A stretch of DNA of 46,331 nt from Aneurinibacillus thermoaerophilus (lineage in GTDB: Bacteria > Bacillota > Bacilli > Aneurinibacillales > Aneurinibacillaceae): contig NZ_FNDE01000031.1 in NCBI RefSeq assembly GCF_900099925.1, positions 1 to 46,331 of the forward strand. The letters run 5' to 3'. A program made the position numbers and the translations under genes. Of the stretch, positions 1 through 46,331 are shown in pieces; the stretch's first letter is position 1; every line of letters starts with the position of its first letter. The notes below the pieces were generated by a model, which saw only the letters and a list, made by a program, of their open reading frames with translations, had not been told where the DNA came from and made no database searches.

Positions 1-901
1 CGGCGTCTTTGTCGACGATGATGGCGTCTTTTCCGCCCATTTCGGCAACAAGGCGCTTCATCCAGATTTGACCCGGCTTCACTTTAGACGAACGTTCATG
101 AATGCGCAGGCCCACCGCGCGAGAACCCGTAAAGCTAATGAAGCGTGTTTTCGGGTGATCAACCAGGTAATCACCAATCACTTCCGGACGGCCTGGCAGG
201 AAGTTGACCACGCCCACCGGAAGACCGGCTTCCACCAGCAGTTCATAAAACTTATAAGCAATCACAGGCGTTTGGCTGGCCGGCTTCAGGATCACGGTAT
301 TTCCTGTTACAATCGCGGACGTTGTCATTCCTACCACAATCGCCAGCGCAAAGTTCCACGGCGGAATAATAAAGCCAACGCCAAGCGGAATGTAGTCCAG
401 ATGGTTGTCTTCGCCCGGAAGATGGACGAGCGTCTGACGGCCACGGTCTTGCAGTTCGATCATTTGTCGGCCATAGTATTCCATAAAATCGATCGCTTCC
501 GCTGTATCAGCGTCCGCCTCCGCGCGGCTTTTGCCGGCTTCGAGCATCAACCAGGCGGAGAATTCATGCTTTCTGCGGCGCAGGATGGCTGCGGCTTTGA
601 AAAGATACCCCGCACGTTCTTCGGCCGGAACGCGAGACCATGTTTTGAACGTTTCCCATGCTGCGTTCATCGCTTTATCGGCCAGCGCCTGATCGGCAGC
701 GGCTACGCGGCCAATTACCTCATGTTTGGCGGACGGGTTTATCGATACGATTTTGTCTTCGGTCATGATTTCCTCGCCGCCGATCACGAGCGGATAGTCG
801 CGGCCAAGCTCAGCCGATACTTTCTCCAGCGCTTTGTTAATCGCTTTCATATTCTGTTCATCAGCGAAATTGGTAAACGGTTCAGGACGATATGGAATCA
901 T
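1..901 (-). CDS. rocA: L-glutamate gamma-semialdehyde (1-pyrroline-5-carboxylate) dehydrogenase, 3' part outside window
   Basis: Oxidises glutamate semialdehyde/P5C to glutamate with NAD, the last step of proline and arginine catabolism in the cytoplasm. About 300 N-terminal codons are visible. They begin [12 protein letters not shown], the usual start of the Bacillus RocA/PruA group, and carry the aldehyde-dehydrogenase cofactor stretch [11 protein letters not shown] followed by [10 protein letters not shown] and [11 protein letters not shown]. The catalytic Cys lies beyond the window edge, so the gene is incomplete here. The ATG at 901 is supported by an AGGAGG site ten bases or so upstream. 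A sigma-54 type promoter lies about 80 bp upstream, as expected for RocR/SigL-controlled arginine catabolism. The gene is divergent from csaB and functionally unrelated to it. Confidence 0.95.
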
Positions 902-1323
902 CGGAACAACCTCCTGTTGTGTAATCCTTCCAGATTTTATGTTTGATTCAAAATGAGTTCATTCTACTTTTGTTTGTATTGCAACAAGCATGCCAAAATT
1001 AAAATTACTTTCTTCATTCAAATTTTTTTCACTTAACTGTTAAATAAGTGTTAAAAAATATACAAATATGTAAATCGAATAGCATTTAATTTAAACAATT
1101 ATGTAAACCTATTCCCTTTTCCTCCCCGTTCCATTGGAGACAATAACTTTCTTTCTAATTAGCAACCTGTTATACTAAAGTGTACATGTTTTATATGCAT
1201 CCGATTCAATATATCAACATCCTTTTGTGGTTTGGGAGAAACGCTTCCCACACTACGATACAAATATCTAAATACATATTAAAAAGTGATGTATATAGTT
1301 CGGTTTGAAAGAAGGTCACTTTC
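902..1323. other. Divergent AT-rich intergenic region rocA / csaB
   Basis: This 422-bp non-coding stretch is clearly AT-richer than its neighbours. It holds the sigma-54 type rocA promoter (979-995). A TATACT box at 1171-1176, with only a poor -35, could serve csaB. A short palindrome at 1233-1250 has a weak cre-like core. No ORF with a ribosome site was seen apart from the flanking genes. Confidence 0.6.
979..995 (-). promoter_or_regulatory. sigma-54 (SigL) -24/-12 promoter of rocA
   Basis: On the minus strand this reads TGGCATGCTTGTTGCAA. It matches the sigma-54 consensus TGGCAC-N5-TTGCA at all but one core base, with exact GG to GC spacing. Transcription would start near 967, giving a leader of about 65 nt before the rocA ATG. 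In Bacillus the roc genes use SigL with the activator RocR; I did not find a convincing RocR site. Confidence 0.75.
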
Positions 1324-2430
1324 ATGGCAAGAATACTTATTTCAGGGTACTACGGATTTGACAACGCTGGGGACGACACGGTGTTGTACGGAATTATTAC
1401 ATCCCTTACAAAACATATGCCTGACGCGCAGCTTGCCGTCCTATCAAATACGCCGGCTGAAACACAGGCCCTGTTTGGAATCCCAGCATTTAACCGCTGG
1501 CGAATGAGCGCGATTATTCAACAATTGAAAAAATCCGATCTTCTTGTCATGGGAGGCGGGAGCCTGTTACAAGATGCAACAAGTCCCCGCAGCGTCATCT
1601 ATTATCTCGGAATCGTCATGATGGCGAAAATGCTTGGAAAACCAGTCATTTTCTACGCGCAAGGAATCGGACCTATCACGCGGGCCATCAGCAAGCGATT
1701 GATCCGTGCGATTGTAAACCGTGTCGACGTCATTACGGTACGTGATGAACAATCGGGAGAAGATTTGAAATCGTTCGGAGTCGTCAAAGCCCCGATATAT
1801 GTCACAGCGGACCCGGCAGTAACCATTAACCCCAGCCAGGTGGATACATCATTCGGACAAAATATAATTAAAAAGTATAAACCCGGCACTACCAAACCCG
1901 TAATGGCTATCTCGGTACGCGCTTGGAAGAATGAGCAACAATATAAAACCGCCATTGCCCGTTTCGCTGATGAAGCGCTGCGCAGGGGATGGGAAGTGTT
2001 TTTTCTTCCGATGCAGAATCCTGCCGACTTGGCTCCTTCAGCAGATATTATTAGACTAATGGAGGAACCAGGCGCTGTATTGATTGAAGAAAAAATGAAT
2101 TTCAAGCAAATTTTTAGCTTTATTGGCGCGTCTCAGTTCGTGCTCGGAATGAGGCTCCACTCGGTCATTTTGGCCGCGGTCATGAACATTCCATTTGCAG
2201 GAATTTCTTATGACCCGAAGATGGATCGTTTTGTGCAACGCCTTGGTATGGAATCAGCGGGTCACATTAAGGGTTTGGAATACGAAACTCTGCTGGCTAA
2301 TGTAGAACCTTTGCTAAATGACTTGACAGGCACACAAGAAAAAATCCGCCGCAATATTGGAGCTCTTATACAGGAAGCGGAGAAAAGTAGCCTCCTTGCC
2401 GTGGAACTTCTAAAACGGCGGCACAAGTAA
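1324..2430 (+). CDS. csaB: Polysaccharide pyruvyl transferase CsaB
   Basis: Adds ketal-linked pyruvate to the secondary cell wall polymer, making the ligand recognised by SLH domains of S-layer proteins. The 368-aa protein opens with the family signature SGYYGFDNAGDDTVLYG (residues 7-23). It also has VMGGGSLLQD (about 75-84), YAQGIGP (111-117) and GMRLHSV (about 275-281), the last being the conserved Arg/His region of PF04230. An AAGAAGG-type ribosome site precedes the ATG. It is monocistronic, with a strong terminator about 90 bp downstream. The nearby galE, murJ, glycosyltransferases and polymerase support a role in a cell-wall polymer locus. Its presence implies SLH-anchored S-layer proteins elsewhere in the genome. 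Confidence 0.93.
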   Translation: MARILISGYYGFDNAGDDTVLYGIITSLTKHMPDAQLAVLSNTPAETQALFGIPAFNRWRMSAIIQQLKKSDLLVMGGGSLLQDATSPRSVIYYLGIVMMAKMLGKPVIFYAQGIGPITRAISKRLIRAIVNRVDVITVRDEQSGEDLKSFGVVKAPIYVTADPAVTINPSQVDTSFGQNIIKKYKPGTTKPVMAISVRAWKNEQQYKTAIARFADEALRRGWEVFFLPMQNPADLAPSADIIRLMEEPGAVLIEEKMNFKQIFSFIGASQFVLGMRLHSVILAAVMNIPFAGISYDPKMDRFVQRLGMESAGHIKGLEYETLLANVEPLLNDLTGTQEKIRRNIGALIQEAEKSSLLAVELLKRRHK

Positions 2431-2521
2431 AAATATGTCGAATGCAAGCGCGAAATTTCACTTCTTTTGCCTGTTTACCACTACTTTTGTAAGACGGGCA
2501 GGAATCAGCCAAAAAACAAAG

Positions 2522-2566
2522 AATTCCCCCTTCACATAGCAGTTTACCTGTGAAGGGGGAATTTTT
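2522..2566 (+). terminator. Rho-independent terminator after csaB
   Basis: A perfect 15-bp inverted repeat (2522-2536 with 2549-2563) encloses a 12-nt loop and runs into a short T tract (2562-2566). The 3' arm contains AAGGGGG, which sits eight bases before the ATG of the next ORF. Confidence 0.85.
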
Positions 2567-2878
2567 ATGAAGAAGTATGACCAGGCCAATGTGCAGATTT
2601 TGTTCGACCTGTTTTCCTGGAAAAAACGCGCCGGCGAAATCATTCGCTTCGAAATCACCGCGCGCGGCCGTTATTGGATCATTTCCTTTGTTTCCTGCAG
2701 CACGACATCATCCCACGAGCATCGGTTTGCAAGCTTTATAGGCGACAGCCATGATGAACTGTACACCTGGGCGCTTAATCTTCTGACCGAATTTACTTTG
2801 ACATTTGATAAAAATGCAGCGTCTTTTCCAACCCCTGTCGCAGTGAATATTGAGGCTTCCAACCAAGCTTTTCTGTAG
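2567..2878 (+). CDS. Hypothetical 103-aa protein overlapping galE tail to tail
   Basis: I do not recognise a family. The ORF begins directly at the end of the csaB terminator. Its only ribosome site, AAGGGGG, lies in the 3' arm of that hairpin, so translation would depend on the stem being open. Codon use resembles the neighbouring genes, with many C-ending codons. The protein is mixed alpha/beta in character, soluble, and has a central RGRYWIISFVS stretch and a Trp/aromatic-rich second half. The last 86 bp overlap antiparallel with the galE 3' end. It may be a real small gene or the degraded remnant of a longer one. Confidence 0.45.
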   Translation: MKKYDQANVQILFDLFSWKKRAGEIIRFEITARGRYWIISFVSCSTTSSHEHRFASFIGDSHDELYTWALNLLTEFTLTFDKNAASFPTPVAVNIEASNQAFL

Positions 2879-3710
2879 CTTTTGTATTATCCAAATAACT
2901 GTTCACAATATCGCCTTCGCGCGGGGCCTTGTATTTAACCGCGAGCGTCGTGCCAAGCACCTCGTTCATAAGTTGAATAAGCTGATTTACGCTTGTTTCC
3001 TGATTCGTGCTAATATTGAGGATTTCGTTATCTCCCCCAGCCAGAGCCATAATATTGGCTCTGGCTACGTCTTGTACGTACACAAAATCCCGCGTCTGTT
3101 CCCCGTCGCCAAATACAACTAATTCCTGGCCGGCCAGCGCACGGTCCACAAAAATGGATACAACGCCCCCTTCCCCTTTCGGATCCTGTCTTTCCCCGTA
3201 TACATTCGCATAGCGGAACGCCGTATATGTTAGGCCATACAAATGGCGATATACATCAAGATAAAATTCTGGCACATACTTGGATACACCATACGGCGAC
3301 AACGGATGTTTCGGATGTGCCTCATCGATCCCCATGTATTGTGGCTCCCCGTATACAGCCGCAGATGATGCGTATACAAATTTTCGAACGCCATACTGAC
3401 GTGCCGCTTCCAGCAAATTGACCGTACCGACAATATTGGTCATTGCGTCTCCTACCGCATTTTTTACCGATACAGGAACAGAACTTTGCGCCGCCTGGTG
3501 AATGACAAAGTCCGGCTTTTCATTTTTAAAAACCTGTTGTATATCCGGTGACGCGATATTCATTTCATAGAATGCAGCCTGAGGGTTAAGCTGCATTTTT
3601 TTTCCTGTCGACAAGTCGTCGATGACGCATACCTCATACCCAGCCTCTAACGCCTGATCAACAATATGGGAACCAATAAAACCGGCCCCGCCCGTTATCA
3701 ACACTTTCAT
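2793..3710 (-). CDS. galE: NAD-dependent nucleotide-sugar 4-epimerase, GalE/Gne type
   Basis: Extended short-chain dehydrogenase that interconverts UDP-sugars (UDP-Glc/Gal or their N-acetyl forms) for polymer synthesis in the cytoplasm. The 305-aa protein has the Rossmann motif TGGAGFIGS (6-14), the catalytic Ser-x24-Tyr-x3-Lys set (S115/S116, Y140, K144 in SPYGVSK) and the substrate-side RYANVYGERQDP. Length is normal for the family. It starts 6 bp after the murJ stop on the same strand, so it is very likely co-transcribed and coupled with murJ. Whether the substrate is UDP-Glc or UDP-GlcNAc cannot be settled by eye; the context suits supply of Gal or GalNAc for a surface polymer. Confidence 0.85.
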   Translation of the reverse strand: MKVLITGGAGFIGSHIVDQALEAGYEVCVIDDLSTGKKMQLNPQAAFYEMNIASPDIQQVFKNEKPDFVIHQAAQSSVPVSVKNAVGDAMTNIVGTVNLLEAARQYGVRKFVYASSAAVYGEPQYMGIDEAHPKHPLSPYGVSKYVPEFYLDVYRHLYGLTYTAFRYANVYGERQDPKGEGGVVSIFVDRALAGQELVVFGDGEQTRDFVYVQDVARANIMALAGGDNEILNISTNQETSVNQLIQLMNEVLGTTLAVKYKAPREGDIVNSYLDNTKATEKLGWKPQYSLRQGLEKTLHFYQMSK

Positions 3711-3716
3711 TTTCTA

Positions 3717-5303
3717 TTATCCCCTTTTTCTTTTTACTATTTTTCCAGAAAAACGTCCAATAATTTGTACTGCCAGCGGTTCGCGCATCATAACAAGCGT
3801 CGCGAAAAACACGCCTGCTCCCGCCGCAATCAAAAAGATAATATACATTTTTTGAACCCAAACTCCTTGAAACACAAGCAAAGAAGTCGCTGCATACAAA
3901 CCAACTCCCATTACCGCAGCGGCAACCACCGTTTTCCCTGCCGTCATCCAAAACTCGCGTTGTACAAACGAGCCGATAGACCTGCGCAAAAAGAATGCAA
4001 GCAACAGCATGTTGGCTAACGAGCCGAGCGATGTGCCAAGCGCTACCCCTCCATGACTAAGATACGGAATCAACGCAAGGCTAAAAACAACATTGATGAT
4101 AATACCCACAACGGCAGCGATAACCGTAATTTTCGTGTTTTCCATCGCATAAAATGCGCGGGTCAATAAATCGCGCACCGCCAGGAAAAACAGTCCTATT
4201 CCCATATATAACAGCGCCGTAGCCGTCAATTCAATGGACTGCAGATTAAATTCTCCGCGAGGCCCCGTGTAAAAAAGAAGCGAAACCAGTTCGTCCGGAA
4301 TGATGGCCATCGCGACAGTAACCGGAACCAACAAAATAAACAAATACCGCATCCCTTCGGTAATGGACTGTTTCATCTTGTCTAATTCGCCTTTAGTAAA
4401 ATATTCAACAAGATAAGGGTATATCGGTAGCGTAAACGCCGCAACAAAAATTGCCATCGGAAGCTGGTAAATCGTATTAGCATATCCAAGCGCCGCCACG
4501 CGTCCCGGGCCCAGTCCGGAGGCAAGCACCGGATAAATAAACGTATATACTTGCGTGATCAATGAGCCAAGCATGATTGGAAGAAATCGTTCACCGATTT
4601 TCTTCATTTCCTCGTCTTTCCAGCGGAAATCTGGTACAAACGAATACTGCTCTTTTTTGATGGAATATGCCATGGATAAGGCCGCGAACAAGAAGCCGAG
4701 CGTCGTGCCAATGGCTACACCATAAATATCGTAAAACGGAACGAACAACAGGTACGCCGCGCACACCACCACAGAGTTCACAACCGTGCTCATCTGTGGA
4801 ATAAAAAATTGCTGATGCGCGTTCAACGTTGCCTGAAACACGCCAATGAGCGCGATAAATACGGCAGAAGGCCACATCATCTGAAGCATCCTCGTTCCCA
4901 TTTCCAATTGCTGAGCGCGCTGCTCGGGCGTAATCGCTTCAGAGTTTTGCTGCATAAACGTCATTACCTGCATAATCTCGCGCGAAAATAGCATGCCGAA
5001 CACCATAATGACAAAGTAAATCAGCGTAGTTACGGTCAACATTTTGCGGAACAGCGCCTGCGCTTCTTCCCGCCTGTTCTCAACCAGCATGCTTTTAACC
5101 GAAGGAACGAAAATGGCGTTTAATGCCCCTGGCACGAATAAGAAAATCATCGTTGGAATCGCGAACGCATATCGATAAGCGTCCACCGCGAAGCTGGTGC
5201 CAAAATGATAAGCGAGCAACGTTTCGCGAAGCAAGCCGACGACCCGCCCCACAAGCGTGACAATGATAATTACTGCTGCCGAGCGAAGTACGGTTTGTGC
5301 CAT
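3717..5303 (-). CDS. murJ: Lipid II flippase MurJ/MviN family
   Basis: Multidrug/oligosaccharidyl-lipid/polysaccharide-superfamily integral membrane flippase that moves lipid-linked cell-wall precursors across the membrane. The 528-aa protein has about 14 hydrophobic segments. It opens with a typical MurJ N-terminus, LVGRVVGLLRETLLAYHFG, followed by the conserved region VPGALNAIFVPS. It ends in a Lys/Arg-rich tail. It is first gene of a murJ-galE unit and divergent from a glycosyltransferase. Because it lies inside a polysaccharide locus, it may export a polymer intermediate rather than lipid II, as MurJ paralogues exist in many Bacillota; sequence alone does not separate these. Confidence 0.9.
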   Translation of the reverse strand: MAQTVLRSAAVIIIVTLVGRVVGLLRETLLAYHFGTSFAVDAYRYAFAIPTMIFLFVPGALNAIFVPSVKSMLVENRREEAQALFRKMLTVTTLIYFVIMVFGMLFSREIMQVMTFMQQNSEAITPEQRAQQLEMGTRMLQMMWPSAVFIALIGVFQATLNAHQQFFIPQMSTVVNSVVVCAAYLLFVPFYDIYGVAIGTTLGFLFAALSMAYSIKKEQYSFVPDFRWKDEEMKKIGERFLPIMLGSLITQVYTFIYPVLASGLGPGRVAALGYANTIYQLPMAIFVAAFTLPIYPYLVEYFTKGELDKMKQSITEGMRYLFILLVPVTVAMAIIPDELVSLLFYTGPRGEFNLQSIELTATALLYMGIGLFFLAVRDLLTRAFYAMENTKITVIAAVVGIIINVVFSLALIPYLSHGGVALGTSLGSLANMLLLAFFLRRSIGSFVQREFWMTAGKTVVAAAVMGVGLYAATSLLVFQGVWVQKMYIIFLIAAGAGVFFATLVMMREPLAVQIIGRFSGKIVKRKRG

Positions 5304-5410
5304 ATGTACATATTCTCCTCACTACCTTCAATCTGTCTTATATCGCTTCCACATAAAAACACGGCTTCTTTCATACTATACCTGAATTGTGAAAAATCAA
5401 CCCTCTTACA

Positions 5411-5440
5411 TTGAACATCCTGCCACAGATGCGATATAAT
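5411..5440 (+). promoter_or_regulatory. Sigma-A type promoter for the 5505 glycosyltransferase
   Basis: TTGAAC (5411-5416), an 18-bp spacer and a perfect TATAAT (5435-5440) point towards the glycosyltransferase. The expected start site is near 5447, giving a leader of about 60 nt. Confidence 0.6.
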
Positions 5441-5504
5441 TGATACGATTTCATCGTTTAGCATGATGTTTTTAGTTGCTCTAGGGTCAGGAAGTGAACA
5501 GAGG

Positions 5505-6632
5505 ATGTCCAAAATGAAAATATTGCATGCAATCGGCGGAGGCGAGTTTGGCGGCGCGGAGCAACATATTCTTGAATTGCTTGAAATTCTGTCCAGACAC
5601 TCGGTCGACCCTGTCGTTGTATGCTTTTATAACGCTACCTTTGCCGAAGAATTGCGCAAACGAAACATTCGCGTTATTGTGCTCGATACATACGGACGTT
5701 TTGATTTCCGGTTGGTTAAGGGACTTGTCCGCGTGTTTCAGGAAGAGAAGCCGGACCTTATCCATTCCCATGGCGTTAAGGCAAATTTCTTCTGTCGAAT
5801 CGCCGCCCGTTCCCTTCCCCGTGTGCCTATTGTCACGACGATTCATAGCGTATTGCGGTATGATTACCCAAATCCGCTGGCTTACTTCCTCGCCTCACGC
5901 ATGGAACTGTGGACACGCAAATGGAATGATCATTATATCGCTATCTCAAATTCTATCAAGCAATCGCTTGAATCGGACGGTGTGAAGCCAGAAGAAATTA
6001 CGCTTATCCATCATGGGATTCCGATTGAAGAATTTGCAATCGAAGAAGATGTAGCAACCATCCGCCGCGAACTGGGAATTCCCGAAAACGCGTTCGTGAT
6101 CGGTACCGTCTCCCGCCTTGTTGCGGTAAAAGGATTAAACGATTTGATGCAGGCATTTATCCTGCTGGCAAAAGACTACCCTCATATTCATTGGCTGGTT
6201 ATCGGTGACGGTCCGGAAAAAACTGTACTGCAAAACATGGCACGTGAAGCGAACGTGAGCGAACGCGTGCATTTTGCCGGTTTCCGCAAGGATGTGCCGC
6301 GCTGTCTGCAAGCGATGGACACTTTTATCAGCCCATCTTATTCTGAAGGTCTGGGCCTTTCGCTTTTGGAAGCGATGGCCGCCAAAAAGCCGGTAATTTC
6401 TACCATGGTTGGAGGAATCTCAGACTTTTTGGTTGACTACTTGAACGGATTGGTGATTTCAACGAAAAATCCGGAGGAAATCCGGCAGAATGTTGTGATC
6501 TTGATGGAAGACGAAGGACTGCGCACGAAGCTTGCGGAGGCAGGATACAAGACCGTAAAGGAAGAATATACGCTAACGCACATGGCGATGAAAACGAAAG
6601 AATTATACCGGAAACTTATCCGCGCAAAATAA
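5505..6632 (+). CDS. GT4-family glycosyltransferase
   Basis: Retaining GT-B glycosyltransferase acting at the cytoplasmic membrane face. The protein has about 375 aa. The N-terminal acceptor domain opens MKILHAIGGGEFGGAEQHI and has DLIHSHGVKA. The C-terminal donor domain has GTVSRLVAVKGLNDL, VIGDGPEK and the E-x7-E signature SEGLGLSLLEAMA (about residues 281-293). I chose ATG 5505, which has AGGAAG ten bases upstream. ATG 5514, with AGAGG nine bases upstream, is nearly as good, and the more upstream ATG 5463 has no ribosome site. It is a single-gene unit ending in its own terminator. It is probably part of the same surface-polymer locus; donor and acceptor are unknown. Confidence 0.88.
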   Translation: MSKMKILHAIGGGEFGGAEQHILELLEILSRHSVDPVVVCFYNATFAEELRKRNIRVIVLDTYGRFDFRLVKGLVRVFQEEKPDLIHSHGVKANFFCRIAARSLPRVPIVTTIHSVLRYDYPNPLAYFLASRMELWTRKWNDHYIAISNSIKQSLESDGVKPEEITLIHHGIPIEEFAIEEDVATIRRELGIPENAFVIGTVSRLVAVKGLNDLMQAFILLAKDYPHIHWLVIGDGPEKTVLQNMAREANVSERVHFAGFRKDVPRCLQAMDTFISPSYSEGLGLSLLEAMAAKKPVISTMVGGISDFLVDYLNGLVISTKNPEEIRQNVVILMEDEGLRTKLAEAGYKTVKEEYTLTHMAMKTKELYRKLIRAK

Positions 6633-6656
6633 ACCCGCTTATCAGAGCGGGTTTTT
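6632..6656 (+). terminator. Terminator after the GT4 gene
   Basis: An 8-bp GC-rich stem (AACCCGCT / AGCGGGTT) with a 6-nt loop runs into five Ts. It overlaps the last base of the stop codon of the preceding gene. Confidence 0.85.
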
Positions 6657-6800
6657 CGTTGATGGAGTAAGAAGGGATGGTAATATCTTCGATTGTTTCT
6701 TACAACGACCAGGCTGTTGTGTAAAAGAAGTTTTGTATGATATCCTAGTGAAGGTTATGCTGGATGATTTTTTTTCATACCAAATAGGAGGAAGCATTCC

Positions 6801-7304
6801 ATGAAAGCAATTGATCAAAAAGGACGAATTTTTGGTGTAATTAACATTTTGGATTTATTTCTTATTTTGCTTTTGATCGCGGCGCTGATTTTCGCTGGAT
6901 TAAAATTCACAAAAAGCGAAGAAATTGCCATAGGGCCGACAACGCAAAAAGAAGTAACCTATGTCCTCTATAACAGCGCTGAGCACCCGTTTGTCGTCGA
7001 TCAAATCAAAAAAGGCGACATCATTAAAGATAAAGACAAAGGCTTAAAAATCGGCGAAGTCGTTAACGTTGAGAAAAAGCCCGGAAAAGTGGCGGTTACA
7101 ACCGCGGATGGCCGCATGGTTATGTCTACCGTCCCAGAAAAGTACTCCGTCTACATCACGGTGAAAACGAAAGCAGCCATCTCCGGTTCAACGGCTGTCG
7201 GTGAAGGGGACAATCCCCTGCTTGCGGGCAGCAAATTGACGATCAAAGGCCCACGCTACATGATCGAAACGCTTCTGACCGAAGTAAATTTAGGTGATAA
7301 ATAA
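6801..7304 (+). CDS. DUF4330-type membrane-anchored protein, first copy
   Basis: Function is not known. The 167-aa protein has a short cytoplasmic start, one N-terminal membrane segment (about residues 14-34, ILDLFLILLLIAALIFAGL) and an extracytoplasmic domain of about 130 residues. That layout, with the VINILDLFLIL lead-in, suits the DUF4330 group, which commonly lies beside polysaccharide polymerases and glycosyltransferases. The ATG follows a perfect AGGAGG. The stop overlaps the next gene by one base, and both proteins share the same architecture, so they are probably a duplicated pair acting together. First gene of a five-gene plus-strand operon (6801-10542). A periplasm-side scaffold for polymer assembly is inference. 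Confidence 0.75.
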   Translation: MKAIDQKGRIFGVINILDLFLILLLIAALIFAGLKFTKSEEIAIGPTTQKEVTYVLYNSAEHPFVVDQIKKGDIIKDKDKGLKIGEVVNVEKKPGKVAVTTADGRMVMSTVPEKYSVYITVKTKAAISGSTAVGEGDNPLLAGSKLTIKGPRYMIETLLTEVNLGDK

Positions 7305-7768
7305 TGAATGCGCGCGCTTTTTCTTTTACGTTAAAAGACGCGCTGATTACTCTGTTGCTTATCGCTGCCGCTATTATTATCTCGTTGAAAGCCTCCATGG
7401 CCGGTAAACTGATCATACCGTCAAAAGAGATGACCGTTGTACTCCGAATTGAAGGGCAGGAGCCTTCTTTTCATAAGTCAATCAAACCAGGTGACAAAAT
7501 TTTTCAGAAAGGTCAACTTGAGCCATTCGGAACGGTCGTTGACGTTAAAACGAGGCCTGCGGAAAAATATTTGCCAGACGTCAACGGAAACTATTATTTG
7601 CGTTCATTTGACGCAGAAGAGGACGTTTATTTAACGATTAAAGCGCCTGGATTCGTCTCGTTGGACGGAAGACCGATTATTGATAACACATTCTTCCATG
7701 CGAATTTGTATTTGCCTGCTCATACAAACCAGGCTGTATTCGCGTCAAGAGTAATCAGCGTAAAATAA
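7304..7768 (+). CDS. DUF4330-like membrane-anchored protein, second copy
   Basis: This 154-aa protein has an N-terminal membrane segment (about residues 12-30) and an outside domain with the same order of features as the preceding gene. Both carry a PGDKIFQKG / KKGDIIKDK turn followed by a GxVVxV strand (FGTVVDV here, IGEVVNV in the first copy). Start and stop overlap by one base (TAATG), which indicates translational coupling. The divergence between the copies suggests an old duplication and perhaps a heterodimer. No catalytic motif is visible and the function is unknown. Confidence 0.65.
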   Translation: MNARAFSFTLKDALITLLLIAAAIIISLKASMAGKLIIPSKEMTVVLRIEGQEPSFHKSIKPGDKIFQKGQLEPFGTVVDVKTRPAEKYLPDVNGNYYLRSFDAEEDVYLTIKAPGFVSLDGRPIIDNTFFHANLYLPAHTNQAVFASRVISVK

Positions 7769-7780
7769 GAAGGTGAAAAC

Positions 7781-8125
7781 TTGAAAAAAACGTCTTTTTA
7801 TGAGTGGCTGACGCATAAAGTTATAGACGGGCTGATAGGGCTGATAGAAACATTCTCAGAAAAAGCGGGACAGCATTCCTTGCTGGCGCGCTTTAAGGCT
7901 AAATGTGAAAGCATCCAATGGCAATACGTGTTCTGGACACTATTTATTATGGTGTTCCTGCATGTATATGTTCTTCTTTTCCTAGAGAATATTGTGCTTA
8001 TCATCGCCCTTGACCTTATTGCGGGAGGCTTGCTGCTTTTCCTTGGGCCAGAGCGAGTATGGCTTATCATCCGGACAAGCATCCCCGGTCGGTTGCTCAT
8101 GCAATTGTTCGACCCAAATAAGTAG
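7781..8125 (+). CDS. Small membrane protein of the DUF4330 operon
   Basis: Unrecognised 114-aa protein. The TTG start at 7781 is supported by GAAGGTG a few bases upstream. The first 45 residues are amphipathic and basic. Two hydrophobic segments follow (about 48-67, YVFWTLFIMVFLHVYVLLFL, and 71-89), and a short cytoplasmic tail ends at SIPGRLLMQLFDPNK. It lies 12 bp after the second DUF4330 gene and 21 bp before the polymerase, so it is certainly in the same operon. The family-less small subunit may help the polymerase next door; that is inference from position only. Confidence 0.7.
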   Translation: MKKTSFYEWLTHKVIDGLIGLIETFSEKAGQHSLLARFKAKCESIQWQYVFWTLFIMVFLHVYVLLFLENIVLIIALDLIAGGLLLFLGPERVWLIIRTSIPGRLLMQLFDPNK

Positions 8126-8146
8126 AGAACCGGGAGTTCGATAATA

Positions 8147-9487
8147 ATGACGAAAACACGTCTTCTCATGGCGCTTGTGGCTGGCGTGCTGCTTGCCACA
8201 GGCATTGCGCAGTATAAAATAGCAATGGCCGGCGAGTTCGTGTTGATGGGGGCGTTTCTAGCGATTACGCTCTATAGAACGGAGTACGGATTGTATTTAT
8301 TCGCTCTCTCGCTTCCCATTCTGACATATCGCCCGCTGTTGGCTCTCATTCTATTACTTGTGCTCATATTGTTCGTAACCAAGCAAAATTATGCGCAGAT
8401 GAAAGCCAATCTAAAAAATCATCTGAATCTAGCTGTATTTTTATTTGTGGCTATTTTGCTTGTCACGGCGCTCACTTCAGTGAACGTTATGGAAAGTTTA
8501 ACCCAATTTTTACTTTATTATTTTGTAAGTTTCGTGCTTTATTTGCTGCTTGTCATGAAGGTAGATTCGCGGGATGTGCTGTACCGCTTTATCGTCTGCC
8601 TGATCATCTCGGCAAGCCTCGTTTCGCTCTATGGTATATACCAATATTTCTTTACGATTGACTATACGAAAGCCGCGTGGATCGATGTAAGCAAAAACGA
8701 AGGCGCAAAACGAATTTGGGCTACGTTCGAAAACCCGAACCTATTCGTTCAATATTTGATTATGATTTTGCCGTTCAATTTTGCGCTCATTTTTTATGCG
8801 AAAACATGGGGCAACCGTATCTTATTTTCCCTTCAATTTGTACTCATTGCGCTTGCCGCATTCTTAACGTTGTCACGCGGCGGCTGGGTTGCCATGTTCG
8901 TAGCTTTAGTGATTGTTGCTACGATGATTAACCGTCGTCTGCTGGTTATAGGCTTAATTGCCGCAGCCATTAGCGTAAACTATTTGCCTGACTCGATTAT
9001 TGACCGGATTCAAACAATTGTAAAGCCGAAAACCGACTCTTCAAGCGATTTCCGACTGCAAATTTGGAAAGCGGCTGTACCTATGGTTAAAGATTATTGG
9101 GTAACCGGGATCGGTTCTGACTTAACGACATTCAAAAAAGTATACGCTGATTACATGATGCCTGGCGTGCGTGCCAACCATCTTCACAATATTTATTTGA
9201 TGAACTTTGTAACCGGAGGGATTTTGACCATTCTCCTGCTCTTCTATATGTTTTACCAGAGCTTGCGAACCGCGGTCGTTACTTTGTTCATAAATGACAA
9301 AAAAGACAGTCTGCTTTCTTATGTCGTCAAAGGGGGGATCGCCGCGGTTATCGCGATTGGCACCGCCGGTTTGACGGAAGATGTTTGGCACCAATACCGT
9401 GTAGACTTCATGTTCTGGATCGTACTTGCGATTTTGTCTGCTGCCTATAATTTAGCGCGTGCAAGGGAGGAACAACCGGAAAAATGA
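8147..9487 (+). CDS. O-antigen ligase / polymerase-like membrane protein
   Basis: Polytopic protein of the Wzy/WaaL superfamily (PF04932), which polymerises or transfers lipid-linked glycans on the outer membrane face. The 446-aa protein has about 12 membrane segments. The hallmark large outside loop has ATFENPNLFVQYLIMILP before it, LTLSRGGWVAM, and the downstream VTGIGSDLTTFKKVY and HLHNIYL. An ATG with GGGAG upstream was taken. In a Gram-positive this type of protein usually builds secondary wall polymer or exopolysaccharide, or links it to its carrier. The stop overlaps the next glycosyltransferase by 4 bp (ATGA), so the two are coupled. Confidence 0.87.
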   Translation: MTKTRLLMALVAGVLLATGIAQYKIAMAGEFVLMGAFLAITLYRTEYGLYLFALSLPILTYRPLLALILLLVLILFVTKQNYAQMKANLKNHLNLAVFLFVAILLVTALTSVNVMESLTQFLLYYFVSFVLYLLLVMKVDSRDVLYRFIVCLIISASLVSLYGIYQYFFTIDYTKAAWIDVSKNEGAKRIWATFENPNLFVQYLIMILPFNFALIFYAKTWGNRILFSLQFVLIALAAFLTLSRGGWVAMFVALVIVATMINRRLLVIGLIAAAISVNYLPDSIIDRIQTIVKPKTDSSSDFRLQIWKAAVPMVKDYWVTGIGSDLTTFKKVYADYMMPGVRANHLHNIYLMNFVTGGILTILLLFYMFYQSLRTAVVTLFINDKKDSLLSYVVKGGIAAVIAIGTAGLTEDVWHQYRVDFMFWIVLAILSAAYNLARAREEQPEK

Positions 9488-10542
9488 GAAAAACAAAGTC
9501 AATTGCCGAGATCGGTGTCTATCCCCCCCCAGCCGGGGGGATTTCTGTTCATGTGGAACGTCTGTGCGATACGCTTGAACAGAAGCAAATTCCTTTTATC
9601 ATCTACGACGGCAATGGAGAAAACGGAGAAAAAAAGCGGGCCGTTGTGCCGATTCCAGAGATTGAAAAATGGGCATGGAAGTACTTGTGGCAAAAAAACG
9701 AAGACATCATCCATAATCATTTCTTGCGCTGGCAAATACGCTTTACGCTGTCCCTGTTAAAACTCAAAGGCAAAAAGATCGTTCATACCGTTCACAGTTT
9801 GCGCAATGATGGCACACAACTGGGACTTGCGCAAAAGGTAATGGTGTTTCTTACCGGCCTGCTGTCAGATCATTTTGTGGCCGTAAGCGAAGAAGTGAAA
9901 GAAAAGCTGCTGGAGCTACGCATTCCAGAACGGAAGATCTCCGTCATTCCGGCGTTCATTCCGCCAACCACTGACCTAGAAAGCGATATAAAAAAAATTC
10001 CCGACTATGTGCTGAAAACATTCACTAAATACCCGCAGGTAATTGTTGCAAACGGTGGCGTAGGCAATCTTTATAATGGCGAAGAATTATACGGCCTTGA
10101 TTTATGCATTGACATGTTTACTAAATTGGCGCGTGAAAATAAGAAGCTGGCGTTCGTATATTGCATCACACATATAGGGGAGCAGGCCTTGCTGGAACAA
10201 TATACGGAACGTATCGCGGCGCATGGCCTCGAAGAAAGGTTCTTGCTGGTGCAAGAGAAAATCCCGTTCTATCCGCTTATTCAAAAAGCCACACTATTCG
10301 TTCGGCCGACCGCGAGTGACGGAGATGCCATATCCCTAAGAGAAGCGATATATCTTGGTACACCAGCGATCGCAAGCGATGTAGTCAAACGCCCGAACGG
10401 TGTCATTACATTTGTCAACCGCGATGCAGATGATTTTACAAAAACGTGCCGTGAAGTGCTGTACGCACCACCTACCGATTTGCTTCAGTACAGGCAAGAA
10501 CAAGAGCGATACGTAGAGCAACTGCTTGATATCTTGCTATAA
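9484..10542 (+). CDS. GT4-family glycosyltransferase, last gene of the operon
   Basis: A 352-aa GT-B enzyme. The N-terminus has YPPPAGGISVHVERL (a GGI/GGV nucleotide-loop variant common in GT4) and HNHFLRWQI. The acceptor-domain end is HTVHSLRNDG, and the donor domain has RPTASDGDAISLREAIYLG in the position of the E-x7-E motif. Here the first acidic position is Asp in SDGDA, and the second is the Glu of REAI. The C-terminus is shorter than average. The start overlaps the polymerase stop by 4 bp. The product probably adds one sugar of the repeat unit whose polymerisation the upstream gene performs. Confidence 0.85.
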   Translation: MRKTKSIAEIGVYPPPAGGISVHVERLCDTLEQKQIPFIIYDGNGENGEKKRAVVPIPEIEKWAWKYLWQKNEDIIHNHFLRWQIRFTLSLLKLKGKKIVHTVHSLRNDGTQLGLAQKVMVFLTGLLSDHFVAVSEEVKEKLLELRIPERKISVIPAFIPPTTDLESDIKKIPDYVLKTFTKYPQVIVANGGVGNLYNGEELYGLDLCIDMFTKLARENKKLAFVYCITHIGEQALLEQYTERIAAHGLEERFLLVQEKIPFYPLIQKATLFVRPTASDGDAISLREAIYLGTPAIASDVVKRPNGVITFVNRDADDFTKTCREVLYAPPTDLLQYRQEQERYVEQLLDILL

Positions 10543-10890
10543 CAACATCCGCCTTTTCTTCCTCGACTTCGTTGATTTTCTACGAGGATGCGTTATCTGT
10601 CGATACCGCTTCAGCAAAAGTGGCGACCGCTTTTTCACTTTTACAGAAAATGCTGCCCTTCATCCCACGATGAAAACCGTGGAATGAAGGGCGACGTTGC
10701 TCGGGAATCCCTTCATGGGGATGCTTAGAGCAACCATTTCCTGTAGAATCAAATTCCATGAGCAGTGCTCATCCTACTGGTCACATGTTCCTGTGGATGT
10801 CATGGTATGAGGTTCTGGTAGCGAGCGGAAACGGACTGCGGACGCTAACGACCCAAGAATCCCGCGTCTTCAGCTGTGTGGAGCTTCAAT
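10543..10890. other. Non-coding gap filled mostly by an IS605-end relic
   Basis: This gap of about 350 bp has no supported ORF. The first 100 bases hold two small inverted repeats (CCTCG/CGAGG near 10574-10595, and AAAAGTG/CACTTTT near 10616-10643) without a clear T tract. They may form a weak terminator for the polysaccharide operon. The remainder is the structured element described separately. Confidence 0.6.
10651..10889 (+). ncRNA. Orphan IS200/IS605-type right end with omega-RNA-like fold
   Basis: A chain of nested hairpins is visible. The first pairs 10655-10663 with 10684-10692 (9 bp) plus CCACG/CGTGG. The next is GTTGCTC/GAGCAAC (10696-10702 / 10728-10734) enclosing ATCCC/GGGAT. ATGAGC/GCTCAT (10758-10763 / 10767-10772) follows. 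Long-range arms AGAATC/GGTTCT (10745-10750 / 10811-10816) and CCATG/CATGG close the domain. The tail is GCTAACGACCCAAGAATCCC, then a terminal hairpin and the 3' end TTCAA. This layout and the TCAA terminus match the right end of IS200/IS605 elements, where the TnpB guide (omega) RNA is encoded. No tnpA or tnpB is nearby. The end lies one base from the MocR stop codon. Confidence 0.6.
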
Positions 10891-12357
10891 TTATTGCTTT
10901 TTCCGTCCGGCTTCGATAAGCAAACGAGCCAGTCTGCGGACACCTTCCTCAAACTCCGCCGGCGACGCGTAAGCGTAAGAAATCCGCAACCGCTCCCTTT
11001 CTCCAGGATCATAAATATTTCCCGGGTTTAACAGAACACCCTGCCTGAGCGCAGATTCGAACAACTTTTGAAGCGGCGGTGCTATGAGAAGGCGCAACCA
11101 GACGTAGAAACCACCGGCTGGCGCTTCCCAATCGGCCAGCCCTTTCATATATTTTTCAAGAACTGTAAGCGCCATTTCTCGCCGTGTTCTTAACTGTTCA
11201 CGAATACGTGTAAGATGCTCCCCATATAATCCGCTTGTTAACCATTCTTTTGCCACCCACTGTGACAACGAGCTCGAACCGTAATCGGTTTGCATTTTAA
11301 TATCGGCCAGCCTCCGAATTACCGGCTCCGGTCCGATAATCCACCCGATTCTCAATCCGGGGCTCAGCGTTTTCGAAAGGCTGCCTATATAAAGGACAAG
11401 CCCGTTTTTATCGCGCGCTTTCAACGACGCTGGCGGTTTTTCATCCAACCAAAGTTCCCCGTAAACATCGTCCTCGATAATAGGCAATCGTTCATGTTCA
11501 CAGGATAGCATAAGCTGCTGCCTTGCTTCTTCCGACATTACTTTTCCGGTCGGATTGTGAAAAGAAGGAATCGTATATAATAAAGCCGCTTCGTGTTTGT
11601 GCTTATAATGTGACAAACGCGCTGGAATCATTTCCGGCTTTTTGATTTCCGGGATACCAGCAAGTCTTATCCCTGCCGACTGAAAAACACGCATGGAACA
11701 AAGGTAAGAAGGTTTCTCAAGCAAAATGGCTGAGCCGCGAGGCAATAAACCGATCGAAATGAAGTGCAGCGCCTGAAGCGCGCCGGACACGATGAGAATC
11801 GCAGAAGGCGAAGCCTGTATGCCAAATAGGCGTACGTGCTGACTCACGGCTTCCCTGAGCTCATATAACCCCAAAGGCTCCTCATATCCCAACGGTCTCA
11901 TTACTCTCGCCGTTCTTTCCAATACAAGCGCCATCATTTCAGAGGGAAACATGTCCGGCGACATCTCTCCCGTGCCAAGCCGAATCGTTCCTGGGACAAA
12001 CTCTGCTTCATTGATCCGTTGAATCATGGAAAGATTCGGCCGATGTGCCCCGGCCTCGACGTACGCTCGCCAATCCGGGGGAGCGGAGGCCGCCAGCAGC
12101 GTCCATGTATTATTTATAACCCTTGTTCCACTTCCCCTTTTTCCTTCGATTAATCCTTCTGCCGCCAATTCAGCAAACGCGTTCGTTACTGTGCTTCGGT
12201 TGACGCCAAACTGCTCCGCCAACGTTCGTTCCGGCGGAATTTTATAACCTATGGGCCACTCTCCACGTGCGATTTTTCCCCTTATATAGTGGATAATTTG
12301 CTTGTATAGAGGAACACCGCTTTGTCCATCCGGTTTCCACTCCACATTTTTCATCAT
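10891..12357 (-). CDS. MocR-type GntR regulator with aminotransferase domain
   Basis: Transcription factor joining a winged-helix GntR domain (about residues 1-75, PLYKQIIHYIRGKIARGEW and VNRSTVTNAFAEL) to a fold-type I aminotransferase domain that binds PLP. The PLP lysine is K329 in GSLSKTLSPGLRIGW. About 488 aa, normal for MocR. The start at 12357 follows AAGGAG; the open frame extends 20 codons further upstream without a ribosome site. It is divergent from a LysE exporter, an arrangement typical of a MocR protein controlling an amino-acid exporter or a PLP/amino-acid gene, so it probably regulates lysE and itself. Its stop codon abuts the omega-RNA-like element. Confidence 0.9.
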   Translation of the reverse strand: MMKNVEWKPDGQSGVPLYKQIIHYIRGKIARGEWPIGYKIPPERTLAEQFGVNRSTVTNAFAELAAEGLIEGKRGSGTRVINNTWTLLAASAPPDWRAYVEAGAHRPNLSMIQRINEAEFVPGTIRLGTGEMSPDMFPSEMMALVLERTARVMRPLGYEEPLGLYELREAVSQHVRLFGIQASPSAILIVSGALQALHFISIGLLPRGSAILLEKPSYLCSMRVFQSAGIRLAGIPEIKKPEMIPARLSHYKHKHEAALLYTIPSFHNPTGKVMSEEARQQLMLSCEHERLPIIEDDVYGELWLDEKPPASLKARDKNGLVLYIGSLSKTLSPGLRIGWIIGPEPVIRRLADIKMQTDYGSSSLSQWVAKEWLTSGLYGEHLTRIREQLRTRREMALTVLEKYMKGLADWEAPAGGFYVWLRLLIAPPLQKLFESALRQGVLLNPGNIYDPGERERLRISYAYASPAEFEEGVRRLARLLIEAGRKKQ

Positions 12358-12423
12358 GCTCTTCTCCTTCTTCTTCTCGCTGCGGCACACAATTGGCCGG
12401 CTCCTGTTTGCTTTCATTGGCTG

Positions 12424-12452
12424 GAGACACCTTTTGCTTAAGCCTATATAAT
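12424..12452 (+). promoter_or_regulatory. Candidate promoter of lysE
   Basis: GAGACA (12424-12429), a 17-bp spacer and a perfect TATAAT (12447-12452) precede the exporter. The box lies in the 131-bp divergent region where MocR would be expected to bind. Confidence 0.5.
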
Positions 12453-12488
12453 CAAATTATCATATTTCAAAGGAAGGTGAAGAAAGAC

Positions 12489-13103
12489 GTGTTACAAGCA
12501 TTCTTACACGGAATGCTTCTAGCGTTTGGGCTCATTCTGCCGCTAGGGGCACAAAATGTTTTCGTATTTACGCAAGGAGCGACCCAGCCTTCGCTTGTGC
12601 GAGCATTACCGGTTATACTGACGGCTTCTCTCTGCGACACTCTTCTGATTGTACTGGCGGTGCTGGGCGTCTCCCTTATCGTGCTTACATTCAGTTGGTT
12701 AAAAACACTTCTGTTTGCGGCAGGTATTCTTTTTCTATTGTATATAGGATGGATTACATGGCGAAGTGACAGCCATATAAAAAACGGCGAACAGATGAGT
12801 CTGCCGCCGAAAAAACAAATCATGTTCGCCGTCTCCGTATCGCTGTTAAATCCGCACGCCATTCTTGACACGATCGGTGTTATCGGTACAAGTTCACTCG
12901 GATATACAGGCGGAGAAAAATGGGCGTTCACTCTTTCTTGTATTCTGATCTCTTACCTCTGGTTTTTCAGCCTAGCCATCGCTGGCCGTATTCTCGGAAC
13001 GTTTGATAAAACAGGGCGCTGGATGAAAGCGGTAAACCGCATATCCGCGTTGCTCATCTGGGGTGTTGCCTGCTATATGGCTATACAATTGCTTACCATT
13101 TAG
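12489..13103 (+). CDS. LysE/ArgO-family amino-acid exporter
   Basis: Inner-membrane exporter of the LysE superfamily, about 204 aa with six hydrophobic segments. The N-terminal signature GMLLAFGLILPLGAQNVFVF matches the LysE/ArgO branch, and SLLNPHAILDTIG is the conserved mid-protein motif. I chose GTG 12489, with AAGGAAGGTGA upstream; the longer reading from 12393 adds 32 non-membrane residues and has no ribosome site. The substrate is probably a basic amino acid, by family. The 3' end overlaps the convergent glycosyltransferase gene by 11 bp. The divergent MocR regulator is the likely sensor. Confidence 0.88.
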   Translation: MLQAFLHGMLLAFGLILPLGAQNVFVFTQGATQPSLVRALPVILTASLCDTLLIVLAVLGVSLIVLTFSWLKTLLFAAGILFLLYIGWITWRSDSHIKNGEQMSLPPKKQIMFAVSVSLLNPHAILDTIGVIGTSSLGYTGGEKWAFTLSCILISYLWFFSLAIAGRILGTFDKTGRWMKAVNRISALLIWGVACYMAIQLLTI

Positions 13104-14475
13104 CCGCAAGCAGCTCTTCCATCAGTTCGCCCAGCATCCGCGCTTGTACTTGACGGTTGTAAATCGCCAGATCCCCGTCTTCGGCGCGCCGCAGAATCTC
13201 GCCAGCCCGATCCGCCTGGCAACCAGGGTTTTCTTTCCATTGTTCATACATACGCAAAAACGCCTGCTTAATCTCATCTTTATTGAGCGGGTTTACCACT
13301 TCGCCTAAATGAAACTTGCGGATAATCTTCGTCGATTCGCCTTCGACGGACAGCGCCAAAATTGGGTGCCCGATGGCCATGTATTCGTATAGCTTGCCCG
13401 GAATGTATACACCGGAACCGGGAGCGGTATCCCCGATCAGCATGAGCACATCGGCCCCTTTCATCATTTCCAGCGCTTTTTTATGCGGAAGATTTCCTTG
13501 GATGTCCACGATGTCCTCCAGGCCGAGCCGCCGCACACAATCAATATTATCGCTGTACCCCGGATAATCGAACACCCCGGCAAAGCGCAGCACAATGCTG
13601 GCACGATCCACTTTCCCCTCCTGAATAAGTTCAGCAACCGCCTGCAATAAAAGGCGTGGATTCCGCTCTTTATAGAAGATGCCGGGGTATGCAAGCGTAA
13701 ATTTCCCGTCTTCAGGCGGCGTAGCAATATCCAGGTAATCATTAGGATCGAATCCGTTATGAATAACCTCCATACGCTTGATTTCCTTACCAAACTTCTT
13801 CATAAAGTTCTCGGCGAATCCGTGTGTCACTGTCGTAATCGCATCCGCTTCTGCCATAACGCTACGCTCCATCCTTTCTTCCCATGCTTCGCGCCACGCC
13901 ACCCCGGAACGATGCATGTTCTGTGTCCACGGATCGCGGAAATCAGCAATCCACACAACGCCTGTCTTTCGCTTCAAGCTGCGACCTACCAGATGATTTG
14001 TGTACGGCCCGGATGTGGAAAACATGATCGGAATATTATGTTTTTTGATCACTTCTTCCCCCAGCTTCACCGCAAACGGCATCCAGCCAATCATATCATC
14101 AGGAATCATTAACGTGTTTTTAATTTTTTTCAGCATCGGCACAACTTTCTGCCTTACCGCCTGCCTCAGTCCTTCGCCCGTTTTAACCGCCGCTGCTTCC
14201 TGACTCCTATCGCGTTTTGGAGATTCTTTCTGCGGCGGGCGCATCTTTTGCACCGGATTCCACTCTTGCGCTCGATGTATGATAACGTTCTCCGGAAGCT
14301 GACGCAAAAGGGAATCATCCCGTGTTGCATAGTATGTATCATCCACGGTCAGCACGTGTACTTCCCAGCCATCCTCGGCCAGGTATTTTGCCATTTTGAG
14401 GGCACGGGGCACTCCGCCGCCGCCAATGGGCGGAAAGAGATACGCCACCAGCAACATTTTTCTGCTCGCCTTCAT
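13093..14475 (-). CDS. Glycosyltransferase, GT4 type with WbuB-like N-terminus
   Basis: About 461 aa. The N-terminal domain starts MKASRKMLLVAYLFPPIGGG followed by GVPRALKMAKYLAEDGWEVH. The donor half has TLAYPGIFYKERNP, VDIQGNLPHKKALEMMKGAD and PGKLYEYMAIGHPILAL, which replaces the classic E-x7-E with KLYEYMA. That variant is usual in glycosyltransferases resembling WbuB/capsule enzymes. A basic, Pro/Lys-rich insert lies near residues 80-100. Start ATG 14475 has AAAGGA nine bases upstream; an in-frame ATG six codons earlier lacks one. It is separated from the upstream dehydrogenase gene by a terminator-like hairpin, so it may have its own promoter. Probably part of the surface-polymer locus. 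Confidence 0.82.
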   Translation of the reverse strand: MKASRKMLLVAYLFPPIGGGGVPRALKMAKYLAEDGWEVHVLTVDDTYYATRDDSLLRQLPENVIIHRAQEWNPVQKMRPPQKESPKRDRSQEAAAVKTGEGLRQAVRQKVVPMLKKIKNTLMIPDDMIGWMPFAVKLGEEVIKKHNIPIMFSTSGPYTNHLVGRSLKRKTGVVWIADFRDPWTQNMHRSGVAWREAWEERMERSVMAEADAITTVTHGFAENFMKKFGKEIKRMEVIHNGFDPNDYLDIATPPEDGKFTLAYPGIFYKERNPRLLLQAVAELIQEGKVDRASIVLRFAGVFDYPGYSDNIDCVRRLGLEDIVDIQGNLPHKKALEMMKGADVLMLIGDTAPGSGVYIPGKLYEYMAIGHPILALSVEGESTKIIRKFHLGEVVNPLNKDEIKQAFLRMYEQWKENPGCQADRAGEILRRAEDGDLAIYNRQVQARMLGELMEELLAAKW

Positions 14476-14498
14476 TCCGAAACATCCTTTCATATAGG

Positions 14499-14582
14499 AA
14501 AAACTCGCGGGCGTTGCCGCTCGTCCTTTTTCCTCAAAAAAGTACGGGCGGGCACGCTCTGCGAGTTTTTTTCAGTCAAAAT
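14499..14582. terminator. Long bidirectional terminator between UDP-sugar dehydrogenase and GT genes
   Basis: Arms AACTCGC / GCGAGTT (14502-14508 / 14571-14577) close an extended imperfect stem (GGCGTTGCC paired with GGCACGC) with A tracts on the left and T tracts on the right. It would terminate the dehydrogenase message on the minus strand; the plus direction also ends in seven Ts. Confidence 0.6.
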
Positions 14583-14611
14583 AAAGGAAACCGTGTCTTA
14601 TACCCCATTTC

Positions 14612-15907
14612 CTAAATACGAACTAGCACCGCTTTTTCCGCTACGCCGCGTGGCACGCGGTTCTTACTATCTAGAATCACCGGATTATCGTTCATCCACC
14701 CGATAAGTTGGTTCCAATCAATGTCAAGAAATTCCTTCTGCGCAGTAACATAAATGAGCGCATCCGCATCCTCTACCGCTTCCTTCAGGCTGGATGCTTT
14801 ATAATCATACGTTGCTGGTACGGCTGGATCGTACGCCACCACATCCGCACCCGCTTCTTTAAGCAATTGAACGAGGTGGTGCGGCGGGCTAATCCGGTCA
14901 TCATTCGAAAAATCTTTCATTGCAAGACCCAGCACGGTGATTTTACTTGCGGCCAGCGTTTTGCCTTGCTTGTTCAATTCGGCTTCCGCCATGTCCACCA
15001 GAACTTGCGGTACGCTGTCATTAATCTGGCGCGCCATTTCAAGCAGTTTAAGGTCAACCCCCAACTCTTTCGCCTTCGGCAATAGATAATATAAAGCATT
15101 CGGCAGGCAGTAGCCGCCGACGCCCGGGCCCGGTGTCAGCAGATTTACGCGGGTATGCGTATTGGCCACACGGATTAATTCAAACGTATCGATACCCGCT
15201 TTTTCCGCAAAACGGGCAAACTGCTGCACCATCGCAATATTAACATCACGTTGGACGTTTTCGATTACTTTGGACGTTTCCACAACCTTAATGTCAGAAA
15301 TCGTAATTTCCGCTTCCGTCACAAACGCCAATACTTCGCGGGCGCGCTGCGTGCTCGCCTCATTCACGCCGCCTAGCGCAAGCGGCATATGGATAAATTC
15401 TTCGAATGCCCGCCCTTCCGCAATCCGCTCCGATGCATATGCGAGATAAAAATCCTCACCGGCTACAAGCCCGCTCTTTTCAAGCAACGGCTTGACAACT
15501 TCCTCCGTCGTACCCGGAATAACCGTACTGCGGAGAATAACTGTATCCCCTTTTTTCAACACTGCTGCCAGCGATTCGCACGCAGATATCAGGTAATGCA
15601 TCTGCGGATCGCCATTTTTTACCGGGATACCAACAGTAATGATGTAGTTATTTACTCTAGCAGCCGCTTCTTCATAGCTGGTTGTCGCGATAAATCTTCC
15701 AGCCGCAAGCTGATCCTGAAGAATTTGCGCCAGCGATTTACCTTCGAAGTATTCCTGATGGTGGGATTTCCCTCTATTAATTTCTTGCACAAGCACTTCG
15801 CTTATATCAATACCTACTACATTCGCCCCTTTGCGGGCATAGCTTAATGACAACGGCAGGCCGATAAAACCTAGGCCGACAACCGCAATATCCAAAGATT
15901 TTCCCAT
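14612..15907 (-). CDS. UDP-sugar 6-dehydrogenase, WecC/WbpA type
   Basis: NAD-dependent four-electron oxidation of a UDP-sugar (UDP-ManNAc or UDP-GlcNAc) to the uronic acid. The protein has about 431 aa. It has a Rossmann motif, VVGLGFIGLPLS (residues 9-20), the hinge ETSKVIENVQRDVNIAM, and catalytic C267 in GVGGYCLPNA. The GGYC form, in place of GFGGSCFPKD, points to the WecC/WbpA branch rather than UDP-glucose dehydrogenase. The C-terminal domain has TVLGLAMKDFSNDDRISPP. The start at 15907 follows GGAGGAG. Supply of an acetamido-uronic acid would suit secondary wall polymers, such as those with diacetamido-mannuronic acid in Geobacillus. The exact substrate is inference. Confidence 0.88.
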   Translation of the reverse strand: MGKSLDIAVVGLGFIGLPLSLSYARKGANVVGIDISEVLVQEINRGKSHHQEYFEGKSLAQILQDQLAAGRFIATTSYEEAAARVNNYIITVGIPVKNGDPQMHYLISACESLAAVLKKGDTVILRSTVIPGTTEEVVKPLLEKSGLVAGEDFYLAYASERIAEGRAFEEFIHMPLALGGVNEASTQRAREVLAFVTEAEITISDIKVVETSKVIENVQRDVNIAMVQQFARFAEKAGIDTFELIRVANTHTRVNLLTPGPGVGGYCLPNALYYLLPKAKELGVDLKLLEMARQINDSVPQVLVDMAEAELNKQGKTLAASKITVLGLAMKDFSNDDRISPPHHLVQLLKEAGADVVAYDPAVPATYDYKASSLKEAVEDADALIYVTAQKEFLDIDWNQLIGWMNDNPVILDSKNRVPRGVAEKAVLVRI

Positions 15908-16016
15908 GATAATCTCCTCCGACCTCTCGCTATCCAAACATAAACGTAATTATTTTATCACAAACATAAGAAAAGAGCGATCGTTACCTCTCGCCTTTAC
16001 ATCTTCGCTTTATTTA

Positions 16017-16103
16017 TTATTGAAACACCGCAAAATATAGAATGCCGAAAAAAATAAAAAGTAACGCACATAAAGACAAAATCTTGGCCAATCTATCCAG
16101 CAT
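16017..16103 (-). CDS. 28-aa single-span membrane microprotein
   Basis: An AGGAGG site lies eight bases before an ATG. The ORF reads MLDRLAKILSLCALLFIFFG then ILYFAVFQ and ends in two tandem TAA stops. A short basic N-terminus (Arg4, Lys7) is followed by about 20 hydrophobic residues. It lies 68 bp downstream of the DUF350 gene on the same strand. A possible weak hairpin (AGCGA/TCGCT followed by CTTTTC) is seen near 15970-16010. I recognise no family. Confidence 0.55.
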   Translation of the reverse strand: MLDRLAKILSLCALLFIFFGILYFAVFQ

Positions 16104-16171
16104 CCCGATCCCTCCTACGGCATCGTGTTTGTGTCCACAGACACCCTGCCGTTATATATAGGCAAATTGTC

Positions 16172-16579
16172 TCATCGCATAATACTTGCACCGATAACAT
16201 AGGATACGCCTATGGAAATTACCATAGACAATAAGCCAACGGCGCGATTATCAGCTGCAATTTCCTCATCAACTTTGAACATCGGCGTCAAAAACTCAAA
16301 TACGAAATACGCAACAAGCAACAGCAACGAACCATATGAACTCCATAAAAGCGTATGGCCAATGCCTTCCTTATGCTCAATCGAATACCTAATAATGTTA
16401 CAGATTCCAAAAATTTTTCCCCCCGTCGCCATAGCGACTGAAACATTGCCGCGTTTAATCTCGTCCCAATCTTTATATTTGGTGACCATCTCAAATACAG
16501 CCAGAAAAATAATAACTGCAAGCAAGGCGGCAGCGAAATAAGCGGCAGTCAACACGTAAGAATTAGAGAAAATAACCAA
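16172..16579 (-). CDS. yshE: DUF350 membrane protein, YshE-like
   Basis: A 135-aa protein with four membrane segments (about 8-28, 47-62, 75-97, 112-132), matching the DUF350/YjfL group of unknown function. The start is TTG 16579 with a GGAGGAGG site seven bases away. It lies about 100 bp downstream of mutS2, the same neighbour order as mutSB-yshE in B. subtilis, which supports the assignment. A terminator between mutS2 and this gene suggests its own promoter or partial read-through. Confidence 0.8.
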   Translation of the reverse strand: MVIFSNSYVLTAAYFAAALLAVIIFLAVFEMVTKYKDWDEIKRGNVSVAMATGGKIFGICNIIRYSIEHKEGIGHTLLWSSYGSLLLLVAYFVFEFLTPMFKVDEEIAADNRAVGLLSMVISIGVSYVIGASIMR

Positions 16580-16641
16580 CCCTTTCCCTCCTCCACTGTT
16601 AAAAGAATAGTGTCTATTCCTTATTATTTATATATCATACG

Positions 16642-16672
16642 AAAAAAAAAAGCGGCAGTTTCAGCCGCCGCT
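16642..16672 (-). terminator. Terminator after mutS2
   Basis: AGCGGC/GCCGCT arms (16667-16672 with 16651-16656) are followed on the minus strand by a run of about ten Ts. Confidence 0.8.
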
Positions 16673-16679
16673 CTCTCCG

Positions 16680-19040
16680 CTATTTCAATTCCACAATCGT
16701 GGCGCCAAGCCCACCTTCGCCCTGCCCGCCCCAACGGAACGATTTCACAAGCCGATGGTTACGCAAATATTTCTGCACGCCGAGCCCCAGAGCGCCTGTT
16801 CCTTTGCCATGAATAATGGACACTTGATTCAATCCGCTGAGCACTGCCTCATCCAGATACTTGTCAATCCGGATAATGGCTTCTTCTACCGTATGGCCGC
16901 GCACATCAAGCTCCATGCGTACCGGTTCGCGCGCAGATGTAATGCGCGTAATCTGCTGGGTCGCTTGCGGCCTTGCCGATTTAAGCTTTTCCAAATTATC
17001 GGCTTTGACATTCATTTTAACAATACCAATTTGTACCTGGAACTCGTTGTCGCTCACCTTGCCAACAATCTCACCTTTCTGGTTGAACGACAGCACGCGC
17101 ACTTCATCTCCCACTTCCAACGGCTGCTGATTAAGCGGCACATTCTTCGGCTTCTGCTTTTTCCTTTTGCGCAGCGTGGGCACCGCCTCTTCCAGTCGCT
17201 TGCGCGCTTCAATTAGCTTGTGCTCCTTAATATTGGCGTGCTCTTCTCTCGCGAGCCTCCGCAGGTCAAAAATAATCTGCTCTGCTTCTTTGCGCGCTTT
17301 CTCCACAGCGGCACGCGCCTCTTCTTCCGCCTGCCGGTATAACTGTTCCTTTTTCTCCTCCAAAATGGCTAACTCGCGGGCAAGCTCCTCGCGCGCAAGC
17401 TCCAATTCCGCGCGCAGATGTTCGACCGTGCGCCGTTCCGCCTCCGCTTTACGCTGATTTTCCTCCAGTGAAGCAATCATCGTATCAATTTCAGTTTCTT
17501 CCGTTTTCACGAAATCGCGCGCCTGCTGTAAGATTTTTTCCGGCAGGCCAAGCCGAGAGGCGATGGCAAACGCATTGGAACGGCCTGGGATGCCGACAAG
17601 CAAACGGTACGTTGGACGCAACGTTACTTCATCAAACTCCACGCTCGCGTTCACAATCTGCGGACGATCATAGGCATACGCTTTCAGTTCGCTGTAATGC
17701 GTCGTTGCCACGAGACGGGCGCCGCGCTGATGTACATAATCAATAATCGCCATCGCGAGCGCCGCGCCTTCCGTCGGGTCCGTTCCCGCGCCCAACTCAT
17801 CGAACAACACGAGGCTGCGATTATTCACATGTTGAAGAATATGCGAAATATTGGTCATATGGCTCGAGAACGTACTTAAGCTTTGCTCAATGCTCTGCTC
17901 GTCCCCAATATCAGCATAAACCCCTTCAAAAATCGTCATCTCAGTGCCTTCTTCAGCCGGAATATGAAGTCCCGCCATCGCCATAAGCGAAAACAGGCCG
18001 ACGGTCTTGAGCGAAACGGTCTTCCCCCCCGTATTCGGGCCGGTAACAACGATGGCTGTATAGCTCTTGCCCAGTTCAATGTCGATCGGAACAACCTGCT
18101 CGGCTGGAATAAGCGGATGACGACCTTTCTTAATGCGGAGATAACCTTTATCATTCATCACCGGCTGTATCGCCTTTAGCGCTTGTGCATATGAAGCCTT
18201 AGCGAAAATAAAGTCGGCTTCTGCCAAGCATTCCATATTATGCAGCAACACCTCGGCTACTTCCGCTACTTTCGCCGAAAGCGCGCTCAAAATCTTCTCC
18301 ACTTCACGCGCTTCTTTTAGCTTTAACTCACGCAATTCATTGCTGATATTGACGACAACCTGCGGCTCAATAAACAGTGTCGCACCCGATGAAGATTGGT
18401 CGTGAACAATGCCACCGAACACATGACGGTATTCCTGTTTAACTGGAATAACAAAACGGTCATTACGAATCGTAACGATCGGATCCTGCAACATTTTTTG
18501 CGTATTGCTGTTACGGATCATCTGCTCAAGACGCTCACGGATACGTTTTTCGGCGCCGCGAATTTGCCCCCGTATTTGCGAAAGAGCTGAACTCGCCGAA
18601 TCAACAACTACACCGTTTTCATCGATCGCGCGGTTAATTTCATTTTCCAGGCCTGACAGCCGTTCGACCTGACTTACCAATTCTTTCAAAAGCGGAAGAG
18701 ATTCTTCTTCTGTAATCGAGGCGATAAATGTTTTTAGGCGTCCGCCACCGTACAGCGTAGACGCGATGTCAAGCAATTCAGTCGTATTAAGCACTCCACC
18801 CATGCTCGCTCGTTTACACGCCGAGCGGATATCGCGAATACCGCCGAACGGCACACTTCCACGCAGCCGCAGAACAGTCGTCCCCTCACGTGTCGCTTGT
18901 TGGCGACGTTCCACCTCTTCTAGCTCCGCCACAGGAGTTAATTGCTCTATTTTTTCTCTTCCCAGCGAGGAAGAAGCGTAATCCGCAAGCTGCACAATAA
19001 TTTTATCAAATTCAAGCGTTGACAACGTACGTGCTTCCAA
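16680..19040 (-). CDS. mutS2: MutS2: ribosome-collision / anti-recombination ATPase with Smr domain
   Basis: The 786-aa protein has the MutS2 layout: lever/clamp region, ABC-type ATPase (Walker A GPNTGGKT at 334-341, later LFDELGAGTDPTEG), a long coiled coil (about 510-620) and a C-terminal Smr domain with LDVRGHTVEEA and IHGKGTGALG. It lacks the MutS mismatch-recognition domain. In B. subtilis, MutS2 splits collided ribosomes; in other bacteria it limits recombination. The start is TTG 19040, with AGAGGGG upstream. In B. subtilis the order is mutSB-polX-cvpA; here polX is missing and a transporter/LysR pair sits in between. Confidence 0.95.
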   Translation of the reverse strand: MEARTLSTLEFDKIIVQLADYASSSLGREKIEQLTPVAELEEVERRQQATREGTTVLRLRGSVPFGGIRDIRSACKRASMGGVLNTTELLDIASTLYGGGRLKTFIASITEEESLPLLKELVSQVERLSGLENEINRAIDENGVVVDSASSALSQIRGQIRGAEKRIRERLEQMIRNSNTQKMLQDPIVTIRNDRFVIPVKQEYRHVFGGIVHDQSSSGATLFIEPQVVVNISNELRELKLKEAREVEKILSALSAKVAEVAEVLLHNMECLAEADFIFAKASYAQALKAIQPVMNDKGYLRIKKGRHPLIPAEQVVPIDIELGKSYTAIVVTGPNTGGKTVSLKTVGLFSLMAMAGLHIPAEEGTEMTIFEGVYADIGDEQSIEQSLSTFSSHMTNISHILQHVNNRSLVLFDELGAGTDPTEGAALAMAIIDYVHQRGARLVATTHYSELKAYAYDRPQIVNASVEFDEVTLRPTYRLLVGIPGRSNAFAIASRLGLPEKILQQARDFVKTEETEIDTMIASLEENQRKAEAERRTVEHLRAELELAREELARELAILEEKKEQLYRQAEEEARAAVEKARKEAEQIIFDLRRLAREEHANIKEHKLIEARKRLEEAVPTLRKRKKQKPKNVPLNQQPLEVGDEVRVLSFNQKGEIVGKVSDNEFQVQIGIVKMNVKADNLEKLKSARPQATQQITRITSAREPVRMELDVRGHTVEEAIIRIDKYLDEAVLSGLNQVSIIHGKGTGALGLGVQKYLRNHRLVKSFRWGGQGEGGLGATIVELK

Positions 19041-19176
19041 CAGAAAACCCCTCTCTACTATAAGTGTGAATAGGGGAGCCTCTTCTTTCTCTCATCCTCT
19101 ATTCGCAATATGGTGGCTACTTTTCGCCCCTTTGCTATTATATCATTGGCTGCAAGAAGATTTCTCGCTATTACGC

Positions 19177-20451
19177 TTATCTTCCGGCTTTACTTGTATT
19201 TTTTTTCTGAAAATGCCAGGACAACCAGCAAAAAACGGCGATTGTCAAAGGATAAAGCATGGACCAGCCCGTAAACGGAAAGACCGCCGCTGTTAGTAAA
19301 AAGGAAAGCCAACTAATGCCCATACCTAATCGGCTGTCCCGCAGCAAGCGGATACCGGCCGCGCAACCGCCTAAATAAGTCAGAATAAAGGTTGCGTTCG
19401 GCAATTGGATTAATGTCTTCAAAGATATGATTTCTGTGCTATATAATGTCAGCACAAGCGCAAAACATGCGGCTAGAAACAACAGTCCACCCACCGGAGT
19501 GCCCTGCCGCGCTGAAAGGCGGCTAAACCATTCCGGCGCCATCCCTTCTTTCGCCAGCGCATAAGCGAGGCGGGAAGCCGCTCCTATATACGCGATAATC
19601 GTCGCTGTACAAATAAATATTCCTGTAATTCCCACTACAATAGCTCCGCTCGTTCCAAACAATCGTTCAATAATCAGCACCAGTGAAACAGAAGAAGCGA
19701 AGGCACCGTAGCTCCCGGTGCCAACGGTAGCGAACGCGGTAAAAAAATAAAGCAAGCCAACAATCACCGCAGCGACCGATACGCCTTTCACTGCTTCGCG
19801 CTGCGGATCCACAAACTCTTCCGATAAATGCGAGACCGCTTCCCAACCGATGAAACACCAAAATAAAAGCGCAGCCGCTTGCCCGACACTTGCCCAGCCA
19901 TGCGGCATAAACGGCACAAAGTGAGCTTTCTCAATAGAAGGAACGGCACCCACGACAGCAGTCAACAGTACGGAAGCAATTGCCGCCACAACCGCCACCT
20001 GTACCATACCTGCCACTTTCATGCCAAGGAAATTGACCAGCAGCGCACACCCCAGCATGATAGCAGCAGTAGCAATCACCGCACCCCGGCTTAGCCCAAA
20101 TGCCGCCGCCATATATCCGGCGCCTGTCAGAGCAGCTACCGGGGCGCCGATCGGCACCGCCATCAAGAAAAACCATCCGATGAGCGAACCGGTTTTCGGA
20201 TGAAATGCGCGGCTGACAAAGTACGCGACCCCGCCCGCGTTCGGAAAACGGGCAGACAGCAAGCCCATCACCAGCGCCATCGGCAACACTAACACCGCCA
20301 TGATTGCCCAGGCTAGCAAAGATGCCGGTCCAGCTATTTCTGCTGCAAGTCCCGGTACCAGTAAAACGCCAGAACCGAGAACCGCTCCGATATAAAGTGC
20401 CACCGCTTGCGGCAAGCCAATTGATTTTTTTAACTTTCCTGTCGTTTCCAT
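19177..20451 (-). CDS. yjeH: APC-superfamily amino-acid exporter, YjeH-like
   Basis: A 424-aa polytopic protein with about 12 membrane segments. The conserved helix-1 break is GAVLGSGVLLVPGLAA, followed by PNAGGVAYFVSRAF and LFWCFIGWEAVSHLSEEF. These align by eye with E. coli YjeH, an exporter of methionine and branched-chain amino acids, rather than with uptake permeases. An AAGGAGA site precedes the ATG. It is divergent from a LysR regulator with a clear LysR-type dyad between them. The probable role is export of neutral amino acids; this is by homology. Confidence 0.85.
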   Translation of the reverse strand: METTGKLKKSIGLPQAVALYIGAVLGSGVLLVPGLAAEIAGPASLLAWAIMAVLVLPMALVMGLLSARFPNAGGVAYFVSRAFHPKTGSLIGWFFLMAVPIGAPVAALTGAGYMAAAFGLSRGAVIATAAIMLGCALLVNFLGMKVAGMVQVAVVAAIASVLLTAVVGAVPSIEKAHFVPFMPHGWASVGQAAALLFWCFIGWEAVSHLSEEFVDPQREAVKGVSVAAVIVGLLYFFTAFATVGTGSYGAFASSVSLVLIIERLFGTSGAIVVGITGIFICTATIIAYIGAASRLAYALAKEGMAPEWFSRLSARQGTPVGGLLFLAACFALVLTLYSTEIISLKTLIQLPNATFILTYLGGCAAGIRLLRDSRLGMGISWLSFLLTAAVFPFTGWSMLYPLTIAVFCWLSWHFQKKNTSKAGR

Positions 20452-20514
20452 TTCCTGTTATCTCCTTTTTTCATCATATATCTTGCTTTCTTTACCATCG
20501 TAACTGATAATAAT

Positions 20515-20535
20515 ATCATCGGTAAAACAGATGAT
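20515..20535. promoter_or_regulatory. LysR-type T-N11-A operator
   Basis: ATCAT and ATGAT are separated by exactly 11 bases, a perfect T-N11-A dyad in the 129-bp divergent gap between the exporter and the LysR gene. A second overlapping dyad, TCATCGG/CCGATGA (20516-20522 / 20537-20543), and further CCGATG copies extend towards the LysR start. This arrangement would suit both autoregulation and control of the exporter. Confidence 0.65.
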
Positions 20536-20580
20536 TCCGATGAAAATCTATCAATAAAACCGATGAAAAAAGGAGGAACA

Positions 20581-21483
20581 ATGGAACTCCGTAATCTACA
20601 TACATTCAAGGTTGTCGCCGAGGTAAAAGGATTTACAAAGGCGGCGGAACTGTTGTCGTACGCGCAATCAAGCGTAACCGCCCAGATTCAATCGCTTGAA
20701 GAAGAACTGAAGACCCGTCTGTTCGATCGTCTCGGAAAAAAAGTCATACTAACCACCGCCGGAGAGAAACTTCTTTCCTACGCAACCCAAATCCTTGAAC
20801 TGCATGACGCTGCCATACAAGCAATTACATCTGACTCCGTCCCGGCTGGAACACTGATCATCGGCGCACCGGAATCGCTCGCCGCTTTTCGGTTGCCGGC
20901 CATTATCCGCGAATACACAACCCTTTATCCACAGGTAAAAATTATTCTTAGACCCGGAGTCTGTTGGGAACTGCGGAGCCTAGCGCGCAACGGCGAGCTT
21001 GACGTGGTATTCTTGCTGGAGCCGGAAGCGCAGGAAGCCGATCTCTATATTGAGACGCTTGCAACCGAAAAAATGGTAATTATTGCACCGCCGGAACATC
21101 CATTGGCTACAGGTAAGAATATTAAAACACCGGAACTAAAAAACGAAACATTTCTGCATACGGAGCCCGGGTGCAGCTATCGCACACTATTTGAAGCACA
21201 TCTTAACAGTTGTGGCGTGTTTCCCGGTTCTGACCTTGAGTTTTGGAGCATTGAAGCGATTAAGAACTGCGTTATGTCAGGACTCGGTCTCTCATTTCTC
21301 CCTTTGATTACAGTCGAAAAAGAAATCATGGAAGGAAAAATAGCTGCGCTCGACTGGGACGACAGCGCCTGCCGCGTAGCCACACAAATGGCGTATCATA
21401 AGAAAAAATGGCTGTCTCCCGCATTAAAAGAATTTCTATCGCTTGTAGGTCAGCATGCAAAACGCTGGCGGCAACAAACATAA
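20581..21483 (+). CDS. LysR-family transcriptional regulator
   Basis: About 300 aa. The N-terminal winged helix (about 1-60) has the classical FTKAAELLSYAQSSVTAQIQ recognition region. The co-inducer-binding domain follows (about 90-290). The start at 20581 lies eight bases after AAAGGAGG; an in-frame ATG six codons upstream precedes the ribosome site and is not used. It is divergent from the YjeH-like exporter, with its operator in between, so it probably activates that gene in response to an amino acid. Downstream it meets the cvpA terminator from the opposite strand. Confidence 0.9.
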   Translation: MELRNLHTFKVVAEVKGFTKAAELLSYAQSSVTAQIQSLEEELKTRLFDRLGKKVILTTAGEKLLSYATQILELHDAAIQAITSDSVPAGTLIIGAPESLAAFRLPAIIREYTTLYPQVKIILRPGVCWELRSLARNGELDVVFLLEPEAQEADLYIETLATEKMVIIAPPEHPLATGKNIKTPELKNETFLHTEPGCSYRTLFEAHLNSCGVFPGSDLEFWSIEAIKNCVMSGLGLSFLPLITVEKEIMEGKIAALDWDDSACRVATQMAYHKKKWLSPALKEFLSLVGQHAKRWRQQT

Positions 21484-21542
21484 ATGAGCGAACTCAAAAT
21501 CCGTATTGCCAAACCCCCTGTTTTTTCGTCTAAAAAATAATT

Positions 21543-21582
21543 CTAAAAAAAGCCGCTGCGAAATGATGTGCCGCAGCGGCTT
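21543..21582 (-). terminator. Terminator after zapA-cvpA, facing lysR
   Basis: A perfect 11-bp stem (21550-21560 / 21572-21582) is followed on the minus strand by seven Ts. In the plus direction it ends in only two Ts, so it mainly serves cvpA. Confidence 0.85.
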
Positions 21583-21598
21583 CCCGTTCTTCTGTTCA

Positions 21599-22168
21599 TT
21601 ATAATAAATTGGAGGATCGACCCGTAGACAGTGGACTTTGTATCATTTCTTTTATCCATTGGAACAAATCAGAGGAATACGATGTAGCGTATGAAGCGAG
21701 CAAAGACCCGTTTATCGTTTCTTGCACAGCCTCTACAGGCAACAGAGAGGCGACGATAAGAAGCACAAACAAAATAAGCCCATTTTTAACAAGGCCGATC
21801 ACCCCGCCTGCCAGGTTATTAACAACAGAAAGTCCCGGCAGCCGCGCCGCACTATCCAAAAAGCCACCCACAAACCGAACCGCAAGCCCTGTAGCAAGCG
21901 CAAGCAAAACAAAGGCCGCAACATTATAAATGGCCTGTTGAATAAATGGGAATCCGGCCACTTCAGAAAATGTACCGTTCACCTCCGCTTTAGCAAACGG
22001 AAACCACTCCGCGAGTCGTACTGCAACCGGACGATAACACAAAAATGCGACAAGAAACGAAGCAATCATGCTGACGATGCGTACCAGTTGTCCTACGAGT
22101 CCTTGTCTGTACCCTCGCCATCCGCTAAATAACAATACCACGATCAGGACAATATCAAGAATGTTCAT
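21599..22168 (-). CDS. cvpA: CvpA family membrane protein
   Basis: A 189-aa protein with four to five membrane segments and the family opening DIVLIVVLLFSGWRGYRQGLVG. It has LPGLSVVNNLAGGVIGLVKNG in the second half. It corresponds to B. subtilis YshB. The molecular role is unsettled; in E. coli CvpA is tied to colicin V export and envelope stress. It starts 8 bp after the zapA stop, so the two are co-transcribed. Confidence 0.88.
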   Translation of the reverse strand: MNILDIVLIVVLLFSGWRGYRQGLVGQLVRIVSMIASFLVAFLCYRPVAVRLAEWFPFAKAEVNGTFSEVAGFPFIQQAIYNVAAFVLLALATGLAVRFVGGFLDSAARLPGLSVVNNLAGGVIGLVKNGLILFVLLIVASLLPVEAVQETINGSLLASYATSYSSDLFQWIKEMIQSPLSTGRSSNLL

Positions 22169-22176
22169 GCTGAATC

Positions 22177-22500
22177 TTACTCCTCGTTCATTTCGTTCTT
22201 CTCTTCCCCGTCTCTGTTCTCCCCTTCCTCTTCTTCTGTCTCTTTCGCCGTTTTCTCCAAAAGTTTAATCAGTTCCTCATATTCCATGCGCAAGCGAAAA
22301 TATTCATCCGCCATATTCAGCGCGGCGAGTACCGCCAGTTTATTCGTATCAAGCCGGGGATTCGCTTCCGAAATCTTCCGCATCTTGTCGTCCACATACC
22401 CGGCGATCATCCGCATATGGGAAGAGCTGCTATCTCCTTTCATCGTGTAGTATTGTCCGTATATTTCAACTACCACTCTTTCTTTGTTCTGTCCTGACAC
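22177..22500 (-). CDS. zapA: Cell-division protein ZapA
   Basis: The 107-aa protein binds and bundles FtsZ at the division ring. It has the VVVEIYGQYYTMKGDSS N-terminal strand pair, then a long helix (about 45-90) for tetramer formation. The C-terminus is an acidic tail rich in Glu, Asn and Arg, longer than usual. The start is GTG 22500, six bases from GGAGGA. B. subtilis YshA lies at the same place. The rnhC gene, usually between zapA and pheT on the opposite strand, is absent here. Confidence 0.92.
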   Translation of the reverse strand: MSGQNKERVVVEIYGQYYTMKGDSSSSHMRMIAGYVDDKMRKISEANPRLDTNKLAVLAALNMADEYFRLRMEYEELIKLLEKTAKETEEEEGENRDGEEKNEMNEE

Positions 22501-22596
22501 AATACGTCCTCCTCACGTCCTTTTCCATAACTATATTCTACACAATAACACAAATAAGGAAAGCTCGGAAAATGAAAAGGGCCACAAAAATGAGAA

Positions 22597-22636
22597 CAAA
22601 AAAAGGAGGCAATCGCCTCATGCGTTCCTCCTTTTT
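22597..22636 (-). terminator. Terminator after pheST
   Basis: The inverted repeat AAAAAGGAGG / CCTCCTTTTT with a 17-nt loop ends in a T tract on the minus strand. The arms contain Shine-Dalgarno-like AGGAGG but no ORF follows. Confidence 0.8.
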
Positions 22637-22659
22637 ATAAATATACAACCGTTCATTGT

Positions 22660-25086
22660 CTACCCGCGCAATTCGGCGCCGCACTCCTCCGCGAGCGCTC
22701 TGACCACTTTGTCATGCACAGCCTGTACTTCCTCATCCGTAAGCGTCTTTTCCGGATCGCGATACGTGCAGGACAGCGCCACGCTTTTCTTATTCACGCC
22801 CAGTTTGTCATCCACGTACACGTCGAAGATACGCACAGATTCCAGCCATTCCCCGGCTGTTTCCTCAATGATATTTTGCAGCGTGCCCGCGCTTACATTA
22901 CGGTCCACAACAACCGCAATATCACGGCTAATAGCCGGGTATTTGGGCAGCGGCATCATGCCCTGGTGCATGGTTGCAAGCTCCATCAGCAAATCAGCAT
23001 CCAGTTGGAAGACGTACGTTTCTCCTACATCGTACTTCTGCTCCGCTACCGGATGCACTTGGCCAAGATATCCCGCCGTTTTTCCCTGCAAAACAACATA
23101 CGCTGTTCTGCCCGGATGCATGCCAGCCAAATCTTTCGCCGGACGATACTCGATTCCGGTAATGCCGAGACGATTGAAAAGAACATCTAGAATGCCTTTT
23201 ACCAAATAAAAATCAACCGGTTCAGCTTTTTGCTGCCAGTGCGGCCCGACCCAGTTGCCAGTCAGCAAGCCGGCAAGCGCCAGCTTTTCTTCAGGCAGCT
23301 TTGTCAATGTTTCTTCATCAGTCAAAAACACTTTGCCAAGTTCAAACAACGCCAAATCACGCTGTTTACGGTTCATATTATACGCAGCTGTCTCCAGCAA
23401 ATGCGGCAACAAATTCGTACGCAATACGCTTCGTTCTTCACTCATCGGCATCGCCAGCGGAATTGGCTTCGTTTCCCGATATACAGTCGCAAAGTCGAAA
23501 GCGATATCCGGATGGGTAAAAGAATATGTGTTAACTTCATCCAATCCCGCACCGTTAAGGACTTGGCGAATGGTTCGGCGCAGCATCTGCTCACGGGTAA
23601 GCAATCCTTGCGTATTGTCACCGTACGGCATCGTAGTCGGAATATGGTCGTATCCGTACAAACGGGCCACCTCTTCAATCAAATCCACTTCGCGCGTAAT
23701 ATCCTGACGGCGTGTCGGAACAGTCACAGTAATCACTTCGCCTTCCGTCTTATACGTGAACGCCAAACGTTCAAAAATCGACGTTACATCCTCCAGGGAG
23801 AGGCTGGTACCGAGCAAATCGTTTAGACGAGACAAACGCAATACGATTTTTTTGTCTTCTGGCGCCTCGATGATCTGATCAGACACGCCTCGTGCAACTT
23901 GACCGCCTGCCAGTTCCACCATCAAAGCGGCAGCACGATTCAGTGCATATTCCACGCCTTTCGGATCGACTTCTTTTTCGAAGCGCAGGCTCGCTTCGGA
24001 GCGAAGGCCAAGTTTACGCGCGGTTTTGCGAATGGAAGAGGCAGCAAAATGGGCGGACTCTAACAAAATTGTGTCCGTTTTGTCCGTCACCTCTGAGTTG
24101 GCGCCACCCATTACGCCCGCAATACCGAGCGGTTTAACACCGTCCGTAATCAGCAGCATTTCCTCATCCAGCGTACGTTCTACATCATCTAGCGTTACGA
24201 TTCCTTCGCCTGGCTTAGCAAGACGAACCACGACGCGCCCGTTCTCCACTTTCGAGTAATCAAATGCATGCAACGGTTGCCCTGTTTCTAGCATAACGTA
24301 ATTTGTAATGTCTACCACATTGTTAATGGGACGCACTCCAGCTGCCATCAGCCGATTCTGCATCCAGATCGGGGACGGGCCGAGCTTAACACCGGAAACC
24401 AAACGCGCCATGTAACGACGGCAATGATCCGGCGCTGTAATTTCCACTTCTACTTTGCCATCAATTGGCTCTCCTGTCTCAGCAACAGCTATGTCCGGAA
24501 GTTTTACCTTTCGGCCAAGAATAGCGGCCACTTCGTATGCTACGCCGATCATGCTTAAGCAATCCGAACGGTTCGGCGTCAGGCCAAGTTCCAGAACTAC
24601 ATCATCAAGACCAAGAACCGGTTCTATCGGTTGACCAACTTCCAAATCTTCCGGCAGCACAAGAATCCCTTCCTGGATTTCCTTCGGCATCAGCTTATCA
24701 TTGATGCCAAGCTCTTTTGCTGAACAAATCATGCCATTTGATTCTACGCCACGCAGCTTCGCTTTTTTAATTTTGAAGTCTCCCGGCAGTTTGGCGCCCA
24801 CCAAAGCGACAGGTACTTTCTGGCCGGCCGCCACGTTTTTGGCGCCGCAGACGATTTGCAATCGTTCGCCGTCCCCTACGTCCACCTGGCATACGTTCAG
24901 CTTATCTGCATCCGGGTGCTTTTCTTTTTCGGCCACGTAACCGACCACCACTTTGCTTACGCCCTTATTTACATATTCGACCGCTTCGACTTCGATGCCG
25001 CTGCGGGTTAACTTCTCTGCCAGCTCCTCCGGGGTAACGCCGGAGAGGTCAACATATTGCGCTAACCAATTATACGAAACCTTCAT
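22660..25086 (-). CDS. pheT: Phenylalanyl-tRNA synthetase beta subunit
   Basis: The 808-aa beta chain of the alpha2beta2 enzyme charging tRNA-Phe. Domains in order are B1 with the EMAP/OB-type tRNA-binding fold (about 40-150, VGYVAEKEKHPDADKLNVCQVD), B3/B4 editing (about 210-380, RPINNVVDITNYVMLETGQPLHAFD), B5, a catalytic-like core and a C-terminal anticodon-binding FDX domain (about 715-808, YPAISRDIAVVVD). Length is normal. It lies 15 bp after pheS and shares the T-box leader upstream of that gene. Confidence 0.98.
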   Translation of the reverse strand: MKVSYNWLAQYVDLSGVTPEELAEKLTRSGIEVEAVEYVNKGVSKVVVGYVAEKEKHPDADKLNVCQVDVGDGERLQIVCGAKNVAAGQKVPVALVGAKLPGDFKIKKAKLRGVESNGMICSAKELGINDKLMPKEIQEGILVLPEDLEVGQPIEPVLGLDDVVLELGLTPNRSDCLSMIGVAYEVAAILGRKVKLPDIAVAETGEPIDGKVEVEITAPDHCRRYMARLVSGVKLGPSPIWMQNRLMAAGVRPINNVVDITNYVMLETGQPLHAFDYSKVENGRVVVRLAKPGEGIVTLDDVERTLDEEMLLITDGVKPLGIAGVMGGANSEVTDKTDTILLESAHFAASSIRKTARKLGLRSEASLRFEKEVDPKGVEYALNRAAALMVELAGGQVARGVSDQIIEAPEDKKIVLRLSRLNDLLGTSLSLEDVTSIFERLAFTYKTEGEVITVTVPTRRQDITREVDLIEEVARLYGYDHIPTTMPYGDNTQGLLTREQMLRRTIRQVLNGAGLDEVNTYSFTHPDIAFDFATVYRETKPIPLAMPMSEERSVLRTNLLPHLLETAAYNMNRKQRDLALFELGKVFLTDEETLTKLPEEKLALAGLLTGNWVGPHWQQKAEPVDFYLVKGILDVLFNRLGITGIEYRPAKDLAGMHPGRTAYVVLQGKTAGYLGQVHPVAEQKYDVGETYVFQLDADLLMELATMHQGMMPLPKYPAISRDIAVVVDRNVSAGTLQNIIEETAGEWLESVRIFDVYVDDKLGVNKKSVALSCTYRDPEKTLTDEEVQAVHDKVVRALAEECGAELRG

Positions 25087-25101
25087 CGTTTTCCATCCTC
25101 C

Positions 25102-26136
25102 TTATACCCGGTTGAATTGCTTCAAGAAGCGTACATCGTTCGTGTAGAAATGACGAATATCGTCAATACCGTACTTTAAAAGCGCGATCCGATCGATTCC
25201 CATCCCGAAAGCAAAACCTGTGTATTTCTCGGAGTCGTATCCTGCCATTTCCAGCACGCGCGGATGCACCATGCCCGATCCTAAAATTTCAATCCAGCCC
25301 GTATGTTTACATGTCCGGCACCCTTTGCCGCCGCACATGCTACAAGATACATCAACTTCCGCGCTAGGTTCCGTAAACGGGAAAAAACTCGGACGCAGGC
25401 GAATTTGCGTATTTTCCCCAAACATCTGACGCGCAAAGCTGAGCAATACTCCTTTTAGATCACTCATGCGCACGTTTTCGCCCACCATTAATCCTTCTAC
25501 CTGATTAAATACATGGGAGTGGGTCGCATCATCGTCATCACGACGATATACGCGGCCGGGACAAATAATCTTAACCGGAACCTTACCTTTCATTTTTTCC
25601 ATTGTGCGAACCTGAACCGGCGAGGTATGAGTACGAAGTAATATTTCTTCCGTAATATAGAACGAATCCTGCATATCACGCGCCGGATGGTCTTTCGGTA
25701 AATTCAGAGTTTCAAAGTTATAGTAATCGGTTTCGACTTCCGGACCTTCGGCTACTGTAAAGCCCATGCCTAAAAAAATATCCTCGATTTGCTCTGTTAC
25801 AAGCGTAAGTGGGTGGCGGTTGCCAATATGAACGGTACGCCCTGGCAGTGTTACGTCAATCGTTTCACTTGCCAGCTTCGCTTCCACTTCCGCCCGCTCG
25901 GCCGCCTCTCTTTTCTCTTCCAGCTTGCTTTCAATCGCTGCACGTACTTCATTGCCTAACTGTCCGATCACCGGTCGTTCTTCCGGGGATAATTTGCCCA
26001 TACCACGCAAAATTTCGGTTAACAAACCTTTTTTGCCAAGATATTTTACCCGCAATTCCTGCACCTGCGCGGTTCGCTCGATTTGTTCCAGCTCTTTTAG
26101 CGCTTCAGCTTTCAAAGCTTCCAGTCTTTCGCGCAC
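25102..26136 (-). CDS. pheS: Phenylalanyl-tRNA synthetase alpha subunit
   Basis: Catalytic subunit of the class II synthetase, 344 aa, the standard length. The N-terminal coiled coil (about 1-85) is followed by the catalytic domain. Motif 1 region is GNRHPLT; motif 2 is [20 protein letters not shown] with [11 protein letters not shown]; motif 3 is [19 protein letters not shown] treble-Cys segment, [18 protein letters not shown] (about 268-285), lies before motif 3. It starts at GTG 26136 after AAGGAGG; the frame runs on eight codons upstream without a ribosome site. Expression is controlled by the Phe T-box. Confidence 0.98.
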
Positions 26137-26172
26137 AATATATCCCTCCTTAAAATACACACTGTTTATACG

Positions 26173-26452
26173 AAAATAAAAAAACTCTCACCCGGTAAGG
26201 GGCGAGAGGTCGCGGTACCACCCTTGTTCAAGAACAGGCCAAATCCTGCTCTTATCTCATTGCGCTGATAACGGACAGCTTCCGGCATTCCCCCTACTTT
26301 ACCATTCAGGGGCCGACTCGGGAGTGAATTCGGTGAATGGCCAATCTCAAGAATGCTTCCAGTCGCGGCATTCTCTCCCTGGGAGCGCCTCTTTCACGTA
26401 CTTGTCTCCGTCATTGCCTTTCTCAATGATATTTGCTGTAAGAACTATTTTA
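26173..26452 (-). promoter_or_regulatory. T-box leader, tRNA-Phe specific, upstream of pheST
   Basis: The canonical T-box AAGGGTGGTACCGCG lies on the minus strand at 26225-26211. It is followed by a terminator (arms 26185-26193 and 26100s opposite, then seven Ts at 26184-26178). The specifier region reads GAATTCA: UUC codon (Phe) at 26328-26330 side of 26326-26331, followed by the invariant A and CTCCCGAG. Uncharged tRNA-Phe would stabilise the antiterminator and switch pheST on. Confidence 0.93.
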
Positions 26453-26458
26453 GGACTG

Positions 26459-26487
26459 ATTATATAGTATGTCCGGCAAATAAGCAA
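26459..26487 (-). promoter_or_regulatory. Sigma-A promoter of the pheST T-box operon
   Basis: On the minus strand: TTGCTT (26487-26482), a 17-bp spacer and a perfect TATAAT (26464-26459). The start site near 26452 gives a leader of about 315 nt to the pheS GTG. Confidence 0.75.
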
Positions 26488-26623
26488 GGGTGCAAAAATT
26501 ACACTCATGATTTTTTTCCTATCTTAATAGTGATTTTTGTCATATACTATATATATATCTTTTTTAAAAAAAGTATTTATGTATCAGTAAAAGATAGGAA
26601 ATTTGGAGGGAAGGGAGAAGCAC

Positions 26624-27340
26624 ATGAACCGACTAGAAACAATCCTTTATGACAAAAAATTCTCGTGTGCCCACTGCGGACATAACTTTACCAGCAAGAA
26701 AACGCGTCTGCGCCGCAGCCATCCTTACAAGCGCGATCCCGACTTCTGCGAATACTATGAAGAGCAGTCGGAAAATCCTATTCTATATCATGTTGTTGTC
26801 TGTCCGCGCTGCGGCTACTCATTCAACGACCAGTTCCGCAAAAAAGTGCCACAACAAATCGCACAGCTTATCGAAGAAAAAATCACCGCTAACTGGACGC
26901 AGAAAGATTATACAGGCATTCGCACGATTCCGGAGGCGATCGTCACTTACAAACTTGCGATTTTCACAGCCAATGTCTGCAAAGAGCCACATTGTGTTAT
27001 CGCTGGACTCTGTCTGCGTCTCGCCTGGCTATACCGTTATCTGAAGCATACAGAAAACGAACGCCGCTTCCTCAAGCTTGCCCTAAGCGAGTATGAGGCT
27101 TCCTATGAGCGGGGAGACTACGTGAGTACAAGCCTATCCGAAATCCGCTTAACATACCTGATTGGCGAACTACACCGTCAGCTCGACAATTACGCTAAAG
27201 CGCTTTACTATTTTTCCAAAGTTGTCGAACATCCGCTTCGGGCAAATGAACCGCAAACGGTACGCATGGCCCGTGATCAGTGGCAAAATATGCGGGAAAA
27301 GATGAAGCAGCAGGAAAAAAAAGTAAACAATAAAACGTAA
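26624..27340 (+). CDS. DUF2225 protein with two zinc-knuckle CxxC pairs
   Basis: A 238-aa protein of unknown function. The N-terminal zinc-ribbon-like part has CAHCGHNF and, 45 residues on, CPRCGYSFNDQF, with FCEYYEE between them. The remaining 150 residues are helical and TPR-like, with repeated Tyr/Leu pairs (ALYYFSKVVEHPLRA). The ATG 26624 lies six bases from a GGAGGGAAGGGAG site; the frame opens seven codons earlier at a TTG that forms part of that ribosome site. Such proteins often appear near spore-former housekeeping genes. It is convergent with the RNA methylase, with 15 bp between. Confidence 0.82.
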   Translation: MNRLETILYDKKFSCAHCGHNFTSKKTRLRRSHPYKRDPDFCEYYEEQSENPILYHVVVCPRCGYSFNDQFRKKVPQQIAQLIEEKITANWTQKDYTGIRTIPEAIVTYKLAIFTANVCKEPHCVIAGLCLRLAWLYRYLKHTENERRFLKLALSEYEASYERGDYVSTSLSEIRLTYLIGELHRQLDNYAKALYYFSKVVEHPLRANEPQTVRMARDQWQNMREKMKQQEKKVNNKT

Positions 27341-27355
27341 AGAAAGGGGACGCTT

Positions 27356-28144
27356 CTATTGCCTACGTTGCCTCACTGCCTCATACATAAGAACCGAGCC
27401 TGCGATAGCAGCATTTAATGATTCAGCCTTTCCGTAAATCGGAATGATCACGTTCTGATCCGCCAATGCGAGCACCTCATCCGAAACCCCGCTTCCCTCG
27501 TTTCCTATAACTAAAATGGCCGCTCCCCTATAAGATACATCAGTGTACGGCTTCGCCTCCCGCAGGCTTGTTCCAATAATCCGCAATTCTGGCTGTTGCT
27601 GCTTTGCTCGTTCTATGAACTGCGGCAAAGACTCCCGCCATACTGGAAGATGGAACAGCGAACCCATCGTTGCACGGAGCGTTTTGCTATTATACAGATC
27701 GGCGCTTCCCTCTCCGAGAATAACGCCATTAAAACCGGCGGCGTCCGCCGTACGGATAAGCGTGCCGACATTTCCCGGATCCTGCAGCTTGTCCAACGCA
27801 AGCCACAATCCGCCATTCTGAAGCATATCAGGTTTGTTCTCCCTTATCTTCGCCACAGCTATAATACCCTGCGGCGTTTTTGTTTCCGCCACCTTTTCCA
27901 ATACCGGACGCGTGACATAGGTAAGGGAAAGCTGTCTGGCGCGCTGAAAGATAGCAAGCCATTCCGGGATATCCAGCCCTTCTTCAAGCAATATCGCCTC
28001 CAGCTGCGCACCCGCAAGGCAAGCTTCCTCCACAAGATGCAAACCTTCCAGCAAAAAAAGGCCTGTTTTTTCCCTTTCTTTGCGCGTATGTAATTTCGCC
28101 CACTGCTTTATACGTGGGTTTTGTACCGATGAAATGACTTCCAT
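27356..28144 (-). CDS. ysgA: SpoU/TrmH-family RNA 2'-O-methyltransferase, YsgA-like
   Basis: A 262-aa SAM-dependent methylase with the SPOUT knot. The N-terminal substrate-binding domain (about 1-95) begins MEVISSVQNPRIKQWAKLHT. The conserved motifs are LDKLQDPGNVGTLIRTADAAG (motif 1), VIGNEGSGVSDEVL (motif 2) and IPIYGKAESLNAAIAGSVLMYE (motif 3). The target is probably 23S rRNA or tRNA. It starts 17 bp after ktrC on the same strand. In B. subtilis ysgA lies next to pheS; here DUF2225 and the T-box are in between. Confidence 0.9.
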   Translation of the reverse strand: MEVISSVQNPRIKQWAKLHTRKEREKTGLFLLEGLHLVEEACLAGAQLEAILLEEGLDIPEWLAIFQRARQLSLTYVTRPVLEKVAETKTPQGIIAVAKIRENKPDMLQNGGLWLALDKLQDPGNVGTLIRTADAAGFNGVILGEGSADLYNSKTLRATMGSLFHLPVWRESLPQFIERAKQQQPELRIIGTSLREAKPYTDVSYRGAAILVIGNEGSGVSDEVLALADQNVIIPIYGKAESLNAAIAGSVLMYEAVRQRRQ

Positions 28145-28161
28145 TTATGAACTCCTATCCA

Positions 28162-28818
28162 TTAGGACTCTTCCTCAAACTTTTTCAAATCGTCGTTATG
28201 TCCGATCACGATTAAAACATCGCCCTCTTTAATAGAGTCGGACGCGCTCGGGGCAATGTTAAACGAATTGCCGCTCTTGATTGCCATAACGTTCACACCG
28301 AACTTCGCGCGAATATCTAGCTCCTGCAAGCTTTTGCCGTCCATCTTTTCAGGGGCTGCCACTTCAGCGATACTATAATCTTCTGCCAGTTCCACAAAAT
28401 CAAGTACGTTCGGCGAAACTAAGTTGTGAGCCAACCGTAACCCCATATCTCGTTCCGGGAATACGACGCGGTCTGCGCCTACTTTGTACAACACCTGTCC
28501 ATGGCGCTCATTCTGAGCTTTAGCTACGATCATTTTAACGCCCATCTCTTTGAGAATAAGCGTGGTTAAAATACTCGCCTGAATGTCCGCTCCAATCGCC
28601 ACTACAACAACATCAAAGTTGCGGATACCGACTTCACGCAGCGCCTGCTCGTCCGTTGAATCGGCCTGAACCGCATGCGTCGCAATATTAATGTGATCTT
28701 GAATGCGCTCCTCGTTTTCGTCAATGACCATGACGTCATATCCCATGTTGTAGAGCGCTTGGGCCACACTGGCGCCAAATCGCCCCATCCCAATTACCGC
28801 GTAAGATTGACCCGCCAT
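28162..28818 (-). CDS. ktrC: Potassium-channel regulatory RCK subunit, KtrA/KtrC type
   Basis: A 218-aa cytoplasmic ring subunit gating a Ktr potassium transporter. The RCK_N domain (about 1-125) has the nucleotide motif YAVIGMGRFGASVAQAL followed by MVIDENEERI. The RCK_C domain (about 135-218) binds c-di-AMP in known members and has SIAEVAAPEKMDGKSL. The start is ATG 28818 with AAAGGGTGG five bases upstream. The membrane subunit (KtrD/KtrB) is not in this window. Likely co-transcribed with ysgA. Confidence 0.88.
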   Translation of the reverse strand: MAGQSYAVIGMGRFGASVAQALYNMGYDVMVIDENEERIQDHINIATHAVQADSTDEQALREVGIRNFDVVVVAIGADIQASILTTLILKEMGVKMIVAKAQNERHGQVLYKVGADRVVFPERDMGLRLAHNLVSPNVLDFVELAEDYSIAEVAAPEKMDGKSLQELDIRAKFGVNVMAIKSGNSFNIAPSASDSIKEGDVLIVIGHNDDLKKFEEES

Positions 28819-28953
28819 AAATTCCACCCTTTCTCTAATTCGTCCTTTATTATAACATTCTCCTTCTATTGTTTTCGAGAGGGATGAAAATAAAACATTC
28901 CGGTGAAACTACAAAACGAATCTATTTTTATCTCGGTAGGGAGTGTGAATAAC

Positions 28954-29169
28954 ATGAATATTTCCGACCTTGATTTGCGTGCAGCGATTATGCATAATAT
29001 GCATGGTTCTTCTAAGGAGGACGTGCGGCACACGATCGTGGACGCTATCAGCAGCCGTGAGGAAAAGACGCTGCCGGGATTGGGCGTTCTTTTTGAACTG
29101 GTATGGCAGCAAGCGAACGAGCAAGAAAAAGAAAAAATGATTGAAGCGATTTACCAACAGGTGCAATGA
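28954..29169 (+). CDS. sspI: Small acid-soluble spore protein SspI
   Basis: A 71-aa minor SASP packed in the spore core. The sequence MNISDLDLRAAIMHNMHGSS and the acidic/Gln-rich end (QEKEKMIEAIYQQVQ) match the family closely. The ATG 28954 lies after GGGAGTG; the frame opens 17 codons upstream without a ribosome site. It shows that the host sporulates. I could not find a convincing sigma-G promoter. The position beside ysgA matches B. subtilis. Confidence 0.92.
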   Translation: MNISDLDLRAAIMHNMHGSSKEDVRHTIVDAISSREEKTLPGLGVLFELVWQQANEQEKEKMIEAIYQQVQ

Positions 29170-29170
29170 G

Positions 29171-29205
29171 AAAAAAGGGGTGTCCCAAGTGATGGGGCAC
29201 CCTTT
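29171..29205. terminator. Bidirectional terminator between sspI and ysdC
   Basis: Arms AAAGGGGTGTCCC and GGGGCACCCTTT pair with two small mismatches around a 7-nt loop. The plus strand ends in TTT, and the minus strand in six Ts, so both convergent genes may use it. Confidence 0.7.
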
Positions 29206-29300
29206 CGCGTTAACACATATACGCATAGAAAAGCAATAAGCAATCTATATATTGTATTCTGTTTGGGATTAATCCCCCTTTTGAAACCGCCTCGTTTTGC

Positions 29301-30380
29301 TTAATATTCCTGACGTTTAATTTTTTCAACAGTGTCTTGATCAAGTTTTTTGATGACTTCAACAATAAGTTTGACCGCATTATCGATATCATCGCGGTGC
29401 AGGATAGCAGCATGGCTGTGAATGTAGCGGGTAGCAATACCAATCACGACCGAAGGTACGCCTCTGCCGTTCAAATGCATGCGACCGGCATCTGTGCCAC
29501 CGCGTGCCATGGCATCATATTGAAACGGGATATTGTGCTCTTCCGCTGTCTCTACAACCAGCTTGCGCAGGCTCGGGTGTCCGATCATAGAGGCATCGTA
29601 TAGCAAAATCTGTGGCCCTTCACCAATTTTGGACATCGCTTCAGATTCTTTTACTCCTGGCGTATCTCCCGCAATGCCAACATCAACCGCAAACGCGATA
29701 TCCGGATTTACTGCATAAACGGATGTTTGAGCGCCGCGTAAACCGACTTCTTCTTGAACTGTTCCCACGCCATATACTGTGTTCGGATGATCAACTCCTT
29801 GTAGCTGCTGTAGCGTCTGAATCGCCATAGCGATACCAACGCGGTTATCCCATGCTTTTGCCATCATTAACTTCGGATTTTTCATAACGGTGAACGGACA
29901 AATCGGAACGACCGTATCACCTGGACGGACGCCGAATTCTTCGGCTTCTTCTTTGCTGGAAGCGCCAATATCAATGAACATATCCTTGATTTCCACTGGT
30001 TTTTTGCGCGCTTCCGGCGGCAAAATATGGGGTGGAATCGAGCCAATAACACCTTCAATTATGCCGTTGCGCGTTTGCACAGCAACCCGCTGAGCCAGCA
30101 TCACCTGTTCCCACCAGCCCCCGAGCGGTTGAAACTTCAGAAATCCTTTGTCCGTTATCATCGTAACCATAAAGCCGACTTCATCCAGGTGTCCGGCTAC
30201 CATAATCTTTGGCCCCTTGTTTCCTTTACGCGCCAATAAACTTCCCAAGTTATCCGTTGTTACTTCATCCGCATACGTCTCTATATATTTGCGCATCACT
30301 TCGCGCACCGCGCGCTCATGACCCGGCACACCCGGTGTTTCAGTCAATTCTTTATACATCGCTAACATTTTGTCTTCCAT
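29301..30380 (-). CDS. ysdC: M42-family metallo-aminopeptidase, YsdC-like
   Basis: A 359-aa cytosolic dodecameric peptidase of the TET/glutamyl-aminopeptidase group. Metal ligands are visible in [11 protein letters not shown] (His), KAWDNRVG (Asp), [11 protein letters not shown] (Glu pair, with the first Glu as base), VDVG (Asp) and [15 protein letters not shown] (His). A PDZ-like insertion lies near 70-165. The start at 30380 follows GGAGGA; the frame extends 27 codons upstream without a ribosome site. In B. subtilis it adjoins ysdB; here ysdB is 4.7 kb away, with sigma and radical SAM genes in between. Confidence 0.93.
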
Positions 30381-30488
30381 AATCATTCCTCCATTCCTTC
30401 GTTTGCGCATACAATCCAAGCTTTCCCTTTCTTCATCCATATTATCGCACAATTTCAACACATACTAAAAGATAAAGGAGGAATGAAA

Positions 30489-30866
30489 TTGGCAAAACGT
30501 GTGTTTTTTAACTTTTTGTATAAAGTTGTGTTATTTCCGGGCGTTCTTTATCTCTTGTCTGTCACTTTTCCTTCTCAGTTAATGTTCGAAAACATCAATC
30601 ACTGGCTGGACGTTAGCCTGCTGCTGCTTGTCATTGGGCTGATAGCGGATGAAGTTGTGCTCGGCATATACGGTATCTACAAAGCAACACTGCAAGGTAC
30701 TTTAGCGATAGCAGTTATCGTCTATCTATCCGGTTGGCTATTCCCGCAGAGCAAAATTACGCTACTCGGAGGCGTTATAGCTGGAATTTCCCTCGGAACG
30801 GTAGAGCTTATTATGCATAGGTATATCCGCGTCAACCAGAAAAAACATAAACGCAAAAACTCCTAA
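30489..30866 (+). CDS. DUF2512 membrane protein, YndM-like
   Basis: A 125-aa four-segment membrane protein of unknown function (hydrophobic runs at about 16-29, 46-60, 70-87, 92-110) with a basic C-terminal tail KKHKRKNS. I chose TTG 30489: AAAGGAGG lies seven bases upstream, while the ATG 30483 sits only one base from that site. DUF2512 proteins occur mostly in spore formers. It is divergent from the M42 peptidase gene and has no clear operon partner. Confidence 0.75.
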   Translation: MAKRVFFNFLYKVVLFPGVLYLLSVTFPSQLMFENINHWLDVSLLLLVIGLIADEVVLGIYGIYKATLQGTLAIAVIVYLSGWLFPQSKITLLGGVIAGISLGTVELIMHRYIRVNQKKHKRKNS

Positions 30867-30926
30867 CATCCAGCCTTCTTCTTTCGACAGAACACACAAA
30901 AATTTTTCTGCAAAAGAACGAATAAT

Positions 30927-30955
30927 TTAACAAAATTCTGATAGTTATTTAATAT
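30927..30955 (+). promoter_or_regulatory. Candidate promoter of the DUF378 gene
   Basis: TTAACA (30927-30932), a 17-bp spacer and TAATAT (30950-30955) in an AT-rich stretch upstream of the ATG at 31028. Confidence 0.45.
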
Positions 30956-31027
30956 ACAGAGTTCTCATCTTTCAATTCCTACGCAGAAACGTTCACTGCC
31001 AAAAATCAAACGGAAAGAGGGATTGGT

Positions 31028-31234
31028 ATGAACACTCTGTTAAAAATTGCTCTTGTTCTGGTGATTATTGGCGCGCTTAACTGGGGACTCGTAGGCTTTT
31101 TTCAATTCGACTTGATAGCTGCAATCTTCGGCGGACAGGGTACAATCATTTCCCGTATCATTTACTCCCTGATAGGACTAAGCGGACTATATACCATTAC
31201 ACTCTTGTTTACGTCTGAAAAAGCGAGGATGTAG
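31028..31234 (+). CDS. DUF378 small membrane protein, YuzA-like
   Basis: 68 aa with two membrane segments (about 4-22 and 42-60). It has the DUF378 signature VIIGALNWGLVGFFQFDLIAA, in which a conserved NWGL turn links helix to loop. Function is unknown. The ATG has AGAGGGA upstream. It stands alone, followed within 35 bp by the palindrome described below, which probably serves as terminator. Confidence 0.85.
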   Translation: MNTLLKIALVLVIIGALNWGLVGFFQFDLIAAIFGGQGTIISRIIYSLIGLSGLYTITLLFTSEKARM

Positions 31235-31265
31235 ATAAACCGCATTGAAATTTCCCCCGTATTTC

Positions 31266-31317
31266 AAAGGGGCTGTACCAAAAGTCATGAAAAATGACTA
31301 ATTGGGACAGCCCCTTT
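31266..31317. repeat. 52-bp imperfect palindrome resembling paired IS ends, possible terminator
   Basis: Arms AAAGGGGCTGT (31266-31276) and ACAGCCCCTTT (31307-31317) pair perfectly. The pairing continues inward through CC/GG and AAGTCAT/ATGACT. Each arm begins GGGGCTGT(A/C)CCAA, the kind of terminal repeat seen at the ends of several Bacillota IS elements, here head to head with almost nothing between. It also fits a terminator for DUF378. Confidence 0.55.
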
Positions 31318-31358
31318 GTTGCATTGCTGACGTACTAGTAATTATTTTGTTTCTACTG

Positions 31359-31378
31359 TCACATTTTAGCATATGTGA
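31359..31378. promoter_or_regulatory. Palindromic candidate operator upstream of the ECF sigma gene
   Basis: A perfect TCACAT / ATGTGA dyad separated by 8 bp, 32 bp before the sigma-factor start. The binding protein is unknown, and a chance dyad cannot be excluded. Confidence 0.35.
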
Positions 31379-31409
31379 TTCGTTATATAGGGTGAAGGGG
31401 GTGAGCGGT

Positions 31410-32003
31410 TTGGATGACAATACTCTACGTCAGATTATCGCTGACATATTGGAGGGGAATACCGAAAAGTTCGAGAAAATCATGCAATTATACCAAAAAC
31501 CGATTTTTCTTTATTGTTATCATATGCTAGGCAATTATGCTGAAGCCGAGGACAGCGGACAAGAAGTATTTTTGAATGCATTTCGCTCTTTGAATAAGTA
31601 CAACCCGGCTATACCGTTCGGCACTTGGTTGTATAAAATTGCCTATAATCAATGTATTGATGTGATTCGTAAGCGAAAACTTGCAAAATATCTCCCCTTT
31701 TTTTATCAGGATGAGAAGGAGAATAAACATGTAGATTTACAGATTGAAGCCAATTATTTTGATGAATACATACAACAGGCGATGTCAAAATTATCGGCAG
31801 AAGAGCGGAACTTGTTAATTTTACGTTGTGTTGAGGATAAAAGTTATGAAGAAATTAGCCTTATTCTTAATCAAAACAACGCTACTCTTCGAAAAAAATA
31901 CGAGCGTTCAGCTGCAAAATTCCGTAAGCACTATGCTCAAGTGAAGGGAGTGAAACCGTATGACATTGGACAAGGATCAGGATTTAAGAGAACTTTTTCA
32001 TGA
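31410..32003 (+). CDS. ECF-type RNA polymerase sigma factor
   Basis: About 197 aa with the two ECF regions. Sigma-2 is at about 12-78 (FEKIMQLYQKPIFLYCYHML, then IPFGTWLYKIAYNQCIDVIRKRK), and sigma-4 is at about 115-170 (SKLSAEERNLLILRCVEDKS, then ILNQNNATLRKKYERS as the recognition helix). I chose TTG 31410, with AAGGGGG eight bases upstream; GTG 31401 is an alternative. The 3' end overlaps the next gene by 44 bp, so the two are coupled. Codons are noticeably more A/T-ending than in flanking genes, and an IS-end-like palindrome lies just upstream. Acquisition by transfer is plausible. Confidence 0.85.
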   Translation: MDDNTLRQIIADILEGNTEKFEKIMQLYQKPIFLYCYHMLGNYAEAEDSGQEVFLNAFRSLNKYNPAIPFGTWLYKIAYNQCIDVIRKRKLAKYLPFFYQDEKENKHVDLQIEANYFDEYIQQAMSKLSAEERNLLILRCVEDKSYEEISLILNQNNATLRKKYERSAAKFRKHYAQVKGVKPYDIGQGSGFKRTFS

Positions 32004-32895
32004 CCTACAGCTTCCCGATGTTGACTTGACTGGAAAAGTGATGGAGAAGTTGTATGCTGAGCAGAAAAAAAAGGAGCGATTTTTTGTGAAATATAAAGTG
32101 AGTGTAATGGTAGTGGCAGGAATGCTTTTGACGGTATCTTCAGCTTTTGCTTTTAGCTATCAGACATTGACCAACAAGCAAGGTAAAGTTGTTTTTGAGG
32201 AGAAAACACTGGAAGAGGCAAACTATACCTCGCCTTCATTGGATGAACAACTCCGCGCGCTAAAAGCTAGAGATTTTGCGAACAAGGTGTTAAAAGCGGG
32301 GACAGCCGGTGTCTTTTATGTCGTCTCGAACATTCCAGATATGAAAACGTACACCTTAGACAAACCTCTAACCTTTACCGACGTGTCCGCACTCCGCACC
32401 AAAATGAAAGGGCAATCGGTCAAAATTTTTGACAGTTTGCCAGGAAAGCACAACTTCGAACATGCAACGGTCTTCTTTACCCCAATTACTGACGTGAATC
32501 CTCCTACCCCGAAAGAACAGACGGCTATAGCAGAAAAGCTGCGGAAACAGGCAGAGGAATCGAAACAAGAATATGCGATGCTGCCGGTGGAGATGTCGAA
32601 AGATCATTGGCGGATCCTTAGCACATATAAAAAAGGCGGGAGTGCTATACAAGTTGCAATGTCCAGAACAAGTGGAAAAGAGACTTTTCTCGTTCATAAA
32701 GAGTGGGGCTCAAAGCGGGAAAAATTTGTTGTAAAGGGAGTAGAAATGATATATACAGACTTCGGTACAGGACACAATATCCAATGGATTTATGACGTTC
32801 CAAACAGTACGCATACGATTCGATACCATATCGAAACAGGAAAACAAATAAACAAAAAAGACTTGATTAAAATCGCCGAATCGTATCTGGATTAA
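31960..32895 (+). CDS. Membrane-anchored partner of the ECF sigma, DUF4367-like C-terminus
   Basis: A 311-aa protein: a short cytoplasmic N-terminus (about 1-46), one membrane segment (about 48-66, VSVMVVAGMLLTVSSAFAFS) and an extracytoplasmic domain. The end of that domain, IQWIYDVPNSTHTIRYHIET followed by KKDLIKIAESYL, looks like DUF4367. Overlap with the sigma gene marks it as the likely anti-sigma factor. No zinc anti-sigma motif (HxxxCxxC) is visible, so binding would be through another fold. Codon use is AT-rich like its partner. The outside domain may sense an envelope signal; the signal is unknown. Confidence 0.75.
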   Translation: MTLDKDQDLRELFHDLQLPDVDLTGKVMEKLYAEQKKKERFFVKYKVSVMVVAGMLLTVSSAFAFSYQTLTNKQGKVVFEEKTLEEANYTSPSLDEQLRALKARDFANKVLKAGTAGVFYVVSNIPDMKTYTLDKPLTFTDVSALRTKMKGQSVKIFDSLPGKHNFEHATVFFTPITDVNPPTPKEQTAIAEKLRKQAEESKQEYAMLPVEMSKDHWRILSTYKKGGSAIQVAMSRTSGKETFLVHKEWGSKREKFVVKGVEMIYTDFGTGHNIQWIYDVPNSTHTIRYHIETGKQINKKDLIKIAESYLD

Positions 32896-33024
32896 TCGAT
32901 TGATGCATACGAAAAGGACCGCTCTGCTATGAACTTAAAAAAGTTAGCTACCTGTCTCTGGAAGTCAGGTGGAACGAAGCGTAAGTTTCCTATTTTTTCT
33001 TTGTTTTTTCATCAAAAAGTACAA

Positions 33025-33059
33025 AAACTCCCTTAGCAGTGTAATTTGCAAGGGAGTTT
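33025..33059 (+). terminator. First of two tandem terminators after the sigma operon
   Basis: A perfect 10-bp inverted repeat (AAACTCCCTT / AAGGGAGTTT) with a 15-nt loop; the T tract is short. Confidence 0.55.
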
Positions 33060-33071
33060 GTCTTCAGTCTG

Positions 33072-33103
33072 AGACCTGCCGCTCTTTTTGGCAGGTCTTT
33101 TTT
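33072..33103 (+). terminator. Second, stronger terminator after the sigma operon
   Basis: A 9-bp stem AGACCTGCC / GGCAGGTCT with a 9-nt loop, followed by six Ts. Confidence 0.88.
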
Positions 33104-33120
33104 ACGGTCGTTTCCATGTG

Positions 33121-33145
33121 GAAAAAGGCGGGCGGCAACGCCCGC
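33121..33145 (-). terminator. Terminator after the radical SAM gene
   Basis: Minus-strand GCGGGCG-TTGC-CGCCCGC is followed by CTTTTTCC, about 20 bp past the radical SAM stop codon. Confidence 0.75.
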
Positions 33146-33164
33146 GAGATTTTCATACTGTCAT

Positions 33165-34934
33165 TTATTTAACAGATCCCATGTTTACTTCTCGCATCGG
33201 AACATAGTAAGTGTCGGGGCGCTCGCGCTCTTCCGGATTATAATAAACGATTAGCAACGTTTCCTCTTCTTTGATTTCACCTGTTTGCAAATATGTGTTC
33301 ATATTGAACGGTAAAATCTCCAGCATCGTATGTTTATGAAGCAATTTCTCGTCAAGCCCGCGCACCACAAACGCTTCTCCGGCAAGTTCTGGACGCTGGG
33401 CGAGCAACTTCATCAAGCGGGAATGTTCCGATTTCCCGACTTCGTATTTCCACCATGTTTTACGTGGTTTATACTTATAATTCATAAAGAAATCGTACTT
33501 CATCAAACCTTCGATTATCGGCAGTTTTTCTGTGCCGCGCTCACGCAAAAACATGTGCAAACGAGTGAATAAATCCTCAAGCTGATGCCCAATACGCGCC
33601 CAACCTTTTGATTCCCAAAAATTACCGAATTCTTGAAAGAAATCAAACGGCGAAGCAAACTCCCGTTCAATAAGATACAGTAACGTGCGATCCATGCGGT
33701 GCGCGTTCCAATATTTTTCTAATACATCTTCTACCCGTTTAATCCGGACAATGTCGGAAAACGGCAGAATACGGTTCTCCAAAATTTCATAAGGCGCATG
33801 ATCCATATACTTGTATTCATACTTATCCGCATTTAACCGCATTCCCGTGCCGCGCAACATCTTCAAAAACCCAAGCTGCAATTCTTCCGGACGCAACGCA
33901 AACACATCATTGAACGTTTTACGGAATGACAGGTAATCTTCTTCCGGCAAACCTGCAATTAAATCAAGGTGCTGAGCAATTTTGCCACTTTCTCGAATCT
34001 TGGTCACGGTACGCGCTAACTTGGTGAAATTTTGCCGACGTTTTACAATTTCATTCGTTACGTCATTAGTCGATTGAACACCGATTTCAAAGCGAAAGAT
34101 ACCGGGCGGCGCCTGTTCGGCCAAATAATCGAGCACTTCCGGGCGCATGATATCGGCGGTGATTTCAAACTGGAATACACAGCCGCCATGATTTTCAATT
34201 AAAAACTGAAAAATTTCCATCGCGTAGTCACGCTTGATGTTAAACGTCCGGTCAACAAATTTAATCAGCTTTGCGCCGTTTTTAATTAAATGCAGCAAAT
34301 CTCGTTTTGTCCGCTCAATATCAAAATAGCGCACACCTACTTCAATGCTTGACAGGCAAAATTGGCAAGAAAACGGACATCCCCGGCTTGTTTCAAAATA
34401 CGTGACACGGTTTTTAAGATTCGGAATGTCTTCTTCAAAATAAAACGGAGACGGAATCCGATTCAAATCGAGCTTTGGACGCGGCGGGTTGATAATAACT
34501 TCCTGACCTTTGCGGTATGCAAGCCCATATACGAAATGGTATTTTTGCTCTCCCTGAATTTCTGAAAGCAGGTGGTGGAACGTTTCTTCCCCCTCGCCAA
34601 CAACAATAAAATCAACTTCCTGTAAGCGATTCATCCAATAGTCGACATCATACGATACTTCCGGTCCGCCAAGCACAATTTTTACATCTGGCATGATCTT
34701 TCTCAGCATAGAAATAACTTTAATCGTCTCTTCGATGTTCCAGATATAACAGGAAAAGCCAATTACATCCGGCTGGCGCTGGAATAAATCAGACACGATG
34801 TTCATTGCCGGGTCTTTGATCGTATATTCAACGAGCTCCACTTTAAAGTCGTTCTGACAAAATGCCTTCAAATAGCGAAGTGCCAACGAGGTATGGATAT
34901 ATTTCGCGTTCAATGTTGTTATAAGCACATTCAT
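33165..34934 (-). CDS. B12-binding-domain radical SAM protein with DUF4080 C-terminus
   Basis: A 589-aa protein. The N-terminal cobalamin-binding-like domain (about 1-140) has IGFSCYIWN and VLGGPEVSYD. The radical SAM core (about 170-400) has the cluster-binding motif RGCPFSCQFCLSS (CxxxCxxC), plus FVDRTFN and IAGLPEED. A C-terminal DUF4080-type domain (about 420-589) follows. The canonical DxHxxG cobalamin-ligand motif is not obvious, as in many members of this group, so cobalamin use is uncertain. Substrate is unknown. It is alone on its strand and divergent from ysdB. Confidence 0.88.
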   Translation of the reverse strand: MNVLITTLNAKYIHTSLALRYLKAFCQNDFKVELVEYTIKDPAMNIVSDLFQRQPDVIGFSCYIWNIEETIKVISMLRKIMPDVKIVLGGPEVSYDVDYWMNRLQEVDFIVVGEGEETFHHLLSEIQGEQKYHFVYGLAYRKGQEVIINPPRPKLDLNRIPSPFYFEEDIPNLKNRVTYFETSRGCPFSCQFCLSSIEVGVRYFDIERTKRDLLHLIKNGAKLIKFVDRTFNIKRDYAMEIFQFLIENHGGCVFQFEITADIMRPEVLDYLAEQAPPGIFRFEIGVQSTNDVTNEIVKRRQNFTKLARTVTKIRESGKIAQHLDLIAGLPEEDYLSFRKTFNDVFALRPEELQLGFLKMLRGTGMRLNADKYEYKYMDHAPYEILENRILPFSDIVRIKRVEDVLEKYWNAHRMDRTLLYLIEREFASPFDFFQEFGNFWESKGWARIGHQLEDLFTRLHMFLRERGTEKLPIIEGLMKYDFFMNYKYKPRKTWWKYEVGKSEHSRLMKLLAQRPELAGEAFVVRGLDEKLLHKHTMLEILPFNMNTYLQTGEIKEEETLLIVYYNPEERERPDTYYVPMREVNMGSVK

Positions 34935-34987
34935 GAATAAGCTCCCTCATCATTCATAAATTTCTGTGTGATAGTATAGCATTTTTT

Positions 34988-35013
34988 TGCATCCTTTTTC
35001 TAATCAATCCGTA
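34988..35013 (+). promoter_or_regulatory. Candidate sigma-W promoter of ysdB
   Basis: TGCATC (34988-34993), a 16-bp spacer and CGTA (35010-35013) resemble the sigma-W consensus TGAAAC-N16-CGTA, with four of six -35 bases. In B. subtilis ysdB is a sigma-W target. An overlapping TATAAA could instead be a sigma-A box. Confidence 0.4.
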
Positions 35014-35056
35014 TAAAAAAGTGAATGGATACTTTTGCAAGAAGAGAGGGACTTGC

Positions 35057-35431
35057 ATGTTACGATTATTGTTGCTGCTAGCCATTATTGCGTTCATTGT
35101 CTGGTGGTTTCAATATATATTCAATCCAAAACGCAAACTGGAAAGTGCGCTGGAAAAAAAGCGGACATTTTTTCTGGATGACAGGAACAACGTACGCCGT
35201 AACTTCTTGTTAACATATAAAGGAGTTTTATTTGAAGGGGAAAAATATTTAGGAAATACGGAAGATAAGTTTACGGTAACAAAGATTTCTATCTGGTCCA
35301 GGCAGCCGGAGCGGCTGCACGGTTTGACGCGGAACGATTTTTTCGAGATCGCAGAGATTATCGCCGAAAGCTATCCGGATGCCGAAATCGAGTGGAAAAC
35401 ACCCATTAAAGAGTTTTTACATGATGAATAA
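35057..35431 (+). CDS. ysdB: Sigma-W pathway protein YsdB
   Basis: A 124-aa protein with one N-terminal membrane segment (about 2-20, RLLLLLAIIAFIVWWFQYIF) and a cytoplasmic part with YLGNTEDKFTVTKISIW and a C-terminal WKTPIKEFLHDE. The whole pattern FNPKRKLESALEKKRTFFLD, then RRNFLLTYKGVLFEGEKYLG, matches YsdB by memory of the family. The start is ATG 35057 with GAGAGGGA upstream; the frame opens twelve codons earlier. Function is unknown beyond its envelope-stress regulon. Confidence 0.8.
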   Translation: MLRLLLLLAIIAFIVWWFQYIFNPKRKLESALEKKRTFFLDDRNNVRRNFLLTYKGVLFEGEKYLGNTEDKFTVTKISIWSRQPERLHGLTRNDFFEIAEIIAESYPDAEIEWKTPIKEFLHDE

Positions 35432-35451
35432 ACTTGCTTATTTTTGGCGTG

Positions 35452-35481
35452 TTGATTAATCAGTTTTAGGAAGACTATAAT
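35452..35481 (+). promoter_or_regulatory. Promoter of the 19-aa ORF / small transcript
   Basis: TTGATT (35452-35457), an 18-bp spacer and a perfect TATAAT (35476-35481). The start site would be near 35488, right at the AAGGAGG ribosome site. Confidence 0.55.
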
Positions 35482-35505
35482 CACCATAAGGAGGACTTAA
35501 CAAAA

Positions 35506-35565
35506 ATGATCATTTTTGATCAAACATGGCTTATAAAGATAGCTGCAAAAAAGCGAGAGTATTAG
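35506..35565 (+). CDS. 19-aa microORF in its own transcription unit
   Basis: A perfect AAGGAGG (35488-35494) lies 11 bases before an ATG. The ORF encodes MIIFDQTWLIKIAAKKREY and ends inside the terminator stem. Together with a promoter just upstream and the terminator at 35547-35591, it forms a complete unit of about 105 nt between ysdB and leuB. No homologue is known to me, and it may instead be a small RNA with an incidental ORF. Confidence 0.35.
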   Translation: MIIFDQTWLIKIAAKKREY

Positions 35566-35591
35566 CTGTAACGCTAACCTCTCGCTTTTTT
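35547..35591. terminator. Strong bidirectional terminator, end of the ilv-leu operon
   Basis: AAAAAAGCGAGAG (35547-35559) pairs with CTCTCGCTTTTTT (35579-35591), and an inner TTAGC/GCTAA extends the stem. It has T tracts in both directions. On the minus strand it closes the ilv-leu operon right after leuB. Confidence 0.9.
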
Positions 35592-35597
35592 ATGCCT

Positions 35598-36692
35598 CTA
35601 AGCCTGCACGTATACTTCGTGCATAGCGGCGATAATTTTATCAGCCATTTCTTTCGTGCTGACGGCTTCTTCTTTACTCTTAGCGATATCGGCCGTGCGC
35701 ACGCCGGAATTCAGCACCTTGTGCACGGCTTTCTCAACTGCATTCGCCGCCCGCTCCATACCAAACGAATATTTAAGCATCATTGCCGCAGAGAGAATCG
35801 TGGCAGTCGGGTTTGCTATTCCTTTTCCGGCGATATCAGGCGCCGAACCGTGCACCGGTTCATACAAGCCGAAGTTACCGTCCGCCAACGAAGCGGATGG
35901 CAGCATGCCGATAGAGCCTGTCAGCATGGACGCTTCATCGCTCAAAATATCACCGAACATATTTTCCGTCACAATCGTATCAAACTGCTTCGGCCAGCGG
36001 AGCAGTTCCATCGCGCAGGAATCGACGAGCTGATGGCGCAACTCAACATCCGGATAATCGTGCGCAACCCGATCCACCACTTTGCGCCACAGACGGGAAG
36101 ATTCCAGTACATTCGCTTTATCTACAGACGTAAGCTTTTTACCCCGCAAGCGCGCCACTTCAAACGCACGGCGCACAATCCGTTCGATTTCATATTCGTG
36201 GTAGATCAATTCATCGGATGCTACTTCTCCATTCTCCGTTTTATAGCGCTTCTTCTCACCGAAATAGAGTCCGCCGGTCAATTCACGAATCACCATCAAA
36301 TCAACGCCCCTGACCACTTCTTCTTTCAATGCCGACACTTCCACCATGCAGTCGAGCATGAAAGCCGGACGCAGATTCGCGTACAGGCCAAGCGCCTTGC
36401 GAATACCGAGCAGGCCTGTTTCCGGCCGGAGATGCGCCGGGTTGTTATCCCATTTTGGACCGCCTACCGCGCCAAGCAATACAGCGTCAGAACGGCGCGC
36501 TTTCTCCAGCGTCTCCTCCGGCAACGGCGTGCCATCTTCATCAATAGCACAACCGCCCAAGCGTGCGTATTCAAACGTAAACGTAACATCTTCCAGCTTT
36601 TCTACAGCTTTTAACACATGTATCGCTTGCTCGATAACTTCCGGCCCGATCCCATCGCCAGGCAACACAGTAATAGTAAACGTTTGGCTCAT
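35598..36692 (-). CDS. leuB: 3-isopropylmalate dehydrogenase
   Basis: NAD-dependent oxidative decarboxylation of 3-isopropylmalate in leucine synthesis. The 364-aa protein opens with [20 protein letters not shown]. It has the substrate residues in RPAFMLDCM and [10 protein letters not shown], the [15 protein letters not shown] helix, K/D catalytic positions in [13 protein letters not shown] and [11 protein letters not shown], and the NAD loop [20 protein letters not shown]. It starts 18 bp after leuA. The operon stops here; leuC and leuD, which follow in B. subtilis, are absent and must lie elsewhere. Confidence 0.97.
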
Positions 36693-36710
36693 GCTTCGTT
36701 CCTTCCTCTC

Positions 36711-38243
36711 TTACATTACGACTTCCACGGCGTCACCGCGGCGTACAATCAATTTATTCAACGCGCGTAGATACGCTTTGGCGCTCGCTTCCAGCACATC
36801 TGTGCTTACACCGCGTCCCTGTACTGTGCAATCCCCCTGGGAAAGGCGTACGTACACTTCGCCAAGCGCATCTTTTCCTTGAGTAATGGATAAAATCTTG
36901 TAGTCTTCTAATACTACTTCTTCATTCGTTACGCGATCAATCGCCTTATAAATGGAATCGACGGAGCCGTTGCCGCACGCAGCTTCTTCAAGTACCCGCC
37001 CATCTGCGGTACGTACGCGCACACTAGCGGTCGGAACGGAATGGTTGCCGTACGAAAGTTGAATGTTTTCAAGAATATATGTTTCTGGAATATTGGTAAT
37101 TTTTGCATCTACCAGCGCGATGATATCTTCATCACTGATATCTTTCTTTCGATCGCACAATTCTTTAAAGCGGAAAAATGCGTCATCCAGCTCTTTTTGC
37201 GTTAAATGATAACCCAGTTCCTGCAATTTATCTTTGAAAGCATGGCGGCCAGACAGCTTACCAAGCACAAGACGGTTGGATTTGACACCGACACGTTCCG
37301 GACGGATAATTTCATAAGTCGTTACTTCTTTCAATACACCGTCCTGGTGAATGCCAGACTCATGCGCAAACGCGTTGGCCCCCACTACCGCTTTGTTGCC
37401 CGGTACAATCATACCGGTTAAGCGGCTGACCAGTTTACTTGTGCGCGCGATTTCTTCCAGTTTCAAATTTGTGATCGCCTGATAGAAATCTTTGCGCGTA
37501 TCAAGCGCCAGCGCCACCTCTTCCAACGCAACGTTCCCCGCGCGTTCACCGATCCCGTTAATCGTGCCTTCCACCTGGGTGGCTCCGGCCTGGATGGCAG
37601 CCAGTGTATTGGCAACCGCCATGCCAAGATCGTCATGGCAGTGACAGCTTAACTTCACGTTCTCAATACCGTGTACATTGTTTAATATCTGGGTAAAGAT
37701 ATTGGCATATTCCGCAGGCATCGTGTATCCTACCGTGTCCGGAAGATTGATAATTGTTGCACCTGCATCCACGACCGCCTGCACCACTTCAATCAGGAAT
37801 GGAATCTCGGTACGAGAAGCGTCTTCGCAGGAAAACTCAACCATATCAAAATATTTCTTTCCATACTTTACCGCTGCCACCGCACGCTCAACAATCTGTT
37901 CCTTCGTCATGTTCAATTTATACTTGCGATGAATCGGAGACGTAGCAATAAATGTATGCAAGCATGCGGATTCGGCATCACCCAATGCCTCCCACGCTTT
38001 GTCAATATCTTTCTCCGACGCGCGGGACAAGCTAACAATCGTCGAGTTCTTCACCCGTTTGGCAATTTCACGAATAGCCTGTAAATCTCCTGGGGAGGCA
38101 GCGGCAAACCCTGCCTCAATCCGGCTTACCCCCAGGCGCTCCAGTTGCAAAGCAATTTCCAGTTTTTCTGCGGCGCTTAAGTTGACCCCTGGGGACTGTT
38201 CACCGTCCCGCAGGGTGGTATCAAAAACTTCGATTGTACGCAT
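36711..38243 (-). CDS. leuA: 2-isopropylmalate synthase
   Basis: Condenses 2-ketoisovalerate with acetyl-CoA, the committed step to leucine, feedback-inhibited by leucine. The 510-aa protein has the TIM barrel with the [20 protein letters not shown] signature (8-27) and the metal-binding HxH in [20 protein letters not shown] (about 198-217). GLNG-type motif is seen as [11 protein letters not shown]. The C-terminal regulatory domain (about 390-510) has [18 protein letters not shown]. The start lies 11 bases after GGAGGTGG. Confidence 0.97.
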
Positions 38244-38276
38244 GCCCTATGGCCACCTCCACAATTTTTATTGAGC

Positions 38277-39825
<1,549 letters not shown>

Positions 39826-39826
39826 G

Positions 39827-41572
39827 TTACTCTTCATCTCCCAGCACCATTTGATCAAGTGTGTTTCCGGCTGCTACCATCGGATAGACGTTTTCTTCCG
39901 GCTCTACCACAAATTCCACAAGAACAGGCCCTTTTGTATTCATGGCTTCCTGCCACACCCGCTCCGCTTCTTCTTCCGTTGACGCTCGCAAGCCTTTAAT
40001 GCCGTACGCGTCAGCCAACTTCACAAAATCCACGCTCGTGCTCAAATCAATCTGGCTGTAACGATGCTCATAGAACAGCTCCTGCCATTGACGTACCATG
40101 CCAAGGCATTTGTTATTGATGATGACAATTTTGATCGGCAAATTATGGTTTGCAACAACCGCCAGTTCTTGCTGGTTCATCTGAAAGCCACCGTCGCCGC
40201 TTACCGAAATAACCGTCTTATTCGGATGGGCGAACTGCGCACCGATGGCCGCCGGGAATCCGAATCCCATCGTGCCAAGTCCTCCAGAAGAGATAATCGA
40301 GCGCTGGCCGCTGAACTTGAAAAACTGAGCCACCCACATCTGATGCTGCCCAACGTCAGTCGTTACAATCGCGTCGCCGCCTGTGGATTCGTACATAATT
40401 TCGATGGCTCGTTGCGGTTTCAACATCCCTGTCGGACTTGGTTTATACGAGTACGGATGTTGCGCGTTCCAAGCATGAATCTGTTCCACCCAGGCATCGC
40501 TGTCGGCCCGCTCTACCTTCGGAAGAGCAGCAAGCAACACATTTTTCACGTCACCAACAATCGGGATATACGTTTCAACGTTTTTGCCGATTTCCGCCGG
40601 GTCAATGTCCACGTGAACAATTTTGGCATTAGGTGCGAATTCCTTCGTCCGTCCCATCGTAATCCGATCATCGAAACGCGCGCCTAGGTTAATCAATAAA
40701 TCCGTGTTAAGCAATGCCATATTGGAAGCGTAAGAACCGTGCATCCCCGGCATGCCCGGACAGAGACGGTGCGTTCCTGGGAAGCCGGCCAGCCCCATAA
40801 AAGTTGGAATAACCGGAATATTAGCTTTTTCTGCGAATTCTAATAATTCTTTTTCCGCCCCAGCGGCAATGATACCTCCGCCAGCCAGAATCACCGGTTT
40901 TTTCGCTTCAGAAATGGCATGGAGCATGCGCTCGATCTGTAAACTGTTCGGTTTAACAGTAGGATTATAGGTGCGAAGCTTTACCGTTTCCGGATAATAG
41001 AACGGAGCCTTCGCATTGCTTACATCTTTTGGAATATCAATGAGTACAGGGCCCGGACGTCCAGTAGTCGCGATATGGAACGCTTCTTTCACAATGCGCG
41101 GCAAGTCTTTGACATCTCGAACAAAGTAGTTATGCTTCGTAATCGGAAGTGTAATGCCCGTGATGTTCGCCTCCTGAAACGCGTCTGTGCCGATAAGATG
41201 CTGGGCAACGTTTCCCGTAATGCAAACGAGCGGTACCGAGTCCATATACGCGGTGGCGATTCCCGTTACCAGATTGGTAGCTCCCGGACCGGAAGTAGCG
41301 ATGACGACACCCGGCTTTCCGGTTGCACGCGCATAGCCATCAGCCGCGTGAATAGCTCCCTGCTCATGGCGCGTCAAAATATGTTTCAGGTGACTCGAAT
41401 AGAGCGAATCGTAAATCGGAAGGACAGCGCCGCCCGGGTATCCAAAAACATACTTCACACCTTCCAACAGAAGACAGCGCAGTAACATATCGGAACCCGT
41501 CATTACTTCTCCCATTTCGATAGGCGGCAACGAAGCTTTTTGATTCTCAATCATCGCCGTATCTGTGCTCAT
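39827..41572 (-). CDS. ilvB: Acetolactate synthase catalytic (large) subunit
   Basis: ThDP-, FAD- and Mg-dependent enzyme, the first common step of branched-chain amino-acid synthesis. The 581-aa protein has the catalytic Glu in TRHEQGAIHAADGYARATGK, the FAD region in the middle domain and the ThDP motif GDGGFQMNQQELAVVANHNL with IIINNKCLGMVRQWQELFY. The ATG 41572 follows AAAGGAGG. First gene of the ilvBNC-leuAB operon, behind the Leu T-box leader. Confidence 0.98.
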   Translation of the reverse strand: MSTDTAMIENQKASLPPIEMGEVMTGSDMLLRCLLLEGVKYVFGYPGGAVLPIYDSLYSSHLKHILTRHEQGAIHAADGYARATGKPGVVIATSGPGATNLVTGIATAYMDSVPLVCITGNVAQHLIGTDAFQEANITGITLPITKHNYFVRDVKDLPRIVKEAFHIATTGRPGPVLIDIPKDVSNAKAPFYYPETVKLRTYNPTVKPNSLQIERMLHAISEAKKPVILAGGGIIAAGAEKELLEFAEKANIPVIPTFMGLAGFPGTHRLCPGMPGMHGSYASNMALLNTDLLINLGARFDDRITMGRTKEFAPNAKIVHVDIDPAEIGKNVETYIPIVGDVKNVLLAALPKVERADSDAWVEQIHAWNAQHPYSYKPSPTGMLKPQRAIEIMYESTGGDAIVTTDVGQHQMWVAQFFKFSGQRSIISSGGLGTMGFGFPAAIGAQFAHPNKTVISVSGDGGFQMNQQELAVVANHNLPIKIVIINNKCLGMVRQWQELFYEHRYSQIDLSTSVDFVKLADAYGIKGLRASTEEEAERVWQEAMNTKGPVLVEFVVEPEENVYPMVAAGNTLDQMVLGDEE

Positions 41573-41670
41573 GATAGTTCCTCCTTTAAGACTTTCTCTC
41601 TCCATTGTTAAAATAATCTAAAAATTTATGCTGGACAGAGTACAACTTTATGCCTCCGCCCGTCATACCA

Positions 41671-42030
41671 GAAAAAAGAGTAAAAAAGAAAACCCTTTCA
41701 CCCCCCTGACTCTCCTTGAGCGTCAGTCTGGGGCGAAAGAGTTTCGCGGTACCACCCAAAATTCATTGCCGCCTCACGGTCGGCAACCTCGGCGAGTCAG
41801 CGTTCGTCCGCCGACTCTAACACGTAACGCGTGTTCCACGGCCCATCCCTACTGGAATCGCTTCGTTCAGGATAGCAACTCAGGGGTGAGATATATACAG
41901 CATTCTTATCCGGCTTCCACCATCCCGGACTCTCTAGGAAGAAGAGGCCATATACGTGTCCCCGTCAACGTTATTCTTCATTATTCTTTCAATTTTCAAT
42001 CTGAAGAACTATTAATCATTTATGATATTA
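41671..42030 (-). promoter_or_regulatory. T-box leader, Leu specific, upstream of ilvBNC-leuAB
   Basis: The minus strand has GGGTGGTACCGCG at 41757-41745, followed by a terminator (CTTTC...GAAAG outer arms at 41695-41699 / 41735-41739, then T tracts to 41671). The specifier region reads CTC then A and CCCCTGAG, which aligns with UUC-A-CTCCCGAG in the pheS leader of this window. The codon is thus CUC (Leu, 41890-41888). An out-of-frame AUC (Ile) reading is less consistent. The leader is about 360 nt to the terminator. Confidence 0.9.
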
Positions 42031-42036
42031 CATGCA

Positions 42037-42065
42037 ATTATAGACAGGGATGAAAAATGTGTCAA
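42037..42065 (-). promoter_or_regulatory. Consensus sigma-A promoter of the ilv-leu operon
   Basis: On the minus strand: TTGACA (42065-42060), a 17-bp spacer and TATAAT (42042-42037), a perfect consensus. It fits an operon whose control is mainly by attenuation. Confidence 0.9.
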
Positions 42066-42104
42066 GCCAAAAATTTAAGAAACTTTATAAACTTTTTTAA
42101 ACGA

Positions 42105-43430
42105 CTAAACTGCTGATTCCATGGAATGTTCGGCTTTTAGAATTTTACCTTCCGTCTCCTGTCTGCCCATTCCGTTTAAAATAATATTCAACACGATAGC
42201 GGTAAGACTTCCCGTTACAATCCCACTTTCCATTACCAAGCGCACGCTTTCCGGAAGCTGGGAAAATATCGCTGGCGAAATAGATACCCCCAGGCCAAGG
42301 CCTACAGATGTGGCAATAATAAACATATTCTCGATCCGCTGGAAATTTACGCGCGACAACTGACGAACGCCAGAAGCCATTACCATCCCAAACATCGGAA
42401 TCATGGCTCCTCCAAGAACAGGGTTAGGAATCACTGTCGTCAGCGCCGCTACTTTCGGTAGAAGACCAAGAATCATAATAATGATGCAGGCAGCGATCAC
42501 TACGCTTCTCGCTTTTACTCCGGTCAAAGCAACCAGTCCTACGTTTTGTGAATAGGTTGTATACGGAAACGCTTGAAAGATACCGCCGATAACCTGAGTG
42601 ATTCCTTCTGCCCGTAACCCGCGTTTAATGTCATTCCCGTCAATTTTCTTGTCGCATACTTCAGCAAGCGCAAAGAAAACGCCCGTCGATTCAATCATAC
42701 TCACAATTCCTACCAGAACCATACTGATAATAGCGGATACATGGAAAGTAGGCATACCAAAACGGAAAGGTTCAACCATGTGGAACCAGTCGGCTTTTTT
42801 TACGGTTGAAAAATCTACAAGACCCATAAACGAAGCGACTGACGTACCGATCACTAACGAAAGCAATACGGAAATTGACTTTAAATATCCTGTGAAAAAG
42901 CGATTCATCAACACGATAGATAAAAGCGTGATACCCGCCAAAAACAGGTTGGTTAAGCTGGCGAACTCCGGTGTGTTCGGTTGTCCGACAATGTTGCCCA
43001 TAGCTGCCCCAATCAGCGATGCTCCAATGATAATCACCACAGACCCCGTTACCACAGGCGGAAAAAATTTGATGATTTTATCCATAAACTGAGCCAGAAT
43101 CATAACGATTACGCCAGCGGCGATAATGGCCCCGTATATAGCCGTAATTCCCTGCAATTTACCGATAGCGATCATCGGTCCTACTGCCTGAAAAGCACAC
43201 CCCATCATAATAGGAAGCTTAATTCCAAAATATTTTCCGCCAACAACCTGGAACAGAGAAGCAATCCCACAAGCAAACAAATCAATAGAAATAAGATATG
43301 CGATTTGTTCGGGCGTCATACCAATCGCCGGTCCGACAATTAGCGGAACGACAACCGCTCCTGCATACATGGCTAGTACATGCTGAAAACCAAGCGTTCC
43401 TATCTCCCAAAGCCCTAACTTTTTCTCCAA
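42105..43430 (-). CDS. pbuX: Xanthine permease (NCS2 nucleobase:cation symporter)
   Basis: A 441-aa polytopic transporter with about 13-14 membrane segments. Family motifs are GFQHVLAMYAGAVVVPLIVG near the start, ESTGVFFALAEVCDK and NVGLVALTGVKARSV. It takes up xanthine by proton symport. The start is TTG 43430 with AGGAGGA upstream; the frame extends eight codons further. It lies 58 bp after xpt and shares the guanine-riboswitch promoter. No clear terminator separates it from the ilv promoter at 42037-42065. Confidence 0.92.
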   Translation of the reverse strand: MEKKLGLWEIGTLGFQHVLAMYAGAVVVPLIVGPAIGMTPEQIAYLISIDLFACGIASLFQVVGGKYFGIKLPIMMGCAFQAVGPMIAIGKLQGITAIYGAIIAAGVIVMILAQFMDKIIKFFPPVVTGSVVIIIGASLIGAAMGNIVGQPNTPEFASLTNLFLAGITLLSIVLMNRFFTGYLKSISVLLSLVIGTSVASFMGLVDFSTVKKADWFHMVEPFRFGMPTFHVSAIISMVLVGIVSMIESTGVFFALAEVCDKKIDGNDIKRGLRAEGITQVIGGIFQAFPYTTYSQNVGLVALTGVKARSVVIAACIIIMILGLLPKVAALTTVIPNPVLGGAMIPMFGMVMASGVRQLSRVNFQRIENMFIIATSVGLGLGVSISPAIFSQLPESVRLVMESGIVTGSLTAIVLNIILNGMGRQETEGKILKAEHSMESAV

Positions 43431-43488
43431 GAGAATTCCTCCTAAAAATCGCAAGTATGAAAAAACCTTTAAACACTTGAACCGTTCC

Positions 43489-44082
43489 TCAGCTTTGATG
43501 CTTTACGCATTCCTCAGCAAACTGCACTTCCCCGCCTGCAAACGTGGCGATACGGGCCAGCGATTCGACACGGAATCCGCTCTCACGCAGACGCTTTCCG
43601 CCGTCCTGGAACGCTTTCTCAATCACAATGCCGATCCCTACAACTTCGCTGCCAGCCTGTTCTACGATGCGGGCAAGTCCCATGGCCGCCTCCCCGTTTG
43701 CAAGAAAATCGTCGATGATTAGAATTTTTTCACCTGCTCCAAGAAACTTTTTCAGCACGGTTACCTCGTTTGTTTCGTTCTTCGTAAAAGAATGAACTTG
43801 CGTCACATACGCTTCTTCATTCATTAACGCCGACTTTTTCTTGCGAGCGAATACCACCTTCACATTCAGCTTCAACGCTGCGGTCAGCGCGGCCGCAATC
43901 CCTGAAGATTCGATAGTAAGAACCTTGGTCACCCCTGTATCCGCGAACCGACGGGCGAATTCTTCCCCGATTGCCATCATAAGCTCCGGGTCAATCTGGT
44001 GGTTCAAAAATGAATCAACCTTAAGCACTTTGTCGTTCAGTACATGTCCCTCTTGACGGATTTTCTCTTTGAGCAACTCCAT
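43489..44082 (-). CDS. xpt: Xanthine phosphoribosyltransferase
   Basis: Salvages xanthine to XMP with PRPP. The 197-aa protein starts [20 protein letters not shown], binds PRPP through [21 protein letters not shown] (about 122-142) and has the substrate-specific [15 protein letters not shown] region. The ATG 44082 has GGGAGG upstream; seven further codons are open but lack a site. First gene of xpt-pbuX, as in B. subtilis. Confidence 0.96.
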
Positions 44083-44107
44083 GTGTATCCTCCCTTGCGT
44101 CATGCGT

Positions 44108-44159
44108 AAAAAAAATCGGAGGTCTGTTTTCGCTCGCAGGGAGCGAAAACAGACCTCCG
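44108..44159 (-). terminator. Riboswitch-controlled terminator before xpt
   Basis: A perfect 19-bp stem (44117-44135 / 44141-44159) with a 5-nt loop, followed on the minus strand by eight Ts. It is the off-state terminator of the guanine riboswitch. Confidence 0.9.
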
Positions 44160-44224
44160 GATCCTAAAATTGCCTGATCACCTGATCAGACCACAATCCA
44201 TCTCATAAGATCAGTCATGCTTTC

Positions 44225-44293
44225 ACCCGTAGTCAGATTGTTTACGGCAATCTGGTAGAGACTTGCGAGCCATATTCCCGCGATTATACGAGC
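44225..44293 (-). promoter_or_regulatory. Guanine-class purine riboswitch aptamer
   Basis: On the minus strand: CGTATAATC, AATATGG, AGTCTCTACC, CCGTAAACAATCTGACTACG. These are the conserved P1, J1-2, J2-3 and J3-1 core. The specificity base (position 74 in xpt numbering) is C in GACTA, which marks guanine/hypoxanthine rather than adenine. A TATAAT box (44331-44326) lies upstream for the promoter, with a poor -35. Ligand binding lets the perfect terminator at 44108-44159 form and shuts xpt-pbuX off. Confidence 0.92.
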
Positions 44294-44344
44294 GTCGTTA
44301 ATGTTCGTTTTTTGCTGACGGAGTCATTATACATAATCCGCATG

Positions 44345-44387
44345 AAAAAATAAAGTCCGGATTTACAAAAAATCCGAACTTTTTTTT
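44345..44387 (-). terminator. Terminator after pepA
   Basis: AAAGTCCGGATTT (44352-44364) pairs with AAATCCGAACTTT (44370-44382) with one mismatch and is followed on the minus strand by ATTTTTT. Confidence 0.75.
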
Positions 44388-44442
44388 AGATATTTATTGA
44401 ATCATTCGCTTTCTTTTCTTATTTTACCGCAAAAATCAGAAC

Positions 44443-45951
44443 TTACTGCGATTTTGCAGATTCCGCGCGGCGCAGCGCCAGGATCGCCAGTGTGCGCACC
44501 ATAGCTCCTGTGCCGCCCGCAGGGGACAAGTCGCTTGCCTTATCCGCCCATGCAGTACCCGCAATATCAAGGTGCACCCATGGCGTATCTTCCGCAAATT
44601 CACCAACAAACAGCCCTGCCGTGATCGTACCAGCATTGCGTCCACCCGTATTCTTCAAATCAGCAATCTCGCTTTTGATTTGTTCTTTGTACGGCTTATA
44701 GCCAGGAAGTCTCCAGAGCCGTTCACCAGCTTCGCCAGCCGCTTCCATTACTTCTTCCATCAACGCTTCGTCATTCGTCAGTGCGGCCGTCGTACACGTG
44801 CCAAGCGCAATAAGAGCCGCTCCCGTTAGTGTAGCAAGATCAATCAAATAATCCGCACCCATTTTTCGTGCATAGCTCATACCATCGGCAAGAATGAGCC
44901 GACCTTCCGCATCCGTGTTGAGAATTTCCACCGTTTTACCGCTCATTGTCGTAATAACATCACCTGGCTTTAACGCGGAACCGCTGGGCATGTTCTCTGT
45001 CGTCGGAATCACAGCAGCGATATTGATGGCTGGTTTTAGCGTACCAATGGCTTCCATTGCACCAAGCACAGAAGCCGCTCCCCCCATGTCACCTTTCATT
45101 TCTTCCATGCCTTGTCCCGGCTTCAAGGAAATACCGCCGGAATCGAACGTGATTCCTTTGCCGACAAGTCCCAGCACATTCTCCCACTTTTCCGTTCCGC
45201 GATACTTAATGGCAATTAACTTCGGCGGTTCAACCGAACCTTGGCTTACGCCCAGCAACCCGCCCATGCCATATACCTCCATGTCGGCTTTATCGAGGAT
45301 TTCCACTTCCATACCATGGCGCTCAGCGATTTCTTTTGCTTTTTCCGCAAGCACAGTGGGCGTCAAATAATTGCCGGGCATATTCACAAGATCGCGCGCC
45401 AGGTTCGTGCCGCGTGCCAGCGCTTCGGCAATATACGCCCCTTCCTTAGCATCGTCAATGTTCTCTTCCGGGCACAGCACAGTCATTTCTTCAAGGGAGG
45501 GCCTGTCTTCCGCTTCTTTGTGATAGCCAGGAAAACGGTAATTGGCAAGTAGTGCTCCCTCCACAATCGCATGTGTCGCGTCATATGCGCCAAGCATCTG
45601 TGCCTCACCATCCAGCACAAATACAATCCTGGTTACTTGTGCTTTCAGCGCCTCCTTTACGGCGCGCGCCGCAACTTCACGCAAATCTTCAAACGTCAAT
45701 TCGTCTTTCTTTCCAAGACCGATGGTCATAATGCGGCGTATGCCCAGCTTTCCAAACGTATGTATGAACTGTACGCTTTTTTGCTTGCCGTTGATTTCCC
45801 CGTCCACAAACAATGCAGACAGCGCTCCTCCCATTTTTTCATCAGCTTCTTTTAAAGAGACAGGTAGCACGGTTTGACCTTCAAAAATCCCGACGATAGC
45901 ACATTGAGCAGAAAAATCTTGCAACTTTCCACTTTTCACTTCTATTTTCAT
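44443..45951 (-). CDS. pepA: Cytosol (leucyl) aminopeptidase, M17 family
   Basis: A 502-aa hexameric two-zinc aminopeptidase. The N-terminal macro-like domain (about 1-160) is followed by the catalytic domain with GKGITFDSGGISLKPG, EEMKGDMGGAASV (metal-ligand Lys/Asp), the family signature NTDAEGRL and GATLTGAALIALG-like ATLTGAALIALG. The ATG has GGAGGTG ten bases upstream. It is transcribed towards its own terminator. An insertion sequence begins about 100 bp upstream, so its native promoter region may be altered. Confidence 0.96.
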   Translation of the reverse strand: MKIEVKSGKLQDFSAQCAIVGIFEGQTVLPVSLKEADEKMGGALSALFVDGEINGKQKSVQFIHTFGKLGIRRIMTIGLGKKDELTFEDLREVAARAVKEALKAQVTRIVFVLDGEAQMLGAYDATHAIVEGALLANYRFPGYHKEAEDRPSLEEMTVLCPEENIDDAKEGAYIAEALARGTNLARDLVNMPGNYLTPTVLAEKAKEIAERHGMEVEILDKADMEVYGMGGLLGVSQGSVEPPKLIAIKYRGTEKWENVLGLVGKGITFDSGGISLKPGQGMEEMKGDMGGAASVLGAMEAIGTLKPAINIAAVIPTTENMPSGSALKPGDVITTMSGKTVEILNTDAEGRLILADGMSYARKMGADYLIDLATLTGAALIALGTCTTAALTNDEALMEEVMEAAGEAGERLWRLPGYKPYKEQIKSEIADLKNTGGRNAGTITAGLFVGEFAEDTPWVHLDIAGTAWADKASDLSPAGGTGAMVRTLAILALRRAESAKSQ

Positions 45952-46052
45952 CGCTTTGCACCTCCAATGAAAATTTTATCAATAAATGTACTGTAGTTGA
46001 GCAATTTTCATTACAATAATTACCATGTAAAAAGAGACAAACGGAGTACCCC

Positions 46053-46331
46053 TTATGCCACATGAAGCTGTTTTTTAACGACATCAATGGGAATATCTTG
46101 TTTCGCTGCATCGTAAATAAACTCCACGAGGCTATGTCCTTTCTTCTTTCGAAGGAAGTCAAGCCCGGTAGAGAAATCGCTGTTGGATTCGACCATACTG
46201 TACACATAAGCGAGTTGCACCAAGATCCAATACCGTTTCACCGCCCGACGTTGACGAACGCGGTACCCATCGAGCTTCAGCTGGTCTTTCGCTTGTCGAA
46301 AAAAGCATTCGATCGACCAACGCTGGGCATA
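46053..46331 (-). CDS. DDE transposase C-terminus, IS4/IS701 type, 5' part outside window
   Basis: The last about 92 codons of a transposase, open to the window edge. RWSIECFFRQAKDQL contains the third catalytic acidic residue (Glu in SIECFF), followed by the K..L...Y..R pattern KLDGYRVRQRRAVKRYWILV typical of IS4/IS701 enzymes. The frame ends in TAA after KKQLHVA. The IS end should lie between here and pepA, perhaps in the AT-rich stretch near 45985-46030, but no terminal repeat can be defined from one end only. Confidence 0.8.
   Translation of the reverse strand, partial: YAQRWSIECFFRQAKDQLKLDGYRVRQRRAVKRYWILVQLAYVYSMVESNSDFSTGLDFLRKKKGHSLVEFIYDAAKQDIPIDVVKKQLHVA

Follow-up and report, generated by a model that had tools for sequence, protein, structure and literature searches.

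Here we describe a 245-bp non-autonomous IS200/IS605-type element at positions 10645–10889 (+ strand) of the window (the whole 46,331-nt stretch of Aneurinibacillus thermoaerophilus DNA analysed), which sequence comparison resolves into two ends separated by an internal deletion. It is very probably a now inert relic, similar to the palindrome-associated transposable elements (PATEs), of an ORF-less element whose parent would be a stand-alone omega-RNA gene. Further copies lie elsewhere in the genome, nothing of the element is found between the same genes in relatives, and the deletion removed most of the RNA. On its own the window copy is an ordinary relic; it is the relatives that matter. 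They also contain a structured RNA that has no match in Rfam 15.

Extent, ends and genomic copies

The element starts six bases upstream of the point (10651) from which the earlier note had read an orphan IS200/IS605-type right end. That a right end of this type is present is borne out: the last 64 nt (10826–10889) are 89% identical to the right end behind a tnpB piece on contig C27 (E 3.0e-17), they finish on the proposed TCAA cleavage sequence, and the terminal hairpin is wobble-paired as described (seven Watson–Crick pairs, two G.U pairs and one mismatch of 10). It is no orphan, however, as TTAC stands at 10641–10644 and positions 10632–10739 match the left end preceding tnpA on contig C60 (76%, E 8.3e-15). 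The subterminal-hairpin ends are thus homologous to those of IS605-type elements, as in non-autonomous members of the group. No ORF of at least 60 aa overlaps the 245 bp, so that the element is too short for a transposase, and the suggestion that such a copy could move only in trans is upheld. No target duplication is seen by eye around it. The parts of the element and its borders are as follows.

10641–10644 (+): TTAC, host-side left target/cleavage tetranucleotide, found before 16 of 19 near-complete relatives; it would be the TAM of a cognate TnpB
Between TTAC and the left palindrome (+): AGAAAATGC
10655–10692 (+): left-end subterminal palindrome, from its fold and from alignment with family left ends and that of the C60 tnpA element
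10696–10734 (+): second left-end hairpin, GTTGCTC...GAGCAAC; the same hairpin precedes tnpA on C60
10744–10749 (+): TAGAAT, decayed version of a TATAAT-like box that in the family lies 7 nt before leader hairpin 1
10758–10772 (+): leader hairpin 1, with 6 of 6 pairs the sole leader helix still complete
10773–10823 (+): remnant of the structured leader; hairpin 2 keeps 1 of 4 pairs, helices 3 and 4 lack their 3' arms
10820–10827 (+): internal-deletion junction, from alignment; the 3' half of the leader and the omega-RNA core are gone
10826–10889 (+): final 64 nt of the omega-RNA/right end, with partnerless 3' arms
10860–10882 (+): terminal hairpin
10886–10889 (+): TCAA right end
10890–10905 (+): host flank where a guide would lie, placed by analogy with ISDra2 as described in part of PMC8612924
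10891 (–): end of the MocR-family gene

A search of the genome with positions 10600–10940 (E <= 0.001) returned 13 match rows, spread over 10 places that include the window itself (12 rows at nine other places, some of which yield a second row from the other strand or a second part). Contigs C47 and C74 hold copies of 249 and 371 nt, C60 the left end before tnpA and C27 the right end behind the tnpB piece, while the other places are single ends or short pieces, such as the single right end on C49. The earlier note had staked its reading on similar right ends or further copies, and both occur, as other copies and as tnpB right ends. On C52 (L035, ~1250–1337) a very short copy has part of the left end apparently fused directly to the last bases of the right end. 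The leader is carried by the window, C47 and C74 copies; none of the three is intact, and the ORF-less parent is for this reason deduced from other genomes.

Whole-genome Pfam profile searches placed 8 tnpB-type loci (seven over the cut-off) and 12 tnpA-type loci, none of either on C75, the window's contig. The C60 tnpA, behind its similar left end, is an open frame of 138 codons that spans the entire Y1 profile. Cognate tnpB, as counted in this 103-contig assembly, appears as two pieces, N-terminal on C60 and C-terminal on C27, each of which runs into other sequence. Both pieces lie near contig ends (C60 ~17.6 kb, L032; C27 ~5.1 kb, L031). On C60 a tnpB-like stretch of another kind lies downstream on the opposite strand, as though the tnpB had been interrupted by a second IS605-type element.

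An ORF-less parent family with a structured leader

Genome G050 carries a 396-nt ORF-less copy (L155), which as a query against 398 genomes of the class, with two candidates scored per genome, matched 76, many of the matches being single ends. This copy lies at ~102.4 kb of G050:C1; a C-terminal piece of tnpA and an intact tnpB follow immediately downstream, an arrangement that resembles an insertion into tnpA. We aligned 19 near-complete copies from other Bacilli (390–453 nt, the longest with inserts), leaving out truncated copies, copies with end inserts and repeats of the same place (among them L168, L170, L179–L182, L215, L217, L218, L219–L224 and L030). TTAC precedes 16 of the 19 and TCAA ends 18, counts that are not blind, because the ends were located by seeking such motifs near the limits of homology. 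Pairs of copies within one genome give mixed break points for the fixed tetranucleotide and fixed right end (left 4/6, right 1/6). On the left, homology begins at TTAC or 1 nt before it in four of the six, including L272/L273 (98.9% over 435 nt) and L270/L271 (97.8% over 267 nt), and runs into the flank in L268/L269 (85.9%; ~40 nt) and L275/L277 (92.5%; a few nt). On the right it stops 1 nt past TCAA in L268/L269, continues ~40 nt beyond TCAA in L275/L277, and in the other four pairs ends at an insert (two), a truncated copy (one) or a contig end (one).

A short repeat with the core CGACC..GGAAGTNCCC (~26 bp by eye) occurs at six loci of ORF-less elements (L168, L170, L175, L212, L239 and L268) from three genomes, either within the left-end palindrome or in the loop of omega-RNA helix 1. 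By analogy, it may be a small mobile repeat directed at hairpin loops, in the way that SMR-A elements target the PATEs of Haloquadratum (described in part of PMC3119063).

Near-complete relatives have a covarying leader behind a TATAAT-like box, together with a complete tnpB-type omega-RNA. The leader, ~120 nt between the left end and the omega-RNA, has 27 pairs by RNAalifold, 12 of them with changes on both sides; 96.7% of its pair cells are paired and its covariation is 0.298, against a shuffled mean of 0.140 (0/500 shuffles as high) and 0.046–0.073 for slid pairings. The omega-RNA domain, aligned from 17 of the 19 copies (L171 and L175 excluded for inserts) together with two tnpB right ends, has 48 pairs, 14 with changes on both sides, 98.1% pairing and a covariation of 0.279, against 0.133 for shuffles (0/500) and 0.019–0.055 for slid pairings. 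Both covariation scores are inflated by related sequences, each structure was tested on the alignment that had yielded it, and the choice of sample favours intact copies; a count of further pair types did not rise above shuffles, 171/500 and 176/500 of which reached it. As the leader is found only in ORF-less copies, its covariation is hard to explain as inheritance from tnpB elements. Wobbles within it (four U-G at columns 71/92, three G-U at 75/89) also occur, and the U-G pairs fit RNA better than single-stranded DNA.

The TATAAT box precedes leader hairpin 1 by 7 nt; 11 of the 19 relatives have it exactly and 16 have at least five of its six letters, as counted at the best position in a 20-position range and without a shuffle control. 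Inspection by eye gave no convincing –35 box. The leader would be closed by a further stem, GTTCCTT/AAGGAAC, with five to seven of seven pairs in all 19, by a lenient test that takes the best of nine offsets and admits another 5' arm in L176, L216 and L214. The omega-RNA start follows CTAG, as it does after the tnpB stop in full elements. The parent family resembles an omega-RNA gene that stands alone and has a promoter of its own, a function that we infer.

Alternatively, the window locus could be a core-deleted copy of the genome's own tnpA–tnpB IS605 element, unlinked to the ORF-less family. Its ends do resemble the C60 left end and the C27 right end, and core deletion of IS605-type elements is known (reported in part of PMC3119063). 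Yet 10740–10823 aligns to the leader of the ORF-less family, which is absent from the C60 tnpA left end and is shared by the C47 and C74 copies. Among 30 leader loci, inspected with flanks of at most 1.5 kb that contig ends sometimes shortened, a tnpB gene adjoins L254 alone, where the copy appears to have inserted into tnpA; the remaining tnpB matches cover the initial residues of the query frame, and we interpret them as omega-RNA read-through. We therefore consider a core-deleted full element improbable.

Truncation of the RNA, and the insertion site

Compared with near-complete relatives, the window copy has lost ~160 nt. Of the 75 base pairs of the family it forms 18 (16 Watson–Crick and two G.U), with four mismatched, 30 lacking one arm and 23 lacking both, such that 53 have lost at least one arm; omega-RNA helices 1–3 are missing and helices 4–5 are one-armed. 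The corresponding totals of pairs formed are 25 in the C47 copy, 57 in the C74 copy and 72, 73 and 74 in three near-complete relatives. Our leader model, R1, scores the window copy at 22.9 bits (E 0.088). A complete omega-RNA fold is therefore absent, and the preserved fold of the earlier note gives way to a truncated one; because of that truncation, the wobbles in the last hairpin, which had been taken as a sign of retained RNA, are no evidence of it.

The long-range arm AGAATC/GGTTCT (10745–10750 and 10811–10816), on which that fold partly relied, forms 6/6 pairs in the window and C47 copies and 5/6 in the C74 copy. Its first two pairs, however, form in just 3/19 and 1/18 relatives, which leaves it unsupported as a family helix. 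The other four pairs form in 18, 17, 18 and 14 of the 19, where the columns show little variation; overall, pairing holds in 71 of 113 cells, the most of seven registers tried, with 55–60 when the arms are slid 1–3 columns one way and 23–38 the other way. The AGAATC arm overlaps the decayed TAGAAT box, and with AGAAT part of that box it would lie upstream of a transcript.

No Rfam 15 family matches the element at gathering score. Models of HEARO and RAGATH-18, structured RNAs tied to IS elements, found nothing in the window, in 10500–11000 at E up to 1, in eight loci of the family and relatives (E <= 0.5) or in four more family loci (E <= 1), the last of which gave no Rfam match of any kind. 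Loose matches to mir-205 (both strands) and Antizyme_FSE on the left palindrome fall below gathering and were rejected, as was a below-gathering SNORD34 match in L029 (2345–2426) that lies outside the element. The only gathering-level matches in the window are a T-box leader (RF00230, 97.9 bits) at 41726–41977 (–) and a purine riboswitch (RF00167, 88.8 bits) at 44210–44311 (–).

These data bear on whether the locus is instead a functional or domesticated omega-RNA that guides a TnpB in trans or regulates the MocR-family gene. The + strand does fold better than its shuffles (–93.3 kcal/mol, z –3.42; 1/200 shuffles as good), although by inspection part of that stability belongs to the left-end palindrome at 10655–10692, and the 3' 64 nt remain 89% like a tnpB right end. 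Against this stand the 53 of 75 pairs without one or both arms, the mutated promoter-like box, a cognate tnpB found in pieces only and the lack of any match to the element in six other genomes of the genus. RNA function has been lost in the window copy, and we regard a working or domesticated RNA as very improbable.

A MocR-family gene and a glycosyltransferase gene are neighbours in the same order in A. danicus (L049), A. aneurinilyticus (L050) and A. terranovensis (L056), with glycosyltransferase identities of 84%, 82% and 68% and intervening gaps of 170 nt, 193 nt and a 20-nt overlap, respectively. Among named matches, the A. danicus protein is nearest to the window's MocR-family protein, at 71% identity (the same or very near genomes may be left out). 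None of the three loci holds similarity to the window element or the L169 element at E <= 1e-3. This absence in relatives is what sets aside the domesticated RNA proposed earlier. Joining the window flanks gives a weak alignment to A. danicus that crosses the joint by way of a terminator-like stretch, and poorer alignments to A. aneurinilyticus and A. terranovensis; in none of them is the joint legible base by base. The window element matches five of 61 genomes, its own included, and none of the six others of the genus; with the 396-nt L155 copy as query, one of those six (G003) gives a 51-nt omega-RNA match. That the locus is an isolated right end with host-derived hairpins upstream is scarcely credible: single ends do exist in the genome (e.g. 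C49), but here a left end and TTAC exist, with homology to those of other copies, and the three relatives hold nothing similar at E <= 1e-3.

IS200/IS605 elements transpose as single-stranded DNA moved by TnpA. For the deleted relic of an ORF-less element that we favour, the Y1 transposase of a full element would have moved the ORF-less element in trans as single-stranded DNA, acting through the left and right hairpins, and inserted it 3' of TTAC at the end of the MocR-family gene; an internal deletion, before or after insertion, would then have spared little beyond the ends. In the parent family, a promoter behind the left-end hairpins would drive the structured leader and a complete tnpB-type omega-RNA, the guide would be read from the flank, and TnpA and TnpB would be supplied in trans. 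That TnpB might then use the RNA to cleave the donor site once it is empty, following the proposal made for ISDra2 (in part of PMC8612924).

TnpB supply in trans and comparison with known elements

Leader model R1 matched 20 of 398 genomes of the class (nine candidates scored per genome, with stricter filters). Ten match-bearing genomes, including that of the window, were searched with 150 candidates scored per genome and held two to 22 matches each, 113 in total, some of them pieces at contig ends. R1 found no leader in six other genomes of the genus, which suggests acquisition from outside. Full-length TnpB is present in five of the ten (the query's own in G050; 73–74% identical in G066, G248, G283 and G328); G372 has a TnpB without 35 residues and several cut by contig ends, and G000 (the window's genome), G230, G256 and G319 have pieces only, although those of G230 are often at contig ends, so that an intact TnpB may have escaped detection. 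Some hosts could thus provide TnpB in trans, and in others this is unproven.

Three of the 113 matches lie within 2 kb of a cognate tnpB stretch: G050:C1 (102.6 kb) and G328:C18 (50.0 kb), where the leaders look inserted beside or into tnpB elements, and G283:C2 (420.5 kb), on the opposite strand at a distance of 1.6 kb. These matches gave no close association between intact copies and an intact TnpB of the same genome. Among plasmids, eight records match, covering 19% of the L169 element in its omega-RNA part only, and no phage matches the element.

We tentatively suggest, at somewhat less than even odds, that the parent family is a transposon whose sole product is a guide RNA, parasitising the transposase and the RNA-guided nuclease of full IS605 elements, with each copy protecting its own insertion. 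The same reading, held no more firmly, takes in its patchy spread across several families of Bacilli, its own promoter and its new structured leader. If relatives of the window copy are transcribed and loaded into TnpB in trans, a guide RNA could act as a selfish gene by itself, free of any coupling to nuclease and transposase, with a bearing on how guide-only loci might originate.

Among the titles listed by literature searches, some of them in top entries only and with few subscription papers covered, none concerned an ORF-less element that has a complete omega-RNA. A 2023 report by Meers et al. is said to mention PATEs in Geobacillus, and hence part of the parent family may already be known. 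A term search of PMC12558985 and PMC9956272 gave no relevant passage.

HEARO and RAGATH-18 resemble the family as IS-tied structured RNAs, yet neither is matched in Rfam 15 by the window or by the family loci searched. IS608 (ISHp608) has TTAC as its left and TCAA as its right cleavage motif, as does the window element, but it carries tnpA and tnpB whereas the window element lacks both. The TnpB of ISDra2 is similar in having a right-end reRNA/omega-RNA guide, whose last bases come from the flank, and a target motif equal to the insertion motif (in part of PMC8612924). Its RNA matches the tnpB 3' end and right end where the parent family has a leader in place of tnpB, and it uses TTGAT where the window element and its family use TTAC.

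A close likeness is to PATEs of Haloquadratum walsbyi and Halanaerobium, which like the window element are too short for a transposase, lack terminal inverted repeats, have near-terminal palindromes common to IS605-type elements and are moved in trans, as the window element would have been (in part of PMC3119063). Core deletions of PATEs are known (in the same excerpts), as is a PATE-like ends-only sequence of ~271 nt (in part of PMC7290912). PATEs are thus already known, and the wider find is the parent family with its leader: where these excerpts describe PATEs by their ends, the family adds a complete omega-RNA and, in front of it, a covarying leader with its TATAAT-like box.
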